Position numbers and translations under genes: made by a program
Part shown: positions 1-46,290 of the stretch, piece after piece
Layout of the letters: every line of letters starts with the position of its first letter
How positions within the stretch are numbered: position 1 is the first letter of the stretch
The notes under the pieces: generated by a model
The model's input: only the letters and a program-made list of their open reading frames with translations
What the model was told of the DNA's origin: nothing
Database searches by the model: none
Virus record (IMG/VR): IMGVR_UViG_3300046838_000270
Location: 1-46,290 of that record
Direction: 5' to 3' (one strand)
Origin: a virus
DNA length: 46,290 nt

Positions 1-1
1 C

Positions 2-130
2 CTACTGCCCAAAATCATCGCTGTATGCCTCTATGATCCTATGTTCTCCCGGCACCACGATCACACGTTCTTCGTCGTACACCAGCACTATCCTGTCCTG
101 CTCCGGCACGATGATCGTATTCTCGTTCAC
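2..130 (-). CDS. Small hypothetical acidic protein, 42 aa
   Basis: A GTG start gives a 42-residue acidic protein ([20 protein letters not shown]...) with no membrane segment or recognised domain. The GTG overlaps the TGA of the upstream collagen-like gene (GTGA), the usual sign of translational coupling in this operon. It is the last gene of the late operon visible in the window. Function unknown. A longer reading frame upstream of the GTG overlaps the collagen gene and is not believed. Confidence 0.6.
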
Positions 131-1434
131 AGCAAGGCTCCATAGAACGTCGTGACGAAATTGACCGCCGCCACCGTCGTCGTGGCGGCAGAAGGCGCGA
201 AGCCATAGCACTCGTAGTAGTCGGTACCGTTGGCCTGGTCGATCGTATCCACCTGAGTATACGCCGAATTCGACGTTGACTGCGCGCCATTTTGCACGAT
301 GCAGGCGCCGTTCTTGAATATCATGACCTGTGGGAACACGTTGTTCCTGACACCCGCTGAAAAATACAGCCCGGCCCCGAGATGCACGATACCGGCAGCC
401 GGCGTCCAACGGAAATTGGTCGCATCGTACTTGTTATTGATGTCGAACACCTTGGTGGCGAACTTCATCTTGGTGTTTGTGCTGTCCACAATGCCGGTCT
501 GGTTGGTCGCCATCTTGGCCCGGAAGGCGTCTTTGGTCGGCGGCTGCGCGCCCGTAGGACCGGTCATGCCAGTCGACCCCGTCATGCCGAGAGGCCCGGT
601 CAATCCGGTGGGTCCCGTAGTGCCGATCGCGCCTGCAGGACCCGTGTTGCCGGTTGGTCCCGTGACACCCACACCCGTAGGGCCGACGCCGAACGGTCCC
701 GTGTTGCCGGTTGGCCCCGTCGGCCCGACAATCGATGGCCCGGTCGCACCGCGCAAGCCGGTCGGCCCCGTGTACCCAGTCGGGCCGTCGACGCCGTTGT
801 AGCCATCGACCCCGCGGGGACCGGTAGCCCCAACCCCAGGACCGGTTGGTCCGGTGGCGCCAGTCGTCGAGGCAAACCCGGCCGGTCCCGTCGATCCAAT
901 CCCGGTCGGCCCAGTCGCTCCTGTCGATCCAGACGCACCGGTCAGTCCGGTCGGTCCCGTCGATCCCACTGGCCCGGCTGGCCCAACTATTCCTGCAATA
1001 CCTTGCGGTCCCGCCGGGCCCACCACACCCTGCGCCCCGGCCAGTCCCGACGCACCCGTAGGCCCCGTAAAGCTCGACCCGGCAGGGCCAGGCGGACCGT
1101 TGGCACCCACGAACCCCACTGGACCCTGCGGTCCTGTAGAACCAGTTGCTCCTTGCAGCGCTGCCTGACCAGGCGCGCCCGTCGGTCCAGTCTGTCCGAT
1201 ACCAGCCGGGCCCGTAGCCCCGGTCGCCGTTGCAGCGCCGGGAGCGCCCGTCGGCCCGATCGGCCCCACGTTACCGAGAGCGCCCTGTGCCCCTGTCGCT
1301 CCTACAGCCCCCGTAGGGCCGCCTGCAGGACCGGTCGGACCCGGACCGCCCGCAGGACCGGACGGACCCGCAGGCCCTGACACCACCACAACCGGGCGAG
1401 TTGCAATTGGAGCTGCGGGTGCCGGGTTGGCCAT
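127..1434 (-). CDS. Collagen-like trimeric appendage protein with C1q-like C-terminal domain
   Basis: 435 aa. A short N-terminal segment ([20 protein letters not shown]) leads into about 270 residues of Gly-X-Y triplets, mostly GPTGPTG/GATG, ending near residue 300. The last 135 residues (from about [11 protein letters not shown] to [10 protein letters not shown]) have the alternating hydrophobic pattern and Phe/Gly spacing of C1q/TNF-type jelly-roll heads. Such proteins trimerise and act as phage tail fibres or capsid decorations. The N-terminus resembles the genes at 1436 and 4581, suggesting a common docking segment. The role as a host-contact appendage is inferred. The long plus-strand frames here are mirror images of the repeats. 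Confidence 0.85.
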
Positions 1435-1435
1435 A

Positions 1436-2167
1436 TCAGAGCTCGATCACGGTAAACTGCACGTCCTTCGCTGTCGCCCCACCAGCGGTGATGGCCGTCA
1501 GCGTGATGTCGAACCAATACAAGACACCATTCGCCAGACCGGAAATAATCGCCTGCAAACAAAAGCTCTGCTGCCCGGCCGTCGTGGAAACGATGATGTG
1601 CTGCGGGATGCTCCACTGCGTGCCCAATCCTGTAGTGTCGCCATTGGCTGGCGCGGCACCGGTGCCATAGCGGCCGTTGATGATGACCCCATTGCCGACA
1701 CCCGAAGAATTGATAACCACGCCAGAAGCTATGACAAAAACATTTCCGGAAGCTCTGGGCGTAACAAGCGCACCGCCTTGCCCCAGCCCCATGGCCTTCT
1801 CTACGGTGGAAACATTGCCGACAGGATTGACCAACTGATATGTTTGATAGTCCCCGATGCCACCGGGGGCTCCGGCTGAACCAACCGGACCAGCCGGACC
1901 CGTCGGTCCAGCCACGCTCGACGGCACGCCTATCCCGGCCGGTCCCGTATTGCCGGTCGGTCCGGTGAATGCTCCAGCACCAGGCGAGCCGGTCGGACCC
2001 GTATTGCCGGTTACACCCGTCGCGCCCATCGACCCGGTAGCGCCCAAGCCGGTAGGACCTTGGTAGCCGGTTGGCCCAGTCGGACCACCAGACGGACCGG
2101 TATGGCCACCAACAACCACGACCGGCTTGGTCATGATGGGAGCGGGAACGCTGGGTTGTGTTGCCAT
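1436..2167 (-). CDS. Collagen-like appendage protein, 243 aa
   Basis: The N-terminal segment [28 protein letters not shown] is followed by about 75 residues of G-X-T triplets, then a non-repetitive C-terminal domain of about 140 residues ([17 protein letters not shown] ... [11 protein letters not shown]) rich in beta-prone residues. It differs from the C-terminal domain of its downstream neighbour, so the two likely display different heads on the same stalk type. The start is chosen at ATG 2167, a few bases after the stop of the 603-aa gene. Probable tail or capsid fibre; receptor unknown. Confidence 0.8.
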
Positions 2168-2171
2168 GGGA

Positions 2172-3983
2172 TCAGCTCAGAGTAATTTGAGGATCAATGT
2201 AAAGTGTTGTTGATGGCTTGGCGGCTCGTACCCGCACATGGATGTATCCCGCCATGCCGGGCTGCGGCGCGGATAGTGTGGCAGTGAGCTTGAACGGCGA
2301 CCAGCCTGCGCCGCTGCCGCCACCGTTCCAGGTTGAACTATCCGATGCCACCGCCGCATTCGCTGAAAACAAATTAGCCTTGGTCGTGCTGACGATCGTC
2401 CCGACCGGGAACGACGACGAGCCGAGGTACTCGACCTCCATCCAGATGTCGTCGTTGTTGGGTAGCGCGCCAGCATTGATGGTACCGCACACCGTCACGA
2501 CGACATTCGCCGCTGTCCTTGGATTCCAGATCGCGTAGGGCTCGGCCTTGAACGGCCGCAGCCATTGCGAATTAGCCGTGGTGACGATCTTGCGGGATTG
2601 CGCCTGCCCGGTCGGATCGGAAGCGCCGCCGATGCGGGTGATCGAAGTCTCGGTCGTCTCGGTGCCTTCATAGGCATAGCGGGCGGACTTGTAGGCCGTC
2701 GCACTACCGTCAGCGCGTACATATTGAACTACTTGCCCAGTGTTCAATGGGCTCGAAAACGTCGCGGACGCATTCAGCTTGCAGTCTTTCACGATCCAAT
2801 TGCCAGTTGATGTATTATTATTCGCAAAAACAGAAATGACTTGGCTGAGATCGAGCGCCTCAAGCGTGACGTTGCTCATGCCGCTGGTGTTGTTTTGCGC
2901 CATAAGATTCGTTGGCACTGACGAGCCGCTTGCAAGCACCGTCCCGGTGTTCTGCCAATTAAAACCGACGGCACCAAGAATGATGGTTTGCGCGACGTTG
3001 GCAAAACTAACCTGACAGTTGTTCCAGACAATCGTGCCGGAACTGGTCGTATTCAGCACCATTTGTCCGGTGATCGAGGTCGTAGCAAGCTTGAAGATAC
3101 ATGAATCGAAGTAATAAAACGCGCTGCCAGGAAAGAAAGCCAGCAAGTTCGATCCAGTCGATTGCCCAACTCCGGCAAGAAATGTCAGCCCATAGAAATA
3201 AACCGCCCCAGTGTTAGGACTGATGCTAAGGGCCGCGCCCCCAGTCGCGCTCGTCGAGATTGTCGCCGTGGTTCTCAAATCACTAGATGCAGGCGGATAG
3301 CTGCCCGAATGATTGTGACAAATGATCTTGCCGACCGTCGCCTGGGTCAACGCGGGCGCTATAGTGATAGCTGCACTCGACGACTCAGCGTGGTTGTCAC
3401 CGACATAGATCGTGTTGCCAGCGACCCACCAAGTGGTGGCACAAGCATTCGGCAGCCGCGCGTGCGGGGCCTGGCCGCCGGTGAAGTTGCCGACCACTCC
3501 GAGCGAGGTCCAGACCGCCGTGCCGCCGCTCTCAGATGTGGTCACGCCTGCCGTATTGCTGAACGCCGGTTCGGCAGCTCCCATCGTCCCGGCCGTCGTG
3601 CAGATCTGATAGCTCGCGCCAGAATTACGCTGGATGATCGCGCCTAGCGAAGGCGAGCCGATTGCCTTCGCTGCCGTCCAGTTGACAGTATCGGTCAGGT
3701 CGCCGTTAACGGACGACATCCCGGTGACTTCCATCCAAGTCGCAGTATTATCAACAGTCTTCGCCCCTCGGGTGAGCACCCAAGTCGCATCGGTGACGTT
3801 TGCAGTCGTGCCTGCAATGATGCAAACAAACACCCGCTCGGAACCGACTGCAGGAGCCGTAAATTGGCGAACAATCTGACCTGCGGTGACCGCCGCGTTC
3901 TGGGGCCTCTTAGCCACCGCGTAGTGACCGGTGGTTGATTGGTCACCCGCGTTCGCGTACCAGCACTGATCATAGAAGGCCAT
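2172..3983 (-). CDS. Large beta-rich structural protein, putative tail fibre or tailspike
   Basis: 603 aa starting [13 protein letters not shown]. The sequence is rich in Thr, Ser, Asn and Val with repeated short beta-strand-like segments in the middle (about residues 200-450), compatible with a beta-helix or fibre shaft. No catalytic motif of a known tailspike hydrolase was recognised. It lies inside the block of collagen-like appendage genes, 2 bp from its neighbour, so it is most likely part of the same adhesion apparatus. Codon use is more AT-rich around 2750-3200 than in flanking genes, possibly reflecting module exchange. Confidence 0.65.
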
Positions 3984-3984
3984 T

Positions 3985-4581
3985 TCAGAAAATACCTCCC
4001 GCGATGATCACGGTCGTATAAGGGCCGGTCGGTCCAGTTGCTCCTGCCGATCCAGCACCACCAACCGATCCTGTGGGTCCGGTGTTTCCCGTCGCACCTG
4101 CTGATCCTACGCCTCCTGCAGTACCGGCATCTCCCGTTGGTCCGGTATTACCCGTAGCTCCAACCGTCCCAACGCCGCCTGCACCAGTCGGTCCTGTCGC
4201 ACCAGCACTGCCAGCACCACCAACCGATCCTGTGGGTCCGGTCGAGCCTACACCTGCCGGCCCGGTCGGACCTGTCCCTGCCGTCCCCCCTCCACCACCT
4301 GTCGGACCAATCGATCCTGTCGGTCCAGTAAACGCGCCTGCACCAGTCGGACCAGTAAAACCAACTCCCGTCGGTCCGGTCGGACCCAACGTACCCGTAG
4401 CCCCTGTTGGCCCTAACCCTCCCGGTCCGGTCGGACCCGACACACCGGTCGGCCCAGAAGGCCCAGCCGGACCCGTCGTAACTCCAACAACCCACACACC
4501 CCGCGACGTGTAGGTGTAGGTCACGCCGCCATACGTGTAAGTCTGTCCTACCGACGGAGAACTGGGGAAATCGATCGGCAT
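3985..4581 (-). CDS. Collagen-like protein, 198 aa
   Basis: The start is the ATG at 4581 ([18 protein letters not shown]), overlapping the TGA of the preceding gene by one base (TGATG). The first 35 residues form a small Tyr/Thr/Gly-rich domain, and almost all the rest is G-X-T collagen repeat (GPTG, GATG), ending [12 protein letters not shown]. It has no large C-terminal head, unlike the other collagen genes here. The N-terminal part resembles short phage tail-fibre anchor domains. Likely a structural fibre subunit. Confidence 0.75.
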
Positions 4582-5396
4582 CAGACCACCCACCCCGGAA
4601 GCAGCAGCGTCACCGCACCACCACTACCACCTCCACCAGGCCCGGTCGGTCCCGCCAGCGGCGGTGCCACCTGCACCCACTGCGTGGAATTGCCGTCATC
4701 GATCCAGATCGACAGAATACCGGTCGTCAGATCGTACCAGAGATAGCCTGGTGTCGGAGAAGCCGGCGGCGTGCTCGAGCCCGTGTAGCCACCACCACCG
4801 CTGCCACCGCCGCTACCAGCAGCGCCCGTCGGCCCGGTCGCACCCGTATTGGCAGCCGACCCGCCAGGGCCTGCTGGTCCCACCGGTCCTTGGAGACCAG
4901 GTGCTCCAGGAAGGCCCGTAGGCCCAGCAGCTCCAGCAGCGCCTCCAACTCCGGCAAGACCCGTCGGTCCGGTCGCACCCGTGTTGACCGCAGATCCCGG
5001 AACGCCGGACGGCCCGGTCTGACCCACGCGGCCGGTCGGCCCGGTCGCGCCCGTGACAGACGCCGTGCCGGGGACGCCCGTCGGCCCAATCGGTCCAGTC
5101 GGCCCGAGCCCGCTGGCGCCCATGACGCCAGTCGCGCCAGTCGCCCCGACAGACCCGATCGGACCTGTGCTGCCGATCGATCCCGTCGGACCCGTGATCG
5201 CCAACCCGGTCGGCCCCACGGCACCCGTCGGCCCGGTGAACGCCCCGGCGCCCGTCGGTCCTGTGAACCCGGAAGTGCCGGTTGGTCCCGTCGGACCAGT
5301 GCCACCCGTCGGGCCGCCGGCCGGACCAGTGTGGCCACCCACGACCACAACGGGGCGTGTCGACACGATAGCCGGTTCGTTCTTTATAACCGCCAC
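4581..5396 (-). CDS. Collagen-like appendage protein, 271 aa
   Basis: N-terminus [21 protein letters not shown] is shared with the genes at 127 and 1436, followed by about 170 residues of Gly-X-Y repeats. The C-terminal part contains a small aromatic domain ([20 protein letters not shown]) of the kind found at the tips of phage and host collagen-like proteins, then a Gly-rich tail. It is translationally coupled to the next gene by TGATG. Probable trimeric fibre protein. Confidence 0.78.
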
Positions 5397-5408
5397 CGTG
5401 TCACCTCG

Positions 5409-5783
5409 TCAGGGGTACGTAATTCCTTGTACGATTTTTACGGTTCCGTGCATGAACGGCCAACGGACCCCATAAGAATCAATCATCACGAGATCGTAGA
5501 CGTAATTTCCAGGATCGAGACTCGCTTGGATGTCGGCAGCGGTTACGTTGAAGTGAATGACCCGCTGCACAACGTCATCGGTGATTATGCGCCCATTGGC
5601 GGTCGTGAGCGACAGCAACGGCGTCTTGTCATAGGCATTGAGTTGCACGTCCATCTCGAAACTGCAGCCGTTCAACGTCCATGTCAGATCGTCGGGATCG
5701 TCGAACTGATAGGCGTCGCTCCAACTGCCGTTGTTGTCCACAACCATGGGCTCATATGCCGAAGTAACGCTATGCTTGTTCAT
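5409..5783 (-). CDS. Hypothetical phage structural protein, 124 aa
   Basis: MNKHSVTSAYEPMVVDNNGSWS... has the layout of a single immunoglobulin-like or BppU-N-like beta domain: acidic WSDAYQFDD start, a central SFEMDVQL strand, and a final ...YVYDLVMIDSYG...HGTVKIVQGIT strand pair. Proteins like this accompany tail-fibre genes in many podoviruses and siphoviruses as baseplate or fibre-adaptor components; that role is inferred from position between connector and collagen-like fibre genes. No signal peptide or membrane segment. Confidence 0.65.
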   Translation of the reverse strand: MNKHSVTSAYEPMVVDNNGSWSDAYQFDDPDDLTWTLNGCSFEMDVQLNAYDKTPLLSLTTANGRIITDDVVQRVIHFNVTAADIQASLDPGNYVYDLVMIDSYGVRWPFMHGTVKIVQGITYP

Positions 5784-5787
5784 GGCG

Positions 5788-6441
5788 CTATCTCAACGGC
5801 GTCGGGGTTGGATTGACGTTGTACGTGCTCATGCCGCGCTTTTGGCCCGTCACCCGGAACTGCTGCGGATAAGCCCACGCCTGCGAGCCGACGGTATTCG
5901 CCCGCATCATCGCCACCCGCGCCCGCGCGATCTTATCGCGGAACCTGGTCAGATGGAATTGCGCCAGCGTAGGGTTGGAATAGCTCTGCCCCGGCTGCAG
6001 CATCATGTTGCCGAGAATGCCACTGAGAATCGCCTGACCGTGCGCTGGCAGCACCCAATCCGGAATATGCGGCGGCACGCATTCCAGCGGGTCGGTCACG
6101 TTCTTGACGACGATGGCCGTCATCGGTTGTGTGTTCGTATAGGGATAGAGAAAATGCACCGTCCCGATCACCGGCATGACCGCAGATTGCGGCACGTTGT
6201 TCTGATCCAGTACACCGTACAGCCGCAATATCCGGCCAGTCGACGGATGCAGCGGATAGTCCAGCAACTCCGGTATCACCGTTATGCCAATGGTCTCCTG
6301 CCAGCAATTCGAGTCATTGAAAAACTCTTCCAGTACATCGAACAGCTGCGCCTGCATGGCAGCCTGCGAAGCTCCCATCAACGCAGTGTCCGCCTGTCCG
6401 AGAATTTTAACCCAGTAGCCCGCAAGGTTGGATTTGCTCAT
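5788..6441 (-). CDS. Phage head-tail or tail-tube structural protein, 217 aa
   Basis: The start is ATG 6441 (MSKSNLAGYWVKILG), overlapping the upstream stop as ATGA; a longer frame upstream is rejected because it would read through the previous gene. The protein has helical N- and C-terminal thirds (FDVLEEFFND; FRDKIARARVAMMRANT) and a Pro-rich middle. Position after the capsid and connector genes, and size, suggest a head-completion or tail-tube subunit. No specific family was recognised with certainty. Confidence 0.6.
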   Translation of the reverse strand: MSKSNLAGYWVKILGQADTALMGASQAAMQAQLFDVLEEFFNDSNCWQETIGITVIPELLDYPLHPSTGRILRLYGVLDQNNVPQSAVMPVIGTVHFLYPYTNTQPMTAIVVKNVTDPLECVPPHIPDWVLPAHGQAILSGILGNMMLQPGQSYSNPTLAQFHLTRFRDKIARARVAMMRANTVGSQAWAYPQQFRVTGQKRGMSTYNVNPTPTPLR

Positions 6442-6890
6442 TGTCCTTGTTGTCCTCTGCCTGGCCCCGAACCACCGGCCACGCCAGGCAACGCACGGCC
6501 GACCAGTCCAGCGCTGAACAGCGCAAAATACGAAGTCGCCCGGCTGTCCTGGACGTCCTCTTGATCGCGTTCCAGCGCGTGCGCGCACAGCCCGTGCAGG
6601 ATCGCCAACCGGAACTGCGGCTCCATGTCGACGTAGGTGTCATCAACCTCAGTGAACGCCTGCGTCTGCCCGCGCGTCCGCATGTTAAAGATGAACAGAT
6701 CAGTGCGCAGCCGCCGTGCTTCCAGCAGAGTGACATTTAGAGACGTCAGCAAGGAAGCGTCGTCATACCGATAAGGCGGAACGACATCCTGCAACAGCGT
6801 GCGCGCGTCGGCAACGTAATCAGCGACAGTGGCAAGTGTCGGCTGATCGCGGTCGCTGAAATTCCCGAAATAACTTGGGCTAGTCGGCAT
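6438..6890 (-). CDS. Putative head-tail connector or adaptor protein, 150 aa
   Basis: MPTSPSYFGNFSDRDQPTLATVADYVADARTLLQD is followed by mainly alpha-helical sequence (DASLLTSLNVTLLEARRLRTDLF; LAILHGLCAHALERDQEDV) ending in a Gly-rich tail. The all-alpha layout and the location just after the capsid gene match phage connector/adaptor proteins (gp4- or gp6-like). The start lies within the last 11 bp of the HNH gene, suggesting it once followed the capsid gene directly. Confidence 0.6.
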   Translation of the reverse strand: MPTSPSYFGNFSDRDQPTLATVADYVADARTLLQDVVPPYRYDDASLLTSLNVTLLEARRLRTDLFIFNMRTRGQTQAFTEVDDTYVDMEPQFRLAILHGLCAHALERDQEDVQDSRATSYFALFSAGLVGRALPGVAGGSGPGRGQQGQ

Positions 6891-7347
6891 TGGGCTTCTC
6901 CATGTACGCGAGAACCGCCCGCAGCTCAGTAGCCGTAGCGTCGCTCTTGATGCGGTTGGCCCGATGTGAGATCACGAACACATTCCCTAGCACATAACCG
7001 GCTTCGTTGACTTTGCGATCAAGCGTTGGGACCGAATGCCTTATCTTGCGCGAGCCTGGGCTCGTTTTGTTGTAGTCCAATTCCAATCCTAGAATTGGAC
7101 AGTGCGTAGGCCACTCCATCGCTTCGACAGAGATATTATACGGAAGTCCATCGCGTTTGGCTCGTGATTTAGCCTGACAAACCAGAGCTTCGCGAGGCCT
7201 CCGAAGTCGCGCATTTCGTTGATACTCAGCGTATTTGGCCAAGCGCGTCTGTCGATATTCCCGCTGCTTATCACGACGATCGGGATAGTGCTCACGCTCG
7301 TACTCGCGATGATAAGCACGCTTTTTCTCAATGTCTTTGTAGGCCAT
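6880..7347 (-). CDS. HNH endonuclease, probable homing endonuclease, 155 aa
   Basis: The start is ATG 7347 (MAYKDIEKKRAYHREY), preceded by a strong AAGGAGAT ribosome site. The N-terminal 60 residues are very basic and helical, as in DNA-contacting segments of homing nucleases. The nuclease part has CPILGLELDY, then a LDRK...GYVLGNV..ISHRANRIK pattern typical of phage HNH nucleases. The gene sits between the intron-interrupted capsid gene and the connector gene. It lies outside the intron core, so it is either free-standing and linked to intron 2, or carried just past its 3' end. Its cleavage target is inferred to be an intronless capsid allele. Confidence 0.8.
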   Translation of the reverse strand: MAYKDIEKKRAYHREYEREHYPDRRDKQREYRQTRLAKYAEYQRNARLRRPREALVCQAKSRAKRDGLPYNISVEAMEWPTHCPILGLELDYNKTSPGSRKIRHSVPTLDRKVNEAGYVLGNVFVISHRANRIKSDATATELRAVLAYMEKPNAD

Positions 7348-7522
7348 TCCAACATCTCCTTCAGTTGAGATGCCGGACGTTATACGAGTGGTGTAGACTT
7401 GCAACCCACACCACTCGTTAACAGTTTAACGCTCCTTATCCACCCGAGATGACTTGCGCCTGACAGAGCGCAGTTCCGTCGATCACTTGATCCTTTATCT
7501 TCATAACGAGACGCTACTCTCG

Positions 7523-8846
7523 TTACCGCCTTTCGGCTGCTGCATGTTCCCATGCAGAGGAGACTATATCATCACCCACTTGGGGTGCCGGGCGCTTCGG
7601 ACCGCTTGGTCCTACGAGCTTGCGCTCTAGTCGTTGCACCTTCCGCTTACGCGGCTTGGCTCAGGATTGGCCGGTCTGGCGTTCCCCTGAATTCACCCGG
7701 TTGTTCGATGCCGATTACTCGGCAAAGGGACTTCAAGATTGTTAATCCGTACACCTGCAGGCCACGAAGGATCTGCCCAAAGGTCAACTCACTACGCAAC
7801 GTTTCCAGCTTCGAGACCTGCGAGGCGAACGTAATCCCGTGGGCGTGCCCTGCGAAGATCGGAAACTCGCCCGCTGAGAAGTTGGCTGAATCGCTCGCGT
7901 TGGTCGGCAGCAGATTCGAGATATACAACGTGAATCGATCAATCATTCCGAGGCGGCCGTTGCGCAGCATGGAGACCGGATCGCCCGACAGATATGCCTG
8001 GCGCAGTTCCGATTGTTTGATCTGCCGTCCGGCCCACGCCGGCATCACCACCCAGCGGCCGACCTCCGGGATGTTCTGCTCGTCGAGCACCTGCCCCATG
8101 CGCAAGAGTAGGTCGATCAGGTTGGATTGACCGGCTGTCGCGCCTTGCCCGACGATGGTGATCGGCGTGCCCTTGATGCCGAGATTGAGATTGGCGTACT
8201 TCCCGGCCGTCGCACCACGGTTGGTCGCCGCGCATTGCCCGACGATGCCGTCCAACACTTCCGTGTCGACCGCGATTTTTAGCTGCTGGGCAGCGTCGTC
8301 GCTCCAAATAGACAGGACATTCAGATCGCTCTGCACCTCCATCACGTCGTCGAGGATCAGAGAGAAGTAAAAGCCATTGCCGATGTAGAGATCGATCGAG
8401 CCTCCAGTCGGCCGGTCAAGACCGAGCAAACCGTCGGCCTGATACTTGCGGATCGTGATCGTAGGCTTTGTGCGAATCTTGACCCGGTCGCCTTGGTTGG
8501 TGATTTCGCCTTCGTAGTCTGTATTGCTTATGGCGCTCAAAACGGTCGAGGCGTAGAATTTCTCCGTGTTGTTACCGTACTGGCTCTTTATCCAATACTT
8601 CTGCATGTTTCCATGCAGTCCGGACTATATCATCACCCTTGCGGGGCTGGGCGCTCGTGGGCGGATTATCGTTCCCTCACCGCCTAGTCTCTGAACCTTC
8701 CACCGCCCTTGGTTATCCTCGGTGGCTTGGCTGCTGATTGTCTTCGCCATGACGCGCGGTCAGATTTCCCAGCAGTTCACCCAGTTTTAGCTGGTCTAAA
8801 ATTCAAACCAGCTTAGCCGACCAGATCTCCGATTGCGGTCAGCCAA
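7523..8846 (-). CDS. Major capsid protein, interrupted by two group I introns
   Basis: The main exon (7745-8600) encodes KYWIKSQYGNNTEKFYASTV..., with ISNTDYEGEI..GD.V.IRTKPTITIR and a C-terminal LTFGQILRGLQVYG, as in HK97-fold/P22-type coat proteins. Removing intron 1 joins a minimal 5' exon (TTG GCT, 8841-8846) to give Met-Ala-Lys-Tyr-Trp; no in-frame ATG is available, so a TTG start is proposed. Removing intron 2 joins ...QVYG to a few codons ending at TAA 7523; this C-terminus depends on the exact splice sites. Without splicing, the frame continues into intron 2 and stops at 7647. About 292 aa predicted. It follows the scaffold gene. Confidence 0.75.
7540..7744 (-). ncRNA. Group I intron 2 in the capsid gene
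   Basis: On the minus strand the four conserved group I core elements occur in order: P (GTGAATTCAGGGGAAC), Q (AATCCTGAGCCAAGCC), R (GGTGCAACGACTAGAG) and S (GATGATATAGTCT). They are followed by a P9 hairpin, CTGCATG-GGAA-CATGCAG, whose last G at 7540 is the likely terminal guanosine. A P2 hairpin GCCGA-GTAA-TCGGC lies near the 5' end. The best P1 pairs exon GGAT with AGTCC downstream, with the required U-G wobble at 7745. The 3' boundary is well supported; the 5' boundary is less certain. The HNH gene starts about 190 bp downstream. Confidence 0.85.
8601..8840 (-). ncRNA. Group I intron 1 in the capsid gene
   Basis: On the minus strand P1 pairs exon TTGGCT plus intron GACC with GGTCGGCTAA (10 bp), with a U-G wobble exactly at the splice site, 8841/8840. 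P2 is AGCTGGT/ACCAGCT. The core follows in order: P (GTGAACTGCTGGGAAATC), Q (AATCAGCAGCCAAGCC), R (GGTTCAGAGACTAGGCGG), S (GATGATATAGTCCGG) and a P9 hairpin TGCATG-GAAA-CATGCA, ending at G 8601. The intron is 240 nt and has no internal ORF. R, S and P9 resemble those of intron 2, so the two may share an origin. Confidence 0.9.
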
Positions 8847-9031
8847 ACATCCCCAAGATCACAAAGGGATGAATCCCGTCGATTGGAGTAGGTTTCCGGT
8901 AGACCCTACGGGGGTCAGGGGCGGGACTGAGCCTGACGTTGCGCCAGGAAAACCCGCACTCGGGATAGCCATGAGGGTAGCTCCATCGCTTGGGAGCTAC
9001 CGGTCCTTTTAGGATACGGGCGGCCCCCGGT
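8847..9031 (-). promoter_or_regulatory. Scaffold-capsid intergenic leader with strong hairpin
   Basis: 185 bp without a convincing gene. It holds a perfect 9-bp inverted repeat, GGTAGCTCC ... GGAGCTACC, at 8976-9001. No U-tract follows on the minus strand, so it is more likely an mRNA processing or stabilising hairpin, or an attenuator, than a simple terminator. A GGGGAT ribosome-site-like stretch precedes the proposed TTG start of the capsid. An in-frame continuation of an overlapping reading frame (ending ...VILGMFG) stops at 8839 inside the intron and is judged spurious. Confidence 0.5.
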
Positions 9032-10135
9032 TTATCGGTAGCGCCCCTCGCGCTGGGCTGCGAACATATCGGCCTCCAGCCGAGCCCACTCGGCTTCGCG
9101 ACCGACATACGCACCTTTACGGTGCTGTTCGTACAGCTGCTTGACTTGGGCGCGTGAGTAGATGGGTTTGTCGGGCGGCACCGAGGCATCGCCTCCGGTT
9201 GCCGGCCTGGCCCTGCCAGGGGCTGCCAAGGAGCCTAGATCGACGGCCGGGGTTCGAGGAGGCGGGGCCTGCTGAACGGCGGGCGAAGGCTCGATGTGAC
9301 CCGTGGCTTGCTCTTCCTGTAGAAAACCTCTGAAGAACGAGATGACTCTAGGGGCGTCGGCCGCTGAAATCGCTTCGTTCAACAATTGCTGTCTAACACG
9401 GCCCGAAAGCATGTCAAGCGAGAGCAGCCACCTGTGCCAGCGGGGATCGCGGTCGACGTCGCGGAAGTTCGGCACCGCGAGCTCGAGCCGCTGGTCCAAG
9501 TTCCGCCGCGCCTCGATGGCGAGGCGCCGCTGCATCTCGGCGTTCTGCTGCTTGATCTCCTGCAGCTCGGGGCTCAGCGCCTGCGCGGCGGCGCGTTGGG
9601 TGAAGTTGATCAGGTCGCTGCCGTAGTTCTGAACGTCCTGCTCTGTCACATAAGCCGGTGGCGGCGGCAGCGAAGACGGTGCGGTGCGCCCATTGTGGTA
9701 AACCGTCTGCTGGGTCTGTAACAGTTCGTTACCGAGCTGGGTCATCTGCTCCTGCATCTCGGCGAGCGTCTTCTGCGACGCGTCATAGCGCCCCTTCATC
9801 GCCAGATAGCGATGCTCCCAATTCTCAGGCTTGGGCTCGGAGGAAGGAGCGGGTTCCGCGGGCGCCGGCTCGGCCGGTGGTGTGGCGTAGTCGGCGGGAG
9901 CCGACGCCTGCGAAGCCGGAGCTTCCGGGGGGGCCGAGGGTTGCTCTGGCTTAGGCTCGCTTGCGGGCGGCTTCGGGACTACGTCCCCGCTCTCCTGTTG
10001 AGCCGAAGCAAGCTGGCCTTTCTTATTGTAAAGCGCATCGACCGCCGCGGCGCGCTTTTTCACGGCGTCAGGTATAGAGCTCGGATCGATGGGCAGCTTT
10101 GCCATCGGCTTTTCGTCGACGGTCACGTCAGCCAT
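9032..10135 (-). CDS. Phage scaffolding protein
   Basis: 367 aa. It has an acidic, Pro/Ala-rich N-terminus (residues 45-105), a central coiled coil (about 110-215: MKGRYDASQKTLAEMQEQMTQ ... ELQEIKQQNAEMQRRLAIEARR), and a basic C-terminal end (AQVKQLYEQHRKGAYVGREAEWARLEADMFAAQREGRYR). This low-complexity, coiled-coil layout with a basic tail directly upstream of the coat gene is characteristic of P22/T7-type scaffolds, which direct procapsid assembly. The assignment rests on context and composition. Confidence 0.75.
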   Translation of the reverse strand: MADVTVDEKPMAKLPIDPSSIPDAVKKRAAAVDALYNKKGQLASAQQESGDVVPKPPASEPKPEQPSAPPEAPASQASAPADYATPPAEPAPAEPAPSSEPKPENWEHRYLAMKGRYDASQKTLAEMQEQMTQLGNELLQTQQTVYHNGRTAPSSLPPPPAYVTEQDVQNYGSDLINFTQRAAAQALSPELQEIKQQNAEMQRRLAIEARRNLDQRLELAVPNFRDVDRDPRWHRWLLSLDMLSGRVRQQLLNEAISAADAPRVISFFRGFLQEEQATGHIEPSPAVQQAPPPRTPAVDLGSLAAPGRARPATGGDASVPPDKPIYSRAQVKQLYEQHRKGAYVGREAEWARLEADMFAAQREGRYR

Positions 10136-10343
10136 GTCTTATCTCCTCTAGAATGCGCAGCAATTTCTTGCATTGCTGGGCGTGGCCCTGCATGACCGGC
10201 AGATCGCCAGCCGCTTGCACCATCAGGTCGGTGGTTTGGGCCGAATAATTGGCAAAAGCAGCGACGAATTTCTCGTACTGCTGCGGGGCCGCGTTCCGCA
10301 GGAACCGGGTCGCTTCAGTGATTTCCTTGGTCGATACGCTCAT
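10128..10343 (-). CDS. Small helical protein, 71 aa
   Basis: MSVSTKEITEATRFLRNAAPQQYEKFVAAFANYSAQTT... is an all-alpha protein ending in KKLLRILEEIRHG. It overlaps the scaffold start by 8 bp and the upstream gene's stop by 4 bp, so it is tightly coupled. It probably belongs to head morphogenesis, but no family was recognised. Confidence 0.65.
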   Translation of the reverse strand: MSVSTKEITEATRFLRNAAPQQYEKFVAAFANYSAQTTDLMVQAAGDLPVMQGHAQQCKKLLRILEEIRHG

Positions 10344-10633
10344 TGCCCACTGCTGGTATCGTCCGGAAGCGGTGGCCCGGCTCCTGGCCCCATGGCGGCG
10401 GGCGGGCTCGAGCCCAGCGGCGGCCCGCCCATCGGCGGGGCCGGCATCTGCGACTGATCGGCGGTCGGCTGCGGCGCGGCCGGATACTGGTTTTGCATCT
10501 GCGCCAGCGGGTCGCCGCCCGTCAGCGAACTGCGGCCACCGGAAGGAACGCGCTGCTGGACCGAGCCTTTGCCGACGTGCTTGACCACGCGGCCGTGCTT
10601 GCTCAGGGGAGTCAAATGCTTTTTAAAGACCAT
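10340..10633 (-). CDS. Hypothetical Pro/Gly-rich protein, 97 aa
   Basis: Start ATG 10633 (MVFKKHLTPLSKHGRVVKHVGKG). A short basic N-terminus is followed by a Pro, Gln and Gly-rich, probably disordered, C-terminal half (MPAPPMGGPPLGSSPPAAMG). The start overlaps the upstream gene by 11 bp. Similar small basic/disordered proteins occur between portal and scaffold genes in podoviruses. Function unknown. Confidence 0.6.
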   Translation of the reverse strand: MVFKKHLTPLSKHGRVVKHVGKGSVQQRVPSGGRSSLTGGDPLAQMQNQYPAAPQPTADQSQMPAPPMGGPPLGSSPPAAMGPGAGPPLPDDTSSGQ

Positions 10634-10835
10634 ATTTCGGGCCTCCGTAGCCGATGCCGGCGCCCTGGACGCCCATGTTGGGGGCACCGGACAGCGGCGT
10701 GCCGCCCTTGCCGTAGTCACGGGTGGAGATGGGCTTGAGCCGTGGCGGCACCGATACGGCCTTGGTGGGGTCGACCGGCTTGGGCGCCTTCGGCATTGGC
10801 ACCTTGGGCATCCGCGGTCCAATTCCTCGTGCCAT
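10623..10835 (-). CDS. Hypothetical basic Pro-rich protein, 70 aa
   Basis: MARGIGPRMPKVPMPKAPKPVDPTK... is rich in Pro, Lys and Gly, with no predicted fold. The ATG shares a base with the stop of the next gene upstream (TGATG at 10835), supporting translation. Function unknown; a minor head component is possible. Confidence 0.55.
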   Translation of the reverse strand: MARGIGPRMPKVPMPKAPKPVDPTKAVSVPPRLKPISTRDYGKGGTPLSGAPNMGVQGAGIGYGGPKYGL

Positions 10836-11062
10836 CAGCGGGCACCTGTTTGCCCGGCCGTCGCCGGAACGCTCGGATTGAATCCGAACATCTTGCCTGA
10901 TCCGCCGCTGGCGAACTTGGCACCAGGCGCGCCACCGGCGTCCTTCCCGGTGTTGCCGGGCTTGTCCGGAGTGGCGGCCTGCTCACCGAACATGTGATTG
11001 TCCGAACCCCCTTTAGCAAACTCAACATTCTTTTCGGATTCCACTTTCGACTTTTCAGCCAT
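10835..11062 (-). CDS. Hypothetical protein, 75 aa
   Basis: The start is ATG 11062 (MAEKSKVESEKNVEFAKGG), preceded by an excellent AGGAGG site; an upstream ATG at 11089 has no such site. The protein is charged at the N-terminus and Gly/Ala/Thr-rich afterwards (GNTGKDAGGAPGAKFASGGSGKMFGFNP), probably disordered. It is coupled to the next gene by TGATG. Function unknown. Confidence 0.6.
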   Translation of the reverse strand: MAEKSKVESEKNVEFAKGGSDNHMFGEQAATPDKPGNTGKDAGGAPGAKFASGGSGKMFGFNPSVPATAGQTGAR

Positions 11063-11104
11063 GTTTGCCTCCTGCTGGTTTCCACGCATTCTACCGTAAC
11101 CCCA

Positions 11105-11413
11105 TCAATCGAACAACAGATCGAGAATGACGTTATGCCTTGATCCGGCCGGCTGTACCGGCACGTTGATCGTGACAACCGGACTGACAAGGGACGCCGA
11201 ATCGGCTCCATCGATTACCTCGACACCTGTCGGCGGCGGGATCTTGCTGCCAGGAGACGCCCCGCCGAACCAATTGACGATAGCGCCTCCCTGACCAGTA
11301 GGACTGTTGGTCCCGACCCAATAAGGGCTGATGTTCAAATCGAAAGTAAACGACGTCGACACCCCATCAGCTATGGCCCATACCATGACCCGAACAACTT
11401 TTTGAATCGCCAT
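11105..11413 (-). CDS. Hypothetical phage protein, 102 aa
   Basis: [34 protein letters not shown]... has alternating hydrophobic beta-strand character ending SRHNVILDLLFD. It overlaps the stop of the upstream collagen-like gene by one base. Position between two collagen-like/structural genes suggests a fibre-adaptor or decoration protein; no family was recognised. Confidence 0.6.
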   Translation of the reverse strand: MAIQKVVRVMVWAIADGVSTSFTFDLNISPYWVGTNSPTGQGGAIVNWFGGASPGSKIPPPTGVEVIDGADSASLVSPVVTINVPVQPAGSRHNVILDLLFD

Positions 11414-12489
11414 CAGCGTACCCTTCGCGCTGAAATGTATCCAGCCGCTCCCATGGTTCCGCCAGAGAAAACTCCCTGACCCACAAGATAGACGCTGGTC
11501 GGCGCGTTGACGTTAACGCGGCAGATCCCGGTCTGCATGTACTGATCCACGCCCTTAGTGAACGGCAAGGCATACTGCGTCATGTTGCCGATGCCGGATG
11601 CGACCTGCGCCAGCGTCGGCAATGTCGCCGAGACAGTGGAAACCGATGCCGCCAACGCCGTGACGGTCGTCGCCGTCACCGGGTCGAACACAACTGCCCC
11701 GGACACCGCCCAATCGCCCGGCGTCAACGCCAGCGTGGCGATGTTCGCCGTCACCCCCGTCGTCAGGGCGACCTCGACGGTAGTGCTCGTCGCAATGACT
11801 TCTCCGATGTTGCCCGCCGCCGCATTGTCGGCCGCAATGGTGCCTTTGAAATTGAACGTGCCGGTCGGCCCGGTGGCGCCCGCAATTCCAGCCGTCCCGG
11901 TCGATCCGGTCGGTCCCGCAGTGCCCTGCGTACCCGTTGGTCCCGCGATACCCTGCGGGCCAGTCGCCCCCGCACCGGTCGCGCCCACGGCACCTGCCGC
12001 GCCGGTCGGCCCTGTTGGTCCGGCATCTCCCTGCGGCCCCGTCCCCCCCGCTCCGGTCCCGCTTCCGGTTCCGGTCGGCCCTGTCGGGCCGGTCGGGCCC
12101 GCCGAGCCTGCTCCGGTGCCGGCATCCGGCATGTCCAGTATGACCTGGAAGGTCCTGTCGGCGTCCTGCTTGATCTGCGTCGTGAACGTGCCCGAGCGGA
12201 ACCGCAGCCAGGAAATGCCATAGCCGGTGTTGGGCGGCATGGTGAGGACTGAGTTGGGCGTCACCGTCGGCACCGTCGCCGGATAGGTCGAGAAATCCCC
12301 GGCATCGGTCGTAAGATGCAGATTATTGTAGGTTACACCGCCATCTGCAGAAACTTGAAACGTCAGCGGCGCTGCGTTCCAATCCGGCGGCATGACGATG
12401 CGCAGGATTCTAGTGCTGCCAGAGCAATCGACCCCGCTCGACATCGTGTGCCCGGCGGGGATCGTCAGCGGGAGGGTCTTTAGCGACAT
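11413..12489 (-). CDS. Collagen-like protein with flanking beta domains, 358 aa
   Basis: Three parts can be seen. Residues 1-120 form a beta-rich domain ([21 protein letters not shown] ... [11 protein letters not shown]). A short collagen stalk (about 125-210, GPTGPTG/GATGPQG) follows. The last 150 residues form another beta domain ([21 protein letters not shown] ... [13 protein letters not shown]). The beta-stalk-beta layout differs from the other four collagen genes, which have only a short N-terminal segment. Placed next to lysis genes, it may be a second fibre or a head decoration protein. Confidence 0.75.
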
Positions 12490-12498
12490 CGGGCTACC

Positions 12499-12729
12499 TC
12501 AACCGTGACCGATCGCAGGAAAACGGAACCCACCGCCACCGCCGCCAACCAGCACGGTCAGCAACGCAATCAGGGCTAACAACAAAACTATTACCCAAAT
12601 GCCCTTCTTGATCTGTGCCGGGATCGGAGTGACAAATGACTCTATGACCCATATCGTCAAATAAATGACCCCACACAGAACTATCAAGCCAATCAAAAAC
12701 CACAAAACTGAGATTGCCATGCTGACCAT
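12499..12729 (-). CDS. Small membrane protein, possible holin, 76 aa
   Basis: Start ATG 12729 after GGAGGCGACA. Two hydrophobic segments (about 4-29, AISVLWFLIGLIVLCGVIYLTIWVI; 43-62, GIWVIVLLLALIALLTVLVG) are separated by a short polar loop, with a Gly-rich C-terminus. Two membrane segments and location beside endolysin fit a class II holin or a lysis regulator. The family was not identified, so holin is an inference from context. Confidence 0.6.
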   Translation of the reverse strand: MVSMAISVLWFLIGLIVLCGVIYLTIWVIESFVTPIPAQIKKGIWVIVLLLALIALLTVLVGGGGGGFRFPAIGHG

Positions 12730-12738
12730 TGTCGCCTC

Positions 12739-12849
12739 CTATTCGCCTATTGGCGGGGGCACGTCGCTGAAAAAATAGAGCGCAAGCACCGCGATCACGA
12801 GGGCCACGAATATCGCAGCAGCACCGTACATCGAACGATCATACCGCAT
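12739..12849 (-). CDS. Small single-pass membrane protein, 36 aa
   Basis: MRYDRSMYGAAAIFVALVIA... has one transmembrane segment (residues 9-27) followed by a short FFSDVPPPIGE tail. It is one of the tiny membrane proteins often seen in rhizobial genomes and prophages. It lies between endolysin and the two-segment membrane protein, so it may act in lysis (antiholin or accessory holin). The stop is followed by the ribosome site of the next gene. Confidence 0.55.
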   Translation of the reverse strand: MRYDRSMYGAAAIFVALVIAVLALYFFSDVPPPIGE

Positions 12850-12851
12850 GG

Positions 12852-13409
12852 CTAACCCTCTGGATCATCGACCGCCTGCGGCATTGGCTCCGGGATCGGA
12901 TGGATGACCTTGTCCGGCTTGCCATCGTAATCGGCATCCGTGATGTTCTGAAACAGCAACGCCTCGCTGGCGCGCCGTCGCGTCAAACCAGCCAGGACCT
13001 TGCCGCCGCCCTTGTTCCACTTGTGGAACTCGAGGGCGGCACCCTCGAAGTCGCCTGCGTTTACTTTTTTGAGGAGAGTGCTTTTGGCGAGATTTCCTTC
13101 TCCGCAGTTGTAGCAGAAGGAGACGAGGGCGTCGAACTGCCATGGCTCGAGAGGCACTTTGACAAGTTTACGTACAGCTCGCTCAAACGTCCCCATGTCT
13201 TCCAGAAACGCTTGATCGCACTCCTCCATCGTCCATCGAGAGTCGGCATTGAACTCTCTCCCGTGATGATGAGTATGGCCCCAACAAATCGTGAGAACTC
13301 CAGCAGGGCAATGGTACGGTTGATAATAATCGCCAACTTTCTTCAAACAGCCTTCGTAGTGCTTGATTAAATTAGCACCCGCAGAACTCAGGCTGCGATC
13401 CTCGTTCAT
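12852..13409 (-). CDS. Endolysin, phage lysozyme (GH24 family)
   Basis: 185 aa. It begins with LIKHYEGC (catalytic Glu, residue 19) followed by YHCPAGVLTICWGHT, the E - C/D - T arrangement of P22/T4-type muramidases, with downstream helices (LVKVPLEPWQFDALVSFCYNCGEGNL; GLTRRRASEALLF) characteristic of the family. It cleaves peptidoglycan glycan strands at the end of infection. No signal-anchor is visible, so release through a holin is expected. Neighbours are small membrane proteins and an Rz-like protein, forming a lysis cassette. Confidence 0.9.
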   Translation of the reverse strand: MNEDRSLSSAGANLIKHYEGCLKKVGDYYQPYHCPAGVLTICWGHTHHHGREFNADSRWTMEECDQAFLEDMGTFERAVRKLVKVPLEPWQFDALVSFCYNCGEGNLAKSTLLKKVNAGDFEGAALEFHKWNKGGGKVLAGLTRRRASEALLFQNITDADYDGKPDKVIHPIPEPMPQAVDDPEG

Positions 13410-13681
13410 GGATTGATGTTCAACCTCTTGGTCATCACGTCAACGATCCTATCGATGCTTCCCTTGTTAGCCTTGGTCTGACTCTCCAATACCGTCAACC
13501 GGCTATCGACCGTCACCAAGTGCGGCGAACCGCGAATCTCCAGCGTGCTCACCCGCGCCTCGAGCTCGACCATGTAGGCAGTCATCGACAATACCGCCGC
13601 ACCGATCGCCACGCCCTGCGCCACCAGGAAGTAGACCAGCGCCTGGTTGTCCGTGAACCATGAGCGGACGCTGGTCATCAT
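13406..13681 (-). CDS. Membrane-anchored coiled-coil protein, possible spanin-like
   Basis: 91 aa with one N-terminal membrane segment (about 14-37, ALVYFLVAQGVAIGAAVLSM) followed by a coiled-coil region (VELEARVSTLEIRG ... RLTVLESQTKANKGSIDRIV). This is the topology of i-spanin/Rz-like or phage DUF-type lysis accessory proteins. It overlaps the endolysin start by 4 bp. Spanin is suggested by topology and context only. Confidence 0.55.
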   Translation of the reverse strand: MMTSVRSWFTDNQALVYFLVAQGVAIGAAVLSMTAYMVELEARVSTLEIRGSPHLVTVDSRLTVLESQTKANKGSIDRIVDVMTKRLNINP

Positions 13682-13684
13682 GGG

Positions 13685-13954
13685 TCATGCACCTCGATCG
13701 CCTCCATACTCATCCTCCACATCCTGGGGGTCTTCCTTGAGCGGAGCCTGGATAACCGACTTCGAACGGTTCCGCTCCAATTCATTCTCTTTCGGGTTTC
13801 CGTATCTATCAATATCTTCCGCCCGCGCCCCCCACAGCGACTCCTCAGTCGCCCGTTCACCCACCTGACGTTCAGCTTCCTCCGGCGTCGGTACCGGACC
13901 TCCCACAACAAAGCGCGGATGAAACTTACCGTAATTGCGAGTATCGCGTTTCAT
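13685..13954 (-). CDS. Hypothetical charged protein, 89 aa
   Basis: MKRDTRNYGKFHPRFVVGGPVPTPEEAERQVGERATEESLWG... is highly charged, mostly helical/disordered and acidic toward the C-terminus. Its ATG overlaps the stop of the upstream 52-aa gene (ATGA). Function unknown; a late virion-associated protein is possible. Confidence 0.55.
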   Translation of the reverse strand: MKRDTRNYGKFHPRFVVGGPVPTPEEAERQVGERATEESLWGARAEDIDRYGNPKENELERNRSKSVIQAPLKEDPQDVEDEYGGDRGA

Positions 13955-14109
13955 TTCTTTCGACCCAGCTTGGCCTGGCCGCGCTTGTCCTCGGCCTTGT
14001 CCTGTGCGGAAGTCTCGTAGTCCTTGAGCGACATGCCCTTGCGCTTGGCGCCGCGCTTGTCCTCGGCCAGGTCAGCCTTACTGCCTTCATACGACTTGCG
14101 CTTTGCCAT
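13951..14109 (-). CDS. Small Lys-rich protein, 52 aa
   Basis: MAKRKSYEGSKADLAEDKRGAKRKG... contains an internal duplication, LAEDKRGAK and KAEDKRGQAK, about 24 residues apart. It is strongly basic with charged repeats, as in small DNA- or RNA-binding virion proteins. Overlaps both neighbours (ATGA with the next gene; 23 bp with the glycosyltransferase-like gene). Function unknown. Confidence 0.5.
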   Translation of the reverse strand: MAKRKSYEGSKADLAEDKRGAKRKGMSLKDYETSAQDKAEDKRGQAKLGRKK

Positions 14110-14779
14110 CGGCGTGCTCCGTTGCCCGATAGTTCAAAAACATGGACGCATCATGATTGCAGGGACCATACCACCGGATTGGCAACTGCGGGTAGCGTTC
14201 TTCGACACGGCAAAGGGTGTTCACCTCCCAACTCAAGTTGTGCGTCTCCCGCAGATGGCGCTTGCATTCGTCCCGCATCACGGCGGCGAGCGCGGCGGCG
14301 TGCTCGCGCGGCACGACCAGGAGGCCGCCGCAGAACCGCCAGCACGGGTAGCGATCGTCGTATTGGTAGTTCCTCTCCCAGCAGCCCGGGATGGCGATGG
14401 ATTCTTCGGCCGCAGCGCGGGCCATGAAATCCTCGATCACGGCGGCGGTCATTCCCGGCAGGTGGAAGATGCCGAGATCGATCCAGACGATGACGTCGGC
14501 GTCGGGAACCAGCTCGGCGGCGTCCGCGATGAGCTCGGACTTCTCCGCCTGTACGATGTGGTAGGCGAGCGAGTTCTTGGCCGAGTTGTCGGCGGTCGAG
14601 TGGGTCACCGGCCCGTGCCATTGCAGATGCCGGTAGAGCCAGCACGCCTCGAGCGCGGTGTCGAGGCGCAGCAACTTGATGTCGGCCGCGGCCAGTTGCG
14701 CGCCGAGCCTTTCGTAGTCCCGCGCCGGGCGGGGATGGCCGGGGATTGGAATAAAGCCGGTGACGGCCAGCACGCTCAT
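14087..14779 (-). CDS. Putative glycosyltransferase-like protein (HtrL/YibB type)
   Basis: 230 aa starting MSVLAVTGFIPIPGHPRP. It carries the LVPDADVIVWIDLGIF segment (DxD-like acidic motif for nucleotide-sugar/metal binding), an NSAKNSLAYHIVQAEKSELI helix, and GGLLVVPREHAAAL, as in the HtrL/YibB group of putative sugar transferases. It may modify host surface sugars or phage fibres together with the large neighbour at 15101. No signal peptide. The enzymatic role is inferred. Confidence 0.6.
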   Translation of the reverse strand: MSVLAVTGFIPIPGHPRPARDYERLGAQLAAADIKLLRLDTALEACWLYRHLQWHGPVTHSTADNSAKNSLAYHIVQAEKSELIADAAELVPDADVIVWIDLGIFHLPGMTAAVIEDFMARAAAEESIAIPGCWERNYQYDDRYPCWRFCGGLLVVPREHAAALAAVMRDECKRHLRETHNLSWEVNTLCRVEERYPQLPIRWYGPCNHDASMFLNYRATEHADGKAQVV

Positions 14780-14800
14780 CGCGGCTCCTCGATCGGGCCC

Positions 14801-15097
14801 TCAAAACCCGCCGTCACGAGACTGCGCCGGCAAACGAGAATACCAGGGAGTTGGCTCTGGCGCTGGCTCGTGAACAACAAAAATATCTTCCAGCAGAGAC
14901 ACCCCGATCTTTTCCAGGATTAGTACACTAGAGACCCGAAGACGCCTGCCAACCCGCATGACCGGCACGCCAAGGGCCTTCCTCTTGGCCGCTTCGTAGG
15001 CGGCTCCTGGGGTCAGACCAGCCAAAATCAAGCCGGCAGTGGGCACGCTCACCGTGGCGTTCTCCCGCAATATTCTGACAGCGTCAGCATAATTCAT
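14801..15097 (-). CDS. Excisionase-like helix-turn-helix protein, 98 aa
   Basis: GLTPGAAYEAAKRKALGVPVMRVGRRLRVSSVLILEKIGV matches the winged-HTH pattern of excisionase/MerR-type DNA binders (helix, AAYEAAKR, then a wing with R-x-GRRLRV). A Pro-rich 25-residue tail follows. It is unusual to find this inside the late operon between two glycosyltransferase-like genes; it may regulate late expression. The function is inferred from the motif. Confidence 0.6.
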   Translation of the reverse strand: MNYADAVRILRENATVSVPTAGLILAGLTPGAAYEAAKRKALGVPVMRVGRRLRVSSVLILEKIGVSLLEDIFVVHEPAPEPTPWYSRLPAQSRDGGF

Positions 15098-15100
15098 TTG

Positions 15101-17059
15101 TCACTCCTCGATGAACGCCAGCACGTCGTCGAGATCCATCGTAGCGGTCCAGGCTTCCCGGTCCATCACGCCGAAGCTTGCCATCAGCTGCCGCTTGTCG
15201 GGAAAGTACGCCATGCCGGCGGCGAATTCGATCTGCTTGTCGTGGAAATAGAACGGCATGGACATGCCGGTAACCGCTCCGTCAACGGCGTAGCGTACGA
15301 ACCTATGGGCATAATAGCGGTTCGGCCGCCCTGGGATCGTGCGCGCCTCATGCACTAGCGATAAGTACACACCGTCAGCTTCTATAACCTGCGAGCCGCC
15401 GCTGATCGCCCTGGCGTCGAAACCGGAATCACTTTCGAAAACCACATTACCATCGGCGTCGACCAGGGTCCCCTGCCGGTATACGAACCGCAACTCGTCA
15501 TTCTTCACCCAAGGCTGCCAGTTTTTCTCGTGCAGACGTTTCTTGGGCAGAATTTTCTTCCAAGGCTGGCCGCGCGCGTTGAGCGGGACCAGGACTTGCT
15601 CGCACCAGCCCTCCGGGTTGAGCTCGCGCACGTTCGAGATCGTCCACAAGCCGCCCTGCCATTCGAACAACCGGCTATCTTCCAGACCACGTACCGGATG
15701 AAACTTCGGTTCCGGCCAATTCTCCGGCAATGGCAGCTCATCCATCGTTATTTGGTCCAATGCGTAAGATAAATGCCCAAGGTAATTCCGAGTGCAAATA
15801 GCATTATGAGGAGAACAATCTCCCCCACTACCTCGAATGGCATAGACCCCCTCCGGCGTGATCGTGTAGTTGACGGTGCGTAAAACAAGGACAGGCCTTC
15901 CCTGATAGTTGACGATCGACGGGTTGGTGGCAGCCCAGCCTTCGGGCGGCTCGAAGCGCAACCGCTTGGGCTTAAACGAAGGGACGTGATCCGATAACGG
16001 GCGCAGATACCAGAACATATTGCCACGCGCCTGCTCGCTGCCCTCCAGCGCCAGATCGTTGCAGACTTCGGCGCCGCGCGACCGGTGCGCGGGGTTGTAA
16101 TACGCACAGATGGAGAACTCCTCCCGGCAGCCCGATTTGTAGACGAAGTCGTTGACGAACAGCTGGTCGTCCGGGCGCTTTATCTGCATGCCCGCTTCCG
16201 AGAACAGCAGGCTCAAGTGGTTCTCGCCACGCTCCCTGAAGAACCTAGCTGCGTCATACAGCACTTCGGCCCGCGACGGACGCATCTGATAGGCCTGCAG
16301 CATCTCCCAAAGGAACTCCGCATGCCGTCCTAAATTGCCAAGCGCGTGAGCATAATGAAGCTGCGCGTTCCAACGCTCCTCGGCAAAACCGCCGAGAGAG
16401 GCGCGGATCTTGTAGTGCTCGGCAGCCTTCCCCCAATTTTTAGCGTCGAAATACGATTGCCCTAAATAAAAATGCGCCCGCTGGATCAAGCCTTCATTTG
16501 TCTCGGTCTTCAGCATATCTTCGAGCAGCTTGATATCCCGCTCGAATTTCCCAGGCCTATTGTGCCCGTCGGCGTGGTCCTTGAACCAGATGCCGTCCAA
16601 GTTGCCCGCCGTGGGTACGTCTAAAAATTCGTGGGTCGGGCATTTATAGTCACCGGTAGCCTTGCGGCTCAGTATGCGCCGGTTCCAGTAGTTCAGCGTT
16701 CCGGCCACCTGCCGCACGTCGTAAGCAAGACCGCCATTGAGCTGCCGCTTCCAGTCGGGATCGTCGACGACCAGGGCCATGTCGGCGTCCGATAAGAGCA
16801 GGTAGTCCCACGGCAGGTCGCTGGCACGCGCAAGCAGCAGCGCAAGGTTACGGGCATCCGAGAAGTTGACGAATTCGGCTGCACCGAGCTCCAGCGGCTT
16901 GCCTGCTTGTTCGAACGCCGCACGTACCATGGCGACGGTCGAGTCGGTCGAGCCGGTGTCGACCACAATGCCGTAGTCGACATGCGGAATGATGCTGTCG
17001 AGGCAGCGCGATATGATCGCTGCCTCATTGCGCAGAATAGCGGACCACCCCAGCTTCAC
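15101..17059 (-). CDS. Family 2 glycosyltransferase with TPR and beta-propeller domains
   Basis: 652 aa. The GTG start at 17059 overlaps the stop of the upstream gene (GTGA). Residues 1-200 form a GT-A domain (LGWSAILRNEAAIISRCLDSI, DTGSTDST, LLLSDADMAL with the DxD motif). Residues 200-300 look TPR-like (RAHFYLGQSYFDAKNWGKAAEHY). The last 280 residues resemble a five-bladed propeller of GH130/GH43-type enzymes (NPSIVNYQGRPVLVLR; GLEDSRLFEWQGGLW). The whole may build or remodel a glycan on the virion or host envelope. Its size is large for a phage gene in a late operon. The C-terminal role is inferred. Confidence 0.75.
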   Translation of the reverse strand: MKLGWSAILRNEAAIISRCLDSIIPHVDYGIVVDTGSTDSTVAMVRAAFEQAGKPLELGAAEFVNFSDARNLALLLARASDLPWDYLLLSDADMALVVDDPDWKRQLNGGLAYDVRQVAGTLNYWNRRILSRKATGDYKCPTHEFLDVPTAGNLDGIWFKDHADGHNRPGKFERDIKLLEDMLKTETNEGLIQRAHFYLGQSYFDAKNWGKAAEHYKIRASLGGFAEERWNAQLHYAHALGNLGRHAEFLWEMLQAYQMRPSRAEVLYDAARFFRERGENHLSLLFSEAGMQIKRPDDQLFVNDFVYKSGCREEFSICAYYNPAHRSRGAEVCNDLALEGSEQARGNMFWYLRPLSDHVPSFKPKRLRFEPPEGWAATNPSIVNYQGRPVLVLRTVNYTITPEGVYAIRGSGGDCSPHNAICTRNYLGHLSYALDQITMDELPLPENWPEPKFHPVRGLEDSRLFEWQGGLWTISNVRELNPEGWCEQVLVPLNARGQPWKKILPKKRLHEKNWQPWVKNDELRFVYRQGTLVDADGNVVFESDSGFDARAISGGSQVIEADGVYLSLVHEARTIPGRPNRYYAHRFVRYAVDGAVTGMSMPFYFHDKQIEFAAGMAYFPDKRQLMASFGVMDREAWTATMDLDDVLAFIEE

Positions 17060-17412
17060 GCGTGCTTGCGATGCTTGACGATGGCGTCGATGATGTCGCC
17101 CTTGTTCCAATGCTCGCTGACCTCGGCACCCTCGCTGGCAGCCACGCTCAGCAGCTCCTCCTTGGTCATGTCGTTGAGCTGCGCCTTGGTCGACCTGGTT
17201 TCACCCACACCGAATACGCCGCCGGTGGCGCCGGTCACGCCCTCGCCGCCGGTGCCGGGCAGCTCGGTGACGGTCAAAACGTCGATCTCGTCGCCGGGAG
17301 TAGCGGTGGCATTGGCCACCACCTGCGCGACGGCGTCCTCGCGATGCAGCGCCTCGATGGTCTCGACGGTGGCGGCGTGGGTAACACGGGATTTAACCTC
17401 ATAGGACGGCAT
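17056..17412 (-). CDS. SAP/Rho-N-like protein, 118 aa
   Basis: The N-terminal half (MPSYEVKSRVTHAATVETIEALHREDAVAQVV) is beta/alpha mixed. The C-terminal 40 residues (LNDMTKEELLSVAASEGAEVSEHWNKGDIIDAIVKHR) match the two-helix SAP or Rho-N nucleic-acid-binding motif. It has a strong AGAGGAGT ribosome site. Location directly after the portal is typical of small phage head genes with this domain. Confidence 0.65.
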   Translation of the reverse strand: MPSYEVKSRVTHAATVETIEALHREDAVAQVVANATATPGDEIDVLTVTELPGTGGEGVTGATGGVFGVGETRSTKAQLNDMTKEELLSVAASEGAEVSEHWNKGDIIDAIVKHRKHA

Positions 17413-17460
17413 TGGACGTACTCCTCTCTGGTTAAGATCGAACGGTTGCTTACGAGTTCT

Positions 17461-19779
17461 CTACCCTGGCGGCCCCCCTACAGGCACCGGCGGTCGCGCT
17501 CCAGGGCCTGGAGGCGCGGGCTGATTTCCAACCAGACTAGTCGGCATGGTATTGCCTTGCGACAATGGTGACGGCTGGTTGCCTTGCGCTGCCCTGGCCA
17601 TCTGGTCCATGCCGCCGCCGCCAGGAGTGCCAGGCGCACCGAGCGGACCCAATGGCGCGCCGCCGGTCAGGGCTGGAAGGATGCCGCGCTGGCCGGCCGG
17701 GACGCCGGCTTGGCTCGCCAGCAGGCCGGCGGTCAAGTCGGAGGCGATTTTCTGGACGCCCATTTGCACGCCTTGCTGCACGCCGGCCTCGACCTTCTGG
17801 GCGAGGGCCTGCTGTTCGCCGCCGCCTTGCTGCTGTTGCTGGAGTTTTTCGAGATCGTCGTCGGACGGTACGATTTCGTCGCCATCGAGCCCGATGGTCT
17901 GAGCGACGCTGCGAAGCACCGCGCCACGGCCCTTGATTCCAATGATCCCCATGTCGATCGGATTCGCCGTACTTTGAAGAAACTCAACCTGACGCTGTCG
18001 TTGGGTTTCACGCTGAATAGCGACGCTCACTCCTTGCACCGAAACATTTTCCTCGCCAGTCAAAAGCCCGGTCGTATCACTGAGCAACACCAGCTCGACG
18101 AGCTGCTGCAGTGCAGGCTCGAACAGCTCGCGGTCCAAGTTCGCAGCAACGGTCTGAAGCACTTTGCTCGCGTTGTTCATGAGCATGGCCAAACCGGATG
18201 CGGTGCGTCCTGCGCCGCCACCGGGCTGGCCGCCGATATATTTGGGGATTGCTGAGATGTCGTCCGCTAGATCGACGAAGGCTTTGAACACGGTCAGCAG
18301 GTCTTGCGCGTTGCTGTTGGGTTGAAAAAATTCAACGGGAGGTTTCGAGTTGTTGCCAACCGGGTCGGAGCTCGCGTGAAATCTCTTCCAAGGATACAGC
18401 TCCTCGACATTATCCTCGGGCCGGACGCGATCGTCATTTATGACCACCATCGGTCCGGAGGAAATGGAGAGATTGTTGACCAGCGAGCGCAGCGTTGCGT
18501 TAGCAACGTCTTGTAGATCGGCGATCATGTCGACGAGGCCGTTGCCGACGGGGGTGCCGGGGACTTTCTCGAATGAGGTGATGAAATAGGGGTGGCGGGC
18601 TCGCGGCGAGGGGGAGAGGTTGGCCTTGATGATGTGGCTGCCGATGACGTAGGCGTCGATGTGGTAGTCGCGCAGTTCGTCGGCGATGCCGGGCATGCCG
18701 TAGTCCTGCAGGAGGCGGCCCTGGACGTTGCCGTGGAACTCCATTTGGTTGATGAGGCCGGAGCGGTTCCAGGCGGGGTTCTCGCGGCTTTCCAAGACGG
18801 AGCGTTCGGCGTCGGTGGTGTCCCAGTTGTCGTAGAGGCCGCCGCGGCCGTATTCGTCGAGGACGGCGCGGACCTCGGCCTGGTCGAAGCCGGGCAGGTC
18901 GAGGAGGTCGTTGAGCTCGGCGCGGGTCAGGCGTGATTTCTCGATGACGTTGGCGTTGGCAATGTCCGCCACGCCCGGCGTAAACCAGATATCGAAGGGG
19001 GATATCCGGCTCCACACCATTTTCGGGATCTGGCGCACCAGCGGCTGGCCGTTGTTCCACTTGACCTCGGGGGCGATGCGGACGGTGGGGCCTTTGATAC
19101 AGGCGAACGGGAAGATCGGGAGATCCACGATGAACTCCGCCAGGGCCTCATAAAAATGGCCTTCCCTCAAGATCTCATCGATCCTGTCCTCGGCGACCTG
19201 GGCCTGGTCGGCGGCTTTTTTCTTGGCGGCGTCGGAGGCCGACTCCATGAGGGCGGCGCGGCGCATCTGCACGTCCTGCGGGGAAGGGGCCTGGCCGGTC
19301 GTCTGCATGATCATCTGCTGCTCGTGGGACATGAGCGCATCGATCTTCTGGACGATATCGGGCGGGACGTCGGGATCGGCGGGCGGGCGGATCGACCAGG
19401 GGCGGTCGGAGCCGAGATAGATATCGCGCAGGAGCGAGGAGGCGGCGCGACATTTTTGGGCGGACAGGCGGGCGTAGACTTCCGAGCCGCCGAACTTCTT
19501 CACTTCCTGGAATTTGGTTGGCGAATACTGGCCGTTGAAGGTGCGCAGGGCCTCGAGCAGGCGATTCGACCAGCCGGCGGCGGTATTGCGGTGATTACGG
19601 AAGATTTCGAACTGGCCGCGGATGAATCCGGCGAGTTGCGGCGGGGCGGGTTCTTGTTGTGGCGCAGCCGCCTGAGAGCGAGCAAGTTGTTGCTGCTGGA
19701 GATGCGCCTCCAGCGCGGCCGGAGGAACGACCTGAAGCACGCCTTGCTGGCCGAGTGGGTTGGTTGCCATGGGCGCCAT
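17461..19779 (-). CDS. Phage portal protein (P22/podovirus type)
   Basis: 772 aa, normal for podovirus-type portals. Recognisable portal features are FEIFRNHRNTAAGWSNRLLEALRTFNGQYS near residue 60, the DAAKKKAADQAQVAEDRIDEILREG helix, KMVWSRISPFDIWFTPGVADI, SLVNNLSISSGPMVVINDD, the tryptophan/helix region with FKAFVDLADDISAIPKYIGGQ, and a Gln-rich, Pro/Gly-rich C-terminal tail. It forms the dodecameric DNA gate of the capsid. Divergent from the terminase-like genes across a 37-bp gap. A second in-frame ATG at 19770 is also possible. Confidence 0.9.
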   Translation of the reverse strand: MAPMATNPLGQQGVLQVVPPAALEAHLQQQQLARSQAAAPQQEPAPPQLAGFIRGQFEIFRNHRNTAAGWSNRLLEALRTFNGQYSPTKFQEVKKFGGSEVYARLSAQKCRAASSLLRDIYLGSDRPWSIRPPADPDVPPDIVQKIDALMSHEQQMIMQTTGQAPSPQDVQMRRAALMESASDAAKKKAADQAQVAEDRIDEILREGHFYEALAEFIVDLPIFPFACIKGPTVRIAPEVKWNNGQPLVRQIPKMVWSRISPFDIWFTPGVADIANANVIEKSRLTRAELNDLLDLPGFDQAEVRAVLDEYGRGGLYDNWDTTDAERSVLESRENPAWNRSGLINQMEFHGNVQGRLLQDYGMPGIADELRDYHIDAYVIGSHIIKANLSPSPRARHPYFITSFEKVPGTPVGNGLVDMIADLQDVANATLRSLVNNLSISSGPMVVINDDRVRPEDNVEELYPWKRFHASSDPVGNNSKPPVEFFQPNSNAQDLLTVFKAFVDLADDISAIPKYIGGQPGGGAGRTASGLAMLMNNASKVLQTVAANLDRELFEPALQQLVELVLLSDTTGLLTGEENVSVQGVSVAIQRETQRQRQVEFLQSTANPIDMGIIGIKGRGAVLRSVAQTIGLDGDEIVPSDDDLEKLQQQQQGGGEQQALAQKVEAGVQQGVQMGVQKIASDLTAGLLASQAGVPAGQRGILPALTGGAPLGPLGAPGTPGGGGMDQMARAAQGNQPSPLSQGNTMPTSLVGNQPAPPGPGARPPVPVGGPPG

Positions 19780-19816
19780 GCTACCCTATTGGCGGGAAAT
19801 GTTATAGGGTGCGCGG
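19780..19816. promoter_or_regulatory. Divergent intergenic region with CCCTAT/ATAGGG inverted repeat
   Basis: Only 37 bp separate the starts of the portal operon (minus) and the packaging operon (plus). It contains CCCTAT and ATAGGG arms around TGGCGGGAAATGTT. An inverted repeat in so short a divergent gap could be a shared operator, but no convincing -35/-10 pair fits on either strand, so transcription may start further inside the genes. Confidence 0.35.
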
Positions 19817-20392
19817 ATGTCCGAGCCCACTGAGCCGCCCGACCAAACCCTCGACGAAGTTGCCGTAGCCAAGCTCGCCCGCGAGATGGCGATGGCGATC
19901 CGCAGTTATAGGGTTATTTTCGCGGATTTCGGCATCAGCGAGCAGGACTTCTACGAGATATCCAAGCTGCCGTTCTACAAGCGCGCGTTCGAGCAGTTCA
20001 CGCTGGAATGGAATTCGGCGCTGTTGACCAACGAGCGGATCAAGCTGACAAGCGCGGCTTATCTGGAGCAGGCGCTGCCGCGGCTGGGCGCGCGGATGAT
20101 GAGCGACGAGTCGCTGTCGGCGGCGACCGAGGTTGCCAAGCTGTTTTCGCGCAATGCCGGGCTCGGCGGCGACCCCAAGGAGGCCAAGAGCAACGAAAGA
20201 TTCGTGATTACCATAAACCTGGGCGAGGACGGCGAGGGCAAGCCGGTGGTCGAGAAGTACGACAAGCCGATCGAGAGGATGGGCCCCAAGGACATCGACC
20301 TGATTGCCGCCGAGCCTGCCGCCGAGGTGGTGGTGAAGCGCGGGCCCGGGCGACCGCGGAAAACCCCGAGAGGCGATGATGGTGACGCCTGA
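19817..20392 (+). CDS. Putative terminase small subunit, 191 aa
   Basis: MSEPTEPPDQTLDEVAVAKLAREMAMAIRSYRVIFADFGISEQDFYEISKLPFYKRAFEQF... has an HTH-like N-terminal half (ISEQDFYEISKLPFYKRAFEQF) and a central helix bundle (LTSAAYLEQALPRLGARMMSDESLSAATEVAKLF) as in terminase small subunits. It ends in a basic AT-hook-like tail (RGPGRPRKTPRG). It would recognise the packaging site. The assignment rests on layout and position two short genes before the large subunit. Confidence 0.6.
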   Translation: MSEPTEPPDQTLDEVAVAKLAREMAMAIRSYRVIFADFGISEQDFYEISKLPFYKRAFEQFTLEWNSALLTNERIKLTSAAYLEQALPRLGARMMSDESLSAATEVAKLFSRNAGLGGDPKEAKSNERFVITINLGEDGEGKPVVEKYDKPIERMGPKDIDLIAAEPAAEVVVKRGPGRPRKTPRGDDGDA

Positions 20393-20582
20393 TGAAGCGA
20401 CGAGCGAAGGTGAACCGCTGACCCTGGAAATGCTCGGATTTGGTGTAGCTGCATACCGGCTAATGACGAACGATGGCGCCTCAGATGAGGATCTCGTCCG
20501 CGAGATTTATGTGGCCATGCGTGCCGCTCGCAACCTTCCGCCGATGATAAAGAGGCGAGTGCGTCAGAAGGAGAAAATCTAA
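20376..20582 (+). CDS. Hypothetical protein, 68 aa
   Basis: MMVTPDEATSEGEPLTLEMLGFGVAAYRLMTNDGASDEDLVREIYVAMRAARNLPPMIKRRVRQKEKI is helical with a basic end. It overlaps the small-subunit gene by 17 bp in another frame. Function unknown; a packaging accessory protein is possible. Confidence 0.5.
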   Translation: MMVTPDEATSEGEPLTLEMLGFGVAAYRLMTNDGASDEDLVREIYVAMRAARNLPPMIKRRVRQKEKI

Positions 20583-20583
20583 G

Positions 20584-20811
20584 ATGGCCAAGCTATCGAG
20601 CGGGCAGCGCAAGCGGCTGCCGGCGTCATCGTTCGCACTGCCTGGCAAGGGTGAGGGCAAGGAGGGCAAAGGGAGCGGCAGCTACCCGGTCCCCGACAAA
20701 AATCACGCCAGGCTAGCCTTGGCGATGGTCAGCAAGCACGGCTCGAGCGCGGAGAAAGCCAAGGTGCGCGCCAAGGTGAAGGCCAAGTTTCCCGGCATCG
20801 GCAAGGACTGA
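20584..20811 (+). CDS. Small basic protein, 75 aa
   Basis: The N-terminus resembles the S-x-x-Q-R-K-x-L-P-A-S-x-F-A-LPG pattern of small phage and host proteins, and residues 40-75 (ARLALAMVSKHGSSAEKAKVRAKVKAKFPGIGKD) form a Lys-rich helical tail. Starts 1 bp after the previous stop. Function unknown. Confidence 0.6.
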   Translation: MAKLSSGQRKRLPASSFALPGKGEGKEGKGSGSYPVPDKNHARLALAMVSKHGSSAEKAKVRAKVKAKFPGIGKD

Positions 20812-20813
20812 GC

Positions 20814-20942
20814 ATGGCAAGCAAAACCGCATTGGCGATCGTGAAAAGATGGTGGTCCGGAATCACCCGCGAGGACGTCATGGCGGCGGCCGGGATACTC
20901 CGGAAAGTACAACGACAGGGAGCGAGCATTGGCGCCACGTGA
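20814..20942 (+). CDS. Small hypothetical protein, 42 aa
   Basis: ATG 20814 gives MASKTALAIVKRWWSGITREDVMAAAGILRKVQRQ..., a helical, basic peptide that ends at TGA 20942. It fills the gap between two recognised genes and overlaps the next one by 14 bp. Too short to assign; coding is supported only by spacing and codon use. Confidence 0.4.
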   Translation: MASKTALAIVKRWWSGITREDVMAAAGILRKVQRQGASIGAT

Positions 20943-21111
20943 CAAGCGGCTGGAGCAGCAGCAACCGGCCGGCGACAGTCCTGCCAAGGCGTGGCAACGC
21001 AAGCATGGCAAGGCCAAGAGCTACACGGGCAAGTTCAAGCCCGGCAAGGACCTGCCGAAGGGCACCGTCAAGCAGCGTCGGGCCAAGCCTGGCATGACGA
21101 GCCCGCAGTAG
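20929..21111 (+). CDS. Small Lys-rich protein, 60 aa
   Basis: A TTG start at 20929 gives MAPRDKRLEQQQPAGDSPAKAWQRKHGKAKSYTGKFKPGKDLP..., a strongly basic protein. It is immediately followed by ATG 21112 of the terminase fragment (TAGATG). Position just before the terminase is conserved-looking, but the function is unknown. Confidence 0.5.
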   Translation: MAPRDKRLEQQQPAGDSPAKAWQRKHGKAKSYTGKFKPGKDLPKGTVKQRRAKPGMTSPQ

Positions 21112-21198
21112 ATGTCCCTGACCTACACGGCGCCGCCGACGCTGTCGCGCTTCATGAAGTCGAACAGCTTCGGGCGCATGGCGGCTGGTCGTGATTAA
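21112..21198 (+). pseudogene. Truncated 5' copy of the terminase large gene
   Basis: 28 codons (MSLTYTAPPTLSRFMKSNSFGRMAAG-RD) that align with the start of the intact gene at 21854 (MAIEYTAPLTLGRFMRSSAFGRVAAG-PVGSGKTT). The copy breaks off exactly where the Walker A motif would begin, and the inserted endonuclease gene follows. The two DNA copies differ at many positions, so this is not a recent duplication. It reads as the original 5' end of the gene, displaced by the insertion. Confidence 0.85.
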
Positions 21199-21764
21199 AC
21201 GGACTCGAACGCCTTCAGGTAGTTGATTGCGCGCTGGAGGAGAGCGATGTCGTGCTTGAAAAACCCAAGGCCAGGGTTGCAGGCATTGCATAAAAGCCGG
21301 CGTACCTTTCCGGTCTTGGCACAATGATCGATAGGCCAACGGCCCACCCCTCCAGGCCTGTCTGCTTCACATATGGCACATCGACCGCCCTGAGCTGCAA
21401 CCATCGCATCATATTCGGCTATGGTTAGCCCATATTTGCGCTTGTATACCGAGTTTCTAGTAGCTGCTTTACGTTTTTCTGGATTGGCTGCATACCGTTC
21501 GGCGTACTTTCCATTGGCGTAATCACGATTATCGGCATGCCATTTTTTACAAGATGCACGACTACGAGCTTTCCGCTCTTCTTTAGTCAATCTTACTAAT
21601 GGATGAAGTAACCGAAACGCATGCCGTTCAGCAGACAACTTGACGCTTTTTCTTCTATCGTGCTCCTTAGCAAGCTTAGGATTATTGGCACGCCACTGCC
21701 GGGCTCTCTCCCGTTCACGGGCTTTCCGTTCGTCGGAAAAATCAGCATACTTGAGCTTAGCCAT
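21195..21764 (-). CDS. Endonuclease VII/HNH-type homing endonuclease inserted in terminase
   Basis: 189 aa, opposite in direction to the packaging genes. Start ATG 21764 behind AAGGAA. A long basic helical N-terminal half (RKARERERARQWRANNPKLAKEHDRRK ... KRKAATRNSVYKRKYGL) leads to the zinc/nuclease part: CAICEADRPG, WPIDHCAKTGKVRRLLCNACN, the CxxC...DH...CNxCN pattern of recombination endonuclease VII. Its last codons overlap the stop of the truncated terminase start. It is a free-standing mobile gene at the Walker A site. Confidence 0.85.
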   Translation of the reverse strand: MAKLKYADFSDERKARERERARQWRANNPKLAKEHDRRKSVKLSAERHAFRLLHPLVRLTKEERKARSRASCKKWHADNRDYANGKYAERYAANPEKRKAATRNSVYKRKYGLTIAEYDAMVAAQGGRCAICEADRPGGVGRWPIDHCAKTGKVRRLLCNACNPGLGFFKHDIALLQRAINYLKAFESV

Positions 21765-21853
21765 GATCGAGGTTCCTTCTCGGTTCCGGTCAGGACCGGG
21801 CGGCGCGGACAACGCCGTTCGGTCCGCACAATTGTTAGCAGAAGCAACAAGCA
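21765..21853. other. 89-bp gap between inserted endonuclease and intact terminase start
   Basis: Holds the leader of the endonuclease (minus) and the leader of the terminase (plus). A GGTCAGGACCGGGC/GTTCGGTCC-type inverted element lies near 21790-21825. No clear ribosome site precedes ATG 21854 (AGCAACAAGCA), unlike the strong sites elsewhere, which suggests that the junction was made by recombination rather than by selection for translation. Confidence 0.4.
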
Positions 21854-23317
21854 ATGGCCATTGAATACACCGCACCGTTAACATTGGGGCGCTTTATGCG
21901 ATCGAGCGCTTTCGGCCGGGTGGCGGCCGGGCCGGTCGGATCTGGAAAGACCACCGCTTGCATTATGGAGATCCTACGCCGCAGCATGGGGCAAGCCAAA
22001 GCCCCGGACGGCATCCGGTATACCCGGTGGGCTATTGTCAGGCAGACCTTGAAGCAGCTGAGGGACACTGTCCTCAAGGACATGCAGACGATCTTCCAGG
22101 GCCTTGACCGGTCCGAATGGCGCGTCTCGGAGAACACGTACTACCTGCACTTCGCGGACGTGAACTCCGAGATCGTGCTGATCCCGCTGGAAGACGCCAC
22201 CGACCAGGCACGGCTCTTGAGCATGCAGTTGACCGGCGCATTTCTCAGCGAGCTCATCGAGATGGACTACAACATTCTGGCGCCGGTATCCGGCCGCATC
22301 GGACGCTACCCTAACGGCAACAGAGGCGTACCGAGTTGGCTTGGGGTGATTGCGGACACCAATATGCCGGTCGAGGGGAGTGATTGGCAGAAGTTCATGA
22401 GTGACCCGCCGCCGCAATGGCAGGTGTTCCGGCAACCTTCGGGGATGAGCCCGAAAGCCGAGAACCTCAATTGGCTGCTGCAGACCGAAGCGACCATCGA
22501 GCTGCCGATCAATCATCCTGACCGGCTGGCGCAGGGACGCCGCTATTACGAACGTTTCCTGGAGATGTATGGCTCGGAAGACCACCCCTGGGTGAAGCGT
22601 TATGTTCTTGCGGAATACGGCGAGGACCCATCGGGGGAAGCGGTGTTCCGGGCGGCGTTCAAGCGGAGCTTCCATGTCGTTGAAGACACGCAGGTCATAC
22701 CCGGGTATCCGCTGATTGTCGGCCAGGATTTTGGCAGGGACCCTTTTTCCGTCATTTGCCAGGTCGATCACATGGGGCGGCTGCTCGTCCACGAGGAAGT
22801 ATCGGCCAGCAACATCGGGCTTGAAAAGCATGTGGAGGAACGGCTGCGGCCGAGGCTGTTCAGCAACAAGTTTATGGGTTGCAAGGTCATCCTGGTGGGC
22901 GACCCGTCCGGCATGGCCAAGGGCACGATCGCGGAGGAGTCTTGCTTCGACGCGCTCAAGCGCATGGGCTTGCCGGCGTTTCCAGCCCCCACGAACGACA
23001 TCGACGCGCGCCTGCGCGCGGTCGAGTCATTGCTTGGCAAGCAGGTCAACGGCGGTCCAGCCCTGTGCATAAGCGCCCGCGGCTGTCCGTTCCTGGTGCG
23101 GGCGATGGCGGGCGGCTATCGCTATGCGCGCCACAGGATGGGGGCCCTGAGAACGGTCCCGGAAAAATTCGACAAGGAAGGTTTTTCCCATTGCGCGGAC
23201 GCATTGCAATATGCCTGTTTGGTGGTTCACGGCGGACTGGTGCACGAGTTTGCCAGGAGGCTGACGGCACGCAAGCGGCCAGTCGAGCGGCACGTATCGG
23301 CGGCGGGATGGACCTGA
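21854..23317 (+). CDS. Terminase large subunit (ATPase/nuclease)
   Basis: 487 aa. Walker A GPVGSGKTT at residues 31-39; the region LTGAFLSELIEMDYN near residue 120 is the probable Walker B/acidic site; the nuclease half includes VGQDFGRDPFSV (first acidic residue, near 290), VGDPSG and CADALQYACLV (final Asp). It cuts concatemeric DNA and drives it through the portal. The N-terminal 28 residues are duplicated upstream (21112-21198) and separated by the endonuclease gene. Confidence 0.9.
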   Translation: MAIEYTAPLTLGRFMRSSAFGRVAAGPVGSGKTTACIMEILRRSMGQAKAPDGIRYTRWAIVRQTLKQLRDTVLKDMQTIFQGLDRSEWRVSENTYYLHFADVNSEIVLIPLEDATDQARLLSMQLTGAFLSELIEMDYNILAPVSGRIGRYPNGNRGVPSWLGVIADTNMPVEGSDWQKFMSDPPPQWQVFRQPSGMSPKAENLNWLLQTEATIELPINHPDRLAQGRRYYERFLEMYGSEDHPWVKRYVLAEYGEDPSGEAVFRAAFKRSFHVVEDTQVIPGYPLIVGQDFGRDPFSVICQVDHMGRLLVHEEVSASNIGLEKHVEERLRPRLFSNKFMGCKVILVGDPSGMAKGTIAEESCFDALKRMGLPAFPAPTNDIDARLRAVESLLGKQVNGGPALCISARGCPFLVRAMAGGYRYARHRMGALRTVPEKFDKEGFSHCADALQYACLVVHGGLVHEFARRLTARKRPVERHVSAAGWT

Positions 23318-23320
23318 GCC

Positions 23321-24139
23321 ATGAGCGATGCACAGCAAGGCGACGACCTGGTCCCAAACTTTCCGCTGTCCTGGCTGGAGCGGCTCGATTCCGAGAAGGT
23401 GCGGCTGGAGAACCGCAACGCCGATGTCTGGGTGCCAATCCTCGAGCGGGCCAAGGGGGTGGTCGATCATGACGGGATCGAGCGGGTCACGGCGCAGTCG
23501 CTGCTCGACATCCTCAAGGTGCCGATGGGCAAGCGCAAGAACGAGCACTACCAGCGGCTGACCAAGATCATGATCGAGCTCGGGTGGTCGTCGCACCGCA
23601 TCCACGGCATAACGGCGGGCGGCTACCGCGAGCAGGTGCATGGCTTCTGCCGCGATGCCCGCCACAAGAAGCCGCCGACCGCCGACGAGAAAAGACGGGC
23701 CGAGCTGGGGGTGCGGCAGGTGCGGCGGCCGAAGATCGGCTGGCCGGCATTCAAGCGGCAAGTCGTGGAATTGGTTCGCTCCGGGAAGCATCCGGCCGAG
23801 CTTGCGGATCAATTCGGGATACCTAAACAAACGATCCGCAATTGGGTCGGCCGGCATAACGAGCTCAACCCCGAGGCGCCGGTGGTCATGCCGCAGCACA
23901 AGCGGGGCCTGCCGCCTCGTAATCCCAATCCGCTCGACACCCCGGTCACCCCGGTCACCATGGCGCCAGCCGAGGAGCCGAGGCCGCCACCGCCACCCGA
24001 GCCAGCCGCGAAGCCTTTGGCGGGCAGCACGACGAACGTGCTTCAAACTGTAGGGGCGACTGTAAGCGTCCGTCCGCCAAGTCCTGCCGCGCCGTTCGAG
24101 CTGCCGGACATCCCGGCATTCCTGCGCCGCGAGAAGTAA
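23321..24139 (+). CDS. HTH protein with DUF3631-like N-terminus, 272 aa
   Basis: Residues 10-115 (ILERAKGVVDHDGIERVTAQSLLDILKVPMGKRKNEHYQRLTKIMIELGW ... TAGGYREQVHGFC) resemble the winged domain at the end of phage primase/VirE-type proteins that selects when to act. Residues 140-180 (FKRQVVELVRSGKHPAELADQFGIPKQTIRNWV) are a transposase-type HTH. The C-terminal 90 residues are Pro-rich and disordered. Possibly a DNA-binding packaging or replication accessory protein. It converges with the minus-strand gene 2 bp away, leaving no room for a terminator. Confidence 0.55.
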   Translation: MSDAQQGDDLVPNFPLSWLERLDSEKVRLENRNADVWVPILERAKGVVDHDGIERVTAQSLLDILKVPMGKRKNEHYQRLTKIMIELGWSSHRIHGITAGGYREQVHGFCRDARHKKPPTADEKRRAELGVRQVRRPKIGWPAFKRQVVELVRSGKHPAELADQFGIPKQTIRNWVGRHNELNPEAPVVMPQHKRGLPPRNPNPLDTPVTPVTMAPAEEPRPPPPPEPAAKPLAGSTTNVLQTVGATVSVRPPSPAAPFELPDIPAFLRREK

Positions 24140-24141
24140 GT

Positions 24142-24387
24142 CTAGCGCGACCTTTCCTCTCGCAGTCGATGGGCGATGGCGCGTTTCACGTTTCCAATTG
24201 CCGTTTCCATCCCAAGTTTCAGCGCCATCGCCGGTGTGTAGATCGCACCTATTCCTTTTTCCATCTGCTCGATTTGCTCCGCAGTAGGAACAGCGCAAGC
24301 ATAAAGATTATTGAGCGCCGCCCGCAGCCGCTCGATTTCGGCCAGTGCGGCTTCCAAAGCCTCAAGTGTCATTTGTTCCCTACTCAT
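24142..24387 (-). CDS. Small helical protein, 81 aa
   Basis: MSREQMTLEALEAALAEIERLRAALNNLYACAVPTAEQIEQMEKGIGAIYTPAMALKLGMETAIGNVKRAIAHR has an N-terminal coiled coil and amphipathic helices. The ATG overlaps the stop of the upstream 57-aa gene (ATGA). Function unknown. Confidence 0.55.
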   Translation of the reverse strand: MSREQMTLEALEAALAEIERLRAALNNLYACAVPTAEQIEQMEKGIGAIYTPAMALKLGMETAIGNVKRAIAHRLREERSR

Positions 24388-24557
24388 TGCCGAACCGAGG
24401 CAGTTGCTTCTTTCAGGGTGACAACAAATTTTTCTATGAGAGTTTTCAGACTGTTTTTGTCAATTCCATCTTCATAGAGTATTCTAGCCACCGCTATCCT
24501 AACAATGGTAAACTCCCCCTCTGTCAGATTCAATTGGATGATCTTAGACAACATCAT
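24384..24557 (-). CDS. Small hypothetical protein, 57 aa
   Basis: MMLSKIIQLNLTEGEFTIVRIAVARILYEDGIDKNSLKTLIEKFVVTLKEATASVRQ, read from 24557 to TGA 24384, is a helical, moderately charged protein. The base composition is AT-rich relative to neighbours (24420-24530), hinting at a foreign origin. The start at ATGATG 24557/24554 is uncertain by one codon. Function unknown. Confidence 0.6.
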   Translation of the reverse strand: MMLSKIIQLNLTEGEFTIVRIAVARILYEDGIDKNSLKTLIEKFVVTLKEATASVRQ

Positions 24558-24652
24558 ACTGCTCCCGCGCCTTCGGTCCGAACCGTTCCCGATAGCTCAT
24601 GGGGATTTCTGCTCTAAGGCGGCATCTGCAATCATGTGGACCTTCGCAAAAT
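24558..24652 (-). other. Cys-rich open reading frame without an identifiable start
   Basis: A minus-strand frame ending at TAA near 24543 reads PECVWGEFCEGPHDCRCRL and then RAEIPMSYRERFGPKAREQ, which looks like a real zinc-type protein segment. The only ATG in the frame (about 24599) would give 18 residues, and the upstream stop leaves no ATG, GTG or TTG. It may be a gene broken by a frameshift, or an unusual start. Coding status is uncertain. Confidence 0.3.
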
Positions 24653-24886
24653 TCACCCCAAACGCACTCTGGCGCACGGCGCCCAGCACCGATCGACGAT
24701 CTTTCCGGCCGGATCGAGCAGCCTCACTTCGCCCTGTCGCAAGTCGCGCTTGATCTTATCGAAGACGGGCCGGACTGACGCTTCGTCCGGCCCTGTGGCT
24801 CGAACCTTGCGGGTATCAGAATAGCGCCCGCCGTGCCGATCGACGATCCATGGATTGGCGATGAATTCGAGGGTGATTTTGGTCAT
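24653..24886 (-). CDS. Hypothetical protein, 77 aa
   Basis: Start ATG 24886 (MTKITLEFIANPWIVDRHGGRYSDTRK), one base after the stop of the upstream gene; a TTG three codons earlier is possible. Mixed alpha/beta, ends DRCWAPCARVRLG. No recognised domain. Confidence 0.55.
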   Translation of the reverse strand: MTKITLEFIANPWIVDRHGGRYSDTRKVRATGPDEASVRPVFDKIKRDLRQGEVRLLDPAGKIVDRCWAPCARVRLG

Positions 24887-24887
24887 T

Positions 24888-25103
24888 TCAACCAAACAGT
24901 TTTACGATTGTGGCGCCGAGCGCGACGCCGGCCGCCAACAGCGCGGCGCCTGCGGCCATGCCGGCAAATGCAACTTGCCACGGCGCATGGCGCATTTCCT
25001 GGTGCCGGCGATCCGATTCGGCAAAGTTGCAGTGGATCTCCGTCAGCATCTTGTCGATGCGAACGAGTTGCTCGTGCGCGTCAATCGGATCGATGTCTGC
25101 CAT
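24888..25103 (-). CDS. Small membrane protein, 71 aa
   Basis: Start ATG 25103 (MADIDPIDAHEQLVRIDKMLTEIHCNFAES) after GAGGACCAA. A helical N-terminal half is followed by APWQVAFAGMAAGAALLAAGVALGATIV, a C-terminal membrane segment. It is similar in layout and in parts of sequence to the gene at 25617 (HEQLVRIDKML / REQIARIDQML; APWQ / APWV), so the two are probably paralogues. Function unknown. Confidence 0.65.
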   Translation of the reverse strand: MADIDPIDAHEQLVRIDKMLTEIHCNFAESDRRHQEMRHAPWQVAFAGMAAGAALLAAGVALGATIVKLFG

Positions 25104-25120
25104 TTGGTCCTCTTGGCACT

Positions 25121-25321
25121 TCAAGCAAACATCTTGAACAGGATTGCGCTTGTCATCGCCATGTTGGTGCCGACCATCCATTTCAAGACCGTCAGATCGG
25201 TTTCGATCTTGCCGGCCCGGTTTTCATGGCCGGCGGCCTCTTCGGCAGCGGCGCGCGCGATCTCGTCCGGCACGTCGCCGGCCCGCAATGCAGCGTAGAG
25301 TTCTGCCATCATGACGGTCAT
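25121..25321 (-). CDS. Small coiled-coil membrane protein (DUF1640-like), 66 aa
   Basis: MTVMMAELYAALRAGDVPDEIARAAAEEAAGHENRAGKIETDLTVLKWMVGTNMAMTSAILFKMFA matches the ELY-AL-..A...A..AA..-L-VLKWM-G pattern of DUF1640-type small proteins that end in a single membrane helix. The start is taken at ATG 25321; an ATG at 25312 is also possible. The role in phages is not known. Confidence 0.65.
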   Translation of the reverse strand: MTVMMAELYAALRAGDVPDEIARAAAEEAAGHENRAGKIETDLTVLKWMVGTNMAMTSAILFKMFA

Positions 25322-25387
25322 TCGAGGTCGTGCTCCTTGGCGTTTCGTGCCGCGCACCCCGAAGGATGCGCGGAGGCGAAGCGTCAA

Positions 25388-25504
25388 TCAGCGGCAGATT
25401 TGCTGCCAGCCATTGCCGTTCCATTGCCAAGGGCAGTCGGCGTGCGCCGGGGCTGCCGCAGCAAGACCAGCAATGACCGCCAGCATGGTTAGGATGGCTC
25501 TCAT
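25388..25504 (-). CDS. Small secreted peptide, 38 aa
   Basis: MRAILTMLAVIAGLAAAAPAHA has the layout of a signal peptide with an AHA cleavage site, leaving a 16-residue mature peptide, DCPWQWNGNGWQQICR, with two Cys that could form a disulfide. The start follows GTGAGGACTAAAACC, the GAGGAC leader found before other genes here, and hammerhead ribozyme A lies upstream. Function unknown; an exported small toxin or surface peptide is conceivable. Confidence 0.55.
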   Translation of the reverse strand: MRAILTMLAVIAGLAAAAPAHADCPWQWNGNGWQQICR

Positions 25505-25559
25505 GGTTTTAGTCCTCACTTATGCGCCGCGCCATGCGGCGTTCGTTAGAGTCGGAACT
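25505..25559 (-). promoter_or_regulatory. Leader between ribozyme A and secreted-peptide gene
   Basis: On the minus strand AGTTCCGACTCTAACG is followed by a GCCGC-ATG-GCGGC-type hairpin and the GTGAGGAC ribosome-site block. It would be the 5' end region of the mRNA left downstream of ribozyme cleavage, so the hairpin may protect the transcript. Confidence 0.4.
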
Positions 25560-25614
25560 GGACTCATCAGGCACCGCGTAACGGTGCAACCGGCACAAAG
25601 TGCCGGTTTCGTCC
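25560..25614 (-). ncRNA. Hammerhead ribozyme A (open stem II, type II)
   Basis: Read on the minus strand: GGAC-GAAAC, stem III CCGGCAC-TTT-GTGCCGG, TT (cleavage between 25588 and 25587, a GUU triplet), stem I GCACCG-TTACG-CGGTGC, then CTGATGAG-TCC. GGAC and GTCC close stem II from outside. All core nucleotides CUGANGA and GAAA are present. It begins 2 bases after the TGA of the 25617 gene. The structure is seen; self-cleavage is inferred. Confidence 0.9.
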
Positions 25615-25616
25615 TG

Positions 25617-25826
25617 TCAGCCGTTGAACAATTTCATGAAAGCGGCGCCGGCCGCGAACACGGCCGCACCGGCGGTGAGTGCCCCAACCACGACCGGAAG
25701 GATAAGCACCCACGGCGCATATCTCATTTCCTGCCGGTCATGATCGGCAAGCATTTGATCGATCCGCGCAATTTGTTCGCGGATATTCAACCCGCCTTCA
25801 GGGTGGTGGATGTCGTCGTCGTTCAT
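25617..25826 (-). CDS. Small membrane protein, 69 aa
   Basis: Start ATG 25826 (MNDDDIHHPEGGLNIREQIARIDQML), preceded by GCGAGGACATT. C-terminal membrane segment APWVLILPVVVGALTAGAAVFAAGAAF. Probable paralogue of the 24888 gene. The stop is followed by ribozyme A. Function unknown. Confidence 0.65.
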   Translation of the reverse strand: MNDDDIHHPEGGLNIREQIARIDQMLADHDRQEMRYAPWVLILPVVVGALTAGAAVFAAGAAFMKLFNG

Positions 25827-25859
25827 AATGTCCTCGCTTTGCGGGCCCGCCAAGGCCAA

Positions 25860-26081
25860 TCAATAGCCGTTCGCCGACAACATGGTAACGATCACGGCAA
25901 GAACCCCGATAATCGGGATGCTGTACAGGAGCGTGACAGCCAACCTGGCATGGGTTTCCTCAACCAAGCGCCGATCGTGTTCCGTCCGCTGGAACGAATC
26001 CCTGGCGCATTTTTTCTGCCATTCGGCCTTTGTCCAGACCTTGCCGTCCTCGTCGGTTTGCGGCCATTCAACTTGGATCAT
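25860..26081 (-). CDS. Small membrane protein, 73 aa
   Basis: Start ATG 26081 (MIQVEWPQTDEDGKVWTKAEWQKKC) behind GCGAGGACAATCCA. It is polar at the N-terminus, with one C-terminal membrane segment (LAVTLLYSIPIIGVLAVIVTML). It joins the train of small membrane proteins at 24888 and 25617. Function unknown. Confidence 0.6.
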   Translation of the reverse strand: MIQVEWPQTDEDGKVWTKAEWQKKCARDSFQRTEHDRRLVEETHARLAVTLLYSIPIIGVLAVIVTMLSANGY

Positions 26082-26302
26082 TGGATTGTCCTCGCTTGTT
26101 GCGGGCGCCCGCCAAGGCCGCCCCGGTTCCGGTAATATTGCGCACAGCGCCATATGGCGCAAGAGCGGCGGCCTCTGTTAAAGTTTAATCATTCCGTCCG
26201 CCGGGCCGGCTGTTTCGGTCCTCGCGGCAGCCAAGGGACTAGTCCCGGATGCCCGGCGGAAGGATAGGGCCGGCCGGGACGCCAATCCCGCCGGCCCGCC
26301 TC
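26082..26302 (-). other. Intergenic region with orphan GCGAGGAC leader
   Basis: 221 bp. At about 26213-26235 the minus strand reads CCCTTGGCTGCCGCGAGGACCGAAAC, the same leader block found before the small genes. It is followed only by ATGATTAAACTTTAA, a four-codon frame. Large GC-rich inverted repeats (CCGGCCGGGACG, GCCGGCGGG) surround it. It may be the remains of a deleted gene cassette. No other gene seen. Confidence 0.45.
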
Positions 26303-26491
26303 CTAACGCCCGGCAGACGCCTTCAACTCCAACCACGCCCGCTCCAGCCGCGCGATCATGAGAGCGGCGCGCTGCAACAAATCACGACGCTCGACCGCCG
26401 TCGCCGCGCCTTGCGCCTCGGTCAGCTCGCGCGAGAGGGCCTCAACCTCGGCCTGCGTCGGTGGTGTGCTATGGTTGTTGTCTGGCGACAT
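26303..26491 (-). CDS. Small helical protein, 62 aa
   Basis: MSPDNNHSTPPTQAEVEALSRELTEAQGAATAVERRDLLQRAALMIARLERAWLELKASAGR has a long helical, probably coiled-coil region. Start ATG 26491 with GAGGAA 7 bases upstream. It follows the 60-aa gene by 4 bp. Function unknown. Confidence 0.55.
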   Translation of the reverse strand: MSPDNNHSTPPTQAEVEALSRELTEAQGAATAVERRDLLQRAALMIARLERAWLELKASAGR

Positions 26492-26495
26492 AGCG

Positions 26496-26678
26496 TCATT
26501 CCTCATTGGTGGGTGGCTGGAACATCTCGACGATCAGATCGAGATCGGCCTGCAGCGCGTCATCGCTGAATAGGCCGATATCGCAGGGCTTTTGTGGCTT
26601 GGCGGGCTTGCGGCCCGCCTGCCATTTGCGCTCGGCCACGGTCTTTTGATCCACGGCAAGAGGGTTGAGCGGGAGCAT
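26496..26678 (-). CDS. Small hypothetical protein, 60 aa
   Basis: Start ATG 26678 (MLPLNPLAVDQKTVAERKWQAGRKPAKPQKPCDIG...). A basic, Pro-rich first half is followed by an acidic end (DDALQADLDLIVEMFQPPTNEE). It lies directly after the Cys-rich gene, with 2 bp between. Function unknown. Confidence 0.55.
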   Translation of the reverse strand: MLPLNPLAVDQKTVAERKWQAGRKPAKPQKPCDIGLFSDDALQADLDLIVEMFQPPTNEE

Positions 26679-26680
26679 GA

Positions 26681-26980
26681 CTAGCGCCCGCAAATGTCGG
26701 CGCACTGGTCTTCGTAGGCGCGGTCGACGTCGAAGCCGCCGGATGCCTCGAGCTCCCGCTTGCGGCGAAGAACGCCAGTGCAGCGCGGCGAGTTGCCCTG
26801 CAGGCCGCCCATATGCGCAATGGCTCCGGTCGAGCGGCTGGCAATCGTGCCAACCGGATAGTAATCGGCCATCTCGCCAGCCTTGATCGCGCCGCCGCAA
26901 CAAGCGCACTCGCCGGCAAACTTTACGATGATGGTACGCATTGCGGGTTTCGAGTTGGATCTGGATCGATTGTAACGCAT
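26681..26980 (-). CDS. Cys-rich zinc-finger-like protein, 99 aa
   Basis: Start ATG 26980 behind the GCGAGGACGAACGAA leader; a second ATG at codon 14 starts MRTIIVKFAGECACCGG. The CACC near residues 25-28 and later CTGV, CADIC make a zinc-binding (PARP- or treble-clef-like) fold likely: GECACCGGAIKAGEMADYYPVG is the typical zinc-ribbon beginning. DNA or RNA binding is inferred. Confidence 0.6.
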   Translation of the reverse strand: MRYNRSRSNSKPAMRTIIVKFAGECACCGGAIKAGEMADYYPVGTIASRSTGAIAHMGGLQGNSPRCTGVLRRKRELEASGGFDVDRAYEDQCADICGR

Positions 26981-27027
26981 TTCGTTCGTCCTCGCTTGCA
27001 GTGGCGCCCGCCAAGGCGCCGGGTTGA

Positions 27028-27222
27028 TCAATCATCAATCGCGGCAATTTCAGTGTGCTGCGGTGCGTAGTCTAGAGAATCACCGATTTCCGGTGGACCT
27101 TCCGCAGGATCATGTTCGCCATTGCGGAATTTTTCTTGTGCCTCCTCTTGCGACTCGGCTTCGACGTAGTATTGCCACGTCACCATGCACGCCATTGTGT
27201 CACTAACAATCCATCGCTTCAT
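27028..27222 (-). CDS. Small acidic protein, 64 aa
   Basis: MKRWIVSDTMACMVTWQYYVEAESQEEAQEKFRNGEHDPAEGPPEIGDSLDYAPQHTEIAAIDD has a short beta/alpha unit with a W-x-Y-x-V-E-A-E-S-x-E-E-A pattern typical of small phage and plasmid proteins that follow a common regulator fold. Start ATG 27222 behind GCGAGGACAGTGGA; hammerhead ribozyme B lies just upstream. Function unknown. Confidence 0.6.
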   Translation of the reverse strand: MKRWIVSDTMACMVTWQYYVEAESQEEAQEKFRNGEHDPAEGPPEIGDSLDYAPQHTEIAAIDD

Positions 27223-27253
27223 TCCACTGTCCTCGCATTGAGCCGGGTCATCT
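27223..27253 (-). promoter_or_regulatory. Leader between ribozyme B and 64-aa gene
   Basis: The minus strand reads AGATGACCCGGCTCAAT then GCGAGGAC, then 6 bases to the ATG. The AATGACCCGG block also follows ribozyme C (27860s), so leader and ribozyme form a repeated unit. Confidence 0.4.
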
Positions 27254-27312
27254 GGACTCATCAGGGCCGGCGATACCGGCCGACCGGGCGGCACAAGCGC
27301 CCGGTTTCGTCC
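27254..27312 (-). ncRNA. Hammerhead ribozyme B (open stem II, type II)
   Basis: Read on the minus strand: GGAC-GAAAC, stem III CGGGCG-CTTGTGC-CGCCCG, GTC (cleavage between 27282 and 27281), stem I GGCCGG-TATCG-CCGGCC, CTGATGAG-TCC. All catalytic-core bases are present. It begins at the last base of the ArdA stop codon (TAG, 27314-27312), so cleavage would leave a 3' end right behind the ArdA coding region. Confidence 0.92.
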
Positions 27313-27821
27313 TACATGTTGGCATTAAACACCCACACTTCGCCATCGTGCCGCACAAAAACGATGTCGCCGCCGATCCGTGCGTCGCGGGCATAGGCTT
27401 CATAATCGATATAGTTTTTGAGATGTTCCGGAACGCCTTCCAGACCGCCGGTATCGTCCAAAAATTGGATTGCCCAATCCTCTTCGCTATCGTACTTGCC
27501 GCTGAACGCCTCGTGCGCCTTGTCAATAGTTCCATCGCCGTCAACGTTGTCTTGATAGACCGCCAGCAATTCGCGGTCGTCCTCGTCCAACTCCAACCAC
27601 GCGAACAAGTCATCGGAAATGCTGCTTTCCGAATACATCGAACGCGGGAAGCCTTCAAAATCCTGAAACATAAACTCGGGATCGGACTCGTCCTTATGCA
27701 ATTCCGCACACGCCGCAAGGAACGACTCCTTGTCGCCGTAGTCCTCAAGATCAATCCACGCGCCGGCGATCGAGCCGGAATTGTATTTCGCATACGTGCC
27801 AACATAAAGTCGCGCAGTCAT
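27312..27821 (-). CDS. ardA: Antirestriction protein ArdA
   Basis: 169 aa, the usual length for ArdA, and very acidic as expected for a DNA mimic. Recognisable ArdA features are YVGTYAKYNSGSIAGAWIDLEDY, SFLAACAELHKDESDPEFMFQDFEGFPRSMYSE, FAWLELDEDD, DWAIQFLDD and NYIDYEAYARD. It inhibits type I restriction-modification enzymes by occupying their DNA site. The start is ATG 27821 (MTARLYVG), 8 bases after GAGGAC. It is bracketed by hammerhead ribozymes C (upstream) and B (downstream), so its mRNA would be cut out of the operon transcript. Confidence 0.92.
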   Translation of the reverse strand: MTARLYVGTYAKYNSGSIAGAWIDLEDYGDKESFLAACAELHKDESDPEFMFQDFEGFPRSMYSESSISDDLFAWLELDEDDRELLAVYQDNVDGDGTIDKAHEAFSGKYDSEEDWAIQFLDDTGGLEGVPEHLKNYIDYEAYARDARIGGDIVFVRHDGEVWVFNANM

Positions 27822-27878
27822 GTCCATCGTCCTCACTGTGTTGTGGACACTCGCCAAAGTGCCCGGGTCATTGTGTCT

Positions 27879-27930
27879 GGTCTCGTCAGTGACGGCTTAA
27901 CCGCCAGACGGGCAAATGCCCGTTTCGACC
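27879..27930 (-). ncRNA. Hammerhead ribozyme C (open stem II, type II)
   Basis: Read on the minus strand: GGTC-GAAAC, stem III CGGGC-ATTT-GCCCG, TC (cleavage between 27907 and 27906, GUC), stem I TGGCGG-TTAAG-CCGTCA, CTGACGAG-ACC. Stem II is GGTC/GACC against GGAC/GTCC in A and B, a compensatory change that supports the pairing. It starts one base after the TGA of the 27932 gene. Confidence 0.92.
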
Positions 27931-27931
27931 T

Positions 27932-28108
27932 TCAATCCCTCCAATCAACTTGGATCGCATCTACATAACGCGCCTGCTGCGACGCCCACTTGTCCAACGC
28001 GACTACCTCGCAATCGTAGTCAGCCTGCGACAGCCGTCCATCCATAAGCCGGGCGTCCAGCCTATCCATCGCACGCTCAACTCGCCGCTCAATCTGGTCC
28101 TCAGTCAT
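27932..28108 (-). CDS. Small helical protein, 58 aa
   Basis: MTEDQIERRVERAMDRLDARLMDGRLSQADYDCEVVALDKWASQQARYVDAIQVDWRD is charged and helical. Start ATG 28108 behind AAGCGAGGAGCAAACAA. It is the first gene of the leftward small-gene train after the long upstream gap; ribozyme C follows its stop. Function unknown. Confidence 0.6.
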   Translation of the reverse strand: MTEDQIERRVERAMDRLDARLMDGRLSQADYDCEVVALDKWASQQARYVDAIQVDWRD

Positions 28109-28533
28109 TTGTTTGCTCCTCGCTTTGTGCCAAGCGCCAACCCGGCTTGCAATCAACAATCTATCAAACAAATACAAAAAGAAAACCGGAAAGAACCGGA
28201 AAGATTGGCACAAATCCGCACAACAGCGCGAAAGATTGTTGCTGGGGAGGTGATCTCGATTTGTGCCACCGCGCGCTCGGGCCGGGAAAAGGTCACGACA
28301 TCGGGTGGGCTTTGGATTAATTGGTTGCGCTTGTAACTAAATTATTCGTTCACGTTCAACGTATGTTCTTACGGGTATGTTTTACATCTGTTATAACGAG
28401 TCGGCCGGTGCCCACAGCACGCGTGAGGGCCGTGAGCGCCTAAACCGCTGATATTATTAAATTGAGGTAGAGGGGTGCGCTGGGATCGATGCCTGGAGCA
28501 TGGTTCCAGACCACCTGTGACCGGCGGCGAGGT
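28109..28533. promoter_or_regulatory. 425-bp non-coding region, probable promoter of the small-gene operon
   Basis: Part of it is AT-rich compared with the neighbourhood (28150-28220, 28310-28410). On the minus strand TTGAAC followed after 17 bp by TTACAA (about 28353 to 28325) is a weak promoter candidate, and the GCGAGGAG leader is at the left end. The plus strand near 28400 contains a TATAAC. No reading frame here has a ribosome site. Confidence 0.35.
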
Positions 28534-28863
28534 TCAATCTCCCCCGTCTTTAACGGGAGTTTTTCGGATGAATGCTCCGGGGGCTACTTCCTTGCCACGG
28601 GCGCCGTGAAATGGATTTGTCCCCATCCTATACGGCCATAACGGGCAGCGGACAGCCGTACAGCGCCGGACCTCGGATTGCTGGTAGCAGCAGCAGTCCA
28701 GGCATTTCGCCCGGATAACCGCCATGATCGAGCGTTTTTGATGCGCTTGCCCTATGACTTCAAGCGCCAGGTCGTCCGGATGCCGGCCTTCCGTCGAGCC
28801 GTCCGAATGCCGGACAATGAAGGATTCTGATAACGAATTCGGTCCAATATCGTCGACGGGCAT
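28534..28863 (-). CDS. Cys-rich zinc-binding-type protein, 109 aa
   Basis: The Cys-rich core IRAKCLDCCCYQQSEVRRCTAVRCPLWPYRMGTNPF is the known pattern of a small prophage protein family of alphaproteobacteria, with a likely zinc site. A SEVRRC-TAV-C-PL-WPYRMG stretch is diagnostic. Start ATG 28863 after AGGAGGCCACC. The specific function is unknown. Confidence 0.75.
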   Translation of the reverse strand: MPVDDIGPNSLSESFIVRHSDGSTEGRHPDDLALEVIGQAHQKRSIMAVIRAKCLDCCCYQQSEVRRCTAVRCPLWPYRMGTNPFHGARGKEVAPGAFIRKTPVKDGGD

Positions 28864-29215
28864 GGTGGCCTCCTAGCCGGGTTGCTGTGCCAAGTGGCCG
28901 GGCGGTGACGCAATCACCGTCCGGCTGCGCCTATGGTAGCACAGCTCGCGCCCGCGAACATCATCGCACCCTCCGCGCAATTTTATTGCGGCGAGCTGCG
29001 CTTTCCTTCCAGTTCGACCCCGACCGCCGGCGACCGGTACGCCCCACCCGCCCCCCCCGGGTAGGCTGGCCAGGCCACCCCCCTCGATCGTCTATCTCAG
29101 TGCCCCTTTCATATCTGGCCGCTGTTTTCCCATTACAACCGTTAGTATAGAATTCGATTGTGGTTCTCCTTGTTGGTTTTCGAACTTCGATTTTGGGGTT
29201 CCCCTATATAGGACT
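28864..29215. other. Non-coding region with an imperfect inverted repeat
   Basis: 352 bp with no supported gene; the frames present lack ribosome sites. An imperfect inverted repeat spans 28884-28945 (outer arms GCTGTGC/GCACAGC; inner CCGGGCGGTGA/TCACCGTCCGG) with a short loop. It could be a leader structure for the Cys-rich gene or a bidirectional terminator. The CCCACCCGCCCCCCCCGGG run at 29041-29060 is a low-complexity stretch. Confidence 0.4.
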
Positions 29216-29424
29216 CATACTTGTCCTGTCCCAATACCGCGCTCCCCTGCCGGGTATGGATTCCGGCGTGGGCGTTGGGACAAGAGTTGTCCCAGGCTTT
29301 TTTGTTGTTTTACGGTAGGTTGATTGATTTTGGGACAATTGGGACAAGGGCCTTTGTCCCAGGCGTAAAAAAAGCGTAAAAAACCTGAAAAGTTTGCTTG
29401 GTATTGGGACACAACCTGTCCCAG
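29216..29424. repeat. Phased TGGGACA/TGTCCCA repeat array, possible origin or operator
   Basis: Four sites share the half-site TGGGACA. Site 1 (about 29221-29234) is TTGTCCTGTCCCAA; site 2 (29276-29295) is TGGGACAA-GAG-TTGTCCCA, preceded by other bases; site 3 (29331-29361) has TGGGACAAT plus TGGGACAA-N6-TTGTCCCA; site 4 (29405-29423) is TGGGACA-CAACC-TGTCCCA. The inverted-repeat centres are about 57, 65 and 64 bp apart, near six helical turns. Adjacent is the ATPase gene. Origin or operator is an inference. Confidence 0.6.
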
Positions 29425-29715
29425 ATTGTGACAGCCAGAATGGAGGTTGATTTTGAGGTTTGGCGGGCACGAGGCGAGGCGCCGAGCCAGCGGCGCTGCC
29501 GGGAGGGTAGGCACCTCCCGGCGCGATGAGCGGCCGTGCCGTGTCCGCTGAGGTCGGAGGAATCACGATGGCCTTACCCATCGCGATTGCCGTGACGATT
29601 AGGAAAACCCGAACTGCCTGGTACGTCCGGTTTTGGGTCTGCTTCCTAGTCTGAGCGGCAGCGGGGGGTGGTGCGCCATTCCCCGCCTACTCCGAAATCT
29701 AGGACGACCGGCCGC
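29425..29715. other. 291-bp region between repeat array and ATPase gene
   Basis: No gene supported. Long minus-strand frames covering 29204-29581 consist mostly of the repeat array and have no ribosome site. The segment 29650-29715 flanks the 3' end of the ATPase gene; no strong terminator hairpin is seen. Confidence 0.4.
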
Positions 29716-31140
29716 TTAGAACAAGTTCTTTTGGCTACCGGTATTCTGTTGCCTGTTGAAGCGGAGGACGGCTTGGCGGGCGGCGTCTTTGCCTTCGTCG
29801 GTGAGGTGCCACTTATTACGGAGTTTGGTTGTTAATTTGGGCTTTTTCTTTTCGAGGTCATTGACGAGGCGTTCGACCTTTTTCCGGTAGGCTTCGCCGC
29901 TTTCGGAGACCCAGCCGAGATCGCTTGCCCAGTTGGCGAATGATCCGCCGTGGTCGGCGGGCATGTTGAGCATGGCGGTCAACACCCGGTCTTCGTCTTC
30001 CTCGGCCTTATCGGAGTGCTGTTCTTCCTCGCGTTGGGAGATGGGGACGGCGCGCACGGTGGTGATTTGCCTGCCTTTTTGGTCGACGAGGGCTGGGGAT
30101 TTGATGGGCTCGAGCTTGAAGGACATGGCTTGGAAGCCGGGGCCGCGGATTTTGTTGTAGTGGAGCTCGACCACGTCGTCGGTGGTTCTGGCGAGGGTGA
30201 GGTTACCGTCCATTTCGGCGAGATATGCGCCGCCGCCGCGTGGGAGCAATTGGGAAGGGTCGGTGACGTATTTGATGGGGTGGCACAGCACGAGGACGCA
30301 GGGTTGGCCCGGCAATGTTGTGAGCCTTCGTAGCGTCCTGGCATAGGCGCCCATCTGGGTATTGCTGAGCTCCTCGTTGCCCAAAAAATACGCCGCGCTG
30401 GTATCGACGATGATGAGGCTGAATTCGCCCACGACCTTGCCGTCGGCCTCGATTGTGGGCCACATCTGCTCGATGTCGAAGACGCCGGGGAGGAAGTAGA
30501 TGGTGTCCTTGTCGGGGTTATCGTTTCGGAAGCTGTTGGCGCCGATGACGCGCATGCGGATATCGTCGGGGTTTTCGCCGACGAAGTAGAGGACGCGGCC
30601 TTTTTCGAGGCGGTGGGAACCGAACATGGCGTTGGGGTCGAGGCAGGCGACGCGCTCGGCGAGGTGGAGGGCGACGGCGGTCTTGGCGTGGCCGGTCTGG
30701 CCGGTCAGGGCGTAGATGAAGCGGCGCTGCAGGATGCCTTCGACCAGGTAGTCGGGTGGGATGAAGCCCAGGATGAATTCGGCCTGGCTGAGGACTTTGC
30801 GGGGCGCGGCCGCGGTCGCGGTCTTGGGGCCGGTGGGTTTGCCCTTGGCGGGCCCGTTGCTGCCTGGTGGGGGCGGCCGCTGGACCCCGGCGAAGGCGGC
30901 CGCGATCCGGGTCTGCAGGGCGTCCTCGCCCAGGTGGGCGACCAGCCCGTGGGCCTGCGCCATCTCGTAGAGGGCATCGATTGCGAGCGCGAGCTCGAGG
31001 CCCTTGGCGACGTCGCCGGCAGCGTCCTTGGCGGCCTCGTCGAAGGCCTTGGCGCAGGCCTCGAGGTCGCCCTCGCCCAGGCTGGCCAGCACCGCCCGCC
31101 AGTTCGCCAAACCTTCCCGGAAGCGGTCCTCGATGGTCAT
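29716..31140 (-). CDS. RepA/DnaB-like replicative ATPase (RecA fold)
   Basis: 474 aa. Walker A GQTGHAKTA (near residue 152), Walker B LIIVDTSAAYF (near residue 250), and the following arginine/sensor segment VLVLCHPIKYV, as in RepA-type hexameric helicases (RSF1010) and phage AAA ATPases. The N-terminal 110 residues are Ala/Glu-rich and helical. It probably unwinds or loads at the origin, next to the TGGGACA array. It is followed by a 71-aa gene upstream (4-bp overlap). Confidence 0.8.
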   Translation of the reverse strand: MTIEDRFREGLANWRAVLASLGEGDLEACAKAFDEAAKDAAGDVAKGLELALAIDALYEMAQAHGLVAHLGEDALQTRIAAAFAGVQRPPPPGSNGPAKGKPTGPKTATAAAPRKVLSQAEFILGFIPPDYLVEGILQRRFIYALTGQTGHAKTAVALHLAERVACLDPNAMFGSHRLEKGRVLYFVGENPDDIRMRVIGANSFRNDNPDKDTIYFLPGVFDIEQMWPTIEADGKVVGEFSLIIVDTSAAYFLGNEELSNTQMGAYARTLRRLTTLPGQPCVLVLCHPIKYVTDPSQLLPRGGGAYLAEMDGNLTLARTTDDVVELHYNKIRGPGFQAMSFKLEPIKSPALVDQKGRQITTVRAVPISQREEEQHSDKAEEDEDRVLTAMLNMPADHGGSFANWASDLGWVSESGEAYRKKVERLVNDLEKKKPKLTTKLRNKWHLTDEGKDAARQAVLRFNRQQNTGSQKNLF

Positions 31141-31352
31141 GCGGTGAAATACCTGGCGAACGGATTGCAGATGATGGCCTCGCAGGCCGAGATGCCCAGC
31201 AGGTCGATGAGCCCGGCCCGCCAGGCGTAGGCCAGCAGCGGATCGGTCGCCGCGCCGTAGTCGAATTCATTGCAGCCGTAGAGCAGTGCCCGGGCCTCGG
31301 CGCGCGCGCGCAGGACCAGGATCGGTGCCACTTTTTGCGTACCGCCCGACAT
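31137..31352 (-). CDS. Hypothetical protein, 71 aa
   Basis: MSGGTQKVAPILVLRARAEARALLYGCNEFDYGAATDPLLAYAWRAGLIDLLGISACEAIICNPFARYFTA overlaps the ATPase start by 4 bp and is probably co-translated. Helical with a hydrophobic middle. Function unknown; a small partner of the ATPase is possible. Confidence 0.6.
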   Translation of the reverse strand: MSGGTQKVAPILVLRARAEARALLYGCNEFDYGAATDPLLAYAWRAGLIDLLGISACEAIICNPFARYFTA

Positions 31353-31370
31353 GGCGTCTCCAGCCCACGG

Positions 31371-31649
31371 TCAGTTCGCCTCGATCAGGGCAACCGCGCG
31401 ATCCAGAACCTCGATCTGCGCATCGAGCGCGTTGACGACGTGCTGCACCTGCGCCCGCCGCTCGGTCAGGATGTCGCGCTGCACCCGCAGCTTATCCCCA
31501 AGCGAGCGCAACTCCTCACCGCTCTGGTCCGCGATGATGTCGATGGCGTCGGGGGTGCCCCTTTCATTGAAGGCGATGTGCATCGCCTCGTTGACCGCGC
31601 TCGCCGAGGGACTTGTCCCCACATCCTTCCGGGTCGGTTTCTTCGACAC
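31371..31649 (-). CDS. Coiled-coil protein, 92 aa
   Basis: The C-terminal 50 residues (GEELRSLGDKLRVQRDILTERRAQVQHVVNALDAQIEVLDRAVALI) are a clear coiled coil. The N-terminal region is polar with MSKKPTRKDVGTSPSASAVNEAMHIAFNERG. Function unknown; multimeric. Confidence 0.6.
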   Translation of the reverse strand: MSKKPTRKDVGTSPSASAVNEAMHIAFNERGTPDAIDIIADQSGEELRSLGDKLRVQRDILTERRAQVQHVVNALDAQIEVLDRAVALIEAN

Positions 31650-31659
31650 TGGTTGCTCC

Positions 31660-31899
31660 TCATCTTTTTGCCCCGGGACTTAAGTCCCTCCCGGCGCGAA
31701 ACAGCTTTTTCAACGTTTCCAAAGCTCGCTCATCGGACAATGGAACAACAACAAAACCCTGGTCCCACAACCAGGCCAGCAGGTGCGTCACGGCGTCATC
31801 GGTGTCTTCGGCCGTGTTAAAATGCGAGGCAAAATAGCGCTGCAACGCTTCCTTGGCGCCGTTGCCGTTTTCGGTCGGTTCTGGTGGCTTAAACATCAT
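31660..31899 (-). CDS. Hypothetical protein, 79 aa
   Basis: The ATG at 31899 (CAATGATG) overlaps the stop of the upstream VRR-NUC gene. MMFKPPEPTENGNGAKEALQRYFASHFNTAEDTDDAVTHLLAWLWDQGFVVVPLSDERALETLKKLFRAG... is a compact alpha/beta protein. Function unknown. Confidence 0.6.
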   Translation of the reverse strand: MMFKPPEPTENGNGAKEALQRYFASHFNTAEDTDDAVTHLLAWLWDQGFVVVPLSDERALETLKKLFRAGRDLSPGAKR

Positions 31900-32366
31900 T
31901 GCACCTCCACCTTGAGGCGCCACACACCCCACCGCTCGAGCACCGCGACGGCAGCCTCGACGTTGTCCACGACAGCGTGCGGAACACCATTGAGCATGCA
32001 CCACAGCGCGAAGCTGGCCTGATGCTCCGACAGCCGCCCGCGCTTGGCCTTGAGCTCGAGGAAATGGACCGGATGATCAGCGTCCTTCGGCGCCAGGAAA
32101 ATGAAGTCCGGCCACCCCGGCCGCACGCCCATCCGCTTCAGCCGCTCGCCCGCGTAACTCACCCGCACCCCGTTGCGAAATTCCGCCGGCCGCGCCTCAC
32201 CGAAAGGAAGGTGCGTCCACAGCCACGTCGGTTTGGCGCAACGCCGCAGCAGATCCGCCACCTCGCATTGCAGTTGGAATTCGGACGGCGAGACGTCGAC
32301 GCGCTCGCCGCGCTGACGCTTGCCTTTGAACAAATGCAACTGGCGGGCAGCCCTGGCGTCGGTCAT
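31896..32366 (-). CDS. VRR-NUC domain nuclease, 156 aa
   Basis: The nuclease core is read as PTWLWTHLPFGE ... MGVRPGWPDFIFLAPKDADHPVHFLELKAKRGRLSEHQASFALWC: the GxPD, then E-x-K (LELKAK), then Q motif of the PD-(D/E)XK superfamily VRR-NUC branch. It processes recombination or replication junctions. It follows a Zn-ribbon/winged-helix gene with a 4-bp overlap, forming a short replication-repair cluster. Confidence 0.85.
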   Translation of the reverse strand: MTDARAARQLHLFKGKRQRGERVDVSPSEFQLQCEVADLLRRCAKPTWLWTHLPFGEARPAEFRNGVRVSYAGERLKRMGVRPGWPDFIFLAPKDADHPVHFLELKAKRGRLSEHQASFALWCMLNGVPHAVVDNVEAAVAVLERWGVWRLKVEVQ

Positions 32367-32665
32367 GCCGCAGCCCTCTTTCCGCGCGTGATGACGTAAT
32401 ACCCCGGCTGGTACCGGCAGCCCTGGCGGCGGATTCGCACGCCGCTGTCAGCGAGCAGTTCGTTGAGTTGCTGGATGTGAGACTTGACGGTGTTGCGGTT
32501 GCTGCCGCCGGTGCCCCAGACGGTCGCGATCAGGTCGTCGACGCCGATCCCGATGTCGCCGGCCGCCGCGATCGCGTCGACGATGCGGCCCTTGAGCTCA
32601 GGCAGATAGACGCCGAACCGCTCACGGCGGATCGGTTGGCGGCACCGCGGGCAGCGCATTTCCAT
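32363..32665 (-). CDS. Zinc-ribbon plus winged-helix DNA-binding protein, 100 aa
   Basis: MEMRCPRCRQPIRRERFGVYL is a CPxC half zinc ribbon. Residues 25-90 form a winged helix (LKGRIVDAIAAAGDIGIGVDDLIATVWGTGG ... VKSHIQQLNELLADSGVRIRRQGCRYQPGYYV), as in OmpR/HTH-type DNA-binding domains. Probably a regulator of the replication genes. The second Cys pair is not evident. Confidence 0.65.
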   Translation of the reverse strand: MEMRCPRCRQPIRRERFGVYLPELKGRIVDAIAAAGDIGIGVDDLIATVWGTGGSNRNTVKSHIQQLNELLADSGVRIRRQGCRYQPGYYVITRGKRAAA

Positions 32666-32693
32666 GGCGCGTCCTCATCGTCGATGCAGGCTG

Positions 32694-33206
32694 TCATCGT
32701 TTCCGAGCCAGGGAGCGACAAAGATCGCTACGGATCGCGTCCAGCGCATCAATCTGAGGGCGATGGAATTCCGCATCGCAAACGCCCAGGGCAGTTTCCG
32801 CCCGGGCCAGCGTGTCCCCCAATCGCTCGGCTTCATTGATCGCCTCTTGCAATTGCTGCCGGTGACGGCGCATAGCGCCAAGCTTGAATGCGGAGCGGAC
32901 CATCACCCACCATTTCGGCTCGGCGTCGGTCATGATGGCGGCGAGGAAGTCGAGCCCGCGCTCGGAGCGCAGTAAGGCGGCAATCTCGCTGGCGCTGAAA
33001 TCACGCTGTCCGCTCATTCGATACTTTGCGGTGCGCTCCGAAAGGCCCGTAAATTCAATCAATCGGAGCCACGTCTTGCGCGGAAAATTTGCCCGCAAAC
33101 ATTGGACTATCGCGGAATTCAGGTGCCGCGCCGTGCCCGAAGTGGTGCACGTTCCGCCACCCCCATGATTCGCTGAAAGCGCAGCACTGCTCGATATTCT
33201 GCGCAT
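32694..33206 (-). CDS. HTH-containing regulatory protein, about 170 aa
   Basis: FPRKTWLRLIEFTGLSERTAKYRMSGQRDFSASEIAALLRSERGLDFL is a phage-type HTH (helix, LSERTAKYR recognition helix). The C-terminal part (RRHRQQLQEAINEAERLGDTLARAETAL) is a coiled coil. The start is probably ATG 33206; a GTG at 33215 is also possible. It lies directly after the Cro-like gene and is likely transcribed with it from the same leftward promoter. Confidence 0.55.
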   Translation of the reverse strand: MRRISSSAALSANHGGGGTCTTSGTARHLNSAIVQCLRANFPRKTWLRLIEFTGLSERTAKYRMSGQRDFSASEIAALLRSERGLDFLAAIMTDAEPKWWVMVRSAFKLGAMRRHRQQLQEAINEAERLGDTLARAETALGVCDAEFHRPQIDALDAIRSDLCRSLARKR

Positions 33207-33226
33207 GAACAGCACCCGCGTTGCGT

Positions 33227-33454
33227 TTAGGAAGATCTCGCCGCCTCGGCCGGCATCTCAAATCCAAAGAGGTCGGGCGACGGCTTGCCCTTGCCTCGTT
33301 CAACAAGGGCTTTCTCCAAAAGCATGAACTTGTCGGACGGTATGCCGCCACGCGTCTTCCAATTGCTGATCGCAGACGGGACCACACCAACAATAGCTGC
33401 CGTGGCGGCCGGGCCACCAAGAGCTTCGATGATGGAGTCGACGGTGGTGAGCAT
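33227..33454 (-). CDS. Cro-like HTH regulator, 75 aa
   Basis: MLTTVDSIIEALGGPAATAAIVGVVPSAISNWKTRGGIPSDKFMLLEKALVERG has a helix-turn-helix (AATAAIVGVVPSAISNWKTRG) with the WK-xRGxIP sequence typical of Cro/CII-like proteins. It is the first gene transcribed leftward from the operator region, and its start is 7 bases from the promoter -10. Confidence 0.8.
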   Translation of the reverse strand: MLTTVDSIIEALGGPAATAAIVGVVPSAISNWKTRGGIPSDKFMLLEKALVERGKGKPSPDLFGFEMPAEAARSS

Positions 33455-33460
33455 AGAGCC

Positions 33461-33489
33461 TTGATATTCACGTTACGTGAATAAGTCAA
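33461..33489 (-). promoter_or_regulatory. Leftward promoter with operator O1 between -35 and -10
   Basis: The minus strand reads TTGACT (33489-33484), 17 bp containing the perfect 15-bp operator TTCACGTAACGTGAA, then TATCAA (33466-33461). An operator centred in the spacer of a sigma-70 promoter is a classical repression layout, so bound repressor would block the polymerase at the Cro-like gene. Confidence 0.75.
33467..33481. promoter_or_regulatory. Operator O1, TTCACGTTACGTGAA
   Basis: A perfect 15-bp palindrome apart from the centre base, between cro-like and cI-like genes. It shares the TTCAC-N5-GTGAA pattern of O2-O4. Confidence 0.8.
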
Positions 33490-33509
33490 GAATTCACAAC
33501 ATGGCGATT

Positions 33510-33524
33510 TTCACAGACCGTGAA
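33510..33524. promoter_or_regulatory. Operator O2, TTCACAGACCGTGAA
   Basis: The second member of the TTCAC-N5-GTGAA family, 43 bp from O1, in the region upstream of or overlapping the start of the cI-like gene. Its position suggests autoregulation of the repressor. Confidence 0.7.
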
Positions 33525-33542
33525 CCGGACCCAACTTCGGCC

Positions 33543-33875
33543 ATGTCCAGAACCCAGCGTGACATAGCCACTCGGCTCGAATTGACGCGCATAGCCCTCG
33601 ACGTCTCGACCCCAATTTTTTGCGAGAACGTTGGGTTGAGCGACAACCAGTGGTCACAATATATCGACCCGGACCCAGATCGCGGGCGGCGGATCACCAT
33701 CGACGTCATGTATCGGCTCAAAGACGAGTACGGCGTTACGTTCGATTGGATTTTTGACGGTGACCGCAGCCGCCTGCCGGCCGACCTGCTGGAGAAAATC
33801 CGTCATACTGAGCGGCTCGGCCCCGTCGATCTGAGTCGCAAGCGCGGTCGCAAACCCAAGCGGCGCCCTCTATAA
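33543..33875 (+). CDS. Phage repressor, CI-like HTH, about 110 aa
   Basis: The HTH region is RLELTRIALDVSTPIFCENVGLSDNQWSQYIDPDPDRGRRITIDVMYRLKDEYGVTFDWIFDGD, matching XRE-type repressors with the GVTFDWIFDGD signature. The start is taken at ATG 33543 (MSRTQRD) because an earlier frame would read through operator O2; ATG 33501 is the alternative. No C-terminal peptidase domain is present, so it is a short repressor. Rightward, divergent from the Cro-like gene. Confidence 0.75.
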   Translation: MSRTQRDIATRLELTRIALDVSTPIFCENVGLSDNQWSQYIDPDPDRGRRITIDVMYRLKDEYGVTFDWIFDGDRSRLPADLLEKIRHTERLGPVDLSRKRGRKPKRRPL

Positions 33876-33878
33876 TAA

Positions 33879-33893
33879 TTCACGTGCCGTGAA
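33879..33893. promoter_or_regulatory. Operator O3, TTCACGTGCCGTGAA
   Basis: The third 15-bp site, immediately after the stop of the cI-like gene (33875). Confidence 0.75.
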
Positions 33894-33901
33894 ATAACTC
33901 G

Positions 33902-33931
33902 TTGACATATTCACGCTCTGTGAATTAGTGT
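33902..33931 (+). promoter_or_regulatory. Rightward promoter with operator O4 in its spacer
   Basis: TTGACA at 33902-33907, an 18-bp spacer holding O4 (TTCACGCTCTGTGAA, 33910-33924), then TAGTGT at 33926-33931 as a weak -10. The operator is centred between -35 and -10, the same layout as the leftward promoter, so the recombination genes from 33957 on are probably under repressor control. Confidence 0.65.
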
Positions 33932-33956
33932 GCTCCCCTACCACACGGGGAGCCTG

Positions 33957-34298
33957 ATGAAACTCACCACCGCAATCGTCGACCGCATCGTTGTCAAAGC
34001 CGAATTTGATCCGGATTCCGAATCCTGGTGGGCCACGGCGGATATCGACGCGCGCCACACGCTGACGACCGGCGCTCCGACATTGGACGAGTTGCTGGAA
34101 CGAATCCCGGCCGTGCTGCGCGATCTTCTGGTCGATGCTTACCCGAACGCGGAAATCCCGTTCAGCATCGTTGTCCACAAACTCCCCAAGGCGAGGCAAG
34201 GCAGGCGAGGTCTGGCTCGGCGAGGCCCGGCTGGGCGCGACCGGGCGGAGCGGGGCAAGGCATGGCAAGACCCGGCAGGCGCGGCGAAACCTGGATAG
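33957..34298 (+). CDS. HicB-like (DUF1902) protein with repeat-derived C-terminus
   Basis: The first 80 residues (MKLTTAIVDRIVVKAEFDPDSESWWATADIDARHTLTTGAPTLDELLERIPAVLRDLLVDAYP...) match the DUF1902/HicB-type fold. Start ATG 33957 behind GGGGAG. The last 35 residues are encoded by the first GGCNN array and read QGRRGLARRGPAGRDRAERG..., so the normal end of the protein is about residue 80 and the array has extended the frame. No hicA-type partner is seen beside it. Confidence 0.65.
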   Translation: MKLTTAIVDRIVVKAEFDPDSESWWATADIDARHTLTTGAPTLDELLERIPAVLRDLLVDAYPNAEIPFSIVVHKLPKARQGRRGLARRGPAGRDRAERGKAWQDPAGAAKPG

Positions 34299-34350
34299 GC
34301 GCGGCGAGACAAGGCAACGCGGGGCCTGGCCGGTCCCGGCCCGGCAGGCA
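34188..34350 (+). repeat. GGCNN pentamer array 1
   Basis: About 160 bp of degenerate GGCNN pentamers, interrupted by GGCAGGC (a 4-base unit next to a 5-base unit) at 34200, 34274 and 34343. These marks are 74 and 69 bp apart, both equal to 4 modulo 5. The array starts inside the HicB-like gene and ends before the ribosome site of the next gene. Confidence 0.85.
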
Positions 34351-34382
34351 AAACACAGATCGTCCATCAAACAGGGAGAGAG

Positions 34383-35246
34383 ATGATTATGGCGAAGAAG
34401 ACAGCAAAGGCGAAGGATCAACAAATCGAAGTGCAAGAAATTGAGATGGTCGAAATCCATTTCTGCGTTCTCGGTACGTCACCATTAATCATGAATAGAT
34501 TCAATCAAAAGGCTTGGCACGAGCTGCTGTTGCCTTCGCAGACGCGAAACCGCGCCGACATGGAGCAAACACTCAAGCACGATCCGGTCGCTGAATTCAG
34601 AGGCGCGGTGTATCGCAACCGCGATCCTGAAGAGCCCTCTCTGATCCATATCCCGAATGGAGCCTTTCATGGCTGCATCGCATCGGCAGCCCTCGATATG
34701 CCAGGCGCGACCAAGGCAAAAATCGAGCGGCTGACTCGCATTACCGATGTGAACATCAATCTCTTCGGTTTGCCGCAGCTCTTCATGTCGATGGTTAGAA
34801 ATTCTGACATGAATAGAACGCCGGACGTTCGCACGCGGCCGATATTCCCAGAATGGTGCTGTAAAGTTTCCGTTAGGTATGTCCGAAAGATACTCTCCGA
34901 GAGAACTGTCTCAAATCTGTTTGGTGCCGCTGGCTCGATCGTAGGCATCGGCGATTGGCGCGGTCAGAAGGGCGGCCCTTACGGCGCCTTTCGTTTGGTT
35001 GATGACAGCAACACCGACTTCAAGCGCATCGTGAAGACGATGGGGCGTGTCGCGCAAGAGAAGGCGTTGCAACATCCGATTTGCGCCGACGAAGACACCG
35101 AAGAATTGTTGCAATGGTTCAATCTTGAGGTCGCTCGGCGCGAACAAGACTTGCCGTCTTCGCTGGCGAAGACGCGGCGCGTGGTTATCGAGAAGGGCGG
35201 CAACGGCAGCGACGAGGCCGAATATGCGGGCGTCGAAGCCAGATAG
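34383..35246 (+). CDS. Unknown phage protein near RecT, 287 aa
   Basis: Begins MIMAKKTAKAKDQQIEVQEIEMVEIHFCVLGTSPLIMNRFNQKAW. A conserved-looking middle includes DVRTRPIFPEWCCKVSVRY and GAAGSIVGIGDWRGQKGGPYGAFRL, a Gly-rich loop. Proteins of this pattern accompany phage recombination genes; the LGTSPLIMNRF start and Gly-rich loop slightly recall RAMP-fold (Cas7-like) proteins, which is only a guess. The start has GGGAGAG 4-5 bases upstream. Function unknown. It lies between two GGCNN arrays. Confidence 0.6.
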   Translation: MIMAKKTAKAKDQQIEVQEIEMVEIHFCVLGTSPLIMNRFNQKAWHELLLPSQTRNRADMEQTLKHDPVAEFRGAVYRNRDPEEPSLIHIPNGAFHGCIASAALDMPGATKAKIERLTRITDVNINLFGLPQLFMSMVRNSDMNRTPDVRTRPIFPEWCCKVSVRYVRKILSERTVSNLFGAAGSIVGIGDWRGQKGGPYGAFRLVDDSNTDFKRIVKTMGRVAQEKALQHPICADEDTEELLQWFNLEVARREQDLPSSLAKTRRVVIEKGGNGSDEAEYAGVEAR

Positions 35247-35608
35247 GCACGGCAGGCGGGGCTCGGCGCGGCCTGGCGTGGCTTGGTTCGGAAGGGCCAG
35301 GCGGGGCATGGCGGGGCAAGCTATGGCGCGGGAGGCAGGCGTGACGTGGCACGGCCAGGTCCGGCGCGGCATGGCTCGGCACGGCTAGGTGAGGCAGGCG
35401 CGGCAGGGTGTGGTGGGGCCATGCCCGGCCCGGCGAGGCGAGACAAGGCAGGGCAGGCGTGGTCGGTCAAGGAAGGGCGAGGCATGGGACGGACAGGCAC
35501 GGCCCGGCGAGGCAGGCATGGTCGGACATGGACAGGCGAGGCCTGCAAGGGCGTGGACAGGCGAGGCAAGGCAACACGGGGCAAGATGAGGCAAGGAAAG
35601 GCAGGCAG
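35247..35608 (+). repeat. GGCNN pentamer array 2
   Basis: About 360 bp of degenerate GGCNN units, from the 287-aa gene to the ATG of the 171-aa gene (35609). GGCAGGC marks at 35251, 35334, 35393, 35452, 35511 and 35600 give spacings 83, 59, 59, 59 and 89; four of the five are 4 modulo 5. The last unit provides the AAGGCAGGCAG ribosome-site region. Long frames here (GQAGHGGA..., RRAPPR...) result from a missing stop-codon pattern and are not genes. Confidence 0.88.
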
Positions 35609-36124
35609 ATGACGTCAATCATGGAAAGGCCAGTCAGCACGCGGGCTGCGGCGATCAGGCAGGCGCTTGAAGCGCTACAGGACAGCCGCGGTCGGCTGAC
35701 GCCGGAACGTGTTGTGGCAGCGGCGCGAAATCCGCGACACGTTCTGCATCGGGAATTCGGATGGAATGACCGTCAGCAAGCAAATTTGCATCGGCTCGAT
35801 CGCGCCCGCGAGTTGATCACTAAATACATCACCGTGACGGTTATTTACCGATCTGAACGAATCAGTGTTCCGTTTTATGTCAAAGACGCGTCCGCGCCGC
35901 CCACAACGCAAGGCTATGTCGCGCTGGTCGGCCCCAGCATGAACCGAGCGAATGCTGAACTAACCATGATCGCAGAATTCGATCGATGCGCGTCCATCAT
36001 CGGCCGCGCAAGAGGAATCGCTGGCGTTCTCAGTTCTCGGTTTCCTGGGTTGGATGCGCAGCTCGAAGGCCTGCTTGATCAGCTCATCGCGATTCGAAGT
36101 GCGATCAGCAGTGAAGCAGCGTGA
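35609..36124 (+). CDS. Hypothetical protein in recombination module, 171 aa
   Basis: The start is ATG 35609 at the end of array 2. MTSIMERPVSTRAAAIRQALEALQDSRGRLTPERVVAAARNPRHVLHREFGWNDRQQANLHRLDRARELITKYITVTVIYRSERISVPFYVKDAS... has an HTH-like N-terminal part (LTPERVVAAARNP..VLHREFGW) followed by a beta-rich half. Similar proteins occur near phage recombinases. Function unknown. Confidence 0.65.
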   Translation: MTSIMERPVSTRAAAIRQALEALQDSRGRLTPERVVAAARNPRHVLHREFGWNDRQQANLHRLDRARELITKYITVTVIYRSERISVPFYVKDASAPPTTQGYVALVGPSMNRANAELTMIAEFDRCASIIGRARGIAGVLSSRFPGLDAQLEGLLDQLIAIRSAISSEAA

Positions 36125-36760
36125 GGCACGGCAGGCGCGGTGAGGCGGGGCATGGCTAGGAGGGCCTGATGAGGCGAGACCTGGTGAGGCACGGCAGGCG
36201 TGGCATGGCCGGATGCGGTGGGGTCGGGCGCGGTAGGGCACGGACCGGTGCATCTGGGCGCGGTGAGGCACGGCAGGCTTGGCAGGGCTGGGCCACGCCA
36301 GGCTCGGCAAGGCAAGGCGTGTCAAGGCACGGCTGGTTTTGGCTCGGCAAGGCAGGCGTGGCGAGGTCGGGTGCGGTGAAGCGAGGCCTGGCATGGCTCG
36401 GCGGGGTAGGGACCGGCCCGGCAGGCGAGGCATGGCTTGGCCAGGCTGGGCGCGGTGAGGCGCGGCTAGGTGTGGCCTGGCCAGGCAGGCGGGGTCCGGT
36501 CGGGTTAGGCCAGGCGGGGCAGGGCAACGCGAACCTTGGTGTGGCCGGGATAGGCATGGCAGGCGCGGCTCGGCGCGTCGGGGCGGGGCACGGCGCGGCA
36601 TGGTGGGGCGTGGCATGGCGCGGCAGGCAAGGCTTGGCTGGACGAGGCGAGGTGTGGTGCGGCGCGGTGGGGCCGAGCGAGGCGAGGCAGGCGTGGCATG
36701 ACGTGGCGTCGCGGGATGAGGCGCAACTTGGTCAGGCGAGGCGAAGAGGTGGGCGAGGTC
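36125..36760 (+). repeat. GGCNN pentamer array 3
   Basis: About 635 bp, the longest array. GGCAGGC marks at 36130, 36193, 36272, 36351, 36420, 36484, 36558, 36622 and 36685 are spaced 63, 79, 79, 69, 64, 74, 64 and 63; six of the eight are 4 modulo 5, as expected for one 4-base unit plus 12-15 pentamers. The plus strand is strongly G-rich and T-poor. It runs from the stop of the 171-aa gene to a hairpin before the exonuclease. Confidence 0.9.
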
Positions 36761-36774
36761 GCAAATGACCTCGC
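36753..36774 (+). promoter_or_regulatory. GCGAGGTC/GACCTCGC hairpin after array 3
   Basis: A perfect 8-bp stem GCGAGGTC-GCAAAT-GACCTCGC at the array boundary, 26 bp before the exonuclease start. No U-tract follows, so it is more likely a processing or translation-control hairpin than a terminator. Confidence 0.5.
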
Positions 36775-36799
36775 TCACTTGAACCAAGAGGTTTGTTAG

Positions 36800-37720
36800 A
36801 TGCCGATCGAACGCATCAAGATCACCGGCCGCGATCAATGGCTCGAGGCACGCAAAAACGACGTGACCGCCAGCGTCGTCGCCAGTCTATTTGGCTGCCA
36901 TCCTTATGTTTCAGCGTTAAAAATCTATCTTGCGCACTCGGGAATTGAATTTGATCAGGCCGACGATCGCGTCTTGCGCCGGGGTCGTTTGATGGAGCCG
37001 TCTGTCGCCTTGGCGGTTTCCGAAGATCGGCCGGACTGGCGCATTGAGAAATGCGATTCCTACTATCGCGACCCCGACTTGCGGCTCGGTGCGACACCGG
37101 ATTTTTTTATTCATGACGATCCGCGCGGCCTCGGCATATTGCAAGCAAAGAGCGCGGCGCCGCACATTTTTCAGCGCGACTGGGAAGGCGGCACCACGGT
37201 GCCGCTCTGGGTGCAACTACAAACTCTGACCGAAGCGATGCTGACCGAGGCCGCATTCGCTGTTGTCGCCGTCCTTGAAATCAATGCCTTCGACATGGCC
37301 CTGAGCATCATCGAGGTGCCGCGCCATCCTGCCGCCGAGCAGCGCATCGTCGAAGCAGTCGCCAGGTTTTGGGATGACGTCGCCAGCCGCCGCGAGCCCA
37401 GTCCTGATTACGGCAAGGATGCCGAATTGCTCAAGGTGATCGCGCCGCACGAGGTTGTCGGCACGACGGTCGACCTGAGCGGCGACAACGAACTGCCCGC
37501 GCTGCTCGAGCAACGGGAGGAGATCATGACGGGGATCAAAAGCTTCGAGACGCGCAAAGACGAGATCGAGACTATGTTGAAATTTAAAATGAGAGATGCC
37601 GAAAGCGTCATCGGCCTGCCCGAATGGGGCATCAGCTGGAAAAGCCAGCATCGCAAAGAGTTTGTCGTGCCGGCCAAAGACGTTCGCACGCTCCGCATTC
37701 ACCACAAAGGACAACGCTGA
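36800..37720 (+). CDS. YqaJ/RecE-type viral exonuclease, 306 aa
   Basis: YqaJ-type motifs: RDQWLEARKNDVTASVVASLFGCHPY at the start, RVLRRGRLMEPSVAL (Glu-containing helix), LRLGATPDFFI (catalytic Asp), GILQAKSAAP (Q-x-K), and WVQLQTLTEAMLT (Gln helix). It digests one strand of linear duplex DNA from 5' ends to give single strands for the annealing protein encoded next. Translationally coupled to RecT by TGATG. The ribosome site is AAGAGG. Confidence 0.88.
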   Translation: MPIERIKITGRDQWLEARKNDVTASVVASLFGCHPYVSALKIYLAHSGIEFDQADDRVLRRGRLMEPSVALAVSEDRPDWRIEKCDSYYRDPDLRLGATPDFFIHDDPRGLGILQAKSAAPHIFQRDWEGGTTVPLWVQLQTLTEAMLTEAAFAVVAVLEINAFDMALSIIEVPRHPAAEQRIVEAVARFWDDVASRREPSPDYGKDAELLKVIAPHEVVGTTVDLSGDNELPALLEQREEIMTGIKSFETRKDEIETMLKFKMRDAESVIGLPEWGISWKSQHRKEFVVPAKDVRTLRIHHKGQR

Positions 37721-38580
37721 TGGCCGAAGCCGCAACCAAACAAAACCACCCGCTGGTCGTGCTCGACACCTATCTGCGAGACCGCGTCGATTCCCTGCGC
37801 ACGGCATTGCCGCCGCATATGAAGCCCGAGCGGTTCATTTCGTCGGTGATGACCGCAGTGCAGTTGAATCCTGATCTTCTCGCCTGCGACCGGCGCTCGC
37901 TATGGATCGCGTGCATGCGTTGTGCGCAGGACGGGCTGCTGCCGGACGGCACCGAAGCTGCGATCGTGCCGTATAAGAGCAAGGCGTCTTATCTTCCCAT
38001 GTACCGCGGACTGCTGAAAAAGTTCCGCAACAGCGGTCAGTTCAAGTGGGTCACGGCCGGCATCGCCTACGAGGGTGAAGTTTTCGAGCACTGGATCGAC
38101 GAGAACGGCGAGCACTTCAAACACGTGCCGAGCAACGACAACGCAGATCGCAAGGTGAAGCGCATCTACGCCTTGGCGACCACCCAGGACGGCGGCGTCT
38201 TCATCAGCGACCTCTCGGTAGCCGACATCAACAAGCGCCGCGCCATGAGCCGGGCTGCGAGAGATGACGCGCCCTGGAAACAGTGGCCAGATGAGATGAT
38301 GAAGAAGACGGCGCTGCGCGTGCTCTCGAAGCTGCTGCCGCAATCGAGCGACATCGACGTGTTCTTGCAGCGCGACGAGGCGGAATCGCTCGGTGTGGAA
38401 ACCGTCGAGACGATCAGCGATCAGCGCGGCGCGGCCTTCGGCAACGTGCTCGATCATTTTGCCGGGACCGGCGAGCCCGAAACGCCACCGCCCATGGAGT
38501 CAGGACCGGAGGCGGCCGGCGAGGCGCAGGGCGAGGCCACACCCAATCCACCTCGCCCTGCGCCGACCAAAGAACAATGA
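37720..38580 (+). CDS. recT: RecT-family single-strand annealing protein, 286 aa
   Basis: RecT signatures: PERFISSVMTAVQLNPDLLACDRRSLWIACMRCAQDGLLPDGTEAAIVPYK, PMYRGLLKKFRNSG, and AWVTAGIAYEGEVF-like strands followed by the KTALRVLSKLLP helix. It anneals complementary single strands made by the YqaJ exonuclease. The last 45 residues (TGEPETPPPMESGPEAAG...) are a disordered Pro/Glu tail. The start is ATG 37720, overlapping the exonuclease stop. Confidence 0.92.
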   Translation: MAEAATKQNHPLVVLDTYLRDRVDSLRTALPPHMKPERFISSVMTAVQLNPDLLACDRRSLWIACMRCAQDGLLPDGTEAAIVPYKSKASYLPMYRGLLKKFRNSGQFKWVTAGIAYEGEVFEHWIDENGEHFKHVPSNDNADRKVKRIYALATTQDGGVFISDLSVADINKRRAMSRAARDDAPWKQWPDEMMKKTALRVLSKLLPQSSDIDVFLQRDEAESLGVETVETISDQRGAAFGNVLDHFAGTGEPETPPPMESGPEAAGEAQGEATPNPPRPAPTKEQ

Positions 38581-38849
38581 GCTTTCGCGGGTACGACAAA
38601 TGGAAGACGACCGAGCCAGAGCCACAGGGTGAGCCCATGCCGCAGAGAAAACCTGATGTTGACGATGAACCGCGTTTCACCGACGAGGAAAAGGCCAAGT
38701 GCGCGCTGCGCGAGGCGGCCTGGCGGCGAAGGGTCTATCCCAACAGTGTCGCCAAGGGGCGCATGACACAGGAGCAGGCCGATCACGAGATCGCCATGAT
38801 GGATGAGATAGCGGATGACTATTCGACTGCGGCGAGGTTGCCGCTATGA
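38577..38849 (+). CDS. Hypothetical protein, 90 aa
   Basis: MSFRGYDKWKTTEPEPQGEPMPQRKPDVDDEPRFTDEEKAKCALREAAWRRRVYPNSVAKGRMTQEQADHEIAMMDEIADDY... The second half is a conserved-looking RREAVYPRRVA..GRMTQEQADHEI-type segment of small phage proteins. It overlaps RecT by 4 bp. Function unknown. Confidence 0.65.
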   Translation: MSFRGYDKWKTTEPEPQGEPMPQRKPDVDDEPRFTDEEKAKCALREAAWRRRVYPNSVAKGRMTQEQADHEIAMMDEIADDYSTAARLPL

Positions 38850-39193
38850 GGGCGATCTATGCCGTGACCGTCGCCGCCATCGCGGTGTTGTTGGTGACGG
38901 TGTCGCTGCGCGGATATGTGGCAAAGCCGTCCACCGCCAAGCCGGCGCCCGTAGCCTTGCTCGTCGAGCCGCCGCCGGCGAAGTCCGATCGGCTATCCAT
39001 CCCGAAGCCCCCACCGCCTCCGCCGAAGCCGGTGCCCCCGCCGCCTCCGGTCGCCGAACTGATCGAGCCGCCGCTGGCCGCGGTTGCTGCAGCGCCGGCG
39101 CCCAAGCCACACGCCGATCCGGTCTGCGGCGCGCGCGGGCGCGCTTGGTACACGCGCGAGAACGGATGGAAGTACTGGAGATGTGTCCGATGA
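38846..39193 (+). CDS. Membrane-anchored Pro-rich protein, 115 aa
   Basis: Residues 5-24 are a membrane segment or signal anchor (YAVTVAAIAVLLVTVSLRGY), followed by a Pro-rich linker (PKPPPPPPKPVPPPPPVAEL) and a small Cys-containing C-terminus (DPVCGARGRAWYTRENGWKYWRCVR) that may bind a partner through a disulfide. Topology suggests a periplasmic role. Function unknown. Confidence 0.6.
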   Translation: MRAIYAVTVAAIAVLLVTVSLRGYVAKPSTAKPAPVALLVEPPPAKSDRLSIPKPPPPPPKPVPPPPPVAELIEPPLAAVAAAPAPKPHADPVCGARGRAWYTRENGWKYWRCVR

Positions 39194-39504
39194 GGACGAT
39201 CTCGGCGGCGCGGATGAAGGGCAACGGCATGGGGCACACCAACGCGATGCCGCTGGAGGGAACAAGGCTTCGCAAGGTGTGGGACACGTTTCAGGGTTCG
39301 CGGGGGATTGTGATTCGGTGGACTTCCGCCCACGAGGACAAGAATACGCTCCAACAACTGCGGGACTTCTATGGATTGGATATTCGCTGCATCAGGTACA
39401 GATACTGGTGCCTGTGCGGCGAGTGGGTTCAGGGCGGCGGCTACATCGATTACGTGGCTGCGCGCCATCAGGACGCGGTGGATGGGTACAAAGGAGGGCG
39501 ATGA
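39190..39504 (+). CDS. Hypothetical protein, 104 aa
   Basis: Starts at ATG 39190 (MRTISAARMKGNGMGHTNAMPLEG), overlapping the previous gene by 4 bp (ATGA). The C-terminal part, WCLCGEWVQGGGYIDYVAARHQDAV, is Cys/Trp-rich. Function unknown. Confidence 0.6.
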   Translation: MRTISAARMKGNGMGHTNAMPLEGTRLRKVWDTFQGSRGIVIRWTSAHEDKNTLQQLRDFYGLDIRCIRYRYWCLCGEWVQGGGYIDYVAARHQDAVDGYKGGR

Positions 39505-39554
39505 ACAAACAACCAACTAGGCTGGGAATTAAACCTTTCACACAAATGAGGTAA
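39501..39554 (+). CDS. Possible 17-aa leader peptide
   Basis: ATG 39501 (overlapping the previous stop) gives MNKQPTRLGIKPFTQMR and ends just before the ribosome site GAGGTAACAGAA of the secreted protein. It may only carry ribosomes to the next gene. Real coding is uncertain. Confidence 0.3.
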   Translation: MNKQPTRLGIKPFTQMR

Positions 39555-39559
39555 CAGAA

Positions 39560-40327
39560 ATGAAGCGACTACTAGCTACGACCGCCGTCCTGGCCGCCCT
39601 CGCGGTGCCGGCTGCGGCCAGCACCGTCACACTAGGTGGCCAGACCTGGGACACCACCAACTCTGGAAGCCTAAGCCTCGGCAACGTAGTGCCCGCCGGG
39701 AATCAACCGCAGAACGCTCCGTGCGTCATCTGCGGTGCCAACCAACCCCAGCAGCCGGCGAACTTCGGCTACAACGACTACCAGAACGGCGGCAATCTGA
39801 CGGCGGCTACCGCCTTCTCCGACCAAGGCAATGGAGCCAGGAACACGCTGACCAACAACACTGTCGGAGATGGCTACCAGGTCGGTGCTGGAAGCGCCTT
39901 CCTGGCCTACCTACTCGCCAACAACGACACCAGCCTCGGGTTCAGCATCGGCGTGGACGTGAACGACAACAACACGGCGCAGACGTTGAACGCGTTCTAC
40001 TTCCTCGACTACACCACCCACACGGTGCTGGCTTCTTTCACTGGCGGACTCACTGGCAACGTGCCGTCGGTCCACAACGGTACGGGCATCCCGGACTACA
40101 GCATCACCGGGAGCCTGCTCAACCTCAACGATGTCCACCTGGGCGACACGATTGGCTTCGTGGCCATCCTGTCGGGGATGAACGACGGCCCGGACTCGTT
40201 CTTCATCGAGGCGGCACCGGCGGCGGCGCAGACCCCGTTGCCTGGCGCTCTTGGCTTCTTTGCGGCCGGATTGCTTGGTTTGGGTGGCTTGGTGCGAAGC
40301 CTCCGCAAACAGTGTGGCGTTGCGTAG
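39560..40327 (+). CDS. Secreted protein with PEP-CTERM-like (VPLPA-type) C-terminus, 255 aa
   Basis: Signal peptide MKRLLATTAVLAALAVPAAAS (cleavage near residue 21), then a Gly/Asn/Thr-rich beta domain with one CVIC pair, then a C-terminal sorting segment: TPLPGALGFFAAGLLGLGGLVRSLRKQ (Pro-Leu-Pro, hydrophobic helix, basic end). This tripartite tail is that of PEP-CTERM/VPLPA proteins that are anchored and processed by an exosortase. No exosortase gene is in the window. A host-derived surface protein carried by a phage is unusual. Confidence 0.75.
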   Translation: MKRLLATTAVLAALAVPAAASTVTLGGQTWDTTNSGSLSLGNVVPAGNQPQNAPCVICGANQPQQPANFGYNDYQNGGNLTAATAFSDQGNGARNTLTNNTVGDGYQVGAGSAFLAYLLANNDTSLGFSIGVDVNDNNTAQTLNAFYFLDYTTHTVLASFTGGLTGNVPSVHNGTGIPDYSITGSLLNLNDVHLGDTIGFVAILSGMNDGPDSFFIEAAPAAAQTPLPGALGFFAAGLLGLGGLVRSLRKQCGVA

Positions 40328-40413
40328 TGCAAGAGTAGGCTGACGTTGCTTCCCGCTCCGTCAGATCACAGACCCGTCGGGGCCCATCCATCAAATGCAC
40401 CCCGGCGGGTCAC

Positions 40414-40539
40414 ATGACCAGACATCGGCCCAACCAGAAGAAACGCCACACGGTGGCCGCCCATTGGCGAGTCATCCGCCTCAAGAACGGTCGCCGGAAA
40501 CGCATTCCGGTCAAGAGCAGCGAACGTGGAGGAAAATAA
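40414..40539 (+). CDS. Small basic protein, 41 aa
   Basis: ATG 40414 gives MTRHRPNQKKRHTVAAHWRVIRLKNGRRKRIPVKSSERGGK, over one third Arg/Lys. The stop TAA 40539 is followed by the ATG of the next gene at 40542. It may bind nucleic acid. Coding is supported by spacing only. Confidence 0.5.
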   Translation: MTRHRPNQKKRHTVAAHWRVIRLKNGRRKRIPVKSSERGGK

Positions 40540-40541
40540 CC

Positions 40542-40778
40542 ATGCAAATCCCGATCCCGCTCGGGCTCGTGCGCCTGGTGGACCGCATTCAGGACTGGGG
40601 CAGCCAGACGCTCTATGGCCCGTTCCGCCGTATGGACCCGGTTATCGCCGTGACGGCCGTTGCCGTAACCGGCTGGTCCTGGGCCACCGGCGGCTGGTTT
40701 CCAGCCCTGCAGACCGCCGCCAGCTTCCTGTTCGGGGTCATGGCATTCGTGCTGCTGATGCCGCCAGAAGAAAAATGA
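40542..40778 (+). CDS. Small membrane protein, 78 aa
   Basis: MQIPIPLGLVRLVDRIQDWGSQTLYGPFRRMDPVIAVTAVAVTGWSWATGGWFPALQTAASFLFGVMAFVLLMPPEEK has two hydrophobic segments (residues 34-50 and 58-74). A holin or a membrane modulator is possible, but there is no lysis gene beside it. Confidence 0.55.
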   Translation: MQIPIPLGLVRLVDRIQDWGSQTLYGPFRRMDPVIAVTAVAVTGWSWATGGWFPALQTAASFLFGVMAFVLLMPPEEK

Positions 40779-40782
40779 CGCC

Positions 40783-40995
40783 ATGAGCGCACTAGACCCT
40801 GACGGGATCGCTGCCACCGTGGAACTGCGGCGCATCCAGCGCCTGCGGGACGAGCTGGACGTCATGGACCTCGCCGCGATGCTGGCCACCGCCTTCGAGG
40901 CCGGTCACATTCAGATCGAGATCGCCGACGCGCTAAGGCAGCGGCGCTTGGAGCTGAAACTCAGAACGTGGAACCTCGACGGAGAAGAGGCATGA
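40783..40995 (+). CDS. Small helical protein, 70 aa
   Basis: MSALDPDGIAATVELRRIQRLRDELDVMDLAAMLATAFEAGHIQIEIADALRQRRLELKLRTWNLDGEEA is helical with no recognised domain. It is coupled to the next gene by ATGA overlap at 40992. Confidence 0.55.
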   Translation: MSALDPDGIAATVELRRIQRLRDELDVMDLAAMLATAFEAGHIQIEIADALRQRRLELKLRTWNLDGEEA

Positions 40996-41444
40996 ACTCA
41001 GACGACATCGTGAAGCTGGGCGAGGATCTGGCCAAGGCCATCGTGCAGGCCGCGCAGGATCAGTTGACCAAGGCGCAGGCCGAGCTCGACCGAGCCAAGT
41101 CGGTGGCCGACATCGTCCTGGGCCAGGCCAACGACGAGGCCCGCCGGATCGACGACGGTATCGCCAGCCGCAAGGCCGCCACCGAGAAGATTCTGGAGGG
41201 TTACACCATTCTCGAAAGGCGGACGGCGGACGATCCCCGGCAGCCGGGGCCACCTCCCGGCGTCTACAACGACAGGGACGACGACGCGACCGGCCGGGCC
41301 TATCGAGATGAACTGAAGCACAAGACCGAGGGCCAATTCTTTAGCGACGAACTCAGCAAGCTTAATTCCCGCTACCCGTCTTTGGTCGGTGCCGGCCAGA
41401 CCAGCCAGCCGAACACCGGCACCGCCGCCAACGCTATGGTGTAG
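40992..41444 (+). CDS. Hypothetical coiled-coil protein, 150 aa
   Basis: MNSDDIVKLGEDLAKAIVQAAQDQLTKAQAELDRAKSVADIVLGQANDEARRIDDGIASRKAATEKILEGYTILE has a long Ala/Glu/Gln-rich coiled coil in residues 5-75. The remainder is polar and partly disordered. Function unknown. Confidence 0.55.
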   Translation: MNSDDIVKLGEDLAKAIVQAAQDQLTKAQAELDRAKSVADIVLGQANDEARRIDDGIASRKAATEKILEGYTILERRTADDPRQPGPPPGVYNDRDDDATGRAYRDELKHKTEGQFFSDELSKLNSRYPSLVGAGQTSQPNTGTAANAMV

Positions 41445-41511
41445 CGGATCACCGCTTGCCATCGTGGGTGCCACCAATCGCGCGAGGCGCACTCAGGAAA
41501 CGGAGGAAGTG

Positions 41512-42057
41512 ATGAGCAGTCCTCGCAACAAAGGAAGAGGTGCCGGCATCGCATTCATTCGCGCTCACTTAGCCGATGAGGATGGCCCGTGCCTGATTTG
41601 GCCGATGAACCGCGATGTCGCTGGGTATGGTTTTGTCAGCTATCTTGGCACAATTCACAGAGCACATCGCTTAACATGCGAGCTTGCAAATGGACCGGCA
41701 CCGAGCCCTGATCATTACGCGACGCATTCATGTGGGAACGGCCATCTCGGGTGCGTCCACCCCAAGCATCTAGGATGGGAAACCCCAACCCAGAACCAGC
41801 ACGATAGGCGCATTCACGGCACAAGCGGTCTGGGCAAAACGAAGCCGAGATACAAACTCACCCCCGATCAGGTGGCAGCAATCCGCTCTATGAAGGGGCA
41901 AAAGACTCAAGCCGAACTCGCCTCAATGTACAACATAAGGCGGCAAACCGTAGGCGAGATATTGCGCGGCGAGATTTGGAAGACCGGCCAATATAGCCCC
42001 TACGTGTTCAACGCGGAATTGGCGACCGCAGCCGCAAGAGCGCGTTGGGCAAAGTAG
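41512..42057 (+). CDS. HNH endonuclease (HNH_3/NUMOD type), 181 aa
   Basis: Start ATG 41512 behind GGAGGAAGTG. The nuclease core is DGPCLIWPMNRDVAGYGFVSYLGTIHRAHRLTCELANGPAPSPDHYATHSCGNGHLGCVHPKHLGWETPTQNQHDR (CXXW, HR..C, GC.HP.HL), as in HNH_3 homing endonucleases. A C-terminal HTH-like part (KLTPDQVAAIRSMKGQKTQAELASMYNIRRQTVGEILRG) is the DNA-recognition repeat. It is a third mobile nuclease gene in the window, here intergenic. Confidence 0.85.
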   Translation: MSSPRNKGRGAGIAFIRAHLADEDGPCLIWPMNRDVAGYGFVSYLGTIHRAHRLTCELANGPAPSPDHYATHSCGNGHLGCVHPKHLGWETPTQNQHDRRIHGTSGLGKTKPRYKLTPDQVAAIRSMKGQKTQAELASMYNIRRQTVGEILRGEIWKTGQYSPYVFNAELATAAARARWAK

Positions 42058-42102
42058 GGTGGTGTCAGCAGGTGAGCGCACCGGATTTTATAGGAGGGAC
42101 AA

Positions 42103-42633
42103 ATGGACAATAACGACCCGAACAAGGAACTAGCCGACAAACTCCGCGCGGCCTTAGAGTCCGCTATATCGGAAGATACCATGAAGGAGGTCAAGAAGAA
42201 GACCGACGAAATTCTTGACACCATCGACGGCGATCTGAACTACCGACTTAAGAACGATCTAGCCCCGAACCTCTCGGCCTTCGTGGTCGAGATGGCCCAG
42301 AACACCGTCGAGCAACTTCTGGCCGGCAATGAGGACCAGATGCGTCGCTATATGGGCTGCCAACAGCACCGCTGGAACGGCCGCAGCGATGGCAATACTT
42401 GGCATCCGAAACCTATTCACGAATGGCATTCCGTGATCCACGGTCGGTTGTTTGAACAGGGCCACCTCGCCGTGCGCAAAGCAATTGTGGAAGCCCACTC
42501 CGAGCTTCTGAAAAACGAGCGCATCCTTGACCTTGAGGATCAGGTCAAATCGCTTGTCGAGCAGGTTAACCGGGCGAATGCCGAGCGGGAAAAGATGTGG
42601 GAGCGCGTCCGCGCCCTGGAACCGAGCTTCTGA
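42103..42633 (+). CDS. Coiled-coil protein, 176 aa
   Basis: Start ATG 42103 (MDNNDPNKELADKLRAALESAISEDTMKEVKKKTDEILDTIDGDLNYRLK). Amphipathic helices occur at both ends (IVEAHSELLKNERILDLEDQVKSLVEQVNRANAEREKMWERV). Function unknown. Confidence 0.6.
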   Translation: MDNNDPNKELADKLRAALESAISEDTMKEVKKKTDEILDTIDGDLNYRLKNDLAPNLSAFVVEMAQNTVEQLLAGNEDQMRRYMGCQQHRWNGRSDGNTWHPKPIHEWHSVIHGRLFEQGHLAVRKAIVEAHSELLKNERILDLEDQVKSLVEQVNRANAEREKMWERVRALEPSF

Positions 42634-42665
42634 CCCGCACTCGGGAAAGTGCGCCCCGTTCATAA
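42634..42665. promoter_or_regulatory. CGCACTCGGGAAAGTGCG intergenic hairpin
   Basis: A short inverted repeat, CGCAC-TCGGGAAA-GTGCG. A related GCACTCGGGAATAGTG element lies at 43028-43045 and a third, GCACTCAGGAAA, precedes the HNH gene (about 41489). Probably a repeated leader hairpin. Confidence 0.45.
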
Positions 42666-42682
42666 TTCAACAGGAGATGAAA

Positions 42683-43021
42683 ATGGCAGACAATCACGGA
42701 TCAGAACCTTTTGACGCGACGCCGGAAGACCCGGAACGTAAAATTCAGCGCAACAAGTTGATGCGAGACCTACTCAGCACGACAGACTTTAAGGGCGCAC
42801 TTGGCGAATTTCCAGAAGGTAAGCTAACCAAGACGGATGAGGGATCGATCCAATTTGCCATTGGCGAGAAGGACGGCAAGGTCGTGATCGACTTCGGCAC
42901 GCCCGTCCATTGGCTCGGCATGTCGCCACAGCAAGCGGCCGAGTTTGCCTCACTGCTTCTCAAGCGCGCCCGTGAGGTCGGCCGCAAGAACGGGGAAACT
43001 GTGAGTTTTCTGATCGGTTGA
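42683..43021 (+). CDS. Hypothetical protein, 112 aa
   Basis: MADNHGSEPFDATPEDPERKIQRNKLMRDLLSTTDFKGALGEFPEGKLTKTDEGSIQFAIGEKDGKVVIDFGTPVHWLGMSPQQAAEFASLLLKRAREVGRK contains an FAIGEKDGKVVIDFGTPVHWLGMSPQQAAEFASLLLKRAR segment, a plausible small beta/alpha fold. The start is taken at ATG 42683 behind CAGGAG. Function unknown. Confidence 0.6.
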   Translation: MADNHGSEPFDATPEDPERKIQRNKLMRDLLSTTDFKGALGEFPEGKLTKTDEGSIQFAIGEKDGKVVIDFGTPVHWLGMSPQQAAEFASLLLKRAREVGRKNGETVSFLIG

Positions 43022-43052
43022 GCGGCCCGCACTCGGGAATAGTGGGAACCAG

Positions 43053-43574
43053 ATGAGCCTACGCCGAACCATCGACGCCAGCGATAATGCCGCAGTGCTA
43101 GGCGGCGTCCGCGCGAAGAACAATGGGCGCTACAACGGCAACGGGCGAAACTGGCGAACGCCGCCAGAAGTGTTCGATCCTCTGCACCGCGAATTTGGCT
43201 TCACGCTCGACCCGTGTGCCACGAAGGAAAGCGCCAAATGTGCTGCGTTCTTTACTGAGGCAGATAATGGGCTCGAGCAGAGCTGGTTTGGACACCGGGT
43301 ATTCATGAATCCGCCTTACGGGCGAGAGGTCTACGCCTGGACGAGGAAGGCTCGCGAGGAGGCCATTCGAGGGGCGCTGGTTGTCGGCCTGTTGCCGGCA
43401 TCATGCGATCTGGCGTGGTGGCACGATGACGTAGACGGGCACGCCGCCGAGGTTCGCTACATCCGCGGGCGCGTTCGCTTCCTGACTGACGGCCCTTATC
43501 GGGCATCCGGCTTCTTCGCCAGCGTCATCGTAATCTGGCGGGGCGCTCACGAGAGTTCTGCGCACCAGAGATGA
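43053..43574 (+). CDS. Phage DNA N6-adenine methyltransferase (Dam type), 173 aa
   Basis: The catalytic NPPYG motif is at about residue 88 (RVFMNPPYGREVYAW), and the entry EFGFTLDPCATKESAKC forms the SAM-binding part, as in phage Dam/DNA N6-adenine methylases. It protects phage DNA from host restriction or controls replication. No cognate nuclease is nearby. Preceded by the GCACTCGGGAA hairpin. Confidence 0.85.
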   Translation: MSLRRTIDASDNAAVLGGVRAKNNGRYNGNGRNWRTPPEVFDPLHREFGFTLDPCATKESAKCAAFFTEADNGLEQSWFGHRVFMNPPYGREVYAWTRKAREEAIRGALVVGLLPASCDLAWWHDDVDGHAAEVRYIRGRVRFLTDGPYRASGFFASVIVIWRGAHESSAHQR

Positions 43575-43578
43575 AGAG

Positions 43579-44271
43579 ATGACAATACCTTTCACACAGT
43601 ACCTACGCCCCGATGGACGGCCGCGGGATGTGGAAGTTGATCGGCCGCCCGACATCGAGGCCTTGGCGCGTCAATTCATCGAAAGTGGCGGCCGTTATGA
43701 ATGCGAGCACCTAACTACCGGGGAGGCGAGCCTGACGGCGGTCAAAGAGATCGATGGCGAGGAGCAAGATATCGCCATTGAGATTGTTCCAAATGGCCCG
43801 GAAGTTCCGGCCGCTGTTGACCGCTTGGTGCGGGCATCCGCCGCGCGGTTTGCAGATACGGAGGTGGAAACCAAAATGACCCAGCACACGCCCAACGCGC
43901 GCCTGATCGTCGCAGCGCCCGATCTGCTAGATGCGCTTGAGCAGGCGCTTGATGACATGGGCGGCGAAGGTCATTGCGTTTGCGAGACGGTGAAACAGCA
44001 GATGCGCGCTGCCGTCGCCAAGGCCACCCAGCCCATGACGGATGAGCAATCCATGATCACGACGGTTGCCCGCGCCATCTGCAAGTCCCGCACATGCGAA
44101 GGAGTCAACTGTTGCCAGTGGCCGGCTAATCGCGGGCGCATAAAATGCCCCGTTGATGCTGGCGGGTATGACGACGCCGCCTTCGAGGCCATTTTGGCAA
44201 TGGGCGCCGCCGAGTCGGATACATCGCTGCGTGATCGATTCGGACTTGGCCGCGACGAAAAGATCGCGTGA
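43579..44271 (+). CDS. Hypothetical protein, 230 aa
   Basis: MTIPFTQYLRPDGRPRDVEVDRPPDIEALARQFIESGGRYECEHLTTGEASLTAV... The N-terminal part (to residue 90) resembles a small domain that begins with TQYLRPDGR and is found in phage accessory genes. The C-terminal half contains ARAICKSRTCEGVNCCQWPANRGRIKCPVD, a Cys-rich segment. Possibly a two-gene fusion. Function unknown. Confidence 0.55.
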   Translation: MTIPFTQYLRPDGRPRDVEVDRPPDIEALARQFIESGGRYECEHLTTGEASLTAVKEIDGEEQDIAIEIVPNGPEVPAAVDRLVRASAARFADTEVETKMTQHTPNARLIVAAPDLLDALEQALDDMGGEGHCVCETVKQQMRAAVAKATQPMTDEQSMITTVARAICKSRTCEGVNCCQWPANRGRIKCPVDAGGYDDAAFEAILAMGAAESDTSLRDRFGLGRDEKIA

Positions 44272-44284
44272 TGGAGCTCAGCCC

Positions 44285-44533
44285 ATGACGGACGTGAGCG
44301 AGCGCCGGCCGCCGGAGCCGGGCCTGTACGTCACGGACGCGGAGCTGATCCGGCGCATGGGCGTGCCCGAGAAGATCGCGCGGGAGGCCATCCGGGCGCT
44401 CGACGCGAACCACAGGGTCAGCGGTTTTCCCCAGAAGCAGAAGCTATTCGGGGACCGGCGGTATTACCCGGCCTGCGTGGCTTGGTTCGACAAGGCAAGC
44501 GGACTTATCCCCCATGAGCGCACATCGGCTTGA
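44285..44533 (+). CDS. Excisionase-like winged-helix protein, 82 aa
   Basis: MTDVSERRPPEPGLYVTDAELIRRMGVPEKIAREAIRALDANHRVSGFPQKQKLFGDRRYYPACVAWFD has the helix-turn-helix then wing pattern of small excisionases (Xis/MerR fold). It is close to the integrase (45122), so recombination directionality is its probable role. Start ATG 44285. Confidence 0.65.
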   Translation: MTDVSERRPPEPGLYVTDAELIRRMGVPEKIAREAIRALDANHRVSGFPQKQKLFGDRRYYPACVAWFDKASGLIPHERTSA

Positions 44534-44565
44534 CGTAAGCGTATGCGCTGATTACATTCGGCAGC

Positions 44566-44775
44566 ATGGCAATTTATATATCCGATGAAGAAATTGTTGC
44601 GGTCGTAAAGAAGCAGATCGGCCATAGCTCCCAAAAGGAGTGGGCTGAAAAGGCCGGGATATCGGCCGCCTACCTCTCTGACTTTCTGCTCGGCAGGCGC
44701 CGCCCCGGTCCGGCCATTCTTCGCGGCGCTGGGTTCTCGGTGACCCCCTATTATCGGAAGCTTTCCCATGACTGA
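44566..44775 (+). CDS. HTH (XRE-type) regulator, 69 aa
   Basis: GHSSQKEWAEKAGISAAYLSDFLLGRRRPGPAILRGAG is an XRE/Cro helix-turn-helix. The N-terminus MAIYISDEEIVAVVKKQI is typical of small phage repressors. It precedes the integrase and may regulate it. The tail YYRKLSHD ends 28 bp before the next gene. Confidence 0.65.
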   Translation: MAIYISDEEIVAVVKKQIGHSSQKEWAEKAGISAAYLSDFLLGRRRPGPAILRGAGFSVTPYYRKLSHD

Positions 44776-44802
44776 TCACGCCAAAGGATATCGAGGCCAC
44801 CC

Positions 44803-45132
44803 ATGAGCGATGACGATTTCCACACCATCCTGCGGGCCGAGTTGGCTCCTATCCGGGCGCAGTTAGACGGGCTACGGGCGCAACTGGCTCCTATCCGGGC
44901 GCAATTAGACGGGCTGCCGCTCATCAGCCGTGCGCTCGTGGTGCTGCAGCAGGACAGTCGCGCGCTCAGGGCGGCCTTCAACGATTTCGCCCGCACCAAT
45001 GTCACCGCTGGCGAGATCGAGGCGCTGTATGCCGACGTCAATCGCGTACAGGCCGAGAATGCAGAGCTTGCGACGCGTCTCGCCACCGTCGAACGGCTGC
45101 TCGCCGATACTGGAGCTTCCGATGAGCGATAG
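44803..45132 (+). CDS. Coiled-coil protein with a duplicated repeat, 109 aa
   Basis: Residues 14-40 hold two copies of ELAPIRAQLDGL: the DNA repeats GGCTCCTATCCGGGCGCA at 44843 and 44885 are 31 bp long, one mismatch apart, offset by 42 bp (14 codons). The rest is coiled coil. It overlaps the integrase start by 11 bp. Confidence 0.6.
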   Translation: MSDDDFHTILRAELAPIRAQLDGLRAQLAPIRAQLDGLPLISRALVVLQQDSRALRAAFNDFARTNVTAGEIEALYADVNRVQAENAELATRLATVERLLADTGASDER

Positions 45133-46290
45133 ACCGAAAGTCGCAGACGCTCCTGGGCTCGTTTGGGCACCCCGTAAATCGGGCTGGGTGGCCGAATGGC
45201 ACGCCCGCACCGACCTGATCAAGCGCGGCTTCCTGCCCCAGCGCGCCCGCGTCTGGGTCGGGGAATGGCCCTCCGAGACGGACTGCGCCCTGATCTCCGA
45301 CCAATGCACCCGCCTCCAGGCCGAAATGCTGGTCTGGGGCCGCGGCGGCATCCCGGTGATCGCAGACGCCTTCGACGGCACGCTGGGCAGCCTGATCCGG
45401 CTCTACCAGACCGACAAGGATTCCTCGTATCAGGAACTGCGCTACGCGAGCCGGATGAACGATGACAGCCGGTGCAAGCTGATCGCCAGGGACTATGGCG
45501 ACACGCTGCTTTTGGACATCGACGCCCGCATGATCAAGGATTGGTGGCGGGCGTGGACCTCGGACGGCCGGACCACATCGGCCCACGGCAAGGTCGGGCA
45601 GCTCCGCACGCTCTTTGGATTCGGCTCCACCCTGGTCGGAAAGCGCGGAGATCCCGAATGCCGGCGGTTGCGCGAGGATGCCGGACTGCTGCGCTTCAAG
45701 ATGGGCAAGCCCCGGAAGGAATACATCACGGCGACCCAGGCACTCGCCATCATCGCCAAGGCCCACGAGCTCGGCCGCCACTCGATCGCGCTCGCCCAGG
45801 CGTTCCAGTTCGAATGCACCCTGCGGCAAAAGGATGTAATCGGGGAATGGGTACCGATGGGCGAGCCGGAACTGTCGGATGTCCACGACGGTCAATGGAA
45901 GTGGCTTCGGGGTCTCCGGGGCGAGGAGATCGACGCCAATCTGATCCTGCGCCACATGACCAGCAAACGGCAGAAGCCGGTCGAGGTCGATCTGCGCCTG
46001 GCCCCGATGGTCATGGCGGAACTGGATTTAGCCGGCAAGTTCCCCGAGAAGGGGCCGCTGATCATTTGCGAGGCAACCGGAGTGGCGTGGCAAGCCAAGA
46101 ACTTCCGCGAGAAGTGGCGCAAGGTCGCGACTGCGGCCGGAGTCCCAAACCACGTCTGGAACATGGACAGCCGGGCCGGCGCGATCACGGAAGGGACGGA
46201 CGTTGCCGCCATGGATGACGTTCGCCGCACCGCGACCCACAGCAACGTCAGCCAGACCCAAGCCTACTCGCGGGACGACACCAAGGCGAT
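45122..46290 (+). CDS. int: Tyrosine recombinase, phage integrase (partial, runs off the window)
   Basis: Open from ATG 45122 with no stop within the window, at least 389 residues (MSDRPKVADAPGLVWAPRKSGWVAEWHART...). The C-terminal catalytic part carries an early arginine in QFECTLRQKDVIGEW, the VWNMDSRAGAITEG segment (the box II Arg), and THSNVSQTQAYSRD with the catalytic Tyr candidate. The usual box II histidine is not evident, a trait seen in rhizobial phage integrases. It would integrate the phage at a host att site; none is visible here. Confidence 0.85.
   Translation, partial: MSDRPKVADAPGLVWAPRKSGWVAEWHARTDLIKRGFLPQRARVWVGEWPSETDCALISDQCTRLQAEMLVWGRGGIPVIADAFDGTLGSLIRLYQTDKDSSYQELRYASRMNDDSRCKLIARDYGDTLLLDIDARMIKDWWRAWTSDGRTTSAHGKVGQLRTLFGFGSTLVGKRGDPECRRLREDAGLLRFKMGKPRKEYITATQALAIIAKAHELGRHSIALAQAFQFECTLRQKDVIGEWVPMGEPELSDVHDGQWKWLRGLRGEEIDANLILRHMTSKRQKPVEVDLRLAPMVMAELDLAGKFPEKGPLIICEATGVAWQAKNFREKWRKVATAAGVPNHVWNMDSRAGAITEGTDVAAMDDVRRTATHSNVSQTQAYSRDDTKA

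Follow-up and report, generated by a model that had tools for sequence, protein, structure and literature searches.

VIPR is a newly described RNA-guided system and has been proposed as an ancestor of CRISPR. According to the main text of a 2026 preprint (PMC13142463), it combines phage RAMP proteins with guide RNAs built from GGY/NN repeats, of which the NN bases alone pair, one target base being skipped per repeat (the '1-nt skip'), and its guides of ~9-16 GGY/NN pentamers lie in non-coding gaps beside the gene. The system studied experimentally, the type II VIPR of Escherichia phage SUSP1 (KT454805), has four GGT-based guides that stand apart from one another, each with the invariable 3' tail that is a feature of this type. 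The other types named in the main text (staggered, hammerhead-interspersed and single-guide) share the same protein family and repeat code.

In this study, we analyzed a stretch of 46,290 nt from a viral record, here called the window, for which a preliminary description had reported three arrays of GGCNN pentamers and had known of no named element of this kind. We conclude, with a probability of about 0.96, that these arrays are the vrRNA guide arrays of a phage VIPR system, an element that does have a name in the 2026 preprint. The window offers an independent check of the 1-nt skip code on natural targets, in an architecture unlike that of the characterized SUSP1 system, and its tandem arrays reveal the boundary between successive guides.

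Anatomy of the arrays and the genes they flank

GGCNN arrays are confined to three plus-strand stretches and occur nowhere else in the window. Array 1 (34188-34350) holds two complete vrRNA guides between GGCA marks, which, like all guides below, are named by their first position: guide 34204 (34204-34273; 14 NN) and guide 34278 (34278-34342; 13 NN), the dinucleotides of the latter being GC GA CT TA GC GA AA AA GG CT CG CC CC. Array 2 (35246-35608) contains five guides, starting at 35255, 35338, 35397, 35456 (35456-35510) and 35515, and array 3 (36122-36750) about nine, starting at 36134, 36197, 36276, 36355, 36424, 36488, 36562, 36626 (36626-36685) and 36690, the first of which is broken by phase slips. 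Over the three arrays this amounts to ~16 guides of 11-17 units each; the units are mostly GGC, with GGT, GAC, GTC and GGA as variants. GGCAGGC marks lie at 34200, 34274 and 34343 in array 1, at 35251, 35334, 35393, 35452, 35511 and 35600 in array 2, and at 36130, 36193, 36272, 36351, 36420, 36484, 36558, 36622 and 36686 in array 3. Of the 15 spacings between marks of the same array, 13 leave a remainder of 4 on division by 5; the two exceptions, 83 and 63, leave 3 and look as if one base had been lost.

Autocorrelation of the arrays peaks at 5, 10 and 15 nt and again at 59, 64, 69, 74 and 79 nt. The features first noticed in the preliminary description, namely three plus-strand arrays of period 5 with a 4-base GGCA phase mark and spacings that are nearly all 4 modulo 5, are therefore real, and the autocorrelation peaks that it proposed to look for are present. 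Its argument that the arrays are non-coding also holds: a coding reading was rejected given the period of 5 and the frame-shifting marks, and open reading frames within the arrays are only mechanical.

Some 30 bases after the end of array 1 begins the vipr gene (34383-35246, plus strand), which encodes a protein of the RAMP fold (Csm3/Cas7-like; phrog_4652) that is predicted to bind RNA. A profile of this gene family (alignment A1), searched against the PDB, matched 36pp_D, 'SUSP1 Vipr protein', at E=1.8e-16, the next best match being at 0.14, and an AlphaFold2 model of the protein (pLDDT 89.2) matched Csm3/Cas7 RAMPs in Foldseek with E from 3.7e-5. A C-terminal G-rich motif, GVGExRPxxxxGxxGxF, is kept in the alignment. 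Array 2 abuts the vipr stop codon and reaches the start codon of an accessory gene in the vap position (35609-36124, plus strand; phrog_15946, 171 aa); arrays 2 and 3 both begin at the stop codons of the genes they follow. The AlphaFold2 model of the accessory protein (pLDDT 92.7) gave no fold match, the protein has no detectable similarity to SUSP1 vap, and searches of Pfam, PADLOC and NCBIfam found nothing for either the vipr or the accessory gene.

This two-gene module, flanked by arrays, lies directly upstream of YqaJ-RecT, the phage's YqaJ/RecE-like exonuclease being encoded at 36800-37720 (plus strand; Pfam YqaJ, 5.8e-9). The genes adjoining the arrays include the accessory gene, YqaJ and RecT. 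The earlier placement of the arrays in the gaps of the recombination module calls for a correction, in that they are not spread through it and instead flank the two genes upstream of YqaJ-RecT. Elsewhere in the window, 39560-40327 encodes a secreted-looking predicted protein whose match to PEP-CTERM is weak (E=0.88), something unusual in a phage.

Array 3 is closed by a 14-bp hairpin (36747-36780, plus strand; RNA fold z=-4.2), possibly the 3' end of the array transcript. Stems of at least 8 bp follow the last arrays in 37 of 233 cases, compared with 5 of 233 random windows. In other loci, too, strong hairpins close the final arrays, and some are then followed by T-runs like those of intrinsic terminators.

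Distribution of the arrays and the Vipr family

Arrays of this design are common in viral metagenomes and are also found in bacterial genomes. The search for the same arrays in related phages, suggested in the preliminary description, was productive: an 18-base gapped pattern retrieved at least 120 stretches from viral contigs, nearly all with the GGCNN pentamer/GGCA design. A longer pattern retrieved 76 stretches from bacterial genomes of many phyla, although some of these pattern matches (L187, L192) are simple GGGCA-type repeats and not guide arrays. When open reading frames around arrays were collected from the window and the array-selected loci, the vipr family was present in 125 of these and the family of the second gene, a conserved small gene that occupies the vap position, in 112. 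The linkage also holds in the other direction: of 79 loci collected on the basis of the protein alone, 59 had strong arrays on the strand of the gene, compared with none on the opposite strand and 0 of 79 shuffled loci; the remaining 20 Vipr loci fall below the array threshold, and in some of them (e.g. L246) inspection by eye shows degenerate arrays. The recurrence of the design in viral contigs and the lack of any array-like score in shuffled loci exclude a chance origin. In homologous loci the phase and the marks are kept and the NN bases are changed, which is not the picture of unrelated sequence lacking a conserved phase that would have spoken against the preliminary description.

All six named Gordonia and Mycobacterium phages with a vipr gene have arrays. 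Vipr homologues with adjacent arrays are found in Mycobacterium phages Quico, Brocalys and ByChance and Gordonia phages ODay, UmaThurman and Pipp, where the proteins are annotated 'hypothetical protein' (e.g. ODay gp19, UmaThurman gp39). The Vipr closest to that of the window (79% identical) is encoded in L246, whose degenerate arrays lie in the same places and hold different guides; upstream of its vipr gene is a 25/26 match to window guide 34278. Another locus, on a 158-kb phage contig (L036, reverse strand 3202-4775), has six GGCNN arrays with a near-constant ~38-nt spacer (CGGGAGCAGCAGCATCCGGCGYAAAGGGATGGAC), possibly a processing or tail element. A comparison of the window phage's terminase with six VIPR- or array-bearing genomes gave no match.

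Reading rule, guide boundaries and targets

Using 1,582 guide units from all loci, we sought matches outside arrays with 0-4 skipped bases, at a strict threshold at which matches minus twice the mismatches had to reach at least 18. Seven units reached this threshold at skip 1, a count that is not fully independent in that it includes window guides whose target loci came from a skip-1 pattern, and none did so at skips 0, 2, 3 or 4. When the order of the dinucleotides was shuffled, the same threshold was passed by none, except for one unit at skip 4. Skip-1 matches were also present in loci fetched for other reasons: for guide 34204 in contigs retrieved with guide 34278, for guide 35456 in loci retrieved through the protein, and for guides of L068, L167 and L250.

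GGCA precedes 745 of 799 complete unique guides, over which 68% of unit starts are GGC and 15% are GGT. In 13 guides with strong targets, matching across the marks amounted to 27 of 108 bases, equal to chance, on both sides; inside these guides matching is near-complete, the inside being what was selected for. That target matching stops at the GGCA marks indicates that the mark ends the pairing region and that one stretch between marks is one guide. Since these guides lack a separate tail of the kind seen in SUSP1, their processing must differ.

Targets were assigned for four of the 16 window guides. A search seeded with the 9 central dinucleotides of guide 34278 retrieved 13 contigs, in 11 of which the outer four dinucleotides also match, for 26/26 under the 1-nt skip. 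The site lies in the YqaJ-type exonuclease gene (AELYAEKKGLRPP) of other viral contigs, and the base that is skipped falls on the wobble position. Three of these contigs also contain a small gene (ELSEPWARGDKIKA) that guide 34204 fits at 25/28, where shuffled orders reach 21 at most. For guide 35456, the match is to vipr in other VIPR phages, at 21/22 in L248 and at 20/22 in L250, L251, L253 and L254. For guide 36626, a scan seeded with 8 dinucleotides and then extended gave 22/24 in five contigs, at another YqaJ site and in genes of the same type as the window's (KFWDDVAAGREP), compared with 18/24 in the window's own YqaJ gene. The phage's own exonuclease is a homologue of the main guide target that has diverged at both guide sites, and no window guide matches its own genome above shuffled orders. 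Guides of other loci likewise gave no match to the window above shuffled orders. By tblastx, the genome of the window has long stretches in common with several target contigs (e.g. the records from which L219-L228 and L233-L236 derive), which identifies these contigs as relatives with other alleles of the region. Arrays are also present on some of the target contigs themselves. Likely targets are identified in the recombination exonuclease of other phages, close relatives among them, and in the vipr genes of rivals.

When 10 NN of guide 35456 or 9 NN of guide 36424 served as seeds, no exact match was found, and scans from parts of guides 36424, 36488 and 36355 yielded no convincing extended match. 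In 297 genomes of the Bradyrhizobium family there was no target for guide 34278 or guide 36424, and guide 36626 had three matches with 3 mismatches each. Beyond the window, guides in Sphingomonas soli (L201, reverse strand 1980), Mycobacterium szulgai (L167, 3637) and another phage (L250, 5390) match the vipr genes of other systems at 16/16, 22/24 and 18/18, respectively, under the 1-nt skip. A Pseudacidovorax guide (L144, 3868) matches L231/L213 at 25/26 in a gene whose C-terminal region is DnaA-like, and a guide of L077 (8235) matches L020 at 20/22 in a serine-recombinase-like gene; both matches are antisense and both gene calls were made by eye.

Proposed mechanism, alternatives and relation to known systems

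By analogy with the experiments on SUSP1, the arrays of the window would be transcribed and assembled with Vipr into a ribonucleoprotein that binds DNA and silences transcription. Vipr copies would line up on the guide RNA, one per 5-nt register, each holding GGC and presenting the two free bases, and the succession of NN pairs, with one skipped base each, would specify the DNA target. Each GGCA is a one-base register break that closes one guide and opens the next, such that the three arrays hold ~16 guides of 11-17 dinucleotides. These would be aimed at genes of competing phages, among them relatives with another allele of the recombination exonuclease and rivals with vipr genes of their own, whereas the phage's own copies are diverged at the guide sites. 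Of the functions guessed at in the preliminary description, RNA binding is the one that gains support, with the arrays as presumed vrRNA guides.

The other guesses fared poorly. That the arrays are DNA or RNA binding or loading sites for YqaJ/RecT, or a recombination hot spot, is suggested by their position directly upstream of YqaJ-RecT in the window; across loci, however, their constant partners are the Vipr and accessory families, and the NN bases can be read as targets in other phages, something not to be expected of a passive binding site, so that we consider a role in recombination or RecT binding extremely improbable. We give equally little credence to the arrays being a protein sponge or G-quadruplex RNA whose NN bases carry no information. 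The regular spacing of GG on one strand (GGN3GGN3GG) could indeed allow two-layer quadruplexes or multivalent protein sites, yet the order of the NN bases matters, as the matches disappear on shuffling and no skip other than 1 works, and target matching ceases just where the register breaks.

A more serious alternative accepts a VIPR array and holds that the marks end pairing only, with mature RNAs that overlap and a functional RNA that spans parts of two super-units. The main text of PMC13142463 speaks of 'staggered arrays with overlapping vrRNAs', and as there is no tail between super-units here, the next super-unit could act as one. Beyond the marks, on either side, complementarity drops to chance (27/108), an observation that bears on pairing and not on how the RNA is cut, and we regard overlapping RNAs as a real, if minority, prospect. 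We would be just as guarded about a tail-less VIPR design in which the GGCA register break is the sole punctuation between many guides and serves allele-specific exclusion of sibling phages, its guides covering the recombination exonuclease in two allelic forms as well as the vipr genes of rivals, with the carrier's own copies diverged; this we offer tentatively. The 'staggered' type, as presented in the main text of the preprint, may describe the phase-shifted arrays of the window, and the layout may already be covered by it; the punctuation rule and sibling targeting are absent from that main text.

With regard to the reading of the arrays as VIPR guides, the locus has a Vipr RAMP protein, guide pentamers beside its gene and targets matched under the 1-nt skip. 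VIPR systems are phage or prophage encoded and aimed at competitors, and here the arrays lie in a viral record and their targets in other viral contigs, including rival vipr genes. Like class 1 CRISPR effectors (Csm3/Cas7), Vipr has a RAMP fold and a glycine-rich loop and is expected to form a filament on guide RNA; unlike class 1 CRISPR, the locus consists of pentamer arrays only, lacking constant repeats with spacers, and has two genes only, a 5-nt register and a non-contiguous guide code. With respect to the hammerhead-interspersed type of VIPR, a comparison with Rfam gave no family, hammerhead included, at E up to 1. The nearest counterpart is the type II system of SUSP1 (PMC13142463; KT454805), with which it shares a Vipr RAMP protein, guides of GGY/NN pentamers that fill gaps next to the genes, the 1-nt skip and targets in competing phages; the place of the neighbouring vap gene is taken here by the accessory gene. 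Where SUSP1 has four GGT-based guides, each with its tail and without GGCA marks, the window has ~16 GGC-based guides joined head to tail through GGCA, and the invariable 3' tail is absent. Altogether, the window carries a VIPR system that belongs to a known kind, arranged differently from the experimentally studied one of SUSP1 and with likely natural targets identified.
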